Shown: in pieces, positions 1 through 64,000 of the stretch
How the letters are laid out: every line of letters begins with the position of its first letter
Numbering within the stretch: position 1 is the stretch's first letter
Assembly: GCA_013141415.1 (NCBI GenBank)
Contig: JABFQY010000001.1
Span: 496,001-560,000, forward strand
Reading direction: 5' to 3'
Origin: Kiritimatiellaceae bacterium
Lineage (GTDB): Bacteria; Verrucomicrobiota; Kiritimatiellia; Kiritimatiellales; Tichowtungiaceae
Length of the DNA: 64,000 nucleotides
Program-made: the position numbers and the translations under genes
The notes under the pieces: generated by a model
What the model saw: only the letters and a program-made list of their open reading frames with translations
Database searches by the model: none
Told to the model about the DNA's origin: nothing

Positions 1-939
1 CGCATTGAGGGCAACGACCGTAAATCATTCTTCGGAATCTGTGAGAGCGATAACGGCATTGACGGCTTTCGTTTCTGGGATGAGCCGTGCCGGATCGGTT
101 CGCAGGGCGAAACGAATGTGTATGACATGCGTCTGACCCGCCATCAGGACGGCTGGATTTACGGTCTGTTCTGCGCGGAATATCACGACGACAGCAAGCC
201 GCACGATCCGTCCGCCGCGACGGCCAGTTGCGGTATTGTGCGCACCAAAGATTTGAAAAACTGGGAGCGTCTGCCGAATCTGAAGTCCAATTCGTCACAG
301 CAGCGCAATGTGGTTCTTCATCCGGAATTTGTGAACGGGAAGTATCTGCTCTATACCCGTCCGCAGGACGGCTTTATCGACACCGGTTCCGGCGGAGGAA
401 TTTCCTGGGCGCTGGCGGACAGCATGGAGAAACCGGTTGTCGGCAAAGAGCAGGTGATTGACCCGCGCGTTTATCACACCATTAAGGAAGTGAAAAACGG
501 CATGGGCGGCACACCGGTGAAAACGGCCAAAGGCTGGCTGCATGTGGATCACGGTGTGCGAAATACCGCCGCCGGTCTGCGTTATGTGCTGTACGCTTCG
601 TTGTACGATCTGAACGATCCGACCAAAATGATTGCCAATCCCGGCGGGCATCTAATTTCCCCGCTTTGTTCCGAGCGCGTCGGCGACGTGTCGAATGTCG
701 TTTTTTCAAACGGCATGATCGTTAAGGACGATGGGCGTCTTTTCATTTACTACGCATCGAGCGACACACGGTTGCATGTCGCCACGACGACGGTTGAAAA
801 GATGCTCGATTATGTTCTCAACACGCCCGCCGACCCGCTGACGAGCAATCTCTGTGTGCAGCAGCGCATTGAGCTGATTTCGAAAAACCGCGACTATCTC
901 GAAGGCATTCGTGAAGTGATTGTTGAAAAAGGTATGTAA
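1..939 (+). CDS. GH130 beta-mannoside phosphorylase, 3' part
   Basis: The reading frame is open from base 1, so the 5' end lies outside the window; about 312 codons remain. The text around [17 protein letters not shown] and [17 protein letters not shown] matches glycoside hydrolase family 130, the inverting phosphorylases that cleave beta-mannosides with phosphate. It is most like the 4-O-beta-mannosyl-glucose phosphorylase branch. A GTG at 118 is not the start, because conserved family sequence continues upstream of it. The stop TAA at 937-939 directly abuts the stop of the convergent next gene. The role in mannan or mannosyl-glucose use is inferred from the family; the exact substrate cannot be read from this fragment. 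Confidence 0.85.
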
Positions 940-1488
940 TTACGCCTTGCTTGGCGTGATGCGTTGAAGAGCCCTGCGGGAATTTTCCGGCAGGGCTCCT
1001 TCGTTGTAAAAGGTTTGAATGCAGTCGAGCGCTTCGCGGGCATTCTGCATTTGCTTTTCCAAGCGCTGGAAAGCCAGATGCTCCATCTCTTCCACCTGCA
1101 TGATTTCGACCAGATGCGTGTCACCGGAGGCGTTTCCGCCCGCGTAGGCCGGAAGCCGGCCGAGAACCAGCAAAACTTCACGGTGCAGATCGTCCGGCTG
1201 AGCCGCCATCAGCTCGTCACAGAAAAACTCATAGCAGACCGGCGGACGGCCGATCTCAAGCGCACAGCCCGTTTCTGTGAGAAATCCGTACCGGTCACTG
1301 TCCAGTTCGTTTCGACCATGCACAGCGCACAGAAAAGGACTTTCCAGCGCCTCTTCGCACAGATCGGCCCGGCAGCAGCAGGCGGTACAGAGTTCGCAGA
1401 CTTCGCGGCATTGTGCGCTGACCAGCACCTGCACCTCGCGCTCCAGCTCCGTATATTCTTCGAGCAGGTGTTTCAGCTCTTTTTTCAT
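940..1488 (-). CDS. Cys-rich YkgJ-like protein
   Basis: 182 residues with a cysteine cluster (C..C..C..CCC around residues 27-40, then further Cys at about 54, 75, 84 and 90). This resembles the YkgJ/Fli-type putative zinc or iron chelating domain (CxxCxxxCC pattern). No signal peptide or membrane segment is visible, so it is probably cytoplasmic. Its ATG overlaps the TGA of mfd by 4 bases (ATGA), so it is probably translated from the mfd transcript. The function of this family is not known; metal binding is inferred from the cysteines. Confidence 0.6.
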   Translation of the reverse strand: MKKELKHLLEEYTELEREVQVLVSAQCREVCELCTACCCRADLCEEALESPFLCAVHGRNELDSDRYGFLTETGCALEIGRPPVCYEFFCDELMAAQPDDLHREVLLVLGRLPAYAGGNASGDTHLVEIMQVEEMEHLAFQRLEKQMQNAREALDCIQTFYNEGALPENSRRALQRITPSKA

Positions 1489-4400
1489 GACTTCATCCTT
1501 TTGATCAGTACCAGAATTTCTTTGAGGCGGGCCGCCGCAGTGCGCGCCTTGAGTCGCGGATAACGTCCGTCCGGCATGACGGCTCCGCCGTTACGAATCA
1601 CGATTAGACGCTCTTCACTTGTCCTGACAGATTGCACGCCAACCTGTGCCGCCGCAATGCGGATTCGCGCGATTTCAAAAAGATTTTTTACGGCGACGGG
1701 CAAGGCGCCAAAGCGGTCGGCGAATTCTTTTGTCAGTTCGCGAACCTCACCTTCCGTCGCCAGAGAAGCAATTCGTCCGTAAAGCTTCACGCGCATATTT
1801 TCATCATCCACATAGCTGTACGGAATAAATGCCGCGTTGTCCGCTGTACCGAGCGATGGCGATCGGTCGAGAAAGTCGAGTTCGACGGAGGCATCAATGA
1901 TCGGCGGAACTTTCTTCCCTTGCAGTTTAGCGACGCTGCGTTTGAGCAGTTGGCAGTAGAGGTCAAAGCCTATGGCGGCGATGTGGCCGCTTTGTTGTGC
2001 GCCGAGCAGATTGCCTGCTCCACGGATTTCCAGGTCGCGCATGGCGATGCGGAAGCCGGTGCCGTGACCGGTGTAGCGTTTCAGTGCTTCGATGCGTTTG
2101 CGCGAATCATCGGACAGCGAGCCGCCGGGCGGCAGCAGCAGAAAGGCATAGGCCTTATGCCGGGCGCGACCAACTCGTCCGCGCAATTGATAGAGGTCGG
2201 CCAGGCCAAAGCGGTCGGCATGATCGATCAGGATCGTATTGACGCGCGGGATATCGACACCGCTTTCGACAATCGTTGTACAGATCAGCACGTCGAACAG
2301 GCCACGCACAAAGCGGTGCATGACTCCAGACAGTTCATGCTCGCTCATTTGTCCGTGAGCGAATTCAACACGAGCCTCCGGCACCAGTTTTTTCACTTTG
2401 GCGGCGACTTTTCCGATGGTCTGCACGCGGTTATGCAGATAAAAAATCTGGCCGTCGCGCGCCAGTTCGTGGCGGATCGCCTCGCGCACAATGTCGGCGT
2501 GATATTCCAGTACGATGGTTTCAATCGGCTGACGCTCCTGCGGCGGCGTCTGAATTGTGCTCATGTCGCGCGAGCCGGTCAGGCTCATGTACAGCGTGCG
2601 CGGAATCGGCGTCGCGCTCAGCGTCAGCACGTCCACCTGCTGGCGAAGCTGTTTTAAATGTTCTTTGGCGCGTACGCCGAAACGCTGCTCCTCATCAATA
2701 ATGACAAGGCCGAGATCCTTGAACTGTACGTCGCCGGAAACCAGCCGGTGTGTGCCGATGACAATGTGCGCTTCGCCTTCGCGCAGACGCTGGATCGTTT
2801 CGTTCTGTTCGTGGCGCGTGCGGAAGCGGCTGAGCATTTCAATGACCACCGGAAAGGCCGCCATGCGCTCAGTGAACGTATCAAAATGCTGCTGTGCCAG
2901 AATGGTGGTCGGAACGAGTACGGCAACCTGCCGACCTTCCATTGCCATCTTGAATGCCGCACGCATAGCGACTTCGGTTTTGCCGTAACCGGCGTCGCCG
3001 CAAATCAGACGATCCATCGGTTGAGGCGATTCGAGATCGGCTTTGACGGCGTTGATCGCCGTGAGCTGGTCGGGCGTTTCCATGTATGGGAATGAGTTTT
3101 CAAACTCGCTCTGCCAATGCGTATCCGGCCCACAGGCAAGCCCCTTTTTCAGTGCGCGTGCCGCCTGCGTTTCGAGCAGCTTGGCGGCGAGGTCTTCAAT
3201 CGCCGATTGCGCGGAGGCGCGCTCGTTTTGCCAGCGAGCGCCCTTGAGATTATGCAGGGCAGGGGCGGCGTTGCCCATGCCGACATAGCGTGTCAGCAGG
3301 TGTGCCTGACCGGTCGGCAGGTATATTCGCGCGCCTTCGGCATACTCGATGAGGAGCATCTCCTGACGACGACCCGCCATTTCCATTTCGACCAGGCCCA
3401 TGTATTTGCCGATACCGTGGTCAACGTGCACGACCAGTTCGCCGGGCTGAATGTCAGTCCACTCCGCGACGCGCACGCCAGCGGCTTTGGCGGCTTTTTC
3501 GCCGCGCCGCAGGTGTGCAGTTTTGGGCCGATACCCGTAAATATCGGCTTCAGTAATGACGATGTGCCGGTGCTGTTTTGAAATAAAACTCCCATGCAAC
3601 ATTCCAATCAGAATTCTGATTCCTGATCCCTGACTCCTGACCTCTGGCAGATAAGCCTCCCTGAGGCGTTCTGCCGCTCCGGGGGTTTCCATGTAGATAT
3701 CAATCAGCCACTCGTCACTCGCCATTTTCTCGAGTGTTCGAAAAAACAGTTTGCGTTGCTGCTCTGCGGCTTCGGGGCGGTGCAGTTCGCTGACAGGCTT
3801 TAGGTTGGTATTGTAAAAATCTAAATCAATCGGGGTTGCATCAGAAGTTATGCATCCAATCTCAATTGTAGACGCGGTGTCCCCACCGCGTTGCGAGCGC
3901 AGAGAACGCGGTGGGGACACCGCGTCTACGTTAGAAAAGACTCTCAGCGTGTTAGGGGTCAGGATGTCAGCGAGCGTGGTGTCGCCTGTGGAGTTGAGCG
4001 GAAAAATTTCGACGCTTTCAATTTTTTCGATCGAGCGCTGGGTGTCGGGGTCGAAGGTACGCAGACTTTCGATTTCGTTGCCGAAAAATTCAATGCGCAC
4101 GGGCAGGGCGGACGTGGGCGGCCAGACGTCAATGATGCCGCCGCGCCGAGCGGCGAAACCTTTTTCGTAGATTTCGACGTCGAGCGTGTAGCCCTGTTTT
4201 TCCAAGGTTTGTAAAAGTTTATCTGGATTAACCGAGTGACCGCATTCTAGAACGGTTGTTTTTTTAATACTTGGAAGTTTTTCCTCCAGTGATTGAAATG
4301 TCGTGATCAGGAAGAAAGGTTGTGCACTTTTCTTTTTGTTTTGTAGAAACGCCAATGTTTTCAGCCGCTCGCTTTGCGCCTCCATATCTTTATCGTCGAA

Positions 4401-4619
4401 CGGCGGGAGTGTTAGCAATGTGGCTTGCGGGCAAAGTGTACGGAAGCTGTCAGCCAGTTTTTCTAAATTTTGGAGGTGGTCCGTAACCCACAGTTGCGGA
4501 CGAGGTTCTTGCCGGAGCAGTTCGCAACCGAGAAACGCTTGTGCAGACGGCGGCACAATAGGCAGACGGCACGGGCCGTTTGCGAGCGTTGCGCGCAGTG
4601 CTGTCAGGTCGAAATTCAT
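1485..4619 (-). CDS. mfd: transcription-repair coupling factor Mfd
   Basis: About 1044 residues, close to the usual Mfd size. Order: N-terminal UvrB-like part, CarD-like RNA polymerase interaction domain (around [14 protein letters not shown]), then a superfamily 2 translocase with Walker [10 protein letters not shown], the DEEQ box and the [11 protein letters not shown] motif, and a C-terminal TRCF domain. Mfd removes stalled RNA polymerase and recruits UvrA for strand-specific repair. I chose the ATG at 4619 because family-like sequence ([10 protein letters not shown]) begins there; an in-frame ATG at 4667 would add 16 residues. Neither start has a clear Shine-Dalgarno site. Residues of about 231-251 are encoded by a perfect palindrome, listed separately. 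The gene downstream overlaps its stop by 4 bases. Confidence 0.95.
3868..3929. repeat. paired GTAG hairpin (REP-like) inside mfd
   Basis: Two perfect 25-base inverted arms (3868-3892 and 3905-3929) are separated by 12 bases. Each arm alone also forms a hairpin: GTAG, stem acgcggtg, loop tccc, stem caccgcgt. The arrangement is that of a two-unit REP element. It lies inside the mfd reading frame and is translated without a stop or frameshift as about 21 residues (VDAVSPPR...RGGDTAST). A related single unit lies at 54362-54385. Confidence 0.85.
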
Positions 4620-4718
4620 CAGGAGGAATTTAACATACGGGACACAAGAGAGTGAACGGTTTTGCATTTTTCTGGGTGAATCGGTATGTTCTGAAAAATT
4701 TTAACAGGAGGTTGTTTT

Positions 4719-5447
4719 ATGATGCGTACAGCGAATCCAGCATTAAATGCCAAAACGTTTGATGTAGCCAATGAAGGCGCGGGGGTGATGACGATTCAGG
4801 GAACGGTAAGTCGCACGGCAATGCTGCTGGCGTTGCTGTTTGCGGCAACGCTGCTGACGTGGAAGCCAGCGACGCCGCAGGAGAGCACTGGGTGGATACT
4901 GATCGGAGCAATTGCAGGTTTTGTGGTGGCTCTGATTACGGTTTTTAACAAAAAGGCTGCGCCGGTTACCGCGCCGCTTTATGCGGTGTGCCAAGGGCTT
5001 CTGCTTGGCGGGATTTCCAGTCTGTTTGAAAACCGTTTCCCGGGCATTGTGATGCAGGCCGTGTTACTGACATTCGGTACGCTGGGCGCGCTGCTGCTGG
5101 CCTATACATCACGACTCATTCGTGCGACGGAAAATTTTAAGCTCGGTATTGTCGCGGCTACTGGCGGTATCGCGCTGTTTTATCTGGTGTCGTGGATCCT
5201 TGGCTTTTTCGGTGTGCAGATTCCGATGATTGCCGGAAGCGGGCCGGTGGGTATTATTTTCAGTGCTGTGATTGTTGTAGTGGCTGCGCTGAATCTGGTG
5301 CTGGACTTTGATTTTATTGAGCAGGGTGCAGAGCAGGGCGCGCCGAAATACATGGAATGGTATGCGGCGTTCGGGTTGATTGTGACGCTGGTATGGCTTT
5401 ATATGGAGATTCTGCGGTTGCTGTCGAAGCTTCAAAGCAGAAGATGA
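4719..5447 (+). CDS. Bax inhibitor-1/YccA-family membrane protein
   Basis: 242 residues with about seven hydrophobic segments, separated by short polar loops, and the C-terminal pattern of the Bax inhibitor-1 (UPF0005/YccA) family, including the buried acidic run LVLDFDFIEQGAEQGAPKYM. Bacterial members are inner-membrane proteins, some acting as pH-gated calcium leak channels or as modulators of FtsH. The start has a good ribosome site (aggagg, 8 bases before ATG 4719; a second ATG follows at once). It is divergent from mfd, so the 4620-4718 gap should hold promoters for both. A terminator hairpin follows at 5493. Confidence 0.85.
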   Translation: MMRTANPALNAKTFDVANEGAGVMTIQGTVSRTAMLLALLFAATLLTWKPATPQESTGWILIGAIAGFVVALITVFNKKAAPVTAPLYAVCQGLLLGGISSLFENRFPGIVMQAVLLTFGTLGALLLAYTSRLIRATENFKLGIVAATGGIALFYLVSWILGFFGVQIPMIAGSGPVGIIFSAVIVVVAALNLVLDFDFIEQGAEQGAPKYMEWYAAFGLIVTLVWLYMEILRLLSKLQSRR

Positions 5448-5492
5448 GAAGGCGTTAGATTTTAGGCCGCTAGGATTTAAAGAGGGGAAAAG

Positions 5493-5530
5493 ACGGCAGT
5501 GTCCAATGTTTGGAAACTGCCGTTTTGTTT
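5493..5530 (+). terminator. rho-independent terminator
   Basis: Stem acggcagt / actgccgt (5493-5500 with 5516-5523) is followed by ttttgttt. The loop holds a second small palindrome, tccaa-tgt-ttgga, which recurs elsewhere in the window. It would end transcription of the Bax-inhibitor-like gene. Confidence 0.75.
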
Positions 5531-5791
5531 TAAAAAATGCAACCATGTTGAATATGAACGAATTACATCATAAATTCTCATAGGTAACCTTGTATTTTTG
5601 CGGCTTGTCACAAGTTGACTGTTATGCGAAACCCATTCGTTTGTAAATAGTTGCAACAGTCATTATTGAGTATCTGGCTGGTTTGACGAAATAATGGCGG
5701 ACTTGGCACCCCTAGTGGACGGTATTTTTCGTCGATTTACTGGTGTTTTTTATGTTTCAGCTGGCAGGCAGCATTTTTGTCTAAAAAAAAG

Positions 5792-5819
5792 TTGCACGGT
5801 TTTTTTATATGCGTACTAT
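5792..5819 (+). promoter_or_regulatory. rrn promoter P1
   Basis: -35 TTGCAC (5792-5797), 16-base spacer, -10 TACTAT (5814-5819). An A-tract lies just upstream, as in an UP element. It is the first of three similar promoters ahead of the 16S gene. Confidence 0.55.
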
Positions 5820-5821
5820 CT

Positions 5822-5976
5822 CCCGCCTTGTTCGAAACAAAACACGCTGCAAAGCGGGTGAGGATCGAGTGAGAAAATTGTTCTGAAAATAATTTCAAAA
5901 ACGGGTTGCCTAACAAACTGATGTGCGTATAATGACCCGCCTTGTTCGAAACAAAACGCGCTGTAAAGCGGGTGAG
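5822..5976 (+). repeat. duplicated rrn leader hairpin
   Basis: A 41-base block occurs twice (5822-5862 and 5936-5976, 114 bases apart) with two or three differences. Each copy begins with cccgc and ends with gcgggtgag, so each can fold on itself, and each follows directly after a promoter -10 box. The rest of the 114-base unit (a-rich stretch, next -35) is also similar. The promoter-plus-leader unit was therefore duplicated as a whole. Confidence 0.8.
5906..5933 (+). promoter_or_regulatory. rrn promoter P2
   Basis: -35 TTGCCT (5906-5911), 16-base spacer ending in gtgcg, perfect -10 TATAAT (5928-5933). It lies in the second copy of the duplicated unit. The GC-rich start region (gacccgcc) fits a stringent-type discriminator. 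Confidence 0.7.
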
Positions 5977-6020
5977 AGTTGAACAGGAAATTGTTGTAAA
6001 AAATAATTTTAAAAAAGCGG

Positions 6021-6049
6021 TTGACCGGACGAAGTGAATAACATAGCTT
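6021..6049 (+). promoter_or_regulatory. rrn promoter P3
   Basis: -35 TTGACC (6021-6026), 17-base spacer, -10 TAGCTT (6044-6049), followed by a GC-rich start (gtctgccgctcc). The -10 is weaker than in P2. Confidence 0.5.
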
Positions 6050-6110
6050 GTCTGCCGCTCCAACGGGAAAGGCCTGTTACGGCAGGTTTAAAAATTCGTT
6101 GGTGTTTTTT

Positions 6111-6120
6111 TTGCTCTTTG
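6111..6120 (+). promoter_or_regulatory. boxA-like antitermination site, 16S leader
   Basis: ttgctctttg followed by aaaa matches the rrn boxA consensus (TGCTCTTTA) bound by NusB/NusE. A similar site (tgttcttt) precedes the 23S gene at 8226. Confidence 0.6.
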
Positions 6121-6149
6121 AAAACTGAATGACTCACGATCATCATTTC

Positions 6150-7914
<1,765 letters not shown>

Positions 7915-7972
7915 GAAGTTAAAAATCGTGAAATCATTCAACTGGCTGTTTTGGAGCCGGTCGGACCGCACT

Positions 7973-8048
7973 GGGGGTATAGCTCAGTTGGTAGAGCGCC
8001 AGCTTTGCAAGCTGGATGTCGTCGGTTCGAACCCGTCTACCTCCACCA
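7973..8048 (+). tRNA. tRNA-Ala (TGC)
   Basis: 76 bases including an encoded CCA. Cloverleaf: acceptor ggggta.. with ..tacctcc, anticodon stem ccagc/gctgg with loop tttgcaa (anticodon TGC), T-arm ggttcgaac. It lies in the 16S-23S spacer. Confidence 0.96.
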
Positions 8049-8057
8049 ACCTTAGAA

Positions 8058-8134
8058 GGGCGTGTAGCTCAGTTGGTTAGAGCGCGTCCCTGATAAGGAC
8101 GAGGTCCCTGGTTCGACTCCAGGCACGCCCACCA
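8058..8134 (+). tRNA. tRNA-Ile (GAT)
   Basis: 77 bases with encoded CCA. Acceptor gggcgtg/cacgccc, anticodon loop ctgataa (anticodon GAT), T-arm ggttcgact. It follows tRNA-Ala by nine bases in the spacer, the most common bacterial order. Confidence 0.96.
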
Positions 8135-8225
8135 ACTTTCGCATGGCGAAAGTGGACGCAAGGCGGGCTGGCTGGAAGTACAGGCAAACAAAACAGACAG
8201 AAAACATTTTTTCCCTTCGGGGAAG

Positions 8226-8233
8226 TGTTCTTT
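8226..8233 (+). promoter_or_regulatory. boxA-like antitermination site, 23S leader
   Basis: tgttctttgaca precedes the 23S gene just before the 5' arm of the 23S processing stem, the position of boxA in rrn spacers. Confidence 0.5.
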
Positions 8234-8239
8234 GACAAT

Positions 8240-11295
<3,056 letters not shown>

Positions 11296-11394
11296 GTTAA
11301 TTTTTCGGTTAACAGTTCTATGTTACTGGCAAAGCGAGGAGGAAACCCCTGTTTCTTCTGAGTCCCGGCGACAAAACCGTCAACCAAACCACTT

Positions 11395-11511
<117 letters not shown>

Positions 11512-11514
11512 TAC

Positions 11515-11554
11515 GAAGGCCGTTCTGAGCAATCAGAACGGCCTTCACCTTTTT
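11515..11554 (+). terminator. rrn operon terminator
   Basis: A perfect 14-bp stem (gaaggccgttctga / tcagaacggccttc) with loop gcaa is followed by accttttt. It lies just after 5S and ends the rrn transcript. Confidence 0.9.
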
Positions 11555-11585
11555 AAGCCTGTGCATTTTTTCGCAGGCTTTTATT

Positions 11586-11620
11586 CTCTGTGCTCCTCTG
11601 TGTTCTCTGTGGTAAAAAAA
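11586..11620 (+). repeat. CTCTGTG-type dispersed repeat
   Basis: ctctgtgctcctctgtg and ttctctgtggtaaaaaaa form a low-complexity run of a kind found scattered in many bacterial genomes. A related stretch lies at 31265-31330. It lies between the rrn terminator and the next start codon. Confidence 0.4.
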
Positions 11621-11624
11621 TCCA

Positions 11625-12356
11625 ATGCAATTAGAACGACTCTCAAAAATCATGGCGCAGCGCGGACTCTGCTCCCGCCGCGAGGCCGACCGCTATATCG
11701 AACGCGGTCTCGTTTTGGTTGATGGCGTGCGCATATCCGAACTCGGCACAAAAATTTTGCCTGATGCAAAAATCGAACTTTCGCAGGAAGGTCTCGCGCG
11801 CCAGCAAACACAGGTCACAATCCTTCTAAACAAGCCTGTCGGCTACGTTTCTGGCCAGCCGGAGGACGGCTACAAGCCCGCCGTTGATTTGATCAGGGCC
11901 TCCAGTCGCTGGGAAGGCGATAAATCGCCCCGTAATTTTAACTCCACTCAGCTCAAAGGTCTCGAACCGGCCGGCCGGCTTGACATTGATTCCAACGGAT
12001 TGCTTGTTTTAACGCAGGACGGGCGCATCGCTCGCAAAATCATCGGCGAAGAATCGGAAGTGGATAAAGAATACCTCGTTCGTGTCACCGGCAAACTTTC
12101 CGCCGACGGACTGAAAATTTTAAACCACGGACTTAGCCTCGACGGGAAAAAACTCAAGCCCGCGCAGGTTAGTTGGCAGAACGAGGATCAGCTCTGTTTT
12201 GTGCTGCACGAAGGCAAGAAGCGGCAGATCCGCCGCATGTGTGAACTCGTCGGACTCAAAGTCATCGGCTTAAAGCGTGTTCGCATCGGGCGTGTCATGC
12301 TCGGCAATCTTCCTTCCGGACGGTGGCGCTACCTCCGCGACGACGAGCAGTTCTGA
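11625..12356 (+). CDS. rRNA pseudouridine synthase, RsuA/RluB/RluF type
   Basis: 243 residues. An N-terminal S4 RNA-binding domain (residues 1-60, [20 protein letters not shown]) is followed by a catalytic domain with the family signature [17 protein letters not shown], whose Asp is the catalytic residue, and the C-terminal KRQIRRM motif. The phrase [20 protein letters not shown] is closest to the RluF-like branch acting on 23S RNA, but the exact target cannot be fixed. No strong ribosome site precedes the ATG. It lies 70 bases after the rrn terminator and shares a bidirectional terminator with the convergent GH57 gene. Confidence 0.88.
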
Positions 12357-12371
12357 TTCTATTGGGAAAGC

Positions 12372-12403
12372 AAAAAGCCCTGCCGATTATGGCAGGGCTT
12401 TTG
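12372..12403. terminator. bidirectional terminator
   Basis: Stem aaaagccctgcc / ggcagggctttt with loop gattat (12373-12402) is flanked by A- and T-runs on both sides. It serves the pseudouridine synthase gene and the convergent GH57-like gene. Confidence 0.85.
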
Positions 12404-12421
12404 TCGCATCAACAGGGAAAC

Positions 12422-13951
12422 TTATTTGGTTCCGTGTTCTTTCTGGCCGGTAATACATCCAGGGCGGATGCCGACTTGTCCGCGTTTGTCGAGTTCGTCA
12501 AAAATTTCTTTAAGGATTTTTTTGCCGTGTTCAACTTTTTCCGCATTATCGCTATCCACCATTTTGTGGGCGTAGTAAATGCCGTGCTGTAGTTCATAGT
12601 TGTTGAGGTTTTTAATATCCTCCGGATCTTTATCCGTAAAGTGAAAACCGTAGCGCCAATCCCGTTGTCCAGGCAGGACAGGTTCTTTCGGCTCAGGCAG
12701 TGTGTAGCCTTTGGTGACTTTCGCTAATTCGACCAGTACTTTCTTGGTTTCTTCAATTTCATTGAGACACCAGTCGCGGTTGAACTCGCAGGTAGCTTGC
12801 GGCGGCGGCGGCCAGCGTCCGTCGGAGTTAGCGGAGTTAGTCATGTGGAACCAGAAGCGGCTGACGATTTCCTTGAACTTTTCTTTATTTTCTTCGGCCT
12901 CAACGATGGGTTGATATTTCTCTTTGTATTCCTTGCGCATGGACTGAAGGATCGGCTCCCATTCACGGGCTTCGGGGGTATTGGCCCAGGCATCAGCGTA
13001 GGTGCGGTGCCAAGCGAAGCGGTCTTCGACGAAAAACGGTTCTTCTACCGGCTCAATCTCGGTGCAGGCTTCTTTGAATGTGACCAGCTTGCCGATTTTC
13101 ATGACGGCAGGGATCAGCTTGTCGAGTTTTGCCGGAGCGTCTGGATCGGTGAGGAAGGTTTGCGAGTAGTCGCCCTTATATTTGATGAAGTAATAGCCGG
13201 TGGTTCCGCAGTATTCCGCATCGTCGGCGATAATGATGGTGGCACCTTTGCCGTTTCCGCTCCATTTTTTCACGTTATCTACATACTCCTCTACCGTCGT
13301 GTTTCCGCGGAAGTAGGAAAGGTATTTTCCGATCAGGCGATCGGAACGGCAGAATCCGTCGAGGCCGGGAACGATATTTTTGAACGGGCGATGGAGGAAT
13401 TTACAGTTCGGGTCGAGGTTGTACCACGGCAGATGGCCGCCCCAGAGCATTTCTTTGGCGCGGTTGCGCTCGGTCCAGCTGTAGTCCTTGTCGGAGCAGG
13501 TCATGTAGGATTCGAAGTCGAGCGTCAGGTATTTAACACCGGCACGGGCGAACGCGTTCGGAACATACTGCATCCATGTGCATTCCGGATTCCAGAAGCT
13601 TTCGATGCGCTGTCCCAGATATTTTTCGTAGATGCGCTGGGCGAATTCGCAGGACCAGTAGCCATCCTCTTCGGGAATGTTAGCCATGATCGGATGGGAG
13701 TAGGGCGCACCCATGAATTCGCACTGACCGCGGGCGATGGCGGCTTTGAGTTTTGCGAGAACGTCCGGCGTTATTTTCGCCATCTGCTCAATCGTGTACC
13801 CAGAGGCCTCGAAAACGTATTTGGCGTCCGGATATTTATCGAACCCGTCGATGATTACTTCGTACGATGAACGGATAACCCGTTCGTAGCTTTCCGGAAT
13901 AAGGAAGGCATAGTTCATATTGGCGTGGAAAATGGCAACGTACTTACTCAT
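12422..13951 (-). CDS. GH57-like glycoside hydrolase
   Basis: 509 residues with the start of a GH57 (beta/alpha)7 barrel: IFHANMNYAFL where families have the conserved His region, then GQCEFMGAPYSHPI, the nucleophile-type FWNPECTW (around residue 120), and IIIADDAEYCG as the candidate acid region. GH57 enzymes act on alpha-glucans (amylases, glucanotransferases, branching enzymes). A signal peptide is absent, so a cytoplasmic role in glycogen or maltodextrin turnover is likely. A ribosome site (gaggaga) lies 8 bases before the ATG. It is divergent from the ECF sigma gene. Specificity is unknown. Confidence 0.75.
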   Translation of the reverse strand: MSKYVAIFHANMNYAFLIPESYERVIRSSYEVIIDGFDKYPDAKYVFEASGYTIEQMAKITPDVLAKLKAAIARGQCEFMGAPYSHPIMANIPEEDGYWSCEFAQRIYEKYLGQRIESFWNPECTWMQYVPNAFARAGVKYLTLDFESYMTCSDKDYSWTERNRAKEMLWGGHLPWYNLDPNCKFLHRPFKNIVPGLDGFCRSDRLIGKYLSYFRGNTTVEEYVDNVKKWSGNGKGATIIIADDAEYCGTTGYYFIKYKGDYSQTFLTDPDAPAKLDKLIPAVMKIGKLVTFKEACTEIEPVEEPFFVEDRFAWHRTYADAWANTPEAREWEPILQSMRKEYKEKYQPIVEAEENKEKFKEIVSRFWFHMTNSANSDGRWPPPPQATCEFNRDWCLNEIEETKKVLVELAKVTKGYTLPEPKEPVLPGQRDWRYGFHFTDKDPEDIKNLNNYELQHGIYYAHKMVDSDNAEKVEHGKKILKEIFDELDKRGQVGIRPGCITGQKEHGTK

Positions 13952-14040
13952 AACAGTTCTCCTCGTGGTGCAAAATGAGGCGGCATTGAAACTTTTCGGG
14001 ATAATAAAATCAACTGCTAATATTTGTCTTTTACGGCATG

Positions 14041-14076
14041 GGCCGGACGGCTAACCTCTAAAAGTAGAATCCGGCC
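14041..14076. promoter_or_regulatory. hairpin upstream of the sigma factor gene
   Basis: Inverted repeat ggccgga / tccggcc (14041-14047 with 14070-14076) in the 188-base gap between the divergent GH57 and sigma genes. It could be an operator or a leader structure; no clear promoter boxes could be assigned here. Confidence 0.3.
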
Positions 14077-14139
14077 TGCAATAAACACTCATCTCTTTCG
14101 TTATATGTCATGAAAACCGGCGATACAGGAAATCACCTA

Positions 14140-14724
14140 ATGGATCAGGACGATGCAGAGCTTCTGTCAGCGTACAGATCCGGCGATGTAGAGGCGCTGG
14201 GGAAGCTGGTCGAAAAGTACAAACGTCCGCTATTCGGGTTTATTCTCCGGTTTTCAGAAGGACGCGAGGATGCAGACGAGGTTTTTCAGGAAGTATGGGT
14301 GCGAGCGATTAAAAATATGAACCGTTACCGTCAGAAAAGTTTGCTCAGCTGGTTGTTCCGCATTGCGCATAACCTGATGATCGACCGTATCCGGCGCCAC
14401 AAACCGGGCTTCTCGTTGGATGTGGCTGCGACGGATGGTGGAATTCCGCTGAGCGAACAGTTGGCTTCGGCGCTTCTCGGCCCCGACGGCGAAGCTGGCG
14501 GAAGAGAGCTGGGGCTTCGGATCGAAACCGCCGCCGCGCAACTGCCGCCCGAACAGCGCGAGGTTTTCTGGCTTCGTATGCAGGCGGATCTCAGTTTCAA
14601 AGAAATCGCAAAAATTCAAAAATGCTCTATCAACACCGCGCTGGCCCGGATGCAGTACGCCGTTTCAAAACTCCGGAAGGAACTGGCCTGTGAGTACCGC
14701 GAGTTGCAGGAGGCGGGTATATGA
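14140..14724 (+). CDS. ECF-type RNA polymerase sigma factor
   Basis: 194 residues. Region 2 (about residues 15-85: EEVFQEVWVRAIKN-like core and SLLSWLFRIAHNLMIDRIRR) binds core and the -10 element; region 4 (about 125-185: LPPEQREVFWLRMQADLSFKEIA) binds the -35. There are no extra domains. I chose the ATG at 14140 because it has a ribosome site (aggaaat), and ECF proteins usually start with this DxELLxAYRxGD segment; an ATG at 14110 would add ten residues. It overlaps the following membrane protein gene by 4 bases, the classic sigma/anti-sigma arrangement. Confidence 0.9.
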   Translation: MDQDDAELLSAYRSGDVEALGKLVEKYKRPLFGFILRFSEGREDADEVFQEVWVRAIKNMNRYRQKSLLSWLFRIAHNLMIDRIRRHKPGFSLDVAATDGGIPLSEQLASALLGPDGEAGGRELGLRIETAAAQLPPEQREVFWLRMQADLSFKEIAKIQKCSINTALARMQYAVSKLRKELACEYRELQEAGI

Positions 14725-15173
14725 AAATAAAGAAAATCGAAAAATGGTTACTGCTCGAACAGTCCGGGGAATTATCGCCTCGGAAACTCCGTGCCCTTCA
14801 CCGTGAACTGGCCGGCTCTGAAGAGGCCCGTGTATTGCGTAGTGAACTCGGATGGCTGAAAGATACCGTCATCACGCCCGCTTTGGAGCCGTCACCGTGG
14901 TCTGTCGCAAAGATTTCCGCCCGCCTGCACGTTGGACCCGTGCCGGTTCTGGCTTCCGCCAGAGTCTGGAAGTCGGCCCTTGCGCTGGCGGCTTGCCTGA
15001 TGGCCGTTAGCGGAGTTTTTAATTTCCATGACAAACGGGTTTCTTCAACTCCTGTTGCCGTTGTTGCGGCGGCGGGAGTGGACGTGTGGAACGATCCGCT
15101 TGAAGAAGACCTGAGCAAATTGGAACGCCTGATTGTGGCTTCAAGCGATTCCCTTAATATCATGGAAATGTAA
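14721..15173 (+). CDS. probable anti-sigma factor, single-pass membrane protein
   Basis: 150 residues. The N-terminal half is cytoplasmic-looking and helical (KWLLLEQSGELSPRKLRALHREL), one membrane segment lies at about residues 85-100, and a short outer tail follows. It has no cysteines, so it is not a zinc-containing ZAS protein. No family was recognised. The role is inferred from topology and the 4-base overlap with the sigma gene. A strong ribosome site (ggaggcggg) lies just before the ATG. It would hold the sigma factor at the membrane until a cell-envelope signal is sensed. Confidence 0.6.
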   Translation: MKIKKIEKWLLLEQSGELSPRKLRALHRELAGSEEARVLRSELGWLKDTVITPALEPSPWSVAKISARLHVGPVPVLASARVWKSALALAACLMAVSGVFNFHDKRVSSTPVAVVAAAGVDVWNDPLEEDLSKLERLIVASSDSLNIMEM

Positions 15174-15188
15174 CCCGAAGGAGAAGTG

Positions 15189-15788
15189 ATGAAAAAGTGG
15201 ATGATGATGGTACTGATCGGTGCAGTTACGACTGGCATTGCCGTGGCGGAAGAAGCTAAGGCGCCATGGTACAAGAGATTATTCGGCATGAGCGCAGATG
15301 AGCAGGCTCAGGTTGTTCCTCCGGCTCCGGCGGTTTCGGCTCCAGTGCCAGCTCCGACGAAAGAAATGCCGCGGATGCAACGTCCGGATGGCAAAGTCGA
15401 AGGCAAGCGCCCGCAGATCGCCCCGGAACAAATGGAAAAAATGAAAGCTCAGCGTGAGGCGCTCATGAAACTTGGCGAAGCCGCGCGTAATGAAACTGAT
15501 CCGGCCAAAAAAGAAGCTTTGGTTGCCCAGCTTCGCACCAAGCTTACCGCCGATGCCGATAAACGGCTTGAAGAACTGAAAAAGCGTGTTGAGCAGGCCG
15601 ATCAGGAGATGCCAAAACTCAAAGAACGGTTGGCGGATGCTGAGAAGAACAAGGCCACCCGCATTGAAGAACAGGTTCAGCGGATTCTAAAAGGTGAGCC
15701 GCTGAAAAATCCGGAAGGCAAACGGCCCGAAGGTGCAGCCCCGAAGAAAGAAGGCAAAAAACCCGCGACTCCAGCCGTCACTCAATAA
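15189..15788 (+). CDS. secreted coiled-coil protein of the sigma operon
   Basis: 199 residues: signal peptide (about residues 1-20, cleaved near VAEEAKA), then a Pro/Ala-rich linker, then a charged helical region (about 75-165) predicted to be coiled coil, and a basic Lys/Pro-rich tail. The helical, methionine-bearing core recalls periplasmic stress proteins such as CpxP or Spy, but no clear motif confirms that. It starts 15 bases after the anti-sigma gene, with ribosome site aaggag. It may be the sensor or effector of this envelope-stress module. A GTG three bases upstream is an alternative start. Confidence 0.5.
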   Translation: MKKWMMMVLIGAVTTGIAVAEEAKAPWYKRLFGMSADEQAQVVPPAPAVSAPVPAPTKEMPRMQRPDGKVEGKRPQIAPEQMEKMKAQREALMKLGEAARNETDPAKKEALVAQLRTKLTADADKRLEELKKRVEQADQEMPKLKERLADAEKNKATRIEEQVQRILKGEPLKNPEGKRPEGAAPKKEGKKPATPAVTQ

Positions 15789-15808
15789 CCGGAAATTCCG
15801 GATATTGA

Positions 15809-15838
15809 AAAACCCCGTCATTTTGGCGGGGTTTTCTG
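15809..15838. terminator. bidirectional terminator
   Basis: Stem aaaaccccg / cggggtttt (15809-15817 with 15827-15835) with A-run before and T-run after. It lies between the sigma operon and the convergent pseudouridine synthase gene. Confidence 0.8.
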
Positions 15839-15854
15839 TTTTCGGGCGTTGGAA

Positions 15855-16682
15855 TCACTTTAGTTTCAGCGCATTCAGAATCGCCTGAAAGTCTTCCGGA
15901 ACCGGCGCGCTGACGCGCAGAGCGGCTCCGCCCTGCGGATCGGGAAGGATCAGCCGGCAGGCGTGAAGCATTTGGCGCGGCACGGCGCGGAAAATCGGAT
16001 TACCGCGCTGTTCGCCCGCGTACTCTTTGTCGCCCAGAACCGGGTGGCGCATGGCGGCAAGGTGTTTGCGAATCTGGTGAGTTCGTCCGGTATGAATACG
16101 AAGTTCCAGATAGCTCGCGTCGCGGTTGCGGTCGAGTACGTTCACCATCGTGGTGGCCGACTCACCGTCAATGTCCCGCGTGATCGTTTTGAGAGAGTCA
16201 GAAACACGACCGACCGCAATGGCCCGGTAAATTTTTACAATCTTCTCTTCTTTGAAAAGAGGAATCATCTTGTCCTTTGCCGCCGCGTTGGCGGCGAACA
16301 TCACACAGCCTGACGTATCGCGGTCGAGGCGGTGTACGGCGCAGAGCTGCGGATTATTCAACTCATGCTGGAGCCGGACTTCCAGACTGCGACTGCTGCC
16401 GTTCGTCACCATGCCGGACGGCTTGTTGACGATAAGGATATCTCCTGACCGCTTCAGAATTTCGATTTTGTGTGTCTTTGCCTCAGGGCGGACTGTCTCG
16501 ATGACGTCTTTGATTTTAAGCGTATGCTTGGCCATCCAGACGCGTTGACCGTTCACGAAAACCTGACGGGCGTCGAGCAGTACGCGCGCCTGCTTTTTGG
16601 AGCAACGCAACCGGTCGGCGAGGACGTCGACCAGCGGCAGTCCGTCTTCGTGCGGTGTGATTTGAAAGGATGCTCGGCTCAT
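15855..16682 (-). CDS. RluA-family pseudouridine synthase
   Basis: 275 residues. An S4-like N-terminal domain (about residues 15-60, CSKKQARVLLDARQVFVNG) precedes the RluA-type catalytic domain with signature HRLDRDTSG (catalytic Asp in this motif), then RIHTGRTHQIRKHL. RluA/RluC/RluD enzymes isomerise uridines in 23S rRNA or tRNA; the specific site cannot be assigned. Its start overlaps the end of argD by 4 bases, so it is co-transcribed with argD though functionally unrelated. Confidence 0.9.
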   Translation of the reverse strand: MSRASFQITPHEDGLPLVDVLADRLRCSKKQARVLLDARQVFVNGQRVWMAKHTLKIKDVIETVRPEAKTHKIEILKRSGDILIVNKPSGMVTNGSSRSLEVRLQHELNNPQLCAVHRLDRDTSGCVMFAANAAAKDKMIPLFKEEKIVKIYRAIAVGRVSDSLKTITRDIDGESATTMVNVLDRNRDASYLELRIHTGRTHQIRKHLAAMRHPVLGDKEYAGEQRGNPIFRAVPRQMLHACRLILPDPQGGAALRVSAPVPEDFQAILNALKLK

Positions 16683-17878
16683 TGTGTTTTATCCAGTTCT
16701 GCGCAGGCTTCTGCAATGAGAGCGGCGGCTTTTTCGACTTCTTTGGCGGTGACGTTGAGCGGCGGAAGCATCCGCAGCACCCGCACGGCGGTGGCGAGGG
16801 TCAGCAGGCCCTTATCCTGTAAAATTTTCTGGAGCGGAGCTGCATTATCTTTCAGTACGAGACCAACCATCAGGCCGCAGCCCCGCGCACCTTCGATCCA
16901 ATCGTACTTCGCGGCAATCGCCTGAAGTTTTTCAAGGAACAGCGCGCCCATCTTCTGAGCGTTTTCGAGCAGGTGTTCTTTCTCGATTGTTTCGATGACA
17001 GCCAGCGCGGCGGCGCAGGCCAGCGGGGTTCCGCCGAACGTGGTCGCGTGGTTGCCCGGCTGGAACACGTCGGAAACTTTCGGCGCGGCGACGACCGCGC
17101 CGATCGGGAATCCGTTGCCGAGTCCTTTGGCGACCGAGAAAGCGTCCGGTTGTACGTCATAATTTTGGAAGCCAAACCATTTACCAGTCCGGCCGACACC
17201 GGCCTGCACTTCATCAAAAAACAACAGGAGATCTTTTTCGTCACAGAGTTTCCGCAGTCCTTTGATGAACGCTGGGTCGGCGGGAAGAATGCCGCCTTCG
17301 CCCTGAACGGCTTCAACCAGAATTGCGGCGGTCTTTTCGGTTACAGCGGCTTTGCACGATTCGAGATTATTGAACTCAGCATATTTAAAACCTTCGGGCA
17401 GGGGATAGAAACCTTTCTGCACCTTTTCCTGACCGGTGGCGGTCAACGTGGCGAGCGTCCGGCCATGAAAGGAGTTTTTCATGGTGATCACTTCATATTT
17501 GCCCTTGGTCGAACCCCAGAGCCGCGCCAGTTTGATCAGTCCTTCGTTGGCTTCCGCGCCGGAGTTGCAGAAAAAGCATTTGCCGCTCAGCGACCGTTCA
17601 GAAAGAGCCTGTGCGAGCCGCGGCTGGTTTTCGTTGTAATAAAGGTTGGAGACGTGCACCAGCTTCACCGCCTGTTCCTGGGTGGCCTTGACGACCGCCG
17701 GATGGCAGTGGCCGACGTTCAGCACGGCGATACCGGCGAGGAAATCGAGATATTCCTTGCCGTCGGCATCCCAAACCTTGGAACCTTGACCTTTAACGAG
17801 CACGAGGCCCGGCGCATAGGTCGGCATTACATACTTTTTGTGCAACTGGATAATTTCTTCTGTTTTCATGACTTCCAT
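16679..17878 (-). CDS. argD: acetylornithine aminotransferase
   Basis: 399 residues, class-III PLP-dependent aminotransferase. It carries the PLP lysine in FSVAKGLGNG (Lys251), the FFDEVQAGVGRTG motif, and the NSGAEANE motif near residue 108. It converts N-acetylglutamate semialdehyde to N-acetylornithine with glutamate in arginine synthesis. argB and argJ lie on the same strand further upstream, so argD belongs to the same pathway cluster, but it is cut off from argB by two restriction-modification genes. An ATG at 17869 is an equally possible start. Related enzymes for ornithine or lysine pathways are an alternative; the arg neighbours favour ArgD. Confidence 0.9.
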   Translation of the reverse strand: MEVMKTEEIIQLHKKYVMPTYAPGLVLVKGQGSKVWDADGKEYLDFLAGIAVLNVGHCHPAVVKATQEQAVKLVHVSNLYYNENQPRLAQALSERSLSGKCFFCNSGAEANEGLIKLARLWGSTKGKYEVITMKNSFHGRTLATLTATGQEKVQKGFYPLPEGFKYAEFNNLESCKAAVTEKTAAILVEAVQGEGGILPADPAFIKGLRKLCDEKDLLLFFDEVQAGVGRTGKWFGFQNYDVQPDAFSVAKGLGNGFPIGAVVAAPKVSDVFQPGNHATTFGGTPLACAAALAVIETIEKEHLLENAQKMGALFLEKLQAIAAKYDWIEGARGCGLMVGLVLKDNAAPLQKILQDKGLLTLATAVRVLRMLPPLNVTAKEVEKAAALIAEACAELDKTQ

Positions 17879-17976
17879 TCCCTAAAAGACGGGGGAATGT
17901 AACGCACGGTCGCCGGAATTGCCAGTGGTTTAAACGGCAGAAGAGAGAGTCGGACAGCAAGTAGCTATGACTAACG

Positions 17977-19569
17977 TTACGCATGAACCACGGCGGGCCC
18001 ACGGTGGGCAAGTTGTAATGTTCCATGCGAGTGTTCGGCTTCCGATATGAGTTCATCAAATAGATCGTCCATGAAACCGGGGAGTCCGTTGCCATTGCGG
18101 CATAACTCAAGTGCCTTGCTTACTGCATCAGGCGGCAATTTCGCGAACCATTCGACGGAGGGAGCAAAAGCCCGGTTCAAGTCGTTTGGCTCAAACTTAT
18201 CGAGCGAATCCCCATATCGGCGCATATTTAACTCGAGCAGCCTTCTAGCTGCTCGTGATTGAAAATACAGAAACAAAGAGTCAATAATCACTTGTCCAAA
18301 CAGATTCGGGTAGAACCCGTGATAACAGGTGAGATTGACTGCCGTGCTCAGGTTTCTAATCACCTTGAACCGTTCTCGTGAAAAGACACCAAAGAGAAGA
18401 GGAGCCGGGGTTCTTTTCTCCAGCTTATACCAAGGATTTCTGACTCTTGTTAAATATCGCTGATTATAACCCTTTTCCTCTCCGCATTTCAGGTAATCAC
18501 GCGCGGCGCCACCAACTGCACCATTCAGATTGAGCAGTAAAACAGGAGCGCCGCCAGAGTCTAGCGCGTTCAAGTCGTCCTCAGTGAACACGCTTTTTGT
18601 CACTTGGGCGCTTTTTGTTATGCACCGAAGAAAGACAGAACGCGGAAGATGACGGCACTCCGCTTCACTGTTTGACATGGCAAAGAACTCATTTGCTCCT
18701 GTGGCAATTCCCCGGTTGAATGTTCCGTAGGTGTCAATGGTGACTAGATCACAGGATTGAAAATCGGAATGTCTCTCATCAAAGTGTTTCAGCCACTTGT
18801 CTTTAGGTTTCAGTTTGTCACCACTCAACTCCTTCGTTGGCGTTGATTCAAGCAAAGAGGGCAGACAGGAAAGGCTCGATGCAGTGTAGAACTTAACGGG
18901 TGAATGTACTCCGTCGTTTTCTACTAGAACTATGCCCACGGATGTTGTTGCGTCCGGGAATACATCCTTTTCAGGGTTTATTCGGATTAGTGCTTTCAGT
19001 AAACCATTGTTCAGCAACCGCTCCTTTACAACTTCTCCATAACCGGTATTCAGAAATTCAAGAGGCATGATGTAAGCGAGACGCCCCGAAGGGCGCAGTT
19101 CTGCAAGCGACTTTATCAAGAACGCCGATGCAATGTTTGTGTACCCCGATAACTGACAATCCAAATGTTTCGCAAAGGATGCGAACACGGCATCGCGATT
19201 GGTGAACAACTGAAATCTCATATAGGGCGGATTGCAAACAATGGCCTCGTGCCGCTGATTCCAGGCCGAAAGGTAATCTTCGCGCGTAACATGCAGGGTC
19301 TTCGGACTACCATTGGCTTGCGAGTAGAACTCCAGAATACGCGGGTCTATCTCCGAGGCGCGAAATATCATCTGCGAATCAACAGCCTGTGCGGCCTTGA
19401 AAAATGCGCCAAGACCGAAAGATGGGTCGTAAACGTCTGTGGGCTTATGTGCCATCACCCATCGGCACATGAAAAGGGCTACATCGAACGGCGTAAAGAA
19501 CTGTCCGTGATCGCGCCGGTGGCCAAGACCTACAGAGGCTGTGTACTGCTCTATGGAATCATGGCTCAT
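17977..19569 (-). CDS. type II N6-adenine DNA methyltransferase
   Basis: 530 residues. The GQFFTPFDVA opening, SAM-binding motif I DPSFGLGAF (residues 48-56) and catalytic motif IV NPPY (113-116) are those of N6-adenine methyltransferases of the gamma (HsdM/PstI-like) order, with a long C-terminal target-recognition region. It overlaps the upstream partner gene by 11 bases. Together they form a type II restriction-modification pair that methylates host sites and cuts unmodified DNA. Base composition looks lower in G+C than the flanking arg genes, consistent with transfer. The recognition sequence cannot be read from the sequence. Confidence 0.85.
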   Translation of the reverse strand: MSHDSIEQYTASVGLGHRRDHGQFFTPFDVALFMCRWVMAHKPTDVYDPSFGLGAFFKAAQAVDSQMIFRASEIDPRILEFYSQANGSPKTLHVTREDYLSAWNQRHEAIVCNPPYMRFQLFTNRDAVFASFAKHLDCQLSGYTNIASAFLIKSLAELRPSGRLAYIMPLEFLNTGYGEVVKERLLNNGLLKALIRINPEKDVFPDATTSVGIVLVENDGVHSPVKFYTASSLSCLPSLLESTPTKELSGDKLKPKDKWLKHFDERHSDFQSCDLVTIDTYGTFNRGIATGANEFFAMSNSEAECRHLPRSVFLRCITKSAQVTKSVFTEDDLNALDSGGAPVLLLNLNGAVGGAARDYLKCGEEKGYNQRYLTRVRNPWYKLEKRTPAPLLFGVFSRERFKVIRNLSTAVNLTCYHGFYPNLFGQVIIDSLFLYFQSRAARRLLELNMRRYGDSLDKFEPNDLNRAFAPSVEWFAKLPPDAVSKALELCRNGNGLPGFMDDLFDELISEAEHSHGTLQLAHRGPAVVHA

Positions 19570-20629
19570 TTACAATTTCCGTAGTGAAAACCTTATTGTC
19601 CAAGTATCCACGACCATTTTGGAAGGTAACGTAGAATAAGAGCCTTCCTCTATCCAACTCCTTCATGGCCGACTTGTGCTCCGGCATGTCAATTCGACCG
19701 AGTATCTCTTTTCCTACTTGAACGTTAATCTTAATGGTTGTTTTACCTTGGTTCTTAATGTCCTGCTCTACCGAAAAGACCACATCTTCTTTGGTTGGAT
19801 CAGAGGCAATCTCAAGGATGCTACGGAAGGGGATAACGTATGCCTTGTCAAAGAACACTTGAAGATAGAAGTGGCGCACATTGAAATGCTGAATCCACCG
19901 ATTAACAAGAGCAAGATCCTCTACCTTTGGGGTAATGCTGAGGTAATCACGTTTGTGCAGTATTTTAATCTGATCTTTGAGTTCGCGTAGCAGTGCTGTT
20001 AATTCCTGAAGTTCAGCAGACGACGACCATGACCGCAACCTGAAGTCCAACTCTCTGAACGTCTCGTCGTTTGAGTGTTGGATCATGGCCAGTATTTCTG
20101 GGCTCTTTTGCTGTAGCAGGTCTCTCATTCGGTTTTGCAGTATTGCGGTTTTCAACTCGCGACACCGCCGAACCGCTTGGGTGACCCTTGTTTCCATAAA
20201 CTGACTGTATCGATTTGCCAAGAACGAGCTTGATCTGACCTCGATAGCTGCGATTGCTCTGGAGACTGTTTGGTCGTCGGCCAGGTTGAGTATCGCATCC
20301 CCGACATCGCTTCGTTTGAAGATCAGCAGATCGGGACGCTTGCCTATGCTGTTTAACTCATCCTGATATGCTTGGTAGAAGTCTTCAAACCCAGAATCGC
20401 CAGCAGCTAGAGTATCGGAACGTCCGTATTTCACGGCACGGTAGTCGGAGGAATTCTCGTTGATTGCCGTGAAGACAATTTGCTCCGCCCAATCCCCCTG
20501 TTCCTTGTTGGTCAGAAATTCTGAACTGGCCATCGTTGGCGGTCTGCCTGTCATTTGGATGTTTGGATCGACTCCAAATGGAGTAGCGGCTACGAGTCGA
20601 GCTATGGCTTGTTTGAAAGTCTCTGGCAT
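19559..20629 (-). CDS. probable type II restriction endonuclease (AccI-like?)
   Basis: 356 residues, immediately upstream of and overlapping the methyltransferase. A PD-(D/E)xK-type core is visible: acidic E49 (GDWAE), PD at 99-100 (KRPDLLIF), then E130-V-R132-S in IEVRSSS, an ExK variant with Arg. The layout recalls the AccI family, whose enzymes cut GTMKAC, but I give this from memory of the pattern, without an alignment. A good ribosome site (aaggag) lies 7 bases before the ATG. No controller protein gene is present. If real, it acts in defence against foreign DNA. Confidence 0.65.
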   Translation of the reverse strand: MPETFKQAIARLVAATPFGVDPNIQMTGRPPTMASSEFLTNKEQGDWAEQIVFTAINENSSDYRAVKYGRSDTLAAGDSGFEDFYQAYQDELNSIGKRPDLLIFKRSDVGDAILNLADDQTVSRAIAAIEVRSSSFLANRYSQFMETRVTQAVRRCRELKTAILQNRMRDLLQQKSPEILAMIQHSNDETFRELDFRLRSWSSSAELQELTALLRELKDQIKILHKRDYLSITPKVEDLALVNRWIQHFNVRHFYLQVFFDKAYVIPFRSILEIASDPTKEDVVFSVEQDIKNQGKTTIKINVQVGKEILGRIDMPEHKSAMKELDRGRLLFYVTFQNGRGYLDNKVFTTEIVNEP

Positions 20630-20724
20630 TTATTGCTCCTTCTTTTTCTCTTGCCGAACGTCAAAAGTGTCAGTCCCGTAATCTAGTAATTTTCATTTGA
20701 TAAGTGCGTAGCTACCTTCGGTTT

Positions 20725-21597
20725 TTATTTCACAATCTCGGTTCCGACGCCTTTGTCGGTGAAGAGTTCCAGCAGGAGTGAGTGAGGCAGGGCGGAATCA
20801 ATGATATGCGTTTTGCTGACGCCTGCTTTGAGCGCTTCGACTGCGCCGCCGATTTTCGGCAGCATGCCGCCGGAAATAATGCCCCGTTTGATCAGGTCTT
20901 CGACTTCACACAGGCTTAGCGTTGAAATCAGCGTGGTTGCATCGGATGGATCCCGCAACAGTCCCGGCACATCGCTCAGGAAAACCAGTTTCCGTGCCTG
21001 CAGGGCGCAGGCGATGGCATTGGCGACGTCGTCGGCATTCACATTGTAAAGATGGCCGTCTTCGCCACGACCGAGCGGCGTAATGACCGGAATGATGTCG
21101 GCTTTCAGGAACGCTTTGATCGGCTCAACATCCACATGGATCACTTTGCCGACGTAGCCCCAGTCGAGAGTTTCTCCGGTCTGCGGATCAACGCCGACAT
21201 GCTTCTTCACCTTGATGATGTCTTCGCCGTGAATGCCGTGCGCTTTGCCGCCGTAGTTTTTGATGATTTCCACCAGATGCGGATTCACTTCGTTGTTGAG
21301 AACGCTTTCCACCACGGTGATGGTTTTCTCATCGGTCACCCGCAGGCCCTGAACAAAGTTCGGCTGGATGTGCGCTTCCCGCATTTTTTTGGAAACGGAT
21401 TTTCCGCCGCCGTGTACAATCACCGGCTGAAGGCCGACGCATTCCATGAACGCGACATCCTTGAGAATATTCCGGTAGCCGATCTCGCTCTCCATGATAC
21501 TGCCGCCGAACTTAACGACAACGGTATCGCCCCGGAACTTCTGGATGTAGGGCAGGGCTTCAATCAGTACCGACGCTTTTTCAATCATCTGCTGCAT
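20725..21597 (-). CDS. argB: acetylglutamate kinase
   Basis: 290 residues, amino acid kinase fold: VVKFGGSIM near residue 30, VIVHGGGKSVSKKM for the nucleotide and acetylglutamate site, NVNADDVANAIA, and GGMLPKIGGAVEAL at the C-terminal end. It phosphorylates N-acetylglutamate, the second step of arginine synthesis. It lacks an obvious N-terminal kinked helix extension seen in some arginine-inhibited forms, though the first 20 residues (MQQMIEKASVLIEALPYI) are similar to that helix, so feedback inhibition is possible. The ribosome site (agga) precedes ATG 21597. The upstream small gene overlaps its start by 17 bases. Confidence 0.96.
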   Translation of the reverse strand: MQQMIEKASVLIEALPYIQKFRGDTVVVKFGGSIMESEIGYRNILKDVAFMECVGLQPVIVHGGGKSVSKKMREAHIQPNFVQGLRVTDEKTITVVESVLNNEVNPHLVEIIKNYGGKAHGIHGEDIIKVKKHVGVDPQTGETLDWGYVGKVIHVDVEPIKAFLKADIIPVITPLGRGEDGHLYNVNADDVANAIACALQARKLVFLSDVPGLLRDPSDATTLISTLSLCEVEDLIKRGIISGGMLPKIGGAVEALKAGVSKTHIIDSALPHSLLLELFTDKGVGTEIVK

Positions 21598-21808
21598 TTT
21601 TAATTCCTGAGTTAACTTTATATTCCGCCGGGTCTTCCGCGATGCTCAGCGTTTTGTCGGATAGGCGCGGGCAAAAAACGCCATTCCGGACATTTTCAGT
21701 TTCTTTCTTTTTTAGAAAATCAAAAAGTCCGTCCATTGTTCCTCCGCACTCTTTGTAGATTTTCTTCCGGACTTCTCTCAGCTCGGCAATAATTGGGTCG
21801 TTGTACAT
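21581..21808 (-). CDS. small putative antitoxin
   Basis: 75 residues. The opening MYNDPIIAELREVRKKIYKE..G resembles the N-terminus of many short antitoxins paired with PIN toxins (xDPIIxEVRxxRxx). It starts two bases beyond the stop of the PIN gene and its end overlaps the argB start by 17 bases. Order is toxin then antitoxin, less usual than the reverse. It could instead be a passenger; the name rests on sequence style and position. Confidence 0.5.
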   Translation of the reverse strand: MYNDPIIAELREVRKKIYKECGGTMDGLFDFLKKKETENVRNGVFCPRLSDKTLSIAEDPAEYKVNSGIKNAADD

Positions 21809-21809
21809 G

Positions 21810-22283
21810 TTAAGCCTCCCACAGTTCCTCTGGCGTGCAGATAACCGGAGTTTTTAGCCCTCTTTTTTTGTTTTCTTCCTGAATCAATCGAATGATGCGC
21901 CCGTTGGCAATGTGTTTGCAATTCCATGAAACGAGATAATCAGCGGCGTTCAAGACCGCTATGGCTAGGTGAGCGGCATCCAGCCCTGCGCTTTGCGGCA
22001 GTGACAGGCAGTGAAGATAAGCTGTTGCCAGTTCTTTTGTTTCTGAGGAGGTGGGAAGGATACGAATACCGACCAGCTTGCTCAGTCGTCTTTCAGCAGC
22101 AGAAGGGTCTCCCTGTCCGGCCTCTTCAATTACAACTTCAGAAATGCAGGGCTCAAAGTTTTGAAACAGCACATTTTCCCACCACTCTTGAGTGATCTGT
22201 TGGTGCGCCGCAATGATGATGTCGCGGCTGGGTTTTGATGCCAGATAGCTGACTACGCTTGTTTCAATATAGACCGTTTTCAT
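21810..22283 (-). CDS. PIN-domain toxin, VapC-like
   Basis: About 157 residues, PIN fold: MKTVYIETSVVSYL with the first acidic metal ligand region, PCISEVVIEEA, and GLDAAHLAIAVLNAADYLVSWN with the Asp cluster of the last ligands. PIN toxins are Mg-dependent RNases, in several cases cutting tRNA or rRNA. I use ATG 22283; an in-frame TTG at 22292 abuts argJ. It is set between argJ and a small antitoxin-like gene, inside the arg operon, and could benefit from its transcription. Confidence 0.75.
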   Translation of the reverse strand: MKTVYIETSVVSYLASKPSRDIIIAAHQQITQEWWENVLFQNFEPCISEVVIEEAGQGDPSAAERRLSKLVGIRILPTSSETKELATAYLHCLSLPQSAGLDAAHLAIAVLNAADYLVSWNCKHIANGRIIRLIQEENKKRGLKTPVICTPEELWEA

Positions 22284-22292
22284 TTCAACCAA

Positions 22293-23474
22293 TTATTCCA
22301 CGTTGATCCGCACATAATCTTCGGTGCAGTTACAGGTGTAAACCACGGTGCTTCCGCTGCCGAGATTCAAATTGATATTGATGGTGAACGCTTCTTTAGA
22401 AACGGCGGCGACCAGTTTTTCTTCCGGCGTTCCGGCGGCCATGCCGTTCCGCACGGCGGGCACGTCGTCGTAATCGATATCGACTTTGTTTTCCTGAACC
22501 TGCGCGTAGGAATAGCCGATGGCGTCCATAATCCGGCCCCAGTTCGGCCGTTTGCCAGCCCACGCGGTTTTGTTAAGCATGGAGTTGGCCACGGCCCGCG
22601 CGGCTTCTTCGGCCTCGCCGCCGGAAGCGGCGCCATTCACCCGTACCGTGATAACCCGCGTCGCGCCTTCGCCGTCTTTGACGATCATCATCGAGAGATC
22701 GAAAAGGACTTTTTCCAGCGCGTGGTAAAATGTTTTCCAGTGTTTGGAATCCTGCGTGAGGACGTCGTTGCCCGCCTGACCGTTGGCCAGACAGATGACG
22801 GTGTCGTTGGTGCTCCGGTCGCCGTCCACGGTGATCCGGTTGAAACTCATGTCGGCGGCGGCCCGCAGCGCGCATTGCAACGTATGTTTTTCAACCGCCG
22901 CGTCGGTCAGAATAAACGCAAGCATCGTGGCCATATTCGGCTCAATCATGCCGGAACCTTTGGCGAGGCCGGTGATCCGTGCCGGTTTCCCTCCGAGGTC
23001 AATTTCCACCGTAACTGTTTTGCTGACGAGGTCGGTGGTCATCATCGCTTCCGCAGCGTCCATACCGCCGTCCGGGGAAGCATCGTCAAACAGCAGTTCA
23101 ATGCCGCCGGCGATTTTATCCATCGGCAGCGGCTTGCCGATTGTTCCGGTCGAGCAGACGAAAATATTGAGCGACTGCACACCCAGTTTCCCGGCGGCGA
23201 GGGCGGCCATGGCTTCGGCGTCGGCCATACCTTGTGCACCGGTGCAGGCATTGGCGTTGCCGCTGTTCATCACAATCGCCCGAGCCCTATCATGCTCAAC
23301 AACCTTGAGATCCCACTTTACCGGCGCGGCCTTAACCTGATTGGTTGTAAAAACCGCTGCGCTGACCGCCGGAACATCCGAGACGATCAGGGCCATATCC
23401 TTTTTATGCTTTTTAATTCCGGCCTGAATTCCGGTCGCGGAAAATCCTTTTGGCAGGGGCAATGATTTTTTCAT
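22293..23474 (-). CDS. argJ: bifunctional ornithine acetyltransferase/N-acetylglutamate synthase
   Basis: 393 residues from the ATG at 23474, which has ribosome site ggag ten bases ahead; an upstream in-frame start would add 13 unconserved residues. The autocleavage motif ATML lies in MIEPNMATML, where Thr becomes the N-terminal nucleophile of the beta chain. Earlier motifs VVFTTNQ-like (AAVFTTNQVKAAPV) and NSGNANACTG are also typical. It transfers the acetyl group from acetylornithine to glutamate, so arginine synthesis is cyclic here. It is first in the argJ-PIN-antitoxin-argB run and follows the rpsI terminator, so it needs its own promoter; none was clear. Confidence 0.96.
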   Translation of the reverse strand: MKKSLPLPKGFSATGIQAGIKKHKKDMALIVSDVPAVSAAVFTTNQVKAAPVKWDLKVVEHDRARAIVMNSGNANACTGAQGMADAEAMAALAAGKLGVQSLNIFVCSTGTIGKPLPMDKIAGGIELLFDDASPDGGMDAAEAMMTTDLVSKTVTVEIDLGGKPARITGLAKGSGMIEPNMATMLAFILTDAAVEKHTLQCALRAAADMSFNRITVDGDRSTNDTVICLANGQAGNDVLTQDSKHWKTFYHALEKVLFDLSMMIVKDGEGATRVITVRVNGAASGGEAEEAARAVANSMLNKTAWAGKRPNWGRIMDAIGYSYAQVQENKVDIDYDDVPAVRNGMAAGTPEEKLVAAVSKEAFTININLNLGSGSTVVYTCNCTEDYVRINVE

Positions 23475-23524
23475 GTGTTCTAACTCCAGACGCAGGAGCC
23501 TACACTCCCGCACATGTTTTCGGA

Positions 23525-23562
23525 ATAAAAAAAGTCCCGGTCTCGTAAGAGCGCCGGGACTT
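23525..23562 (-). terminator. terminator after rpsI
   Basis: On the minus strand, stem aagtcccgg / ccgggactt (arms 23554-23562 and 23532-23540) is followed by a T-run. It ends the rplM-rpsI transcript before argJ. Confidence 0.85.
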
Positions 23563-23582
23563 CGCCGTAAGCCGCAAGTGGC

Positions 23583-23987
23583 TTAACGTTTCGAGAACTG
23601 GAAGCGTTTGCGAGCACCCGGCTGACCCGGTTTCTTACGCTCTTTCATACGCGCATCGCGGGTGAGGAAGCCGCCTTTTTTCAGGATCGGCTTCAGATCT
23701 TCTTCCGCTTTGATCAGGGCGCGGGATGTGCCGTGCGAGATGGCTCCGCACTGGCCGACTTTGCCGCCGCCGCTGACTTTGACGATCATGTCGTACTGAT
23801 CGACGCGTCCGGTGAGCACCAGCGGACGAACCACGGTGTCGAGCATGTCTTTGGTGTCAAAATAATCCTGAGCGGTTTTGCCGTTCACGGTGATAATGCC
23901 GGAGCCTTTAACGAGAATGACCCGCGCTACCGATGTTTTGCGCCGGCCTGTTGCGGCAATCTGATCAACTTTTTTCGCTGCTACCAC
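23583..23987 (-). CDS. rpsI: 30S ribosomal protein S9
   Basis: 134 residues. Typical sequence: TGRRKTSVARV near the start, GGGKVGQ, GAISHGTSRAL, and the basic C-terminal tail ending KRFQFSKR that contacts the P-site tRNA. It follows rplM with a 14-base gap, the conserved L13-S9 order. Confidence 0.98.
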   Translation of the reverse strand: MVAAKKVDQIAATGRRKTSVARVILVKGSGIITVNGKTAQDYFDTKDMLDTVVRPLVLTGRVDQYDMIVKVSGGGKVGQCGAISHGTSRALIKAEEDLKPILKKGGFLTRDARMKERKKPGQPGARKRFQFSKR

Positions 23988-24001
23988 GTTGTACTCCTTG
24001 C

Positions 24002-24436
24002 TTAGCCTTTAAATTCGAGTGTCTGAACCTTCTGCGCCGAATGCGGATGGTTCGGGCCGGTGTAAACTTTCAGGCGGGTGATCGTCTTGCGCATCAGCCG
24101 GTTGCCTGGAAGCATTCCTTCAACCGCCTGCATGATAATGCGCGTCGGATTCTTTTCGCGGATGGTTGCGGCAGTGCGTTCTTTCAGACCGCTCGGGAAT
24201 CCGCTGTAGTCCTGATAAATTTTGCCCTTTTCCTTATTGCCGGTCAGCTTCACCTTTTCGGCGTTGATGACGACTACAAAGGCCCCGGTGTCCACATGCG
24301 GAGTGTAAGTCGGTTTATTCCGGCCGCGCAGAAGATCTGCGATAAAAACAGCCAGACGTCCGGTGGACTTGTCTGCGGCATCCACCACGTACCAGTCCCG
24401 TTTGATATCATTTTCGTTTGCTACAAATGTCTTCAT
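24002..24436 (-). CDS. rplM: 50S ribosomal protein L13
   Basis: 144 residues from the ATG at 24436 (ribosome site ggaaag). A longer frame upstream is not used, because the conserved start is MKTFVANENDIKRDWYVVDA and the promoter lies within that extra stretch. Family landmarks include GRLAVFIADLLRGRNKPTYTPHVDTG and AVEGMLPGNRLMRK. It binds 23S rRNA early in assembly. First gene of the rplM-rpsI operon. Confidence 0.98.
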   Translation of the reverse strand: MKTFVANENDIKRDWYVVDAADKSTGRLAVFIADLLRGRNKPTYTPHVDTGAFVVVINAEKVKLTGNKEKGKIYQDYSGFPSGLKERTAATIREKNPTRIIMQAVEGMLPGNRLMRKTITRLKVYTGPNHPHSAQKVQTLEFKG

Positions 24437-24469
24437 TACAAATCTTTCCAGTTCAAATGCAAGGCGGGG

Positions 24470-24498
24470 AAAATATACGAGGGGGTACCCCGTGTCAA
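24470..24498 (-). promoter_or_regulatory. rplM-rpsI promoter
   Basis: On the minus strand, -35 TTGACA (24493-24498), 17-base spacer, -10 TATTTT (24470-24475), 34 bases before the rplM ATG. The spacer contains the perfect palindrome ggggtacccc (24482-24491), which could be an operator. Confidence 0.75.
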
Positions 24499-24534
24499 CA
24501 CCTCTGCCCAAAGTTTTACACAAAAAGATAGGAA

Positions 24535-24563
24535 TTGTTCTGAGCCAGCTGAAAGGCTATACC
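24535..24563 (+). promoter_or_regulatory. promoter of the SanA/YdcF-like gene
   Basis: -35 TTGTTC, 17-base spacer, -10 TATACC (24558-24563). The expected start of transcription falls at or within a base of the ATG at 24571, and there is no ribosome site, so the mRNA may be leaderless. Confidence 0.5.
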
Positions 24564-24570
24564 CATCCGT

Positions 24571-25221
24571 ATGAAACTTTTCCGCAAAAAAGAGGTCTGG
24601 ATACCCACCTGGCAGGGCTTGACCGTGCTTTTATTGCTGGTCGGCGGCCTCCTTTATGGCGCGGTGCGGCATCTCTATCCGTTTCTGGCGCAGAATCATC
24701 CGGTGCCAAATGCCGAGATGATTATCATCGAAGGCTGGCTGGCTGATGCCGAACTCAAGGAGGCCGCCAAAGCCATTCGGCCCGGCCAGATTGTTGTCAC
24801 CACCGGCGGGCCTGTTACTTTCGGGCAGAAAATCCTCAACTACGAAAATTACGCTGAGATGGCCGCCGCACGCCTTATTGCTCTGGGCATTCCTGCCGAA
24901 ACCATTATTACCATTCCGGCACCGGAAACCCTGCGCGACCGAACCTATGTTTCAGCTCAGGCCACGCGCCGCACGCTGGAAGATCTTGGGCTGTTTGGTA
25001 AATCCGCCAACCTCTACACCATCGGCGCGCATGCCCGCCGTTCCTATCTCATGTTCCGCTGTGTTTTTGGACAAAACTATCCTCTTGGTGTCATCGCGGT
25101 GGAACCGCCGTACTACGATCTTAAACACTGGTATCGTCACAGCGCCGGCTTCAAGCATGTTGTTACGGAGTTTATCTCCTGGTTCTACGCGAAACTTTTT
25201 CTGGTAACGCACCATGCCTGA
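24571..25221 (+). CDS. SanA/YdcF (DUF218)-like membrane protein
   Basis: 216 residues. One N-terminal membrane segment (about residues 16-36) is followed by a Rossmann-like domain with MIIIEGWLADAE, IVVTTGGPV, the RTYVSAQATRRTLEDLG segment and IGAHARRSYLMF, which are the positions conserved in the ElyC/SanA/YdcF family. SanA and ElyC act on envelope integrity and barrier function; the reaction is unresolved. Its end overlaps the GGDEF gene by 8 bases, so the two are translationally coupled. Confidence 0.75.
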   Translation: MKLFRKKEVWIPTWQGLTVLLLLVGGLLYGAVRHLYPFLAQNHPVPNAEMIIIEGWLADAELKEAAKAIRPGQIVVTTGGPVTFGQKILNYENYAEMAAARLIALGIPAETIITIPAPETLRDRTYVSAQATRRTLEDLGLFGKSANLYTIGAHARRSYLMFRCVFGQNYPLGVIAVEPPYYDLKHWYRHSAGFKHVVTEFISWFYAKLFLVTHHA

Positions 25222-25717
25222 CCGCCTCCAGCGCCGCCTCGCCGAAATCGGAGCCCCTTCCGATGTCTGTGAGCTTGCAGCTGAGCTGGCTGAGCTGGCC
25301 GTCCGCGATCCGCTTACCGGACTTTATAATCGCCGGTTCTTTGATGAAGCGCTCACGCGTAACATTGAAGCCGCCCGCCGGTATGGACGCGAATTAAGTC
25401 TGGTGCTTTTTGACCTCGATGGCTTTAAGCGGATCAACGACACCTGCGGTCATCAGGCCGGAGATGAGGTGCTGAAAAATTTCGCCCGGCTCTTGCAGGA
25501 AACCGCACGCAAAGCCGATATCGTCTGCCGCACTGGCGGCGATGAGTTTGCCGTTATTCTTCCGGAGACCGGATCAGTCAATATCGGAAACTTTTTGAAC
25601 CGGGTTTCCCAAGCCTTGGGAAAAATCAAAGCGACCGCCGGAGCGGCCGCTTTGCCGTCGGACGATCTTTTTGCCGACGCTGACGCGGCGTTACGTGCCG
25701 CCAAGCCGATGCGATAA
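25214..25717 (+). CDS. stand-alone GGDEF diguanylate cyclase
   Basis: 167 residues, essentially one GGDEF domain: DPLTGLYNRRFFDEAL (about residues 32-47), VLFDLDGFKRIND (metal and GTP site), the intact signature TGGDEF (about 112), and an I-site RKAD five residues before it. It should make cyclic-di-GMP and be feedback inhibited. It has no sensor, receiver or membrane part. The C-terminus is a little short for the family (about 20 residues missing from the usual last helix). It is coupled to the preceding SanA/YdcF-like gene. Confidence 0.88.
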   Translation: MPDRLQRRLAEIGAPSDVCELAAELAELAVRDPLTGLYNRRFFDEALTRNIEAARRYGRELSLVLFDLDGFKRINDTCGHQAGDEVLKNFARLLQETARKADIVCRTGGDEFAVILPETGSVNIGNFLNRVSQALGKIKATAGAAALPSDDLFADADAALRAAKPMR

Positions 25718-25730
25718 TCGTCAAAGACGA

Positions 25731-25889
25731 TTAAAAATCTTTGTCCCATATCCAGACGATTTTTGTGGAGGTGTTGGCTTTGCCGGCGGCATCAGCGCCT
25801 TTCAGTCCCGGCTCTTTGGTGAGGGTGCGGCTGACGCACGAACTGCAGAGTAGCAGCATTGAAATCAGGCAGAATAATTTTTTAATCAT
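25731..25889 (-). CDS. small lipoprotein (52 residues)
   Basis: A short frame downstream of serA: MIKKLFCLISMLLLCSSCVS followed by a 32-residue tail rich in Lys, Ala and Thr. The first 14 residues are a basic-then-hydrophobic signal sequence and the Cys at 18 (CSSC) is the likely lipid site, although -3 is Cys and not the usual Leu. A strong ribosome site (aaggag, 7 bases before the ATG) supports translation. It begins 13 bases after serA ends. No function can be assigned. Confidence 0.55.
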   Translation of the reverse strand: MIKKLFCLISMLLLCSSCVSRTLTKEPGLKGADAAGKANTSTKIVWIWDKDF

Positions 25890-25902
25890 ACGGACTCCTT
25901 AA

Positions 25903-27480
25903 TTAGAACGAAACCGTGCAGAAGCTGATGGCCTCAATCTTCCCGGCGACTTTAGCGAGAACCTTTTCAGGAACCGGCTGACTGACTTTCAAGATCGCGA
26001 TGGAACGCTCGCCGCTCTTGTCGTGCGGATTGCGGACATCGTCGATGTTGATGCCTTCTTTCGCCATGGCACCGGCGATTTCACTGAGCACGCCGGGGCG
26101 ATCCATGTAGGTGAAGAGGGCGATGTGTCCGCTCGGTTCGAAGTAAAGTTTGTCGAAGCCACCGATGCGCGAAATCATCATGACGCCTTCGGCCACCGTG
26201 CCGCGCACACTGATGCGGCGCAGATTGTCTTTATCAACGCTGGCCATCAGGTCGATGGTGATGGAGTTGCCGTAGCCCTTGGTTCCGTCGGCTTCGCGGA
26301 CGGAATATTCAATTCCCATGTCCTTAAGGAAAGCGATGGCCGCTTTCGGATCCATCGAGCGGTCGAACTCATCGCTGAGCGCGCAGACGACCGGAACCGC
26401 CAGCCATTTTCCGAAGCGCTGCAGGTCGCCGTAGAAGCTGGCTTCGATGCGGCTGAGCTTCGTGTCGCCGCCGATCATGGCGCGGGCCAGTGTAGTGATG
26501 GTGTAGGTCAGGTCGGCGTACGCTTCGTCGAGTCCTTCCGGAATATCGCGGTTGACGATGTACGAGGTGATGCCCTTGCTGTCGAAATCGATCAGCTGCT
26601 CCGCCGAACGCTGGGCCGCGTTGAAGTTGGCTTCTTTGGTGGACGCGCCGAGATGCGGTACCATGATGTCGGCGATATCAATAACGCTCTTCGGTCCTTC
26701 GGCATCCTTGGCGTAAACATCGTTCAGGAAGCGCAACGATTTTTCGGCCTTAATGGCGCGCAGATCGCCTTCGTTCACAACGCCGGAGCGGGCGCAGTTG
26801 ATGAGCGTGGCTCCTTTTTTCATGACGCCGAACAGTTCTTTATTGATCAGGCCTTTGGTGTGCTCGTTTTCCGGGATGTGGAGAGAAACATAGTCGCTCT
26901 GAGCAAAAAGGTCTTTCAGCGAAACCAGCTTCGCGCCGATCCGCGCGGCGGCTTCTTCAGAAAGAATCGGATCGAAGGCCAGAATTTTGCATTCGAAACC
27001 GCTGAGGCGTTTGGCAACCAGTTTTCCAATGGCACCGAGGCCGACGATTCCGACGGTTTTCCCGGTAACTTCGCGGCCCATGAATTTGGTTTTTTCCCAT
27101 TCACCGCGCCGGGTGGACGCGTCGGCGGCAATCAGGTGACGGGCGTCGGCCAGCATAAGGGCGACGACTTCTTCGGCGACGGCGTTGGCGTTGGCGCCGG
27201 GGGTGTTCATTACATCAACTTTTTTCTGCCGGGCGTGTTTGGTGTCGATCGTGTTGTAACCGGCGCCAGCGCGGATGACCACTTTCAGGGCGGGCAGGGC
27301 GTCGATGATTTCCGCAGTGACTTTTTCACTGCGGACGATCAGGGCGTATGTATCGGGATGCTGCGCGACGAGCGCGGACAATTCAGTCTGAGCTTCCTGC
27401 ACAACGGTATAATTTCCGTTGGCTTCGAGCAGTTCTTTGGCGATTGAATCGAGTTTGGTCGGGATCAGTACTTTTTTCAT
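25903..27480 (-). CDS. serA: D-3-phosphoglycerate dehydrogenase
   Basis: 525 residues from ATG 27480 (ribosome site ggag), the long SerA form. The N-terminal half is a D-2-hydroxyacid dehydrogenase: GAGYNTIDT, NAD-binding VGIVGLGAIGK, and HIPENEHTKGLINKE; then PHLGASTKEAN supplies the catalytic His. An intervening ASB domain (about residues 315-440) and a C-terminal ACT domain (about 450-525, ALFTYMDRPGVLSEI) are present, so serine feedback is possible. It makes 3-phosphohydroxypyruvate in serine synthesis. An upstream in-frame start would add 20 residues that are unlike the family. Confidence 0.96.
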   Translation of the reverse strand: MKKVLIPTKLDSIAKELLEANGNYTVVQEAQTELSALVAQHPDTYALIVRSEKVTAEIIDALPALKVVIRAGAGYNTIDTKHARQKKVDVMNTPGANANAVAEEVVALMLADARHLIAADASTRRGEWEKTKFMGREVTGKTVGIVGLGAIGKLVAKRLSGFECKILAFDPILSEEAAARIGAKLVSLKDLFAQSDYVSLHIPENEHTKGLINKELFGVMKKGATLINCARSGVVNEGDLRAIKAEKSLRFLNDVYAKDAEGPKSVIDIADIMVPHLGASTKEANFNAAQRSAEQLIDFDSKGITSYIVNRDIPEGLDEAYADLTYTITTLARAMIGGDTKLSRIEASFYGDLQRFGKWLAVPVVCALSDEFDRSMDPKAAIAFLKDMGIEYSVREADGTKGYGNSITIDLMASVDKDNLRRISVRGTVAEGVMMISRIGGFDKLYFEPSGHIALFTYMDRPGVLSEIAGAMAKEGINIDDVRNPHDKSGERSIAILKVSQPVPEKVLAKVAGKIEAISFCTVSF

Positions 27481-27511
27481 AGTTTTTCTCCGTAGGAAAG
27501 TGAGTGCCAAC

Positions 27512-27540
27512 AAGGTAATCGGCGGACTTAACCGAATCAA
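27512..27540 (-). promoter_or_regulatory. putative serA promoter
   Basis: On the minus strand, -35 TTGATT (27535-27540), 17-base spacer, -10 TACCTT (27512-27517), about 30 bases before the serA ATG. The -10 is weak. Confidence 0.4.
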
Positions 27541-27592
27541 GTGCAGACGGGTTTTATGATGCAGAAAATTAGCAAGCAGCTGGGGCGCATGA

Positions 27593-28682
27593 GGGGTCAG
27601 TCCTATAATTTAATGATTTTGGCGTTGACGGTTGCTGTGTGGACGGTAGCATGCGGATATGCCAAGAAAGCCGAGAATTGAATATGATGGGGCGACCTAC
27701 CATGTGATGTGCAGGGGTAACCGGCAGCAGACCGTGTTCCGGGACGCGCGGGATAACGAGATATTTCTGGACACACTGGGGGCGGCTTGTGTCCGTTGTG
27801 GATGGCGGGTTCATGCCTTTGTGTTAATGGGGAATCACTATCACCTGCTGGTAGAAACCCCTGAGGCGAATCTGGTGACGGGGATGCAGTGGTTGCAGGG
27901 AACGTACACGAAAAGGTTTAATGTCCGGCATAAGGAATGGGGCCATTTGTTCCAAGGGCGGTATAAGGCGTTGCCGGTGGATGGACGCGGAGATTATTTT
28001 TCGACAGTTGCCGCTTACATTCATCTGAATCCAGCCCGGATCAAGGGCTTTGACTTTGAGAAGGCAAAACTGGAGGAGCATGTCTGGAGCAGTTATCCCG
28101 GATATCTTCAGACTGGGAAACGTCCGGAGTGGCTTTGTGTGGAGCGCGTATTCGGAGGACTGGGTCTGAAAGATACGCCCAACGGACGGCGCAGCTACCG
28201 GGAAACGGTGGAGCGGCGGATTCTGGAGATGCGCAATAGTGCGAAGCCATGGCAGACAGATGAAAACTGGAGCCATATCCGTCGCGGCTGGTGCTTCGGA
28301 GATGATATGTTTCGAAAAGAAATCGTGGATCATCTGGGCGGGATGTTGAAAGTAACACGCAGGGAGTCGTTCAGTGGTACGGATGTCCGGCGGCATGATG
28401 AAGCTGAGGCGGAACGGCTGATTAGTCTGGGGATGAGGGTGCTGAGACTTACAGAGAAAAATCTGACGGAGCAGAAAAAAGGCAGTCCGGAAAAATATGC
28501 GCTGGCCTGGCTTGTCCGCAGGCGCACCGGCGTAAGGAACGACTGGATTAAAAACCGGCTTCAGATGGGAGCCGCCACCAATTTTTCGGCGTATCTTCGG
28601 CGGATTGAATTGGCAAAGAAAGGCGGGTGGGGATATGAGGAGTTCTGCGCGATTAAAAACATTAATTTATAGGACTGACCCC
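27593..28682 (+). mobile_element. RAYT unit with terminal inverted repeats
   Basis: A 23-base sequence at 27593-27615 starting ggggtcagtcctataa is repeated in inverted form at 28660-28682, with one mismatch in 23. The repeats bracket a single transposase gene, whose TAG stop lies inside the right repeat. After the right repeat comes a partial extra copy of the tip (tgacccctttt, 28688-28698). The boundaries therefore look like the ends of a mobile or formerly mobile unit of 1090 bases. Confidence 0.75.
27659..28672 (+). CDS. REP-associated tyrosine transposase (RAYT, Y1_Tnp)
   Basis: 337 residues. The N-terminal 150 residues are an IS200-like Y1 transposase domain: MPRKPRIEYDGATYHVMCRGN, the metal-binding HUH-type motif GNHYHLLVETPEAN, and the candidate catalytic Tyr in the YTKRFNVRHKEWGHLFQGRYK region. 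The C-terminal 130 residues contain a possible helix-turn-helix (about residues 265-300) as in longer RAYT branches. These enzymes cut single-stranded DNA at hairpins. It lies in inverted repeats and REP-like hairpins are scattered nearby. No frameshift or stop is seen, so it may be active. No clear ribosome site precedes the ATG. Confidence 0.88.
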   Translation: MPRKPRIEYDGATYHVMCRGNRQQTVFRDARDNEIFLDTLGAACVRCGWRVHAFVLMGNHYHLLVETPEANLVTGMQWLQGTYTKRFNVRHKEWGHLFQGRYKALPVDGRGDYFSTVAAYIHLNPARIKGFDFEKAKLEEHVWSSYPGYLQTGKRPEWLCVERVFGGLGLKDTPNGRRSYRETVERRILEMRNSAKPWQTDENWSHIRRGWCFGDDMFRKEIVDHLGGMLKVTRRESFSGTDVRRHDEAEAERLISLGMRVLRLTEKNLTEQKKGSPEKYALAWLVRRRTGVRNDWIKNRLQMGAATNFSAYLRRIELAKKGGWGYEEFCAIKNINL

Positions 28683-28824
28683 TTTTCTGACCCCTTTTCT
28701 AGCGCAACTCTCAGTTAAGGGCGCAGATTGACGTTAGAGGTGACTCGAGAAGAGACATACGGCGATTTGCGGATGCCGTTCAGGCTGATGGTTGTTGCGC
28801 AGATGAAATGTTAGGGAATTCCCA

Positions 28825-29817
28825 ATGAAAACATCCAAATGGTGCATGATGTCGGTCACATTGGTGGGCTTGATTGCCGTCGCGATAATGGCCGGCCAGA
28901 CTATCAGAAGATACAAAACGGCCGACGGGATCATTATCCACGATGCTTTTCACGGCCTGACCGGCAGACTGATTTATCTTAAAGGACGATTTCCAGAATT
29001 TGGCGTCCGACCCCCTGCAGAAGTGTGGTCGTATGATTTGGTGACAAAAGAAAAAGTAAAGTTGCTGGATGTCAAAGAAGCTGGCGAACTTTTTGTTTCA
29101 GCGGATGGAATATGGATCGGAATAATATTCGAGAACGGTGAAATTTTGGTGTCTTCGCCAGCCAAGGGATATACGCACACATTCAAATTTCCGCATATGT
29201 TTGCGTCAGACGAAATTGCTGCGGTCATCATCAATGGCCGGTTGTGTGTCAAATCAGGACCTCGTGGCGGCCAGCGTGTGGATATTATCGATTTGCAAAC
29301 TCAGCGGGCGATAAACGTTAGAGTTGCGGAGGCCGCAGAATCCATATATGTGGCTTCCAGAATGGCGGATACGAACCACCTGTTCGTAAGTCGTTTTAGT
29401 TTATCGAGCCGTGAAAGCGGGTTATATATGTGCGATCTGGACACTGGCGCGGCAACACGCACGGCGGGAGAAGACTCAGACTTCTTTGACTATTCATATG
29501 CCGGAGATTATGTCGGGTGGGATGAAGGTGCAGTAAAGGTATATAAGGTGCCCGAGGGTGCGGGAAAGTCAGTGGATCGCGAACACGGTCGCGAGGTGTG
29601 CCGGTTTTATGGGAGAGATGCGGGTCTTATTCTTCAACAGGTCTCCCCCTGTCTTCGTTATGCTCTTGTCGGCGGGAGTTTTATTACCGGCAACGGAATG
29701 GACAGCATTTATTATTTGTGCGATCTGAAAACCGGCCAGAAAAAGCGGTTCGTTGATGCCAAGCCATCAAAGGTCGAGCGCGGTGCATTCATCGGGGGAG
29801 TCCGTTGGGTGAAATAG
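28825..29817 (+). CDS. unknown membrane-anchored protein
   Basis: 330 residues. An N-terminal hydrophobic segment (about residues 10-27) anchors or exports the protein; the rest has short repeated strands such as EVWSYDLVTKEKV, GLYMCDLDTGAATR and IYYLCDLKTGQKKR, suggesting a beta-propeller-like fold (six- or seven-bladed). No enzyme motif is visible. The gene stands alone in an accessory region between a transposase and REP-like DNA. A weak ribosome site (aggga) precedes the ATG. Function unknown. Confidence 0.55.
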   Translation: MKTSKWCMMSVTLVGLIAVAIMAGQTIRRYKTADGIIIHDAFHGLTGRLIYLKGRFPEFGVRPPAEVWSYDLVTKEKVKLLDVKEAGELFVSADGIWIGIIFENGEILVSSPAKGYTHTFKFPHMFASDEIAAVIINGRLCVKSGPRGGQRVDIIDLQTQRAINVRVAEAAESIYVASRMADTNHLFVSRFSLSSRESGLYMCDLDTGAATRTAGEDSDFFDYSYAGDYVGWDEGAVKVYKVPEGAGKSVDREHGREVCRFYGRDAGLILQQVSPCLRYALVGGSFITGNGMDSIYYLCDLKTGQKKRFVDAKPSKVERGAFIGGVRWVK

Positions 29818-29827
29818 AGCCTGGTTT

Positions 29828-29863
29828 AAAAGGGGTCAGCCGAAAAAGAAAAGGGGTCAGCCG
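29828..29863 (+). repeat. tandem copies of the RAYT end sequence
   Basis: aaaaggggtcagccg occurs twice, 21 bases apart. Its ggggtcag core equals the tip of the inverted repeats flanking the transposase at 27593 and 28682, so these may be ends or remnants of related non-autonomous units. Confidence 0.65.
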
Positions 29864-29933
29864 ATGATTTTTAGAATCGAGGGGGAAGAGGCCTGAGGGC
29901 AGGGAAGGGAAAGGCAAATAGACTTTAGGCTTT

Positions 29934-30007
29934 AGGTGGAGCACGATCGCCGAGCGTGCTTACTTTCCGCCGCAGGAGAAAACGCGCCCGGCGGTCGCGT
30001 TCCACCT
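29934..30007. repeat. paired GTGG hairpin element (REP-like)
   Basis: Two 27-base units in inverted orientation (29934-29960 and 29981-30007) with a 20-base spacer. Written in the same sense, they differ at six positions, all transitions, and some are compensatory: the inner stem is tc/ga in one and cc/gg in the other, around the constant loop gcc. Each begins with aggtgg. Confidence 0.75.
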
Positions 30008-30327
30008 CCGGAGACGGGAAGAGGACAGGGACGGGGACCGTGAGAAGTGATGAACGCTGAAGAGAAGTGATGAGCGATAAACGCTAAATGATGAATGGAT
30101 GGATGGGCTGTAGACCTTAGGCTTCAGGCTTTGGGTGAGAAATGACAGATTTTCCACGACCAGCCGTTGCCAAAGGCTATGGCGGTCAAGAAAGAGCGCA
30201 GAGAGCGGAAAAAAGATTTTTTACAGAAGGTAACCACAAGGCCTTCGGCGTGGCAGGCAAAGGGTACGAAGGCGGAAGGCTTTGGGTGGATTGAGATCAA
30301 TGTGTATGAGTGAGACGGGAATATCTT

Positions 30328-31173
30328 ATGCCGGAAAATGAGATTACAAAAAAGCATCATCAGACCTTTGAGGAAATCAGGAAGGTTAATGAGTTCGGTC
30401 AGGAGTTCTGGCTGGCCCGTCCGCTGGGCAAGGTGCTGGAATATGCTGAATACCGGAATTTTATTCCCGTCATTGAAAAAGCCAAGGCGGCCTGTAAAAA
30501 CAGCGGGCAGGCGGTTGAGAACCATTTCGTGGAGATGCACGAGATGGTCTCCATCGGATCAGGGGCCGAGCGTAAAATGGAGTCGTATGCTCTTTCCCGC
30601 TACGCATGTTATCTGATTGTTCAGAACGGCGATCCGTCCAAACCGGTGATCGCAAACGGGCAAACCTATTTTGCCATTCAAACCCGCCGCCAGGAGCTTT
30701 CTGATGACGCGGCCTTTCAGCAGCTCAGGGAGGATGAAAAGCGCCTGTTTCTCCGCAACGAACTCAAAGAACATAATAAACAGCTGGTCGAAGCCGCCCT
30801 GCAGGCGGGGGTTGAAACCAATCTGGATTTTGCCATATTCCAGAACCACGGATACTGGGGATTGTACGGCGGGCTGGATGCCGCCGATATCCATGCCCGT
30901 AAAGGACTCAAAAAGGGGAACAAGATTCTCGATCACATGGGTAGCACCGAATTGGCCGCGAACCTTTTCCGGGCCACACAGGCGGAAGAAAAGCTCCGGC
31001 GTGACGAGGTAAAAGGCAAAACGAACGCCAACCGGACTCACTATGAAGTCGGCGCAAAAGTCCGGGAAACGATTAAAGAGCTTGGCGGCACGATGCCGGA
31101 GAATCTGCCGACACCTGAAAAAACTGTGAAACAGATCGAACGCAAGCAACAGAAGAAACTACATGGGAAGTAA
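30328..31173 (+). CDS. dinD: DinD-like DNA-damage-inducible protein
   Basis: 281 residues, similar in length and character to E. coli DinD (274). Recognisable segments: FWLARPLGKVLEYAEYRNF (BRO-N-like), MESYALSRYACYLIVQNGDP, TRRQEL near residue 125, and GLYGGLDAADIHARKGL. DinD inhibits RecA-mediated strand exchange in E. coli. No SOS box was recognisable upstream, so damage control cannot be read here. I use ATG 30328, with a ribosome-like ggga; a GTG at 30310 is an alternative. It lies in the accessory region. Confidence 0.85.
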   Translation: MPENEITKKHHQTFEEIRKVNEFGQEFWLARPLGKVLEYAEYRNFIPVIEKAKAACKNSGQAVENHFVEMHEMVSIGSGAERKMESYALSRYACYLIVQNGDPSKPVIANGQTYFAIQTRRQELSDDAAFQQLREDEKRLFLRNELKEHNKQLVEAALQAGVETNLDFAIFQNHGYWGLYGGLDAADIHARKGLKKGNKILDHMGSTELAANLFRATQAEEKLRRDEVKGKTNANRTHYEVGAKVRETIKELGGTMPENLPTPEKTVKQIERKQQKKLHGK

Positions 31174-31264
31174 ATCTGAGGGCGGATTTAAGATGACCGC
31201 AAATTTGGTGAATCCGAGAAACAGGAACTGGTCGAAAATTTCGACCGGTTCAGGCGTCTGAAGC

Positions 31265-31330
31265 ACGCGAAGGGTCTTGGCGCCTTTGCGGTGAAGAAAT
31301 GATTCGTGAAAATTTGTGTGTTTCGTGAGG
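31265..31330 (+). repeat. dispersed low-complexity repeat
   Basis: cgcgaagggtcttggcgcc, tttgcggtgaagaaatg and ttcgtgaaaatttgtgtgtt in succession belong to the same type of scattered repeat as 11586-11620. It lies just before a truncated secreted-protein gene. Confidence 0.35.
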
Positions 31331-31365
31331 AGAACGATTTGAAATTAAATGACCGGAGCATAACT

Positions 31366-31650
31366 ATGAAAAAACAATCTGCTGCCATCCTGTTGGCCCT
31401 GTTGGGCCTATTACTATTCACACTATCCGTTCAGGCGGAAGAGTCTCTGTGCGCCTCCGTGACGATGGATATCAGTCAGGAAGTGACGTTGGAACGTCAG
31501 GCCTTCAACGCGAAGCTGGTAATTCATAACGGTCTGGCAGGTATTAATCTGACCGATGTGAATGTGGTTATGCATTTCACCACCGGCTCCGGCGATCCGG
31601 TGTCGTACTCTTCTAATCCGAATGAACCCCAGAACGGACTCTTAGCTTGA
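31366..31650 (+). pseudogene. truncated secreted protein fragment
   Basis: 94 residues from ATG 31366: a good signal peptide (ILLALLGLLLFTLSVQA) followed by a beta-rich segment (SVTMDISQEVTLERQAFNAK...), then an abrupt stop after LLA. The sequence reads like the first part of a much longer surface protein whose remainder is missing; nothing continues it in any frame, and the next gene starts 33 bases on. I therefore call it a probable pseudogene. A small exported protein is the alternative. Confidence 0.5.
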
Positions 31651-31682
31651 CCGTGAACAGGGCGCTCTTCTATGGTGTCGGC

Positions 31683-32186
31683 ATGAAATCCGCAAAACTC
31701 CTTCTGTTTCCCATCCTGATGCTGGTTCTCTCCGGTTGCGCGGGCTACCGCGTCGGCAGTACGCTTCCCGAGTCGGTCCGGACGGTCAGTCTGTCGGTAA
31801 TCAATAAAACGGATGAACCCTCCATTGAGGTGGCGGTGAAGAAAGCTTTGATTGCCGAACTGCAAATGGACGGCCGTCTTGAGGTTCGTCCGCTGGAAGA
31901 GGCGGATGCCTCGCTGACTGTGACGCTGACGAAGTTTGATCTGGATGCGCTGGCGTTTAATCGCAAGCAGGGTTCGCTGGCCGAAGAATACCGTATGACA
32001 CTGATAGCCAGAGCAGTGCTCAGCGATGCTCAGACCAGCGAGGTGATTCTGGAGTCTCCGGTTGTGCGGGGCGAGGCGGAATTTCCTTATGCCGCCGACC
32101 TGACCACGACGAAGCGCGAAGCGTTGCCGAAGGCGGCAAATGATCTGGCGCGCAAAGTGGTCAGCACGGTGGTAACCGCCTGGTAA
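31683..32186 (+). CDS. lptE: LptE-like outer-membrane lipoprotein
   Basis: 167 residues from ATG 31683. Lipobox LVLSGC with the lipid Cys at 19, then GYRVGSTLPESVRTVSL, as in the LptE (LPS-assembly, DUF4136-like) family. LptE plugs the LptD barrel that inserts lipopolysaccharide into the outer leaflet. The body alternates short strands and helices as in known LptE. No lptD neighbour is in the window. It indicates an LPS-type outer membrane. A longer frame upstream is not used. Confidence 0.8.
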   Translation: MKSAKLLLFPILMLVLSGCAGYRVGSTLPESVRTVSLSVINKTDEPSIEVAVKKALIAELQMDGRLEVRPLEEADASLTVTLTKFDLDALAFNRKQGSLAEEYRMTLIARAVLSDAQTSEVILESPVVRGEAEFPYAADLTTTKREALPKAANDLARKVVSTVVTAW

Positions 32187-32195
32187 AAAAACTTT

Positions 32196-32317
32196 GGACT
32201 GCGGCGGCCTGCCGCCGCTTTGGAGGGAAATAAAAAAACCGCTCTGTTTTCACAGGGCGGTTTTTTATTGCCGAAGCGAGCTTCGGCGCAGAAAGCGCAG
32301 GCAAGCCTGCGCAGTCC
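32196..32317. repeat. GGACTGCG hairpin pair (REP-like) around a terminator
   Basis: Unit A (32196-32223) and unit B (32291-32317, inverted) share ggactgcg and cgcttt ends but differ in the inner stem (gcgg/ccgc versus cagg/cctg), two compensatory base-pair changes. A third hairpin, gccgaagc/gcttcggc, lies at 32270-32287. The terminator 32233-32266 lies between them. Confidence 0.7.
32233..32266. terminator. bidirectional terminator
   Basis: Stem aaaaaaccgctctg / cagggcggtttttt with loop ttttca and one G-T pair. It serves lptE and the convergent rpsT. Confidence 0.85.
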
Positions 32318-32325
32318 ATATGTGC

Positions 32326-32592
32326 TTATTTTGCCAGCTTGCGCAGGGCGGCAACGGCCCGCTTTTTGCGGCGGGTCGCGGTGTTCTTCTTGATGACGCC
32401 GCGTTTGACGGCTTTATCAAGCACCGAGCTGTATTCGCGCACGGCCTGCTCAGACGTTGCTGTAACGCCTGCGGTCAGCACTTCGCGCGTTTTGCGGCGG
32501 ACGGTTTTGACTTTCGTCTTTGCCGTCATGTTGCCGATGCGCCGCTTTTCAGACGAGCGCACTCTTTTTTTTGCACTTTTAATATTCGGCAT
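32326..32592 (-). CDS. rpsT: 30S ribosomal protein S20
   Basis: 88 residues, strongly basic; MPNIKSAKKRVRSSEKRR is the typical S20 start and KRGVIKKNTATRRKKR the typical C-terminal half. It overlaps the end of rpsU by 14 bases, so the two are translated from one mRNA. Confidence 0.95.
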   Translation of the reverse strand: MPNIKSAKKRVRSSEKRRIGNMTAKTKVKTVRRKTREVLTAGVTATSEQAVREYSSVLDKAVKRGVIKKNTATRRKKRAVAALRKLAK

Positions 32593-32827
32593 GTTTAAAC
32601 CTCGGTTTTATTGAGTCACTGCTGCTGGGCGGACGGCTGTCGCGCATAGCGCGCGAACGGGCACGAGCCTGTTTCTTGCGGCGTTTGTCGCCCGGCTTTT
32701 CAAAGCGGCGGCGTTCGCGCATGTCCTTCAGAATTCCTTCGCGGTCGAGCAGTTTTTTCAAACGGCGGAGACCTTTTTCGACGGGTTCGCCGCGGCGGAG
32801 TTTTACTTCACAAGATGTACTGGCCAT
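32579..32827 (-). CDS. rpsU: 30S ribosomal protein S21
   Basis: 82 residues. EVKLRRGEPVEKGLRRLKKLLDREGILKDMRERRRFEKP matches S21 (longer basic tail than in E. coli). Ribosome site aaggggg lies 12 bases before the ATG. It is first in the rpsU-rpsT pair. Confidence 0.92.
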   Translation of the reverse strand: MASTSCEVKLRRGEPVEKGLRRLKKLLDREGILKDMRERRRFEKPGDKRRKKQARARSRAMRDSRPPSSSDSIKPRFKHAEY

Positions 32828-32875
32828 AATTTTAACACCCCCTTAAACGGGATAGGATTTTTCACAAAGGCGGAG

Positions 32876-32904
32876 AAGTTAGGTGATGAGCGTTGCTTTG
32901 TCAA
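32876..32904 (-). promoter_or_regulatory. rpsU-rpsT promoter
   Basis: On the minus strand, -35 TTGACA (32899-32904), 17-base spacer, -10 TAACTT (32876-32881), 49 bases before the rpsU start. Confidence 0.7.
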
Positions 32905-32928
32905 CCGATTATCCGGCGGAAAGGCCCG

Positions 32929-33150
32929 TCATTCCCGGTGGCGGAACGAGATGCGTCCTTTGGTCAAATCGTAAGGAGAGATTTCAACGGTTACCCGGTC
33001 ACCGATGGCGATACGGATGAAATTTTTGCGCATTTTGCCGGAGATGTGAGCCAGAACACGGTGTCCGTTTACCAGTTTCACATTGTACATCGTGGCCGGC
33101 AGAACCTTTTCCACAACACCTTCGAGTTCAATTACTTCATCTTTGGCCAT
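32929..33150 (-). CDS. infA: translation initiation factor IF-1
   Basis: 73 residues, single OB-fold: [34 protein letters not shown] and GRISFRHRE. The ATG at 33150 has ribosome site gagaa and defines the family's normal length; a longer frame upstream is non-coding. IF-1 binds the ribosomal A site during initiation. It is divergent from gpmI. Confidence 0.97.
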
Positions 33151-33185
33151 GCATTCTCCAGTCCGGTTTCGTTTTTGTCGCGCCG

Positions 33186-33213
33186 ATGCTACACGCGCAC
33201 CCCGCCATTGCAA
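33186..33213 (-). promoter_or_regulatory. putative infA promoter
   Basis: On the minus strand, -35 TTGCAA (33208-33213), 16-base spacer, -10 TAGCAT (33186-33191). It lies 36 bases before the infA start. Confidence 0.45.
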
Positions 33214-33316
33214 GAAGGCATTTGAAAAGAGTTGGCGCGAAAACTTGAGTGAGGGCCGCTCGCAAGGCATATTTCTGCGCTCCAACTCCCAGAAAATTTT
33301 TAGAGAGGATGCACAT

Positions 33317-34969
<1,653 letters not shown>

Positions 34970-35040
34970 GATCAGCCAATGTTTTGAAAACGAGAGCTTC
35001 CCGCTCGACGGCGGACGGGTTGAAAAGGTATTTTCGAATC

Positions 35041-38000
35041 ATGTACAAATCTTTTTCCAAAGGTGTCTTCGTACTTTGTTTCTTTTTTACCGCCGTTATT
35101 GCGCTTGCGGCTCCAGTCGTGGAGCTGACTGCGCAGGAACAGGCCTGGCTGGATGAACACGGGCGGAAGATCAGTTTTGTTTTTCATCCCAACTATATGC
35201 CGGTGGAGTTTTTGGACAAAAACAATCAACCCTCCGGCATCATGATTGATTTTATCCGCTGGATAGGGAGAGAGACCGGGTTTACGCCGGAATTCCATGC
35301 GGACACACGAGAAGACGGACGGGCGGTATTATCGGGTGAGTTCGATGCCAAGACCAGTCTGTGGAACGGCATAAGACATCAGGAATTTCTTTTTACACCC
35401 ACTGTTATAGAAATGCCGATCTCTGCGTTTACGGTGGCCGATTCGGGTGTCCGCACACTAAAAGATTTGGAGGGCCGGATCGTGGCGCATGATCCGGATA
35501 ACAAGCTGTTGGACGACCTGAATATAAAACATACGCCGATGTTTTATGAAGAGATTGAACCCCAACTAATGGCGGTTGTTTCCGGGCGGGCCGATGCCAT
35601 GGTGGGAATTGATCAGGTCGTGCAGTATTACATATACGGTATGAGTCTGGGCGATCGTATTAAAAAGATCAATGAACCGCTTCTGACGGGAGAATCATGC
35701 ATTGCAGTGGCCGGAACAAACCGGATTCTGCAGTCGATTCTCTCAAAAGGAGTTCTGGCGGCGCAGCAGGAAGGGCTGGCCCGTCGGCTTCAGCGCCAGT
35801 GGATCGGCCCCGAATACACCACATTGGGCGCCCGTATATTCCGGTATGTGCATTATGTCATCATTGGAATCGGGGTATTGCTGGCAGCGCTCCTTTTGTT
35901 TTGGATATGGGACATCCGGCTTTCGCGGCGCGTGATCGAAAAGACCCGGCAATTGCGCAACAGTGAAGAACGGCTGCGCACTATTTTTCAGAATTCGCCC
36001 GATGCGATTCTGATTGAGGATGATCGCGGCATGGTGCTGGATGCAAATCCGGTGGCGTGCGCTTTCCACGGGTTGCGCCACGACGAAATGGTTGGGAGAA
36101 ATGCGTTCGACATGGCTCCCGCCGCCTGCCGTGATGAAGTGGAACGGGATTTCCGCAAATGGTTTACCGGCGAACTGAAACGCTACGAAACGCTTTTACA
36201 GTCCGGTGACGGCCGAAAAGTTCCGGTTGAAGTAATCGGTGCGCCGATGCGGTTTGAAGGAAAGAGTGCCGTTTTGCTTCTGGTGCGGGATATGACTCAG
36301 CGCAAGCATGTCGAGCAGGCGCTGGAAGAGAGCGAAATGCGCTACCGCGGATTAATTGAGGCGCAAAGCAACTTCATTGTCCGTATTGATACGGAAGGTC
36401 TTTTTACATTTGTTAATGAAGCGTTCTGCCGGTTTGTGGGGCGTTCGCGCAGCGAGCTGGTTGGCACCGACAGCCGCTCATTCGTTTACTACGATGACCT
36501 TGCGATTCTCAACAAGGCAATCGAGGCGCTGGTATCTCGCCGCGAGCGGGGCGTGACCATTGAACACCGGATGCGCGCCCGCACCCGCACGGCATGGGTA
36601 CAGTGGGAAAATATTGCTGTATTTGACGAATCAGGCCGGGTGGTTGAAATCCAAAGCGTGGGTCAGGACATCACGGAACGCCGCCGCATTTATGAAGCCC
36701 TGCAGGAAAGCGAAAAACGGCTCCGGTTTTTATTTGAAGAAATTCCTCATATTGCGGTGCAAGGCTACAACACCGCTCGCGAAGTCATTTTCTGGAACCG
36801 CGCCAGCGAAGAACTCTACAAATATTCCAAGAAGGATGTCCTTGGCCGGAAAATGGAAGAGATTGTGCTGGCCGCTGACCGGCGGGAGGAAATGGTAGCC
36901 GCATTCGATAACTGGGTGAAAACCGGCGCGCCGATTCCTTCCGGCGAAATGCTGAAAAGCACAGCCGACGGACGTCAGGTGGCTGTTTATTCCAGTCGTC
37001 TGGCCACGCGCAATCACCGCGGCGAGTGGGAACTGTATGTAATTGATGTGGATCTTTCTGAGCTGAAGCGCGCCAGCGAAGAGCTGGTGAAAGCCAAGGA
37101 ATTCGCAGAACGCGCCAGCCGCGCCAAGAGCGAATTTCTTGCCAACATGAGCCATGAAATACGCACACCGATGAATGGTGTCATGGGAATGACTCATCTG
37201 CTGCTCGAAACAGAACTGACCGCCGATCAGCGCGACAGCATCCAGACCATCATGGAATCAACTCAGGAACTGATGCGTATCATTGATGAGCTGCTCGATA
37301 TTTCCCGCGTTGAGGCTGGAGAGGTGCGGTTGTATCCCGAACCGTTCTGCATGCGGGAAACGGTTGAGAAAGTGGTTCTTCTGTTTGCCGACCGCGCCGG
37401 GAAAAAAGGCGTGGATATTTCGATCGCCATTCATGACAGCGTGCCGAAGCGAATGCTCGGCGACCCCGGACGCATTCGTCAGGTTTTGATCAACCTGATT
37501 GGCAATGCGCTGAAATTTACACACGACGGTCACATTCAGATCCGTATGCAGGCTGAACGCGCCGAAGACGGATGGAACCTGCTGGCCGATGTTAAAGACA
37601 CCGGCATCGGTATGACGCCCGAACTGCAGGAGCGCATTTTCGAGAAATTTACGCAGGGCGATACATCGTCGAAGCGCCAGTACGGCGGAACCGGTCTCGG
37701 ACTGGCTATTACCCGCCAGCTGGTCCGTCTGATGGGTGGCGAGATCAGTGTGGAGAGCGACGTCAACAAGGGGGCCACGTTCCAGTTTAATTTAAAACTG
37801 GGCAGCGTGGAAAATGAGACGCCGGTTCCGGCACCTGCCGCTCCGGTTCCGGACGAAAAGAAAAAAATTGCCGGGAATATTCTGCTGGTCGAAGACAATC
37901 TGGTGAACCAGAAAGTCGCCTCGGCAATGCTCAAAAAAATGGGATGCACTGTAACCGTTGTGCCGAACGGCGCCCGGGCGCTGGAGCAGATTGCTTTGCG

Positions 38001-38235
38001 CAAATTCGACCTCATTTTTATGGACTGCCAGATGCCGATCATGGACGGGTTTGAAGCTACGATCGCCATTCGGCAGATGGTTGGAGAAATCCGCGACATT
38101 CCGATCGTCGCCATGACCGCGCACGCTCTTAAAGAAGACCGCCAGCACTGTCTGGATGTCGGCATGAACGACTATTTATCCAAGCCGGTTCACGTTGAGG
38201 CCCTCGTCGCCGTCTTGAAGAAGTATTGCGGCTAG
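35041..38235 (+). CDS. hybrid sensor histidine kinase with periplasmic SBP domain
   Basis: 1064 residues. Order: signal sequence (1-24), periplasmic solute-binding (SBP_bac_3-like) domain (about 30-255, [23 protein letters not shown]), membrane helix (about 269-290), three PAS domains (about 310-430, 435-560, 565-695), HisKA with [10 protein letters not shown] (His705), HATPase_c with [16 protein letters not shown] and GTGLGLAI, and a C-terminal receiver with LLVEDN and phospho-acceptor Asp995 in FMDCQMP. Ligand binding outside would drive a His-to-Asp relay ending here, so a separate Hpt protein is needed for onward transfer. The family of BvgS/EvgS-like sensors is similar. No partner response regulator is adjacent. 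Confidence 0.92.
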
Positions 38236-38239
38236 GCGC

Positions 38240-38267
38240 TTGATATTCTTAACGGGCTCCGTATATT
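38240..38267 (+). promoter_or_regulatory. tRNA-Ser promoter
   Basis: -35 TTGATA (38240-38245), 16-base spacer, -10 TATATT (38262-38267); transcription would start about 7 bases before the tRNA. Confidence 0.6.
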
Positions 38268-38280
38268 CCCCGACTTACTC

Positions 38281-38499
<219 letters not shown>

Positions 38500-38502
38500 C
38501 TT

Positions 38503-39672
38503 TTATTCTTCTGTCGCTAGAATCGTTGCCAGTTTGCAGGCTTCGAGGTAGCGCGGGATATCCACATATTCATTCAGGTCGTGGGCGTGGAAATTTCCGG
38601 CATCGAAGGTGACCGTCGGAATTCCTTTTTCGTTCAGAATGTTGGCGTCGAGTCCGGCGTTGATGATTTCAACATCCGCTGTGCGGCCCGCCAGCGGTGC
38701 GGCGCGTAGAAAATGCCGGACAACCGGTTCGCTTTTTTTCAGCCGGAAACTGCGGTAGTCGCTGGCGGTGATGAAATCAACCGAGCCGCATTCACCCTTG
38801 GCGTTTTTCAGTTCGCGTGCGGCTTTTTCAAACGCCGTTTTCCAGACGCCGGAAATTTTCCTGAGCGAAGCGGGATTATGGCTGCGGCACTCGCCGGTGA
38901 CTTTCAAAAAGTCCATGACCTGATTGTCGGCCTCGCCGCCGTTGATCGATCCGACGTTGGCGGTTCCGGTGCACGGGCCTTTATTAATTCGCCCGAACCA
39001 TCCGTTTACTTTCAATTCCGCGATGGCGTTTGCGGCGATGACGACGGCGGAAACGCCGCCTTCCGGATTGACGGCGGCGTGAACGCTTTTGCCGTGAATA
39101 GTAGCAATCCAGCGGTTTGCGCCGAGCGCGCCGACGACACCGTTGCGCCGTCCACTGCCGTCGAGGTTGAAGCACATCGCCGGATTTCCGCCGTCGGCCG
39201 GTTCAAAGGCTTTCGCGCCGTGCAGTCCGTTTTCTTCGCCGACGGTGAACAGTAACGTGATCGGCGGGTGCGGCAGATTAGTTTTCAGTATGGCTTCCGC
39301 CATCGTAACCACGGCGGCCACCGAGGCGCGGTTGTCGCCGCCGAGTCCGGTTTTAGATTTCGGCACAATCCGGTTTCCTTTTTTGACCGGCACCGCTCCG
39401 CGGCAGAGCGGCACGGTGTCGAGGTGGGCCGAGAACATAATGCGCGGCGCTTTGACCGTGCCGGGAATTTTTACGACCAGATTTCCAATGGTAAATCCTT
39501 TCGGCAGGCGCTTGAGTCCGATTGAGCGAATCCATTCCGGTCGGCAGCCCGCCGCCAGCAGTTTCTGTTTCACCGCTGCCGCTACCGGCCCTTCGCCGCC
39601 GCTCGGCCCTTCGACTGCGAGCAGATCCATCAGGTGTTGTATGGCCTGTTCTTTATTGATTCTGTTTTTCAT
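38503..39672 (-). CDS. M20-family metallopeptidase
   Basis: About 389 residues from ATG 39672. Metal site motifs of the M20/M28 peptidases: [31 protein letters not shown], then the dimerisation segment (about 190-300) and the C-terminal [11 protein letters not shown] with the last His. It is similar to tripeptidase PepT or aminoacyl-histidine dipeptidase types, so it hydrolyses small peptides in the cytoplasm. No good ribosome site is present; ATGs at 39684 and 39720 are alternatives. It is divergent from purB. Confidence 0.85.
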
Positions 39673-39767
39673 GCGGTGAACCATAGCGAACCGGGCCAGA
39701 GCAAGGCGAACCATTTCCAATGTGTCACAGCGGAGCCGGAGGCGGAGACGGAACCTCGGAATTTACG

Positions 39768-39796
39768 TTGTCATGAAAGCTCCGGCGGGATATTTT
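39768..39796 (+). promoter_or_regulatory. putative purB promoter
   Basis: -35 TTGTCA (39768-39773), 17-base spacer, -10 TATTTT (39791-39796), 26 bases before the purB ATG. Confidence 0.45.
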
Positions 39797-39810
39797 CGGG
39801 GCTTCTTTGA

Positions 39811-41177
<1,367 letters not shown>

Positions 41178-41178
<1 letters not shown>

Positions 41179-42209
41179 TGTCTCCGGTTTCTATTCACGG
41201 ACTTTTGCCTGAAGAGCTTGAAGCCTTCTGCAAAGAGCAGGGGCAGCCTGTCTTTCGCGCAAAACAGATATGGGACTGGCTTTACGTCAAACGCGCCTCC
41301 TCGTCCGATGAAATGCAAAATCTGCCCGCGCCATTTCGGGCGCAACTTGCAGAAAAGTTCAACTTTCAATGTTTGGAGAAAATCGAAACCAGCGGTGCAT
41401 CCGGTGAGACCCAAAAACTGCTTTTCAAACTTGCGGATAATGAGCTGATCGAAACCGTGATTATTCCCGCGCCACGCAGGCAGGCAAATACAGTCTGTCT
41501 TTCCAGTCAGGTCGGATGCCGCTTCGGCTGCGCCTTCTGCGCCAGCGGACAAAAAGGGATTATTCGGAATCTGACCGCTGGCGAGATTGTTGGCGAAGTG
41601 ATGGCAGTGACGACGCTTCTCGGCGGGCGGCCCGACAATGTGGTTTTTATGGGAATTGGCGAACCGTTTGATAATTACGATGAGGTTATGAAAGCCATCC
41701 GCATTCTGAATCATCCAGATGGCCTTTGTATTGGCGCACGCCGCATCACCATCAGCACCTGCGGTGTGGTTTCCGGCATTCAGCGGCTGGCTGATGAAGG
41801 GTTGCAGGTGGAGCTTTCGGTTTCGTTGCATGCCCCGGAAAACGAACTTCGCTCAAAACTGATGCCGGTTAATGAAAGCTGGCCGCTTGATGAGCTGATT
41901 TCCGTGTGTGCGGATTACACCGCCAAGACGAACCGGATTATCACCTTCGAATACACGCTGATCAAAGACCTGAACGATTCGCCAGAGCAGGCGCGGTCTC
42001 TGGTGAAGCTGCTCAAAAGATTTCCCTGCCGTGTGAATTTGATTCCGCTTAGTCCGGTGGAAGAGTTCGACGGAGAGCGTCCTGATTCGGAAACAATGAA
42101 AACCTTTTTCCAGATTTTGGAAAACGCCGGCGTCAACACGACATTGCGCGATTCAAAAGGTTCCGCGCTCAAAGCCGCTTGCGGCCAGCTTCGTGCCCGT
42201 CGTGCTTAG
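41178..42209 (+). CDS. rlmN: 23S rRNA A2503 / tRNA A37 C2-methyltransferase
   Basis: 343 residues, radical SAM enzyme: CRFGCAFC (Cys114, 118, 121) binds the 4Fe-4S cluster; MGIGEPFDNYDEV and TISTCGVVSGI follow; a second methyl-carrier Cys lies in KAACGQL near the C-terminus. N-terminal RNA-binding helical part with QIWDWLYVKRA. It methylates A2503 at C2 and A37 of some tRNAs, affecting translational fidelity. A terminator follows at 42230. Confidence 0.96.
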
Positions 42210-42229
42210 TGCGCACCCTCCCGAAAACA

Positions 42230-42276
42230 AAAAACCCTCTCCCGTGAAGGAGAGGGGGGTACAGGGTGGGTTTTTA
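42230..42276. terminator. terminator between rlmN and the Cys-rich gene
   Basis: Stem ccctctcc / ggagaggg inside a larger imperfect pairing of the flanks, followed by gggtttttaa. It lies between convergent genes and could act in both directions. Confidence 0.6.
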
Positions 42277-42286
42277 AAGAGGCGGC

Positions 42287-42640
42287 TTATTTCTTGAGCG
42301 GGCAGACACCGCCTGCGCAACCGGCGTCTTTTACGGCTGCTTCTGTGGTGCTTGCTGCTTTCTTTGCATCAGCCTTTGCTTTGCAGGCCGGACACGCTCC
42401 GCCAGCCGCTTTACACGCGGGACACGCGGAGGCCTTTATGTCACCAGCCGCTTTAGTTACGTCAGCTTTTGCTTTGCATGCGGCGCACATTCCGCCGGCG
42501 GCCGTACAGGCCGGGCAGGCGGCTTTTACAGCGCTGGGTTTGTTTGCACCGCAGTCTTTTGTGTCGGCGGGGGTCTTAGACATGGCATACACGGACACGG
42601 TTAGCGCGGTCACGGCGATAGCAACAATGAACTTTTTCAC
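42287..42640 (-). CDS. Cys-rich secreted repeat protein
   Basis: 117 residues from a GTG start, which has a strong ribosome site (aaggagg, 5 bases ahead). A signal peptide (1-19) precedes a small Ala/Lys-rich protein with 11 cysteines. Two near-identical repeats, CPACxAAGGxCxACKAKAD, separated by about 11 residues, account for eight of them. The spacing suggests metal binding or redox activity outside the cytoplasm. I know of no family with this exact repeat. It lies upstream of and divergent from mraZ. Confidence 0.65.
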   Translation of the reverse strand: MKKFIVAIAVTALTVSVYAMSKTPADTKDCGANKPSAVKAACPACTAAGGMCAACKAKADVTKAAGDIKASACPACKAAGGACPACKAKADAKKAASTTEAAVKDAGCAGGVCPLKK

Positions 42641-42751
42641 GGAACCTCCTTGTGGTTTATGGGTTCCATGGTATCTGTCTATGCCGTTTTAGTCAAACAG
42701 CCGGATGGTTTTGTTCCGGACTTTCTTTACGAAAAATAATTCATAAAAAAT

Positions 42752-42780
42752 TTGACGGAGGTGGTATGAGGTGACATAAA
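42752..42780 (+). promoter_or_regulatory. promoter of the mraZ (dcw) operon
   Basis: -35 TTGACG (42752-42757), 17-base spacer, -10 CATAAA (42775-42780). The leader after it, starting tgggagcc at 42781, is the position where MraZ usually binds TGGG repeats. Only one good copy is visible, so autoregulation is not shown. Confidence 0.65.
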
Positions 42781-42807
42781 TGGGAGCCAAGAAGGGCGAA
42801 GTGGAGT

Positions 42808-43266
42808 ATGAATACGGTAGAAGTGAAGGTTGAAGAGCTGTTTGTCGGATCCTTCCATCACTCGCTGGATCCTAAACGCAGGCTGATTATTCCGTCGGAC
42901 TGGCGCGGAATGATGGGCGAAACGCCCCGCTTGTATGTTTTCCCTCATCCCGAACGCAAATGCCTGTATCTCTACACCTTAGCGGAAATGAACCGCCGTT
43001 TGCGGCAGTTGCGCGAGTCGGTTGCGGTAGACGCTCAGGACGAGCAGGCGGTTCGGGCGATGACGGCCTCTGCTGACGCTTTGACTGTAGATGCCCAAGG
43101 CCGGGTTCGGATTAAGGATGAACTGCTGGCGCATATTGAAGTCCAGAGCAAGGTGGTTTTGGTTGGCACGCTTACCCGCATCGAACTTTGGAGTGAAGAA
43201 CATTTTGATATGGCGCTGCCCGCCGTTTCGGCGCTGGCGGAGAGCGCTTTTTACGGAGGCTACTAG
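42808..43266 (+). CDS. mraZ: transcriptional regulator MraZ
   Basis: 152 residues, two AbrB-like halves: SFHHSLDPKRRLIIPSDWR (about residues 10-30) and VDAQGRVRIKDELLAHI (about 92-108). MraZ represses and sets expression of the division and cell wall cluster that it heads. The N-terminus has 6-8 residues more than common MraZ. Followed by a short open frame and rsmH. Confidence 0.92.
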   Translation: MNTVEVKVEELFVGSFHHSLDPKRRLIIPSDWRGMMGETPRLYVFPHPERKCLYLYTLAEMNRRLRQLRESVAVDAQDEQAVRAMTASADALTVDAQGRVRIKDELLAHIEVQSKVVLVGTLTRIELWSEEHFDMALPAVSALAESAFYGGY

Positions 43267-43274
43267 AAAACGGC

Positions 43275-43460
43275 ATGAGCATGAACAGCATTGCAAAATA
43301 TATGTACTTTTCGCGGGCGATCGACCTGACGCCGGAAAAAGACCGCTACCTCCGGCTGCCGGATAGCGGAATGCACCGCACAGTGCTAATGACCCCGGCC
43401 CGGGCGGCTACGTTTTCGTCGGCCTGTTCACGACGGGTCATTGGAGCAATGACGGCTTAA
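43275..43460 (+). CDS. hypothetical small protein between mraZ and rsmH
   Basis: 61 residues (MSMNSIAKYMYFSRAIDLTP..), no recognisable domain, basic second half. The ATG follows ggagg by about 12 bases, which is a little far. A gene here is unusual in dcw clusters; it may be a chance frame. Included for the position in the operon only. Confidence 0.25.
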   Translation: MSMNSIAKYMYFSRAIDLTPEKDRYLRLPDSGMHRTVLMTPARAATFSSACSRRVIGAMTA

Positions 43461-43470
43461 AAGGGGAGTT

Positions 43471-44400
43471 ATGCATGTACCGGTGCTGCTGAACGAGACG
43501 ATGGACCTGCTGGTGACGAACCCGGCGGGTATCTACATCGACGGCACACTGGGGCGGGGCGGGCATGCGATAGAGATTTTGAAAAGGCTTTCTCCGAACG
43601 GGCGGTTGATCGGACTGGATCGCGATGTGGAGGCCATTGAAGAGACGAAAGAGATTTTCAAACCCTTCGGAGAGCGGGCAACACGGATACACGGAAATTT
43701 TGCGGATATGAAAAAACTTTGCGGACAGATTGGCGTGACAGAGGTGGACGGGGTTCTCCTCGACCTCGGCGTCAGCTCGCCGCAACTGGATGTCGCGGAG
43801 CGCGGGTTCAGTTTTGCCAAGGACGGGCCGCTTGATATGCGCATGGATCGCACGCAAGGCCGTTCTGCCGCCGATCTGGTGAATGAGGACGATGAAGAAA
43901 CGCTGGCCAATTTGATTTACCGCCTTGGTGAAGAGCGCGATTCCCGCCGGATTGCGCGGGCGATTGTGCTGGAGCGTCAAAAAGGCCGGATAGAGCGGAC
44001 GCTGAAGCTGGCGGAAATCGTCGAGCAGGCCAAAGGCGGACGGCGCGGCCCGATTCATCCTGCGACGCAGACATTTCAGGCGTTGCGGATGGCGGTGAAT
44101 ACCGAAATGGAGAGTTTGGCGTTAGGCCTTGAAGCCGGACTTTCGATGCTGCGTGAAGGCGGGCGGATCACGGTGATTACGTTCCACAGTTTGGAAGACC
44201 GTCCGGTGAAAGAATTTTTTAAACGCCACACGGTGAAGCGTGAGTCGCTTCAGCAGGGTGGAGAGAAACTGGTTTATGACGAACCGGCTGTACGGCTGCT
44301 GACGAAAAAGCCGCTGACGGCCTCGAAACAGGAATTGGCGGATAATCCGCGTTCGCGCTCAGCCAAACTGCGCGCGGCGGAAAGGGAGAAAGCAGCATGA
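43471..44400 (+). CDS. rsmH: 16S rRNA C1402 N4-methyltransferase
   Basis: 309 residues. HVPVLLNETMDLL and YIDGTLGRGGHAIEIL at the N-terminus, GVLLDLGVSSPQLD in the middle and VITFHSLEDRPVKEFF near the end are RsmH (MraW) signatures. It N4-methylates C1402 in the ribosomal P site. Ribosome site ggggag. Overlaps ftsL by 4 bases (ATGA). Confidence 0.96.
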   Translation: MHVPVLLNETMDLLVTNPAGIYIDGTLGRGGHAIEILKRLSPNGRLIGLDRDVEAIEETKEIFKPFGERATRIHGNFADMKKLCGQIGVTEVDGVLLDLGVSSPQLDVAERGFSFAKDGPLDMRMDRTQGRSAADLVNEDDEETLANLIYRLGEERDSRRIARAIVLERQKGRIERTLKLAEIVEQAKGGRRGPIHPATQTFQALRMAVNTEMESLALGLEAGLSMLREGGRITVITFHSLEDRPVKEFFKRHTVKRESLQQGGEKLVYDEPAVRLLTKKPLTASKQELADNPRSRSAKLRAAEREKAA

Positions 44401-44750
44401 AAAAAAGACAGAGAACAGGAAACCGTAAGGCCCAGGTGCGCATACCATTTCCAGTGGTATTAGCTAACTTTCTGGTCTTTGTGGCCGTATTCGGTCTCAG
44501 TTACGTCTGGCTGTGCGCCCGTTGCGATACGCTTGGGCAGGAGATTAAAAGACTGGAATCCGCACAGCGCGACACCCGTCGCCTGTTGAACAACGAGCAG
44601 GATCGCTGGTCCAGCCAGACGTCACCCGGCAGCCTGGAACGTGCGCTTAAGCATCACAAGCTCGCGATGCGTCTTCCGGATGAACAGCAGATTGTGCGAG
44701 TTCGCAATGGCGCGGCCTCTTCGGTTGCGGCATTGGCCTACAACAAATAA
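44397..44750 (+). CDS. ftsL: FtsL-like division protein
   Basis: 117 residues: short basic cytoplasmic tail, one membrane helix (about residues 20-40), and a coiled-coil-like periplasmic part (about 42-75). Sequence identity is too low for motif proof; FtsL is assigned from size, topology and position between rsmH and ftsI. It would join FtsB and FtsQ at the divisome. Confidence 0.7.
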   Translation: MKKRQRTGNRKAQVRIPFPVVLANFLVFVAVFGLSYVWLCARCDTLGQEIKRLESAQRDTRRLLNNEQDRWSSQTSPGSLERALKHHKLAMRLPDEQQIVRVRNGAASSVAALAYNK

Positions 44751-44771
44751 TATTCCGATGGGCATCTATGA

Positions 44772-46529
44772 ATGAAATATAACGGGAGAATAATAGTAGC
44801 GTCCGCCGCAATCGCGGCGGTCTTCACAGGGCTGGGTGTTCGCCTGGCCTTTTTGCATTTACGCCCTTCTCCCGGAACGTTGGCGCGTATTGAAACCTCC
44901 CGGCGGCTTGAGCAGGAAACCCGCGGGCCGCGCGGACGGATCCTTGACCGCAATGGAAATATGCTGGCTGTGGATATTGCCGCCAAGAATGTCTGCGCCG
45001 ATCCGAAGTTTATTCTGCAAAACGGCGATATCAATGCCGTGTGCACAGCTTTGTCGAGTCAGCTCTCGATGGATCGTTCAGTTGTGTCGAATCTTCTCAG
45101 TCAGACGAATCGTCAGTATGTTAAAATTCAAAAATTCATGCGCGAAGAAGCGGTTGATCCATTGCGAAAAATGAATTTGAAAGGTCTTGTGTTTGAGGAT
45201 GTGCCGATTCGCGACTATCCCAAAGGAGTGCTCGGTGCGCATGTGATCGGCTATGCCAACCATGAGGGGGTCGGCAGTGCCGGAGCGGAGCAACGTATGA
45301 ATTCTCAACTGCAGGGGGTGGCCGGTCTGCGTATCAGCCAAAAAGACGGCCGCCGGCGTGAAATTTACGGCCGCCGTACCGTGGACATCGAAGAACAGTC
45401 CGGTGCTGATGTATATCTGACCATCGACCAGCAGATTCAGCATTTCACGGAAGTGGCGCTCGATAATCTGATGGCGAAATATCACCCCAAGGCCGCATGG
45501 GCTGTTGTGCAGAATGTGCGTACCGGGGAAATTCTGGCGATGGCATCGCTGCCAACGTATAATCCAAACCGTTTCGGTACAACTCCGGCGGAATGGATGC
45601 GCAATCGTGCCATCAATTACACCTACGAACCGGGATCAACCATGAAGGCCATGATTGTTGCTGCGGCACTCGATTGCGGTGCTGTGCGCGAGACCGATAT
45701 TTTCGACTGTGAAAACGGAGCCTGGTTTTACGGCGGAGCCGTTCTTCATGACTCGCACCCTTGCGGCAGACTGACCGTGGCGGACATTATAAAAAAATCG
45801 AGCAACATCGGCGCGGCCAAAGTGGCGCTCCAGATGGGAAACGCGAAAGTCTATCAATCGCTGCGCGCCTTTGGCTTCGGCAGTCAAACGGGGATTGATC
45901 TGCCCGGCGAAGACGCCGGTATTCTCTGGAAAACCGACCGCTGGCAAAAAATGAGCATTACCCGCATTGCGATGGGCCACGAAGTACTCGTCACCTCCAT
46001 GCAGATTTTGAATGCCGTCAGTACGATCGCCAATGACGGGATTCGGATGCGTCCATTTATTATTCGCAAAGTGGTAAGCAGAGACGGCGATACAATTCTG
46101 GCAACGCAATCGGAAGCGTTGAGCCGGCCGATCCGGCCTGAAACAGCGAAACAAATGCGCCGTCTGCTGGCGCGCGTCACGCAACCCGGCGGCACCGCCA
46201 CGATGGCTGCACTGCCGGGTTATCTGGTGGCAGGCAAAACCGGTACGGCGCAGAAAGTGAATTTGGAGAACGGCGGATACTATCATGACAAATATATCGC
46301 TTCGTTTGTCGGCTTTCTGCCGGTTGAAAATCCGGCCATCAGCATTATCGTTGTGGCGGACGAACCTCAGCAGGGCGGTTACTACGGCGGAACTGTTTGC
46401 GCTCCCTATTTTCGTGAAATTGCCGATCAGACCGTGCGCTACCTGCGTATTCCGCCCGAAGGATTCACCACCGAATATCTGACGGAGATTAATGCCGGCG
46501 GTTCCGGCGAAGAAAACGTTTTAGACTGA
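44772..46529 (+). CDS. ftsI: septum peptidoglycan transpeptidase FtsI (PBP3)
   Basis: 585 residues. N-terminal membrane helix (about 6-25), PBP dimer domain, and transpeptidase domain with the three active-site motifs STMK (Ser289), SSN (343-345) and KTG (489-491). It cross-links septal peptidoglycan and is a beta-lactam target. Position in the dcw cluster supports FtsI over other class B PBPs. Confidence 0.94.
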   Translation: MKYNGRIIVASAAIAAVFTGLGVRLAFLHLRPSPGTLARIETSRRLEQETRGPRGRILDRNGNMLAVDIAAKNVCADPKFILQNGDINAVCTALSSQLSMDRSVVSNLLSQTNRQYVKIQKFMREEAVDPLRKMNLKGLVFEDVPIRDYPKGVLGAHVIGYANHEGVGSAGAEQRMNSQLQGVAGLRISQKDGRRREIYGRRTVDIEEQSGADVYLTIDQQIQHFTEVALDNLMAKYHPKAAWAVVQNVRTGEILAMASLPTYNPNRFGTTPAEWMRNRAINYTYEPGSTMKAMIVAAALDCGAVRETDIFDCENGAWFYGGAVLHDSHPCGRLTVADIIKKSSNIGAAKVALQMGNAKVYQSLRAFGFGSQTGIDLPGEDAGILWKTDRWQKMSITRIAMGHEVLVTSMQILNAVSTIANDGIRMRPFIIRKVVSRDGDTILATQSEALSRPIRPETAKQMRRLLARVTQPGGTATMAALPGYLVAGKTGTAQKVNLENGGYYHDKYIASFVGFLPVENPAISIIVVADEPQQGGYYGGTVCAPYFREIADQTVRYLRIPPEGFTTEYLTEINAGGSGEENVLD

Positions 46530-46536
46530 GAAGACC

Positions 46537-47979
46537 ATGAACCTGAACGAACTGCTAAACAGCATCGAAACCGTGGAAGTTACCGGAGACACATCTTGTG
46601 ATATCACCGGCGTCGTCTATGACTCGCGCCGCGCTTTGCCGGGTTCTGTTTTTGTGGCGCTGCACGGCGAGAAAGCAGACGGTGCCGCCTATGTGGAGGA
46701 TGCCATTCAGCGCGGTGCGGCAGCGGTTATTTCTCAGACGCCCTGCGCCTCCGGTGGAAGTTTTCCGTGCATTCAGGTTGCTGATGCGCGGCTGGCTCTG
46801 GCCCGGCTGTCCGGTGCCTTTTTTAATCATCCGGCGTCCCGGCTTTGCACGGTCGGCATCACGGGAACCAACGGAAAGACGACGGTCAGCTTCATGCTGC
46901 GCGAAATTTTTAAAGCCGCCGGACGGCGTCCCGGCCTGCTCGGCACCGTGCGCTACGAAATCGGCGATCGCGTTATTCCCGCCTCGCGCACCACGCCGGA
47001 AGCCCCCGATCTTCAGTCTATGTTTGCGCAGATGGAACGCGCCGGATGCGACAGCGCGGTGATGGAAGTCTCTTCGCATGCTCTGGCTCAGCACCGGGTG
47101 GATGGAATTCTTTATGATGCGGCCATTTTTACAAACCTGACGCAGGATCATCTCGATTATCACGGTACGCTCGAAGAATATTTCAACGTCAAGGCCCGCC
47201 TGTTTAATCAGGTTCGGCGGTTCGCGGTCATCAACTGCGACGATCCGTGGGGCCGCCGCCTGCTCAGCGAGAAAAAGTTTCTGGCCGGACTGGTTTCGTA
47301 CGGATTTGCCGAAGGCGCCGTCGTGCGCGCCCTTAACCCGGTTACCGATGCCCGCGGATCGCGGATGCACGTTCAAAGCCCGTGGGGTAATGCCGAAATC
47401 AGTTTGAGTCTCATCGGACGGTTCAACCTGTATAACGCGCTGGCCGCTTTTGCTGCCGCCGCCGCTTTGGACATACCGATTGTTATTATTACCAAAGCGC
47501 TGGCCGAAATGCAGTGTGTGCCCGGTCGGCTTGAAGCCGTTGAAAACCATAAAGGGAAGAGGGTCTTTGTGGATTACGCGCACACCGACGACGCTCTGCT
47601 CAACGTTCTCGAAACTTTGCGCGAAATCACGCCCGGCAAACTGGTCGTTGTCTTTGGCTGCGGCGGTAATCGCGATAAAGGCAAGCGCCCGCTGATGGGC
47701 AAGGTCGCCGCGCGGCTGGCCGATTATTCCGTCATCACGAACGACAATCCGCGCAACGAGGTTCCTGAAAAAATCGCCGCCGAAATCGCCGCCGGATTTG
47801 ATTCCGAACGGAAATACGAAATCGTCCTCGACCGCAAGGCCGCCATTGCGCGCGGCCTGAAGCTGATCGGCAGGAAAGATATCCTTCTTGTCGCGGGCAA
47901 GGGCCACGAGAACTATCAGGAATTTAACGGCGCGATTTTTCCTTTCGACGACCGTGAAGCCGTTCGGGAGGCACTCTGA
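46537..47979 (+). CDS. murE: UDP-MurNAc-tripeptide ligase (meso-DAP type)
   Basis: 480 residues, Mur ligase fold: ATP site GITGTNGKTT, central DHLDYHGT, and DNPR in the C-terminal domain (TNDNPRNEV), the motif of meso-diaminopimelate-adding enzymes. It adds the third residue of the stem peptide, so the wall is probably of meso-DAP type. Ends with a TGATG overlap onto murF. Confidence 0.95.
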   Translation: MNLNELLNSIETVEVTGDTSCDITGVVYDSRRALPGSVFVALHGEKADGAAYVEDAIQRGAAAVISQTPCASGGSFPCIQVADARLALARLSGAFFNHPASRLCTVGITGTNGKTTVSFMLREIFKAAGRRPGLLGTVRYEIGDRVIPASRTTPEAPDLQSMFAQMERAGCDSAVMEVSSHALAQHRVDGILYDAAIFTNLTQDHLDYHGTLEEYFNVKARLFNQVRRFAVINCDDPWGRRLLSEKKFLAGLVSYGFAEGAVVRALNPVTDARGSRMHVQSPWGNAEISLSLIGRFNLYNALAAFAAAAALDIPIVIITKALAEMQCVPGRLEAVENHKGKRVFVDYAHTDDALLNVLETLREITPGKLVVVFGCGGNRDKGKRPLMGKVAARLADYSVITNDNPRNEVPEKIAAEIAAGFDSERKYEIVLDRKAAIARGLKLIGRKDILLVAGKGHENYQEFNGAIFPFDDREAVREAL

Positions 47980-49241
47980 TGGAGCAGGTAAAATACAGCG
48001 CGGCGGAATGCGCCGCATGGGTTTCCGGCGACTGGAAAAAATCAGCAACCAATTTTCCGATCCGTGGAATTTCCCACGACACGCGCACCTTGACGCCGGG
48101 CGACGTGTATATTGCCATCAAAGGCGCGACGCATGACGGGCACAACTTTGTTACGCAGGCGGCGGAAAAGGGTGCGGCGGGAATCATTGTTGAAAAGGAA
48201 TTTCCAAACGTTGAAATTCCTCAGATGGTCGTTTCCGATACGATGGCCGCGCTGTGGGCGCTGGCCGCCGGAGTACGCAGTCGCTGGGCCGGCACGGTGA
48301 TCGGCATTACCGGCAGCGTTGGTAAAACCACCGTCAAAGAACTGATCGCCTCTGTGCTGGCACAAAAGGGAACGGTCGCTAAAACGCTTGGCAACTGGAA
48401 CAACGATATCGGCCTGCCGCTCAGTATGCTGGCCGCCGACCGCAATGCGGATTTTTTCGTTTTTGAACTCGGCATGAACCATCCCGGAGAAATTGCCCCG
48501 CTTGCCGGCCTGCTCAAGCCGGACTGGGCCGTCATTACAGAAATCGGGAAAGCGCATATTGAGTTTTTTCAGGGACTGGATGGCATTGCGGAAGAGAAAG
48601 CCTCGCTGCTGGCTTATGCCGATAACGCACTGCTCGACGAAACGTCGGAATGGGTTGAGCTGTTCCGGTCAAAATGCAAAGGCCGTATCGTTACGTTCGG
48701 CAGCGAACCTTTCACCTTCATTCCGCCGCTGCCGGGCGAACACATGATCCGCAATTCCCGTCGTGCGGCGGCTCTCGGTCTTGCGCTGGGACTTTCGCCG
48801 GAAGCGATTCAGACCGGACTGTCTTCTTTCCAGTCTGCGCCGATGCGCTGGGAGCGGACGTTGCATAACGGAATTGTTTTCATCAACGACGCCTACAACG
48901 CCAATCCGCTTTCCATGCGTGCGGCGCTTGCAACCTTTGCGCAATTACCGTGCGAAGGGCGGCGGTTTGCCGTGCTCGGCGGCATGCGTGAACTCGGCGT
49001 ACAAGGCGAAGCCGAACACCGGGAGCTGGGACAGTTCGTGGATGCGCTGAAACTCGATAGCGTTATTACGATCGGAGCGGCCGGCGCGCAGATTGGTTGC
49101 GACAGTATCGCCGGTCTCGAAAAAACTGCGGCGGCGGACATTCTGCGTACTCATCTTCGTGCCGGTGACATGGTGCTTTTCAAAGCGTCGCGCGGCGAGC
49201 GGCTCGAAACTGTTTTAGAGGAATTAAAAACAAAAATTTAA
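47979..49241 (+). CDS. murF: UDP-MurNAc-pentapeptide ligase MurF
   Basis: 420 residues, Mur ligase fold with ATP site GITGSVGKTTVKE and later ELGMNHPGEI and NDAYNANP. It adds the D-Ala-D-Ala dipeptide. One-base overlap with murE; mraY follows after 16 bases. Confidence 0.94.
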   Translation: MEQVKYSAAECAAWVSGDWKKSATNFPIRGISHDTRTLTPGDVYIAIKGATHDGHNFVTQAAEKGAAGIIVEKEFPNVEIPQMVVSDTMAALWALAAGVRSRWAGTVIGITGSVGKTTVKELIASVLAQKGTVAKTLGNWNNDIGLPLSMLAADRNADFFVFELGMNHPGEIAPLAGLLKPDWAVITEIGKAHIEFFQGLDGIAEEKASLLAYADNALLDETSEWVELFRSKCKGRIVTFGSEPFTFIPPLPGEHMIRNSRRAAALGLALGLSPEAIQTGLSSFQSAPMRWERTLHNGIVFINDAYNANPLSMRAALATFAQLPCEGRRFAVLGGMRELGVQGEAEHRELGQFVDALKLDSVITIGAAGAQIGCDSIAGLEKTAAADILRTHLRAGDMVLFKASRGERLETVLEELKTKI

Positions 49242-49257
49242 CCTGGAGGAAGATACT

Positions 49258-50409
49258 ATGCTTTACTGGCTGTCTCAGTTTACCGATGTGTTTTCGCCCT
49301 TGCGCATGTTCCGCTATATCACCTTCCGAGCCGTGCTGGCCGCCGGAACCGCCTTTATTCTTTGTCTGATCATCGGCCCGTGGCTGATCGAAAAACTGCG
49401 CGTGGTCAAATTCGGCGAACTGCGCGAAGACGACCGGGTGGCCGGTCTGGAACGTAAAGCCAAGGTCGGCACGCCGACCATGGGCGGGCTGATGATTATT
49501 TTCAGCACGGTCGCCGCAACGGTGCTGTGGGCCGAGCCGGGTAATTTTTTCATGCTTTGTGCGCTGACCACCTTCTGTTTTCTCGGCGTGCTCGGATTTA
49601 TTGACGACTACCTGAAGATTAAACGGAAAGGTGCACAGGGCGGGTTGTCTCCGCGTGTAAAACTGGTGGCTCAGGCGGTCTGGACGGTACTGCTGATGTT
49701 TGCGCTCTGCTCGAATCCGGAAACCTGTGTGCGCACCCAGCAGCTCATGGTTCCGTTCCTTAAACATCCGTTAATTTTATCCATGGGTTGTTTCGGTACA
49801 CTGGCGTTTCTGTTTCTTGTGCTGGTCGGTTCTTCCAATGCGGTGAATCTGACAGACGGACTCGACGGACTGGCGATCGGCTGTACCAACTCGGCGGCGG
49901 CGGCCTATTTGGTGATGGCCTATGTGGCCGGGCACTTTGCTTTTGCCGAATACCTGCAGGTTCCGTTTGTAAAAGGCTGCGGCGAACTGGCCGTTTTTTG
50001 CGGCGCACTGCTCGGCGCGGGACTCGGCTTTTTGTGGTTTAACTGCCATCCGGCCCGCGTGTTTATGGGCGACACCGGCAGTCTGGCTATTGGCGGCGGC
50101 ATTGCGGCGGTCGCCATTCTGATTAAACAGGAACTGGTGCTCGTCATCGTCGGCGGCGTATTCGTCATGGAAGCAGCCAGCGTGCTGATTCAGCAGAGCT
50201 GGTTCAAAATCACGAAACGAATGTACGGCGAAGGACGGCGCGTTTTCCGCTGTGCACCGCTTCATCATCATTTTGAATTCATCGCCAGAGACCGTGCGGC
50301 GGCGGCAGGCCGTTCCGTCGGCGCGGCGGAAAATATGATCACCATCCGCTTTTGGATTCTCTCCATCATTTTTGCGCTGATCGGCATCGCAACGCTGAAA
50401 ATACGGTAG
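49258..50409 (+). CDS. mraY: phospho-MurNAc-pentapeptide transferase MraY
   Basis: 383 residues, about ten membrane segments. Active-site motifs GFIDDYLKI, NLTDGLDGLAIG and HPARVFMGDTGSLAIGG are intact. It makes lipid I by joining phospho-MurNAc-pentapeptide to undecaprenyl phosphate. Longer than E. coli (360), with the extra length in loops. It is the last gene of the cluster here; murD, ftsW and murG do not follow. Confidence 0.95.
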   Translation: MLYWLSQFTDVFSPLRMFRYITFRAVLAAGTAFILCLIIGPWLIEKLRVVKFGELREDDRVAGLERKAKVGTPTMGGLMIIFSTVAATVLWAEPGNFFMLCALTTFCFLGVLGFIDDYLKIKRKGAQGGLSPRVKLVAQAVWTVLLMFALCSNPETCVRTQQLMVPFLKHPLILSMGCFGTLAFLFLVLVGSSNAVNLTDGLDGLAIGCTNSAAAAYLVMAYVAGHFAFAEYLQVPFVKGCGELAVFCGALLGAGLGFLWFNCHPARVFMGDTGSLAIGGGIAAVAILIKQELVLVIVGGVFVMEAASVLIQQSWFKITKRMYGEGRRVFRCAPLHHHFEFIARDRAAAAGRSVGAAENMITIRFWILSIIFALIGIATLKIR

Positions 50410-50498
50410 GATTGAAGATCACTTTTTACTGGAGAGGGCTTCCACATTAGACTTCCCGCCACCTGAGACAGCTGATTGCGCGGCGGCGGTGTGCCGCA

Positions 50499-50526
50499 TT
50501 GACGAACCGGTGCGGTTGGGTATACT
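50499..50526 (+). promoter_or_regulatory. promoter for the small secreted protein
   Basis: -35 TTGACG (50499-50504), 16-base spacer, -10 TATACT (50521-50526); transcription would start about 24 bases before the ATG. Confidence 0.6.
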
Positions 50527-50556
50527 CCCGCGCAGTAAACACGAAAGGGCGCAGCA

Positions 50557-50961
50557 ATGAAGATAAAATTTCTTATGGCGGTTTTTTTCATTACGGCGGC
50601 GACGCTTTGGGCTTCAGATGTGACAGGCGGCAAAGAGGTCGCCATTAAAGGTACGTTTGTTTGGGAAAAAAAGCCGGAGACGACCCACGGGCTTGATGCC
50701 AAGCTGACGCCCGTCGGGCCGAATGAGTGGAGCGTGACCTGGAACTTTCAGTGGGGCAATAAACCTGTGACGTATGTTGGCATCGTGAAGGGCAATCTGC
50801 TCGACGGCGAAGTCACCGGCACCGCCAATACCACCGAAGGGAAGGAGCGCTCGTTTGCTTTCGAAGGTACGGCGAAGGATGGTGTCATTAAGATGACGCA
50901 CTGCGAAACCACCAGAGGTAAAAAAGACACCGGCTACGGCGAATTGCGCGTGGTGAATTGA
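50557..50961 (+). CDS. unknown small secreted protein
   Basis: 134 residues. Signal peptide (1-19, cleaved near LWASDV), then a beta-rich body with strands such as EWSVTWNFQWGNKP and VTYVGIVKGNLLDGEVTGTA, as in a small lipocalin- or calycin-like barrel. No family was recognised. Ribosome site aaaggg. It stands between mraY and the tig operon with its own promoter, so it is probably a single-gene unit. Confidence 0.55.
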   Translation: MKIKFLMAVFFITAATLWASDVTGGKEVAIKGTFVWEKKPETTHGLDAKLTPVGPNEWSVTWNFQWGNKPVTYVGIVKGNLLDGEVTGTANTTEGKERSFAFEGTAKDGVIKMTHCETTRGKKDTGYGELRVVN

Positions 50962-51054
50962 TCGGCTATCTGTCCGCAAATCGTTCCGCGCAAGGAAGTT
51001 CATTCCTTTTGCCCTCGTGCCTTTCCCCACGTTTGTTTTTCCAAACCTTGGAAA

Positions 51055-51083
51055 TTGACCTCACCATAGGCGTACCGTATTCT
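51055..51083 (+). promoter_or_regulatory. tig-clpP-clpX promoter
   Basis: -35 TTGACC (51055-51060), 17-base spacer, -10 TATTCT (51078-51083), 38 bases before tig. The palindrome tttccaaaccttggaaa (51038-51054) ends right at the -35 box. Confidence 0.65.
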
Positions 51084-51121
51084 GTGCCGCTTTTAGATTT
51101 CTAATAAACAGGAGAATTTTG

Positions 51122-52417
51122 ATGAAAGTTACTGTAAAAAACACCGGAACCTGCCGCCAGACGCTGAAAATCGAGGTGCCTGCCGAGGCTGTGGCCGCCG
51201 AGCGCGCCGAACTGTTGAACTATTACGCCAAGGGCGTGGCCGTGCCGGGTTTCCGTAAAGGTCATGCGCCTAAGGCGCTGGTGGAAAAGAAGTTTGCCAA
51301 GGATATGGCCGCCGATCTCAAGGATCGCGTGGTGCCGAAGTTTTACCACGAAGCCATCGAACAGGAAAAAGTCAAAGTGGTGGCGGTGGTGGATGTCAGT
51401 GAGCCGGAACTGGTCGAAGGCAAGCCGCTGAAGTTTGAAGTGACGGTTGACGTTCTGCCGGAATTTAAACTGCCGAAGTACGAAGGCATTTCCATTAAGG
51501 CCGAGAAGACCGACGTTTCCGAAAAACAGGTCGAAGAAACCGTGCAGAGCATTCTCCGTCAGCACGCGACCTATGAAGATATCGAAGGCCGCGCCGCCAA
51601 AGAAAAAGATATGGTGCAGGTTTCCTACGAATCCACTATCGGCGGTCAGCCGCTGGAAGAAAAAGTTCCACAGGCGCGCGGCATGGGCCGCGGTAACGGC
51701 TACTGGATCACCTGCGACGAAGAGTCATTCCTGCCCGGCATGGGCAAGGCGTTGGTCGGCTCGAAGATCGGCGATAAGAAAGATGTCACCGTTAAATTCC
51801 CGGAAGGTTTTATTGTCAAGGAACTGGCTGGCATGAAGGCCGAGTTCAAGGTCGAAGTCACCGGTATGCGCGAAACCAAACTGCCGGAACTTAACGAAGA
51901 ATTTTTGAAGAAGATCCGCGTGGAGTCCGAAGCGGAACTGCGCAAGAACATCCGCGAGCACATGGAAGAAGCGGCGAAGAATAAAGAAAAAGGCCGCCAG
52001 CAGGACGAGGTCTGCGAATTCCTCCTCGGCAAAACCAAGCTCGACGTGCCGGAAAGCGCCGTGAAGGAACAGACTCGCAACGTGATGTACGATATGGCCC
52101 GCCAGCGCATGATGAGCGGCATGAATCAGGATCAGATCAAAGCCCAGCAGGAAGACATGATGAAAGAGGCTAAAGAAAAAGCCGAAGAGCAGGTCAAGCT
52201 GCGCTACATCATCATGGCGATTGCCGACGCGGAAGAGATCAAAGTTGACGATCATGAAATTTCCGCCGAAGTGGTTCGTATGGCCGTTCAACAGCGCCGC
52301 GATGCCGCTGAATTTCGCAAGGAACTGGAAAAGAACGGTCATCTGGAATCCGTCGGCGATCAGATCCGTTTCGGAAAAACCGTTGAGTTCCTGCTCGAAA
52401 AAGCCAAAATCAAGTAG
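51122..52417 (+). CDS. tig: trigger factor
   Basis: 431 residues from ATG 51122 (ribosome site aggaga). N-terminal ribosome-binding domain with [15 protein letters not shown], a PPIase-like FKBP domain (about 160-245, here a rather divergent insert [13 protein letters not shown]), and a charged C-terminal chaperone domain. It binds nascent chains at the ribosome exit. The order tig-clpP-clpX is widely conserved. Confidence 0.95.
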
Positions 52418-52458
52418 GTTATCGGTTAACGGGGCCCACGGCCCCTGAAAGGGCGCAC

Positions 52459-53040
52459 ATGCTTATTCCAATGGTGATTGAACAGACGGGGCGCGGCGAG
52501 CGGTCCTATGACATTTATTCGCGTCTGCTGAAAGAGCGGATCATTTTCCTCGGCACCGAGATCAATGATGACGTGAGTAATCTCGTCATCGCGCAGTTGC
52601 TGTTTTTACAGAGCGAAGATGCCGAGAAAGACATCAGCATCTACATCAACTCGCCCGGCGGTGTCGTCACCTCCGGCATGGCGATTTACGACACGATGCA
52701 ATTCCTGAAGTGCCCGATCACGACCTATTGCGTCGGCCAAGCCGCCAGCATGGGCGCGGTTCTGCTGTCCGCAGGCACCAAAGGCAAACGTTTCGCACTG
52801 CCGAATGCCCGCATCATGATCCATCAGCCGCTCGGCGGATCGCAGGGTCAGGCAACTGATATTGAAATCCAGACCAAAGAAATTCTCCGCATGAAAAAGC
52901 GGCTGAATGAAATTCTGGCGTTCCATACCGGACAGCCGATCAAGACGATCGAAAAAGACACCGACCGAGACTTTTTCATGTCCGCCGCCGAAGCCGTCAA
53001 ATACGGCCTTGTCGACGAAGTCGTCACCAAAAAGATGTAA
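52459..53040 (+). CDS. clpP: ATP-dependent Clp protease proteolytic subunit
   Basis: 193 residues. The catalytic triad is visible: Ser97 in GQAASMGAV, His122 in MIHQPLGG and an Asp in [27 protein letters not shown] is also conserved. Forms the tetradecameric chamber used with ClpX and ClpA. Ribosome site aaaggg. A short hairpin (ggggcc/ggcccc, 52431-52445) lies between tig and clpP. Confidence 0.96.
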
Positions 53041-53055
53041 CCGGAATCAGGTTTT

Positions 53056-54312
53056 ATGAATAACACCAAGCGGCCCCCAAAGCCTGTCTGCTCCTTTTGC
53101 GGAAAACCAGAAAAAGCCGCCCGCCATCTGATTGCCGGGCCGGACGGCATTTGTATTTGCGATGAGTGCGTCGAACTTTGCGATGCCATGGTCAAACAGC
53201 AGGGACAGCGCGGCAAAGCGGATGCGTCGTCCGAAGCCGTCAAAGTGCTCAAGCCGCACGAAATCAAAGCGCGGCTCGACGAATACGTCATCGGACAGGA
53301 ACACGCCAAGAAGGTTCTCTCGGTTGCCGTTCACAATCATTACAAACGGATGACGGATACGTCGTCCAAAGACGACGGCGTTGAACTCGAAAAGAGCAAC
53401 GTCCTGCTGGTCGGCCCGACCGGCAGCGGCAAAACCCTGCTGGCTAAAACGCTGGCGCGCATGCTGGATGTGCCGTACGCCATCACCGATGCGACCACCG
53501 TTACCGAAGCCGGTTACGTCGGTGAAGACGTGGAAAGCATTCTGTTGGCGCTGCTGCAGAACGCCAACTACGACGTCAAACGCGCCGAGCGCGGCATCGT
53601 TTACATCGACGAGATCGATAAAATTTCCCGCAAGACCGACAACGTTTCCATTACCCGCGACGTTTCCGGCGAAGGCGTTCAGCAGGCTTTGCTGAAAATT
53701 ATCGAAGGCACCATTGCCAGCATTCCGCCGAAGGGCGGACGCAAACATCCGCAGGAGGAATACATTAAGCTCAACACGAGCAATATCCTCTTCATCTGCG
53801 GTGGCGCATTCGTCGGCCTCGACGACATCATCAAACGCCGCACCGATAAAAAGGTGCTCGGCTTCGGCGCAATTAATGAACAGGTTTCCGAAGACTGGAA
53901 GCCGGAGACGATGAACGTCGAGCCGGAAGACCTGCTCAAGTACGGACTGATTCCGGAATTTATCGGCCGTTTGCCGCTGGTGGTTCAGCTTCAGGAACTT
54001 TCCGAAGACGATCTCGTTCACATTCTGACTCAGCCGAAAAACTCGATGGTCAAGCAGTACAAAAAACTGCTCGCCATGGATGGCGTGGAACTGGAATTCG
54101 ACGACGATGCCTTACGGGCACTAGCGAAGATGGCGCTGAAACGAAAGACCGGTGCCCGTGGACTGCGCGCCATCCTTGAACACCTGATGCTCGACGTCAT
54201 GTACGAAGTGCCGCAGCGCAAAGACATCACCAACTGCCGCATTACCAAAGATGTTGTCGAAGGACGCGCCCATCCGATCGAACTCGGTGATCTAAAGAAG
54301 AAGTCAGCCTAG
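53056..54312 (+). CDS. clpX: ATP-dependent Clp protease ATPase subunit ClpX
   Basis: 418 residues. N-terminal C4 zinc-binding domain ([13 protein letters not shown]), AAA+ core with Walker A GPTGSGKT, Walker B YIDEIDKI and sensor regions, and the GYVGEDVES pore loop. It unfolds tagged proteins for ClpP. Its TAG stop lies in the loop of the following terminator hairpin. Confidence 0.96.
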
Positions 54313-54330
54313 CGGCTGACTTCTTTGTTA
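54298..54330 (+). terminator. clpX terminator
   Basis: Stem aagaagtcagcc / ggctgacttctt with loop tagc (54310-54313), which contains the clpX stop codon. T-rich sequence follows. Confidence 0.8.
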
Positions 54331-54361
54331 TTGGTTATTCGAGATTGGTTATTTGGAAAAC

Positions 54362-54385
54362 GTAGACGCGACGCCCTCGTCGCGT
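54362..54385. repeat. GTAG hairpin unit (REP-like)
   Basis: GTAG followed by stem acgcgacg, loop ccct, stem cgtcgcgt and a T-run. It has the same outer stem (acgcg/cgcgt) as the mfd-internal pair, with the inner three base pairs changed in a compensatory way. A degenerate inverted partner may lie at 54420-54434. Confidence 0.7.
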
Positions 54386-54461
54386 TTTTAATGTCTCGTG
54401 TGAGTCTAAAAGAAGAAAGCGGTGTCGCGTAAACTTGCCACCGCACTCCAAAATTTTTGCT

Positions 54462-55394
54462 TTAGAATTCTCCGAGGAAGCGGACTTCGCGGACGAGGGT
54501 GATATCGAATTTGTTTTTGACGGCGCGCGCCATTTTTTCGGAAAGCTCCCAGACGTCCTGCGCGGTACAGCCGGGGTCGGCGACGATGATGTTGGCGTGC
54601 TTTTCGTAGAGCCGCGCGCCGCCGACGCGAAACAAATGCGCGCCAGCTTCCTGTAAAAAGAATCCGGCGGCTTTGCGCCGTTCGACTGCTGAGGTCGGTT
54701 CGATATTGCGGAACACGCTTCCGGCGCAGGGTTCTTTGTGCCAGTCGGGGTGATGGTCTTTCCGGAATTGCATAATCCGGTCGCGCTCGGCCTGCATGAT
54801 TTCCTTCTTCTCTATCGGAAGTTCAAACGTCGCGGAAAGAACGATCTCGCCGGTTTCTTTCAGCTTGGAGTGGCGGTAGGCAAATTCCAAATCCGCTTTC
54901 GCGGCGGTTCGTGTGCGTCCGTCCAATCCGAGGATTTCGGCGGAAATTAAGTGGTCGCCCATCTGCCGTCCGAAGGCTCCGGCGTTGCCGGCGATGCCGC
55001 CGCCGACGGTACCGGGAATTCCGGAGCAGTAGGAGAGGTCGCCGGATTCGTTTTCGATGGTGAAGACCGCCAGATCGTCGAGCAGGGTGTCGCCGGAAAC
55101 GGTTACGCGCTTGCCGTCCGCGGTGATGGTCGGCGTTTCCGAACAGAACCGGATGACGGCTTGATCAATTCCTTTGTCCGAAACGACGAGGTTGGCGCCC
55201 TGACCGATCACGAGAAACGGCTGGCCGGTTTTGTTGAGCCGTTGAATGATGGCGGGGAGTTGCGCGGCGGCGGCGCCTTCGATTAACAGCGGGCAGGGGC
55301 CGCCGACCCGGAAGGTGGTGATGTCGCGGAGCAGGGCGTTTTCAGTGACGCGCAGTTGCGGGAAAAGAGTTTGAATTTCGGATACCAATTTCAT
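54462..55394 (-). CDS. murB: UDP-N-acetylenolpyruvoylglucosamine reductase
   Basis: 310 residues, FAD-dependent, with VIGQGANLVVSDKG, YCSGIPGTVGGGIAGNAGAFG and GSVFRN, as in the type II MurB (no extra loop). It reduces enolpyruvyl-UDP-GlcNAc to UDP-MurNAc. It lies outside the dcw cluster and divergent from an exonuclease gene, four bases away from its possible GTG start. No ribosome site before the ATG. Confidence 0.94.
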   Translation of the reverse strand: MKLVSEIQTLFPQLRVTENALLRDITTFRVGGPCPLLIEGAAAAQLPAIIQRLNKTGQPFLVIGQGANLVVSDKGIDQAVIRFCSETPTITADGKRVTVSGDTLLDDLAVFTIENESGDLSYCSGIPGTVGGGIAGNAGAFGRQMGDHLISAEILGLDGRTRTAAKADLEFAYRHSKLKETGEIVLSATFELPIEKKEIMQAERDRIMQFRKDHHPDWHKEPCAGSVFRNIEPTSAVERRKAAGFFLQEAGAHLFRVGGARLYEKHANIIVADPGCTAQDVWELSEKMARAVKNKFDITLVREVRFLGEF

Positions 55395-55419
55395 CGCGGT
55401 GCACTATGATTTGTTTCCA

Positions 55420-56085
55420 ATGTTTGTAAAAGCACAGATTTTGATTGCCGTCATTCTGGTCTCCGGAACGCTTTTTGCCGGACTGCCGGAGCCCGCAACG
55501 CCGGTTGCGGAGATTGTTTTCGTGGCACTCGATACCGAAACTACCGGCTTCAGTCCGAAGAATGACCGGCTGATTGAAATCGGCGCGGTGCGCTTTCGCG
55601 GTAACGGCGAAATTCTGGCGGTCACCAACTGGATGATTAATCCGGGAATGCCGATTCGCCCGCAGGCCACGGAAGTGAATGGAATTACCGATGCGATGGT
55701 AGCCGGTGCGCCGCCGTTTTCGGCGGTTTGTCCGGAGTTTGTTTCATTCTGCGACGGCAGTGTTTTATTGGCGCACAACGCGACGTTTGATGTCGGGTTT
55801 CTCCGAGCCGGGTTTGCGCGCGCCGGAGTTTCCGCGCCGGAACTGCCGATACTCGATACACTGCCGCTGTTCCGCGTCTGGTTTCCGCAGGCGAAAAGTT
55901 TCGCGCTCGAACCGCTTGCTCAATATCTCGGCTTGCAGAATGAGATGTGGCACCGCGCCGGTGCCGATTCATTTCACCTGATTGATATTTTTAAAATTGG
56001 TGTAACGGCTCGTCCGGAGCTGAAGTTTCAGGAGCTGGAGCGCGGCGCGGGCGGAATCAAGTTGCTGAATGAAAGGCGGAATTGA
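55420..56085 (+). CDS. DEDDh exonuclease with signal peptide
   Basis: 221 residues from ATG 55420. The 3'-5' exonuclease fold of DnaQ type is complete: DTETTG (Exo I), NGITDAMV, HNATFDVGFL (Exo II), and HRAGADSFHL with the HxAxxD of Exo III. Ahead of it lies a hydrophobic N-terminus (AQILIAVILVSGTLFAGL) that looks like a signal peptide, odd for a nuclease of this type. The start is uncertain: a GTG at 55399 is possible. The ATG sits inside a palindrome (tttccaatgtttgtaaa). It overlaps the next gene by one base (TGATG). Confidence 0.75.
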   Translation: MFVKAQILIAVILVSGTLFAGLPEPATPVAEIVFVALDTETTGFSPKNDRLIEIGAVRFRGNGEILAVTNWMINPGMPIRPQATEVNGITDAMVAGAPPFSAVCPEFVSFCDGSVLLAHNATFDVGFLRAGFARAGVSAPELPILDTLPLFRVWFPQAKSFALEPLAQYLGLQNEMWHRAGADSFHLIDIFKIGVTARPELKFQELERGAGGIKLLNERRN

Positions 56086-56849
56086 TGCAGACGATTACTT
56101 CGAAGGACAACCCGAAGCTCAAGGCGGTACGTGCGCTGGTGCGTTCTAAGAAAGACCGGCAGGAAGCCTCCGCGTTTGTGATGGAAGGCGTCCGTTCACT
56201 CAGCGCACTGAGCGACGGTTCCGCGCTTCCTCAGTACCGGCTTAGAGAAATCTGGGTTGCTTCCGATGCGGTTGAGCTGGCGAAGGATTTTGCGGTACCG
56301 GTTTATGCCGTTGAGCCTGCCGTGATGGAACAGCTTTCCGACTGCCAGACTTCGCAGGGAATTCTCGGTGTGGTGCAGTACACACAGGAGCCGCTGACGA
56401 TTCTTCCGGAGAAGGGAAACTATCTGCTGGTTGACGGACTGACCGATCCCGGCAACCTCGGCACATTGATCCGCTCGGCGGTTGCTTTCGGTTTTTCCGG
56501 CGTTTTTCTGCATGGCGACACGGTGGAGGTGTTTAACCCGAAAACGGTTCGGGCAACGATGGGCGCTCTGCCGTTTGCCAATGTCTGGAAGACCGATGAA
56601 ACGGTTTTCCAGACTCTGGAACAATCGGGCTACGATTTGATTTCGACGGTTATTCACGGCGGCGAAAATCTGCATACCATGAAGCTCGGACCGAAAAATG
56701 TACTGGTGATCGGCAATGAGGCGCACGGCGTTTCGGCGGCGGTTCAGCAGCGGGCGACAAGGAGCCTTTCGATTCCAATGTCCGGGAATGTTGAATCCCT
56801 CAATGCCGCAGTCGCCGGATCGATTTGCATGGTTGCAATCAGCGGTTGA
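56085..56849 (+). CDS. SpoU/TrmH-family RNA 2'-O-methyltransferase
   Basis: 254 residues. N-terminal substrate-binding part (NPKLKAVRAL), then the SPOUT trefoil-knot domain with LTDPGNLGTLIRSAVAFG (motif 1), VLVIGNEAHG (motif 2) and IPMSGNVESLNAAVAG (motif 3). It methylates ribose in rRNA or tRNA; the site is unknown. TGATG overlap with the exonuclease gene. Confidence 0.9.
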   Translation: MQTITSKDNPKLKAVRALVRSKKDRQEASAFVMEGVRSLSALSDGSALPQYRLREIWVASDAVELAKDFAVPVYAVEPAVMEQLSDCQTSQGILGVVQYTQEPLTILPEKGNYLLVDGLTDPGNLGTLIRSAVAFGFSGVFLHGDTVEVFNPKTVRATMGALPFANVWKTDETVFQTLEQSGYDLISTVIHGGENLHTMKLGPKNVLVIGNEAHGVSAAVQQRATRSLSIPMSGNVESLNAAVAGSICMVAISG

Positions 56850-56884
56850 TTGTTCCCTATGGTTCTGTTACTCATGTCCGCTTC

Positions 56885-59635
56885 ATGAATCTACCGTGCA
56901 CTCTTCGCCGCAGGTTTTTTGTGTCCAGCATCCTGATCTTCGGGTGCACGCTATTTTTTTTAAACGGCACGGCCACCGCGCAGGAGCCGGAAGCAATCCC
57001 GATTTCCGAGCAGTCAACCAGTGCATTGCTGGGAACGGTTCGTGACTTGCTGGAGAAAGTGCAGTCGGAGCAGGCGATTCCTTATCTTCAGGAAATTCTA
57101 GTCCGGCTTGACGGGTTGACCGATGCGTCCACCGTCAACACCCGCGCAACCTGTATGTATCATTTGGGGATGTGTTACCTCCAAATGCAAAAATTTCCGG
57201 AAGCGGTGGAGCTGTTTAAGACGTTTGTTCAGACCTACCCGGATGATAAAGCGGCGCTGATGGCGCGCTTCCTGATTCTGGAAGCCTACGCATGGCAGTC
57301 CGATACCCGCCCGATGAAGGACTACATCGAACAGTTGAAGGCCAGCGGTGAGATGGATCGCCTGCTGTCTGTTTTCTCCGATTCGAAAAATTCAGATACG
57401 TACCGGCATGCGGCATTATTGCTGGTCACAGCGTATGCCCGTTCCGCCGATCTGGAAAATGTTCAGCGGTTTCTTCCCTATTGCGACACACCGGCCCGCA
57501 GTGATGTCGGATTGAATGTCGCGCTGATGGAAGGCGGAGACCTTGTATTTGAGCAGAAGGATTATATTCACGCGCTGGAACTGTACCGTATGGTGCAGTT
57601 GAGCGGAGAGCTGAAGGTCGCGTATGACCAGCGGCTGAAGGCGCTGAAAGATGAACTGTCCAAACCGCCGCCGTGGGTTCCGCTGGCTCAGCGCGAGGCG
57701 CAGAAGGCCGGGCGGGAAGATGATCAGGTGCGCTATGAACAAATGCTGAAAGAGCGGCAGGAACTCGATGTGCGGAATTATGATCTGGAACTGATGATCC
57801 GTATGGCGCGGTGCTACGAGGCGATGGACCGCAACTGGCCGGCCTATTTGATCTTTAAGCATATTTATGCCGGGTTCCCGGAAAATCCGCTGGCGGAACA
57901 GTGCCGGTATTTTGCATTCCAGTCGCTGATTTCTCTGAAGGAACAGGAGGTGGCCAAGGCGGAAGGGTACGCCTGCATGAAACTTTACCCGCAGGGAATT
58001 TTCCATGATGAGTTGACGCTGAGTCTGATGAATCTGCATCTGGCAATGAATGAGGCGGATAAGGCGGAGACTCTCGGAAAGGAACTGCTGGCACAGCAAC
58101 CGCCGCACCGTTTCGCCGATCAGGTGAGCTATCTGCTGGGCTATGTCAAATTTGAACAGCAGAACTATGAAGCGGCGCTCGAACTTTTTTCTAATGCGGC
58201 GGAAAAGTGGCCGTCCGGCGTTTATGCGCAGGAATCAGTTTACTGGACCGGTATGTGCAATCTTTTTCTGGAGCGGTTCGACGAGGCGATCGCCGTATTC
58301 GAAGGCTATCTGAATAATCCGGTCTGGGAGAAAAAAGAGTTTGCCGAAGATGCAATGTACCGGCTCGGCATGGCTTTCCGCGGTAAAGGCGATGCCGCGG
58401 AATCTGAAAAGACATTCCGCCGGTTTCTGGTGCAGTTCCCCGAAAGCAATTTGCGTTCGGATGTTTTGAGTCTGACGGGCGATCTGCGCGGAGCGGGCGG
58501 CGATTTAAACGCGGAACTCGACTATTACCGGCAGGCGAGGGACTGTGCTGTCGGTACAGAACAGAAAACCCGTGCCGTGGTTCAGATGGCGCAGGTGTAC
58601 ACGTTGCAGAAAAATTACGCCGGAGTTATTGCTTTGATGGAAGAATACCTTGCGACAGCGGACAGCAAGGGCGACTTCGCCGGAGCCGGTCGCTGGATGA
58701 TCGAATCCTGCAAAACTCCGGATGACTGCGATAAGACTCTGGATGCTTGCGGAAAAATTTTTGCCAAGTACGGAAACGACCCTCAACTCGAAAGCGTTGA
58801 TCTGCTGATCGAAGCCTTGGCGAACGAAAAACCGGACGTGAAGCGGGATGGTGCATTCGCCAAACGGATGAAGTCCCGTCTGGCGGGTGACCGGGAAGCG
58901 GCCTGTCGTGACAATGCAAAGAAGACGCTTTGTTTGCGGATGAACGCACTGTTTGCAGGTGCCAGTGAAGGTTCGGACCGGGAAGTATATGTGAACGCCA
59001 TTCTGGGCGAAAAGGATATGACTGCGTTTTCGCCGTTTTTACTGCTGCTGTTTGCCAGAGAGTCCGCCGCGCGCTCTGACATGGATCGGGTGCAGGCCGC
59101 CTACGGGCAGTTCCGGCACGCGTTCTTTTCGTCTGAGCTGATGCCGGACATGGCGAATATCGAGACCTCCGTGCTGTTGAGTGCCGGCAGATATGAAGAG
59201 GCGCTGAAGATGGCGCAGGAAAATCTGCAAAAGGTTTCCGGTAATCCGAAAGAGGGGCTGACTCAGAAGCTGGCGGCCGATGCGCTCCGGCTGATGAAGG
59301 ATTATGACGGAGCGGTTGAGCAGTATAACCGGTTCCTGCCGGTTCGCGAATGGCGCGGCCCGCTGACGCCGCAAGTGATTTACTGGATCGGAATATGCCG
59401 CTACGAACAGGGGCGGTTTGAGGAAGCGTTCGCATTTTTTCAGCGGGTATATGTGCTTTATGGAGGACACACGGAGTGGACTTCCAAAGCCTACGAAGGC
59501 AGTGCGAACTGTCTGCGGAAACTCGGACGCCAGCCGGAGCTGATTAAAACCTTGAAGGAGATGGTCAGCAATGCGGAGGTCGCCGCGACACCTGAAGGCC
59601 GCCGTGCGCAGGCTGAGCTGGAGGCAAGCCGGTGA
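56885..59635 (+). CDS. large secreted TPR protein
   Basis: 916 residues from ATG 56885. N-terminal signal sequence (about 1-36: basic residues, then SSILIFGCTLFFL), followed by at least a dozen helical tetratricopeptide-like repeats through the whole length, for example MYHLGMCYLQMQKFPEAVELF, SVYWTGMCNLFLERFDEAI, AMYRLGMAFRGKGDAAES and VIYWIGICRYEQGRFEEAF. TPR proteins bind partners, here outside the cytoplasm. Genes after it are coupled (GTGA overlap with the next), so it belongs to the ExbB/ExbD operon. An earlier start at 56825 overlaps the methyltransferase. Confidence 0.8.
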   Translation: MNLPCTLRRRFFVSSILIFGCTLFFLNGTATAQEPEAIPISEQSTSALLGTVRDLLEKVQSEQAIPYLQEILVRLDGLTDASTVNTRATCMYHLGMCYLQMQKFPEAVELFKTFVQTYPDDKAALMARFLILEAYAWQSDTRPMKDYIEQLKASGEMDRLLSVFSDSKNSDTYRHAALLLVTAYARSADLENVQRFLPYCDTPARSDVGLNVALMEGGDLVFEQKDYIHALELYRMVQLSGELKVAYDQRLKALKDELSKPPPWVPLAQREAQKAGREDDQVRYEQMLKERQELDVRNYDLELMIRMARCYEAMDRNWPAYLIFKHIYAGFPENPLAEQCRYFAFQSLISLKEQEVAKAEGYACMKLYPQGIFHDELTLSLMNLHLAMNEADKAETLGKELLAQQPPHRFADQVSYLLGYVKFEQQNYEAALELFSNAAEKWPSGVYAQESVYWTGMCNLFLERFDEAIAVFEGYLNNPVWEKKEFAEDAMYRLGMAFRGKGDAAESEKTFRRFLVQFPESNLRSDVLSLTGDLRGAGGDLNAELDYYRQARDCAVGTEQKTRAVVQMAQVYTLQKNYAGVIALMEEYLATADSKGDFAGAGRWMIESCKTPDDCDKTLDACGKIFAKYGNDPQLESVDLLIEALANEKPDVKRDGAFAKRMKSRLAGDREAACRDNAKKTLCLRMNALFAGASEGSDREVYVNAILGEKDMTAFSPFLLLLFARESAARSDMDRVQAAYGQFRHAFFSSELMPDMANIETSVLLSAGRYEEALKMAQENLQKVSGNPKEGLTQKLAADALRLMKDYDGAVEQYNRFLPVREWRGPLTPQVIYWIGICRYEQGRFEEAFAFFQRVYVLYGGHTEWTSKAYEGSANCLRKLGRQPELIKTLKEMVSNAEVAATPEGRRAQAELEASR

Positions 59636-60399
59636 AAATTTCAAAACTCATTTTTCTGATGCTTCTGGTCTGCCATGCAGCCTTTGCCAAAGTGAAGGTG
59701 ACGCTTCAGAGCGGTACGGTACGCACGATGGATTCGCTGGTCGTGAAAGATGGCCGTCTTCTTCTGTCGGCAGAAAACGTGCAGGTTCCCGTTGTGCAGG
59801 TCGTCTCGGCAGAATTTACTTTCGACGGATTTTCAACCGGACAGTGCCGGGAACTTCTGGATCGGGGTGACGCCGACGGCGTTATCAAAAAGATTGCGGA
59901 TGCGGGAACTTCATTGCTGGCCGCCGTATCTATGAAGGGAAATGCTCCGGAGTGGCTTCGCTTGCTGAGCCGGGCGCAGTTTCATAGCGGTGATTACGCT
60001 GCGGCCATCGCAACGATGCAGACTCTCCGCCAGACCGGTAACCTGTCCGCTGAAGAATTCGCACCGTATGAAATTATTTCACTGATTGAGGCGAACCGCA
60101 TTGCCGAGGCGGCAAAGATGTTCGATGCTGCGAAGATGTCGGACAAGGCGGCGGCGGAGTTTATTCTCGCCCGGCTGTCGGCCTCCCGTTCGGATTATAA
60201 GGAGGCGTTGCAGCATTTGGCCCGTCTGCAGATCTTTTATTACCGCGAAAAAGAATGGATGCCGTGCGCCCTGTTTTACGAAGGGCTGGTGTCTAAACAG
60301 GCTGAACTGCCAACGGCATCTGCGGCAGCGGTTCAGGAATTGGAAACACTTTATCCGGCCAGTCGCTGGTGCCGGATAGCAAAAGAGCAGTTGAAATAG
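59632..60399 (+). CDS. secreted repeat protein of the ExbBD operon
   Basis: 255 residues from a GTG start overlapping the previous stop by 4 bases. Signal peptide (1-19), a short beta-rich part (VKVTLQSGTVRTMDSLVV), and then TPR-like helices (about 100-250, including ALQHLARLQIFYYREKEWMPCALFYEG). It may sit next to the preceding TPR protein as a periplasmic partner. No family name is firm. Confidence 0.55.
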   Translation: MKISKLIFLMLLVCHAAFAKVKVTLQSGTVRTMDSLVVKDGRLLLSAENVQVPVVQVVSAEFTFDGFSTGQCRELLDRGDADGVIKKIADAGTSLLAAVSMKGNAPEWLRLLSRAQFHSGDYAAAIATMQTLRQTGNLSAEEFAPYEIISLIEANRIAEAAKMFDAAKMSDKAAAEFILARLSASRSDYKEALQHLARLQIFYYREKEWMPCALFYEGLVSKQAELPTASAAAVQELETLYPASRWCRIAKEQLK

Positions 60400-60427
60400 A
60401 TTTCGAAATAAAAAGAGGAGTCCGGTT

Positions 60428-61192
60428 ATGAAAAAAATCCGTTTGAATGTATTCATTGTGGCGGCGGTTCTGTTGATGGCCGCCGGTTCTCTGGTTGAAG
60501 CCCGTGCTCAAAGCGGAACGGCAGCGGCCATTCAGGCGCAGAGCTCGGCCGCCGGAGTGAAGACCGTGACGTTTGCCGAAATGTGGCGGGTAGGCGGATG
60601 GTGTATGTGGCCGCTGGGACTTTGCTCGGTTGCTGCAATGTATTTTGTAATCCGTAATATCATCATGCTTCGCACAAAAAATCTTCTCCGGTCGGATCTG
60701 AAGTCCGAAATCGAAACGTTTCTCGCCCGCCGTGATCTGAAAGGTGTGCGCGAAGTTTGTCAGAACAACCCCAGTCTGATGACCTCGGTGCTCGATGCCG
60801 GACTGGAGCGTATTTCGGAAAACGATTTTGATCCCGCGCATGTTATGGAAGCGATCGAGGAGGCCGGGAATGAACAGATGGTTACCTATATGAAGCCAAT
60901 CAATTATCTTTCCATGATCGGCAGTGTTGCTCCGATGCTCGGGCTTCTGGGAACGGTTTCCGGGATGATTAAAGCCTTCGCGAATATCTCGGCCGGCGGA
61001 ATGGGGAAACCGGAACTGCTGGCGGGTAACATTGGCGAAGCGCTGATTACCACGGCCGCCGGGCTGATTATTGCCATTCCCGCCATGACGGCCTATTTCA
61101 TCTTCAAAAACAACTTTATCAAAAACATGTCCACGATGGGCCGGATGGTCGGGCACTTCATGAATGTCTATCGGAATTCCGTAAGCCGGTAA
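60428..61192 (+). CDS. MotA/TolQ/ExbB proton channel protein
   Basis: 254 residues. A signal-like hydrophobic N-terminus (about 8-25), then the ExbB/TolQ topology: membrane helices near residues 60-78, 150-175 and 195-215, and the family patch IGSVAPMLGLLGTVSGMIKAF with GNIGEALITTAAGLIIAIPAM. It forms the stator channel that uses the proton gradient with an ExbD partner. Ribosome site agagga. ExbD genes follow. Confidence 0.9.
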   Translation: MKKIRLNVFIVAAVLLMAAGSLVEARAQSGTAAAIQAQSSAAGVKTVTFAEMWRVGGWCMWPLGLCSVAAMYFVIRNIIMLRTKNLLRSDLKSEIETFLARRDLKGVREVCQNNPSLMTSVLDAGLERISENDFDPAHVMEAIEEAGNEQMVTYMKPINYLSMIGSVAPMLGLLGTVSGMIKAFANISAGGMGKPELLAGNIGEALITTAAGLIIAIPAMTAYFIFKNNFIKNMSTMGRMVGHFMNVYRNSVSR

Positions 61193-61208
61193 AAAGTCTG
61201 GAGCAGGA

Positions 61209-61634
61209 ATGCAGTTCAAAATTCCAACCGAAGGCGGCGATGACGAGATCAACATGGCGCCCATGATTGACATGGTGTTTCTCCTGCTGATCTTTTTCAT
61301 GGTGACTTCACACATTAAGTCGCTGGAACTGACGCCGGTTAATCTGCCGGTAGCGGATAAGGCCAAGGTGCCGGAGACGGCGCGCGACCGGCAGGTCGTC
61401 ACGGTTGCGGCAGAGTCCGGCGGCAGAGTGAGCTACTACATCAACCTGCAAAAGGTGAATATTCAGGAGTTATCTGCCGAGATGATCCGGCAGCAGGCTG
61501 CCAATAAAGACGTGCGGATCTATCTGCGAGCCGATCGACAGGTGAAGCAGAAACACATTAAAGCGGTGATGTCGGCGTGTGCGGAAGCGGGAATTGCCGA
61601 TATCATCTTCGGGGTGGTTGAATCCGGAAAATAG
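61209..61634 (+). CDS. ExbD/TolR family protein 1
   Basis: 141 residues. Short cytoplasmic N-terminus, one membrane helix (about 18-40: INMAPMIDMVFLLLIFFMV, with the Asp needed for proton use), and a periplasmic domain. Gives, with ExbB, the proton-driven motor unit. Another ExbD-like gene follows immediately. Confidence 0.9.
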   Translation: MQFKIPTEGGDDEINMAPMIDMVFLLLIFFMVTSHIKSLELTPVNLPVADKAKVPETARDRQVVTVAAESGGRVSYYINLQKVNIQELSAEMIRQQAANKDVRIYLRADRQVKQKHIKAVMSACAEAGIADIIFGVVESGK

Positions 61635-61635
61635 T

Positions 61636-62076
61636 ATGAAAGCCTGGCTGGACGAATTAATAAACGAAAAGGTGGGGTTGCAGATTGCTCCGCTGATCGA
61701 CTGCGTATTTCTGCTGCTGATCTACTTCATGGTCAGTTCGTCTATGAAAAAATCGGAAGCCGATTTGAGCCTGGCTCTGCCCGGCGCCGTGGTTCAGACG
61801 CAGGCCGTCAGTATTCCCGACGAGCAGATTATTGAGGTTCATGCCGACGGGGCCATTGTCATGAACGGGCGAACCTATACCGATCCATCCAAGGCGGATA
61901 TTAATGCACTGGGATATACATTGCTCCGGTACCGCGAAGCCTCCCAGCTGGCCAACGTGCTTCCGGCCATCACGATTGAAGCGGATGACGAGGCAACCCA
62001 TGAACGGGTCGTTGACGCACTGAACGCCTGCGCCGGTGCCGGCATTAAAACCATAACCTTTGGAATCGGGAATTGA
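61636..62076 (+). CDS. ExbD/TolR family protein 2
   Basis: 146 residues from ATG 61636. Membrane helix with LIDCVFLLLIYFMV (Asp in the same place as ExbD1) and a periplasmic domain. A second, diverged ExbD copy, only a base away from the first (61634/61636), could form a hetero-oligomer. A vWA-like protein gene follows after 19 bases. Confidence 0.9.
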   Translation: MKAWLDELINEKVGLQIAPLIDCVFLLLIYFMVSSSMKKSEADLSLALPGAVVQTQAVSIPDEQIIEVHADGAIVMNGRTYTDPSKADINALGYTLLRYREASQLANVLPAITIEADDEATHERVVDALNACAGAGIKTITFGIGN

Positions 62077-62095
62077 ACAGGGCTGGTAAATTGTA

Positions 62096-64000
62096 ATGAA
62101 GAACACGCTGTCCAATTTAAAACTGAAAAGCCGCTCCACCTCGTTCAAGGCCGCCGCACTCAGCCTGACCTTTCATGCTCTGCTGGTTTTTTTTGCCGGT
62201 TCAATTGTGGCCGTGCACTATATTCAGAAGCAGAATGCCGAATTTACGGTATCGACCGCTTCGCCGAAACAGGAGCGCCGACAGACGGCGAAAGCCAAAC
62301 CTGAACCGCCGCGTGAAATGATCCGTCCGACAAAAATCGTCAGCCGCTCGGTTTCCGTATCTGCGCCGACGTTCACCGCGCCAACGGTTGCTGCGCCCGA
62401 TAACAAACCCAAACACGCCAGTTCGCAGAAGTTTTCTCTCCCCGCCGCGCAGGCCGGGCGCGACGTTGAAGCGATTTCCGGCCGGTTCGGCGGCGGAACA
62501 CCGCAGATCAATTTTTTCGGAATTTCAACTGAGGGTGAAAAGTTTGTTTTCGTTATTGATGCATCGGCCGGCATGCTGACACCGGAAACAGGCGGGCTTC
62601 CGGCCTATAACTACATCAAAGATACGCTGTGCCAGACGATCACCAAACTGCCTGCGGCGGTTCTGTATAATGTGATTCTCTATGACGGCGGAAAGATCAG
62701 CCTGTTTCGTCCTCAGCCGGTTCCGGCCACCAAGGGAAACAACGCCGCGTTAAGCAAATGGATTCAAGCCGTCAATCAGGATTCATCCGCCGCAGGTCTG
62801 GCGAACGAGCAGGACAATTACCGCCGCCCGGAGCCGTACCCGACGGCGGTCGGTTCGGATTCCGCAGGCTGGCTGCTGTCTCTTCAGGCCGCCTTCGAGC
62901 AGCGTCCCGATAACGTTTTTATCCTCACTTCCGATTGGGGGAAGCACAATATCAGTCCGGCAAAACAGCGGCTTCTGCGCGACTTCTCGCTTTGGGAGCT
63001 GCTGAGCGGCGGGGGGGCGGCCTCGGTTGGCGGGTCGTCGATTCTGCGCGATGACCGGAAGCTTCGGGACGATCTATTGAAGCGGGCCGTGGAAACGATT
63101 CAGAAGCAGGCGGATTCGCGCAAAAACGCCGGGCTTCCCGGTGAGTTCCTGCACGACATTCCCGCATATATTGAATATCCGGCGGATCAGATTCTGGATC
63201 ACGCCGAGGGGGTTTATCGCACACAGTATATGCCGTATCAGCTTGAACGTCCCAGAGTGCACGTCGTCCGGCTTCTTTCGGAGGGCAGTAATAGCAACTC
63301 CGACTATTTTATGACGTATATGCGGAATCTTGTTCGCCGCTATAACGGCGAATTTGAAGCTTTCTCCGGCAGACAAAGCGCTTCTTCAGTTAATGGTCTG
63401 CAAGAATCTGTTGCGGATCAGACTGCGGACATGACGCAGAATCCGGAAGCACCGGTTTCTCCGGTTAAATTTCTCGGAGCCAATGCGGACGGTTCGCGGA
63501 TCGCGTTTATTCTCGATGCGTCCGCCGGGATGCTTTCGGTTAAGACCGGCGGAACCAATACCTATGCGCTGATCAAGGATTGCATAATAAAGGCCGTGGC
63601 GGAACTGCAGCCCGGCACGCTGTTTAATGTGATCGCCTACGACCGCAAGCAGGTTACGCAGTTCCGCAGTCAAATGGCTCCTGTATCGCAAAGCCGGGAG
63701 CTGGCCGATTGGTTGAAGAATCTGAACAGCAGTGTTGCCCGATCCGGTTTGCGGCCCGAACAAAACAACTATACGCCGACAAACGTTTACGATACCGCGA
63801 TCGGAGCGGATGTTCAGTCTCTGCCGTATGCCGTGCAGGCGGCGATGGAAGAACAGGCCGATGCGATATTCATTGTGTCGACAGGAATCGGGCCTCAGCC
63901 GGTCAGCCCGGAAAAAGCCGCCCGTCTGCTCGATTTTTCCATCTGGAACTCTCTGGGCGGCTCGTCCGGAAACGTTGGTGAAGAAGATGAAAACGGAAAT
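62096..64000 (+). CDS. membrane-anchored tandem vWA-like protein, 5' part
   Basis: The frame is open to the window end (635 codons, no stop). A short N-terminus is followed by one membrane helix (about 25-45) and a Pro/Lys-rich linker (about 55-135). Two similar vWA-like domains follow, marked by VIDASAGMLTPETGG (Asp155) and ILDASAGMLSVKTGG (Asp474); MIDAS-like DxSxG in place of the usual DxSxS. Between them is a coupling part with IQKQADSRKNAG. In topology it resembles TonB (anchor plus linker) but carries vWA domains. It is last in the ExbB-ExbD operon, so a TonB-like role is inference. Its 3' end is outside the window. Confidence 0.7.
   Translation, partial: MKNTLSNLKLKSRSTSFKAAALSLTFHALLVFFAGSIVAVHYIQKQNAEFTVSTASPKQERRQTAKAKPEPPREMIRPTKIVSRSVSVSAPTFTAPTVAAPDNKPKHASSQKFSLPAAQAGRDVEAISGRFGGGTPQINFFGISTEGEKFVFVIDASAGMLTPETGGLPAYNYIKDTLCQTITKLPAAVLYNVILYDGGKISLFRPQPVPATKGNNAALSKWIQAVNQDSSAAGLANEQDNYRRPEPYPTAVGSDSAGWLLSLQAAFEQRPDNVFILTSDWGKHNISPAKQRLLRDFSLWELLSGGGAASVGGSSILRDDRKLRDDLLKRAVETIQKQADSRKNAGLPGEFLHDIPAYIEYPADQILDHAEGVYRTQYMPYQLERPRVHVVRLLSEGSNSNSDYFMTYMRNLVRRYNGEFEAFSGRQSASSVNGLQESVADQTADMTQNPEAPVSPVKFLGANADGSRIAFILDASAGMLSVKTGGTNTYALIKDCIIKAVAELQPGTLFNVIAYDRKQVTQFRSQMAPVSQSRELADWLKNLNSSVARSGLRPEQNNYTPTNVYDTAIGADVQSLPYAVQAAMEEQADAIFIVSTGIGPQPVSPEKAARLLDFSIWNSLGGSSGNVGEEDENGN

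Follow-up and report, generated by a model that had tools for sequence, protein, structure and literature searches.

The window, that is, the whole 64,000-nt stretch of DNA that was analysed (G000:C1:496001-560000), comes from a source genome of 2.2 Mb, here called G000. At its end lies an operon of six open reading frames that occupies positions 56885-64390 when the window is read together with its continuation (Table 1). All six are encoded on the plus strand and the junctions between them are -4, 28, 16, 1 and 19 nt, in gene order, which bears out the tight, unidirectional packing described in the initial annotation. In brief, the operon encodes two exported TPR-like proteins, an ExbB/TolQ-like channel, two distinct ExbD-like proteins and a membrane anchored protein with a Pro-rich linker and two vWA domains. 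Pfam recovered the families that the initial annotation had assigned to the first five genes, and AlphaFold2 and Foldseek agree on the architecture proposed for the sixth. Upstream of the operon are clpP, clpX, murB and an RNA methyltransferase, and downstream of the vWA gene are queD, queC and queE, convergent and on the opposite strand (all named from sequence). The neighbours of the operon in the window are housekeeping genes, with no link to glycans there. The RNA-methyltransferase-like gene (56082-56849) lies directly upstream of the cassette and may be part of its transcription unit; a gene of similar size is found in the matching position in genome G013 (L040:4492-5277).

Table 1. Features of the six-gene operon, in window coordinates
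Feature	Position	Strand	Evidence
Large TPR protein, CpoB/YbgF-like, exported, 916 aa	56885..59635	+	TIGR02795 tol_pal_ybgF, TPR (Pfam); conserved first cassette gene
Small TPR protein, exported, 255 aa	59632..60399	+	Weak TPR matches (Pfam)
ExbB/TolQ-like channel, 254 aa	60428..61192	+	MotA_ExbB 7.6e-30 (Pfam)
ExbD1, 141 aa	61209..61634	+	ExbD 8.5e-27 (Pfam); PMIDM
ExbD2, 146 aa from ATG, distinct from ExbD1	61636..62076	+	ExbD 3.6e-18 (Pfam); PLIDC
vWA force-transducer gene, codons 1-635 of 764	62096..64000	+	ORF reading, AlphaFold2 model
SxxxH (Ser23-His27) in TM helix, TonB/TolA-type motor-docking motif	62162..62176	+	Family alignment
Disordered Pro/Lys linker, residues 50-132	62243..62491	+	pLDDT <50; homologous linker in relatives
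vWA domain 1, residues 137-437, DASAG at 62558-62572	62504..63406	+	AlphaFold2, Foldseek
vWA domain 2, residues 455-763, extends beyond window, DASAG at 63515-63529	63458..64000	+	AlphaFold2, Foldseek

The large TPR protein scores 112.7 bits against TIGR02795 (NCBIfam cut-off 90.1), and a homologue of the small TPR protein is encoded by the second gene of nearly all related cassettes. The ExbB protein has the MotA_ExbB domain with the pore Thr residues. Aligned with TolQ (8odt, match 3e-11), it retains both Thr motifs, GLLGTVSG and ALITTAAGL. ExbD1 and ExbD2 both have the ExbD/TolR layout, a TM helix with the proton Asp and a periplasmic domain, and the Asp is retained within the motif listed for each in Table 1. 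The Thr and Asp motor residues were found in nearly all examined cassettes, with a few loci unmatched by the simple motif patterns used for scoring.

The vWA gene continues for 390 nt beyond the edge of the window, to a stop at the equivalent of position 64390 (L005:8390), and encodes 764 aa in total. Read to this stop, the protein contains no TonB_C or TolA C-terminal domain by Pfam or in the AlphaFold2 model, and a TonB domain hidden beyond the edge is thereby ruled out. Pfam detects vWA weakly (7.4e-4). The AlphaFold2 model, made with 35 homologues (mean pLDDT 76.8), consists of a helix at residues 2-48, the disordered linker and two confident vWA domains. The best solved Foldseek match to this model is PTMP1, a tandem vWA protein from mussel (2.5e-7), followed by the vWA domains of integrin, TFIIH p34 and adhesins, including those of pilus tips. 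The SxxxH motif of the helix is well conserved, with Ser in 93% and His in 98% of 57 family members. Of the longer SHLS motif, Ser23 and His27 are present, while the Leu and the second Ser are absent at the TonB spacing (A34, V38). The helix region, SFKAAALSLTFHALLVFFAGSIVAV, contains no Asp.

The MIDAS variant DxSxG reported in the initial annotation is DASAG in both vWA domains, the third Ser being lost, and neither domain has the canonical MIDAS (DxSxS with downstream Thr and Asp). In the family alignment, the Asp is kept in 86% and the first Ser in 62% of sequences, and the third position is not kept. Since only the first two are retained, the conserved function of the family is probably something other than metal-dependent binding. 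In a tree of vWA domains, the first and second domains of the tandem proteins form sister groups (joint clade 100/100, second domain 98/94, first domain 85/58). Tandem proteins are found in G000, G013, G008 and G009, all of one genus. Judged from this tree, the tandem form is the result of a single internal duplication that predates these four genomes; a fusion of neighbouring paralogues is unsupported, as the two domains are sister clades.

The gene set is conserved far beyond G000, reappearing in genomes across the class. We found a vWA-arm match in 38 of 58 relatives, and vWA homologues in 24 of the 107 genera of a phylum-wide sample. A head lies directly downstream of TPR-TPR-ExbB-ExbD-ExbD in G013, G010 and G046, where it is a vWA protein (64% identity in G013), and in G014 and G025, where the heads are diverged. 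The same holds for G009, which has two single vWA genes at this place and a second set organized as TPR-TPR-tandem-vWA, and for G054, in which the small TPR gene is not called. An array of five successive single-vWA transducer genes is found in L043 (G036:C272, 1422-8499). A related-locus search using the single vWA protein as query returned nothing. The remaining genomes of the same genus are without the vWA arm or have another head, or have neither. In genomes G005-G007 of this genus we found no closely matching cassette, no vWA head and no head of the second type described below, indicating that the system is dispensable.

The initial annotation saw no TonB and placed the vWA protein in the TonB position of a proton-driven motor. 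The former is true for the window, but G000 encodes a TonB at C1:337.6k (TonB_C 9.3e-8) and a TolA (TonB_2 2.6e-18), both outside it. The latter is supported, but only as an additional arm: as TonB and TolA are encoded elsewhere in the genome, the vWA protein is not a substitute for them, and replacement of a missing TonB is ruled out. Three further ExbB-like loci are present in G000. L008 encodes ExbB-ExbD-TonB and adjoins a FeoB-like gene, L009 is a complete tolQRA-x-tolB-pal cluster, and L007 (6065-10340) encodes TPR-ExbB-ExbD and a short protein. A 314-aa gene sits between tolA and tolB (L009:5345-6286). The short anchored protein of L007 looks TonB-like at its C-terminus and has no Pfam match.

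We suggest, with a probability of about 0.72, that ExbB, ExbD1 and ExbD2 form a proton-driven motor that docks an inner-membrane arm with two vWA heads, and that the heads work near the outer membrane. The motor would be of the 5:2 type, an ExbB pentamer with an ExbD1/ExbD2 pair, and the SxxxH helix would dock the arm at its rim. The linker would span the periplasm and bear the two vWA heads where TonB and TolA have their own C-terminal domains. Driven by proton flow, the arm would turn or be pulled, and the heads would thereby either apply force to a partner close to the outer membrane or bind it and let it go; the likeliest partners or adaptors are the exported TPR proteins encoded in the same operon. 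The genes, motor residues, docking motif, linker, fold, synteny and conservation were read from sequence or predicted; complex formation, the ExbD1/ExbD2 heterodimer, force, partner and purpose are what we infer.

In Pontiellaceae, the closest motor cassettes (L060-L063) have no adjoining head, and up to 18-28 vWA-arm matches per genome are scattered away from the cassettes. One conserved orphan vWA arm in this family (L044-L049, L058 and L059) is always followed within approximately 10 nt by an exported gene of 290-324 aa. The one member of this gene scanned had no Pfam match, and the first 60 residues are SHD1-like by eye.

The vWA arms share an N-terminal docking module, the SxxxH helix followed by RPKMxLKK...KPK...RIV...MPDI, with a second class of proteins of approximately 370 or 620-660 aa, the head of which is not vWA. 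This class has the motif FRFWGxGDDxLxVxVxGKxVL and is PA14-like by eye. Pfam found SHD1 near the middle or in the C-terminal half of 17 of 20 members, and gave one marginal GLEYA match (0.003). AlphaFold2 with six sequences reached a pLDDT of 53.8 and a profile search of the PDB matched the SHD1 part alone; we treat the name PA14/GLEYA-like as a lead taken from the sequence. There are up to 28 second-class matches per genome, and none in G000. A second-class arm is located directly downstream of a complete cassette (G009, L069) and, in G002, G003 and G011, approximately 1 kb downstream of ExbB, leaving space for two ExbD genes. One type of motor cassette thus carries differing heads. Loci with second-class arms include L088:5832-6917, L089:8411-10354, L069:8697-9842 and L150-L215.

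A profile of the docking module matched at least 30 proteins in G025, 17 in G024 and 11 in G009. In G000 it matched one, the vWA protein of the window (1.3e-9). The 30 or more module proteins of G025 compare with 10 ExbB-like genes. TonB-dependent receptor plugs number only 2-4 per genome, and the genome with at least 30 docking-module proteins has 3 TonB-dependent receptors. Long frames that match the module in G024 (C2:2649703-2650314, 863 aa) and G025 (C4:110772, 975 aa) may be further head types. Because the module sits on many separate heads in the larger relatives, we infer that one Ton-like type of motor may there serve exchangeable heads.

The genes flanking orphan arms were compared by Pfam, 63 beside vWA arms and 67 beside second-type arms, with 79 control genes taken from genomes of the same kind at arbitrary positions that were evenly spaced. 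What follows is based on this systematic set and its control, not on the neighbours initially seen by eye. Glycoside hydrolases accounted for at least 13 of 63 vWA flanks, at least 10 of 67 second-type flanks and 4 of 79 controls; combined, this is at least 23 of 130 against 4 of 79 (Fisher p = 0.006), in a small sample where certain loci are orthologues shared by several genomes, the second-type (PA14-type) flanks stem partly from genomes other than those of the controls, and glycoside-hydrolase genes are plentiful throughout. GH29 alone was found six times beside vWA arms, where 0.88 would be expected from length (Poisson p = 3e-4). A linkage of orphan arms to sulfatases was ruled out (5 of 63 and 10 of 67 against 12 of 79 controls), since the density of sulfatases is high enough for random genes to match equally often. 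G000 has 33 sulfatase matches in its 2.2 Mb, and we did not find a GH29 fucosidase in it.

On evidence from these other genomes, glycan capture or import is our leading guess as to the purpose of the system. In its full form, the ExbB/ExbD1/ExbD2 cassettes of Kiritimatiellales-type bacteria might power a large repertoire of exchangeable, separately encoded arms with vWA or PA14/GLEYA-like heads, each dealing with particular glycans at the outer membrane, as a TonB-independent counterpart of SusCD/Ton uptake, and the tandem-vWA arm of the window would be the minimal single-head form. We put this forward tentatively, as possible and short of probable.

It is unlikely that the operon instead serves Tol-Pal-like envelope maintenance, with motor, vWA arm and CpoB-like TPR protein coordinating outer membrane and peptidoglycan in division. 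G000 already has a complete tolQRA-tolB-pal cluster, the cassette is missing from some relatives, and the paralogue expansion in Pontiellaceae is ill-suited to a single-copy division machine, even though the large TPR protein scores above the curated YbgF/CpoB cut-off and TolQ is among the best relatives of the ExbB. An adhesion or surface-movement machine, where a vWA adhesin would be powered by the motor in the way that AglRQS drives the Myxococcus gliding complex with CglB, and the heads bind a substrate or adhesin and not an import channel, seems to us quite unlikely. The vWA fold is an adhesion fold, the adhesive proteins PTMP1, integrin and pilus tips are among the best PDB matches, and a role in gliding has been suggested (PMC12204202), but a cultured Pontiella is reported to be non-motile (PMC10880615). 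Further, a linker of about 85 residues tethers the head to the inner membrane and the head is not surface-exposed, and the loss of the third MIDAS Ser in both domains, like the family-wide lack of a conserved DxSxS, argues against adhesion. Domains of the vWA type are frequent assembly platforms, yet a vWA protein that merely loads or gates the motor as scaffold or regulator, with no force transmitted, is highly improbable given the TonB-like layout, the conserved SxxxH and a docking module that also bears an unrelated head, a pattern easier to reconcile with interchangeable outputs than with a single, fixed regulator.

Returning to the motor with a docked arm, what merits further study is the range of exchangeable arms found in relatives, which goes beyond the text of PMC12204202. 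These bacteria have hundreds of sulfatases and glycosidases and only 2-4 TonB-dependent receptors per genome. For the passage of polysaccharide pieces across their outer membrane, a concrete candidate would be a motor of the Ton type that serves dozens of exchangeable arms encoded next to glycosidases. If true, the range of outputs driven by ExbB/ExbD motors would extend far beyond TonB and TolA.

The combination of motor and vWA protein, which the initial annotation held to be not well described, belongs to a class that had already been predicted. Williams-Jones et al. 2025 (PMC12204202) named 'vWA force transducers', citing Tichowtungia, and the operon is a real, conserved member of this class in a tandem-head variant. 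Arguing from the analogy to TonB/TolA, they predicted that force is driven by the PMF, and they stated the function as unknown; their AF3 models put the helix of the vWA transducer on the motor as for TonB/TolA. Their first family has an SHLS TM helix, a disordered Pro-rich domain II of approximately 100 residues and a C-terminal domain of vWA fold. The protein described here has the Ser/His TM helix, the disordered linker and the vWA head, the last in two copies as opposed to one, and shares the upstream TPR, tolQ-like and two different tolR-like genes. A further difference is that TonB and TolA are present in G000. The text of PMC12204202 makes no mention of a tandem form or of the second head class. 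It states that T. aerotolerans is without discernible TonB. Genome G009 may be a Tichowtungia, because the motif His of its two single-vWA proteins is residue 35 with the gene starts called here, and the published model cites His35; if so, that statement needs a second look, given the TonB_C matches in G009 (3.2e-15).

With TonB-ExbB-ExbD and TolA-TolQ-TolR, the operon shares the motor families, the conserved Thr and Asp, and an SxxxH arm with a linker, whereas it has no TonB or TolA C-terminal domain and has two ExbD genes and TPR genes. The second family of PMC12204202, TolQ with TPH-vWA, likewise couples vWA to a TolQ-like channel; that family has no ExbD/TolR genes and carries the proton Asp on the vWA helix, whereas the operon has real ExbDs with Asp, and its vWA helix is of the side-docking SxxxH kind and has none. 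Finally, the published AglRQS/CglB system of Myxococcus gliding also combines a TolQR-type motor with a vWA protein, but the vWA protein described here has an inner-membrane anchor and shares an operon with its motor.
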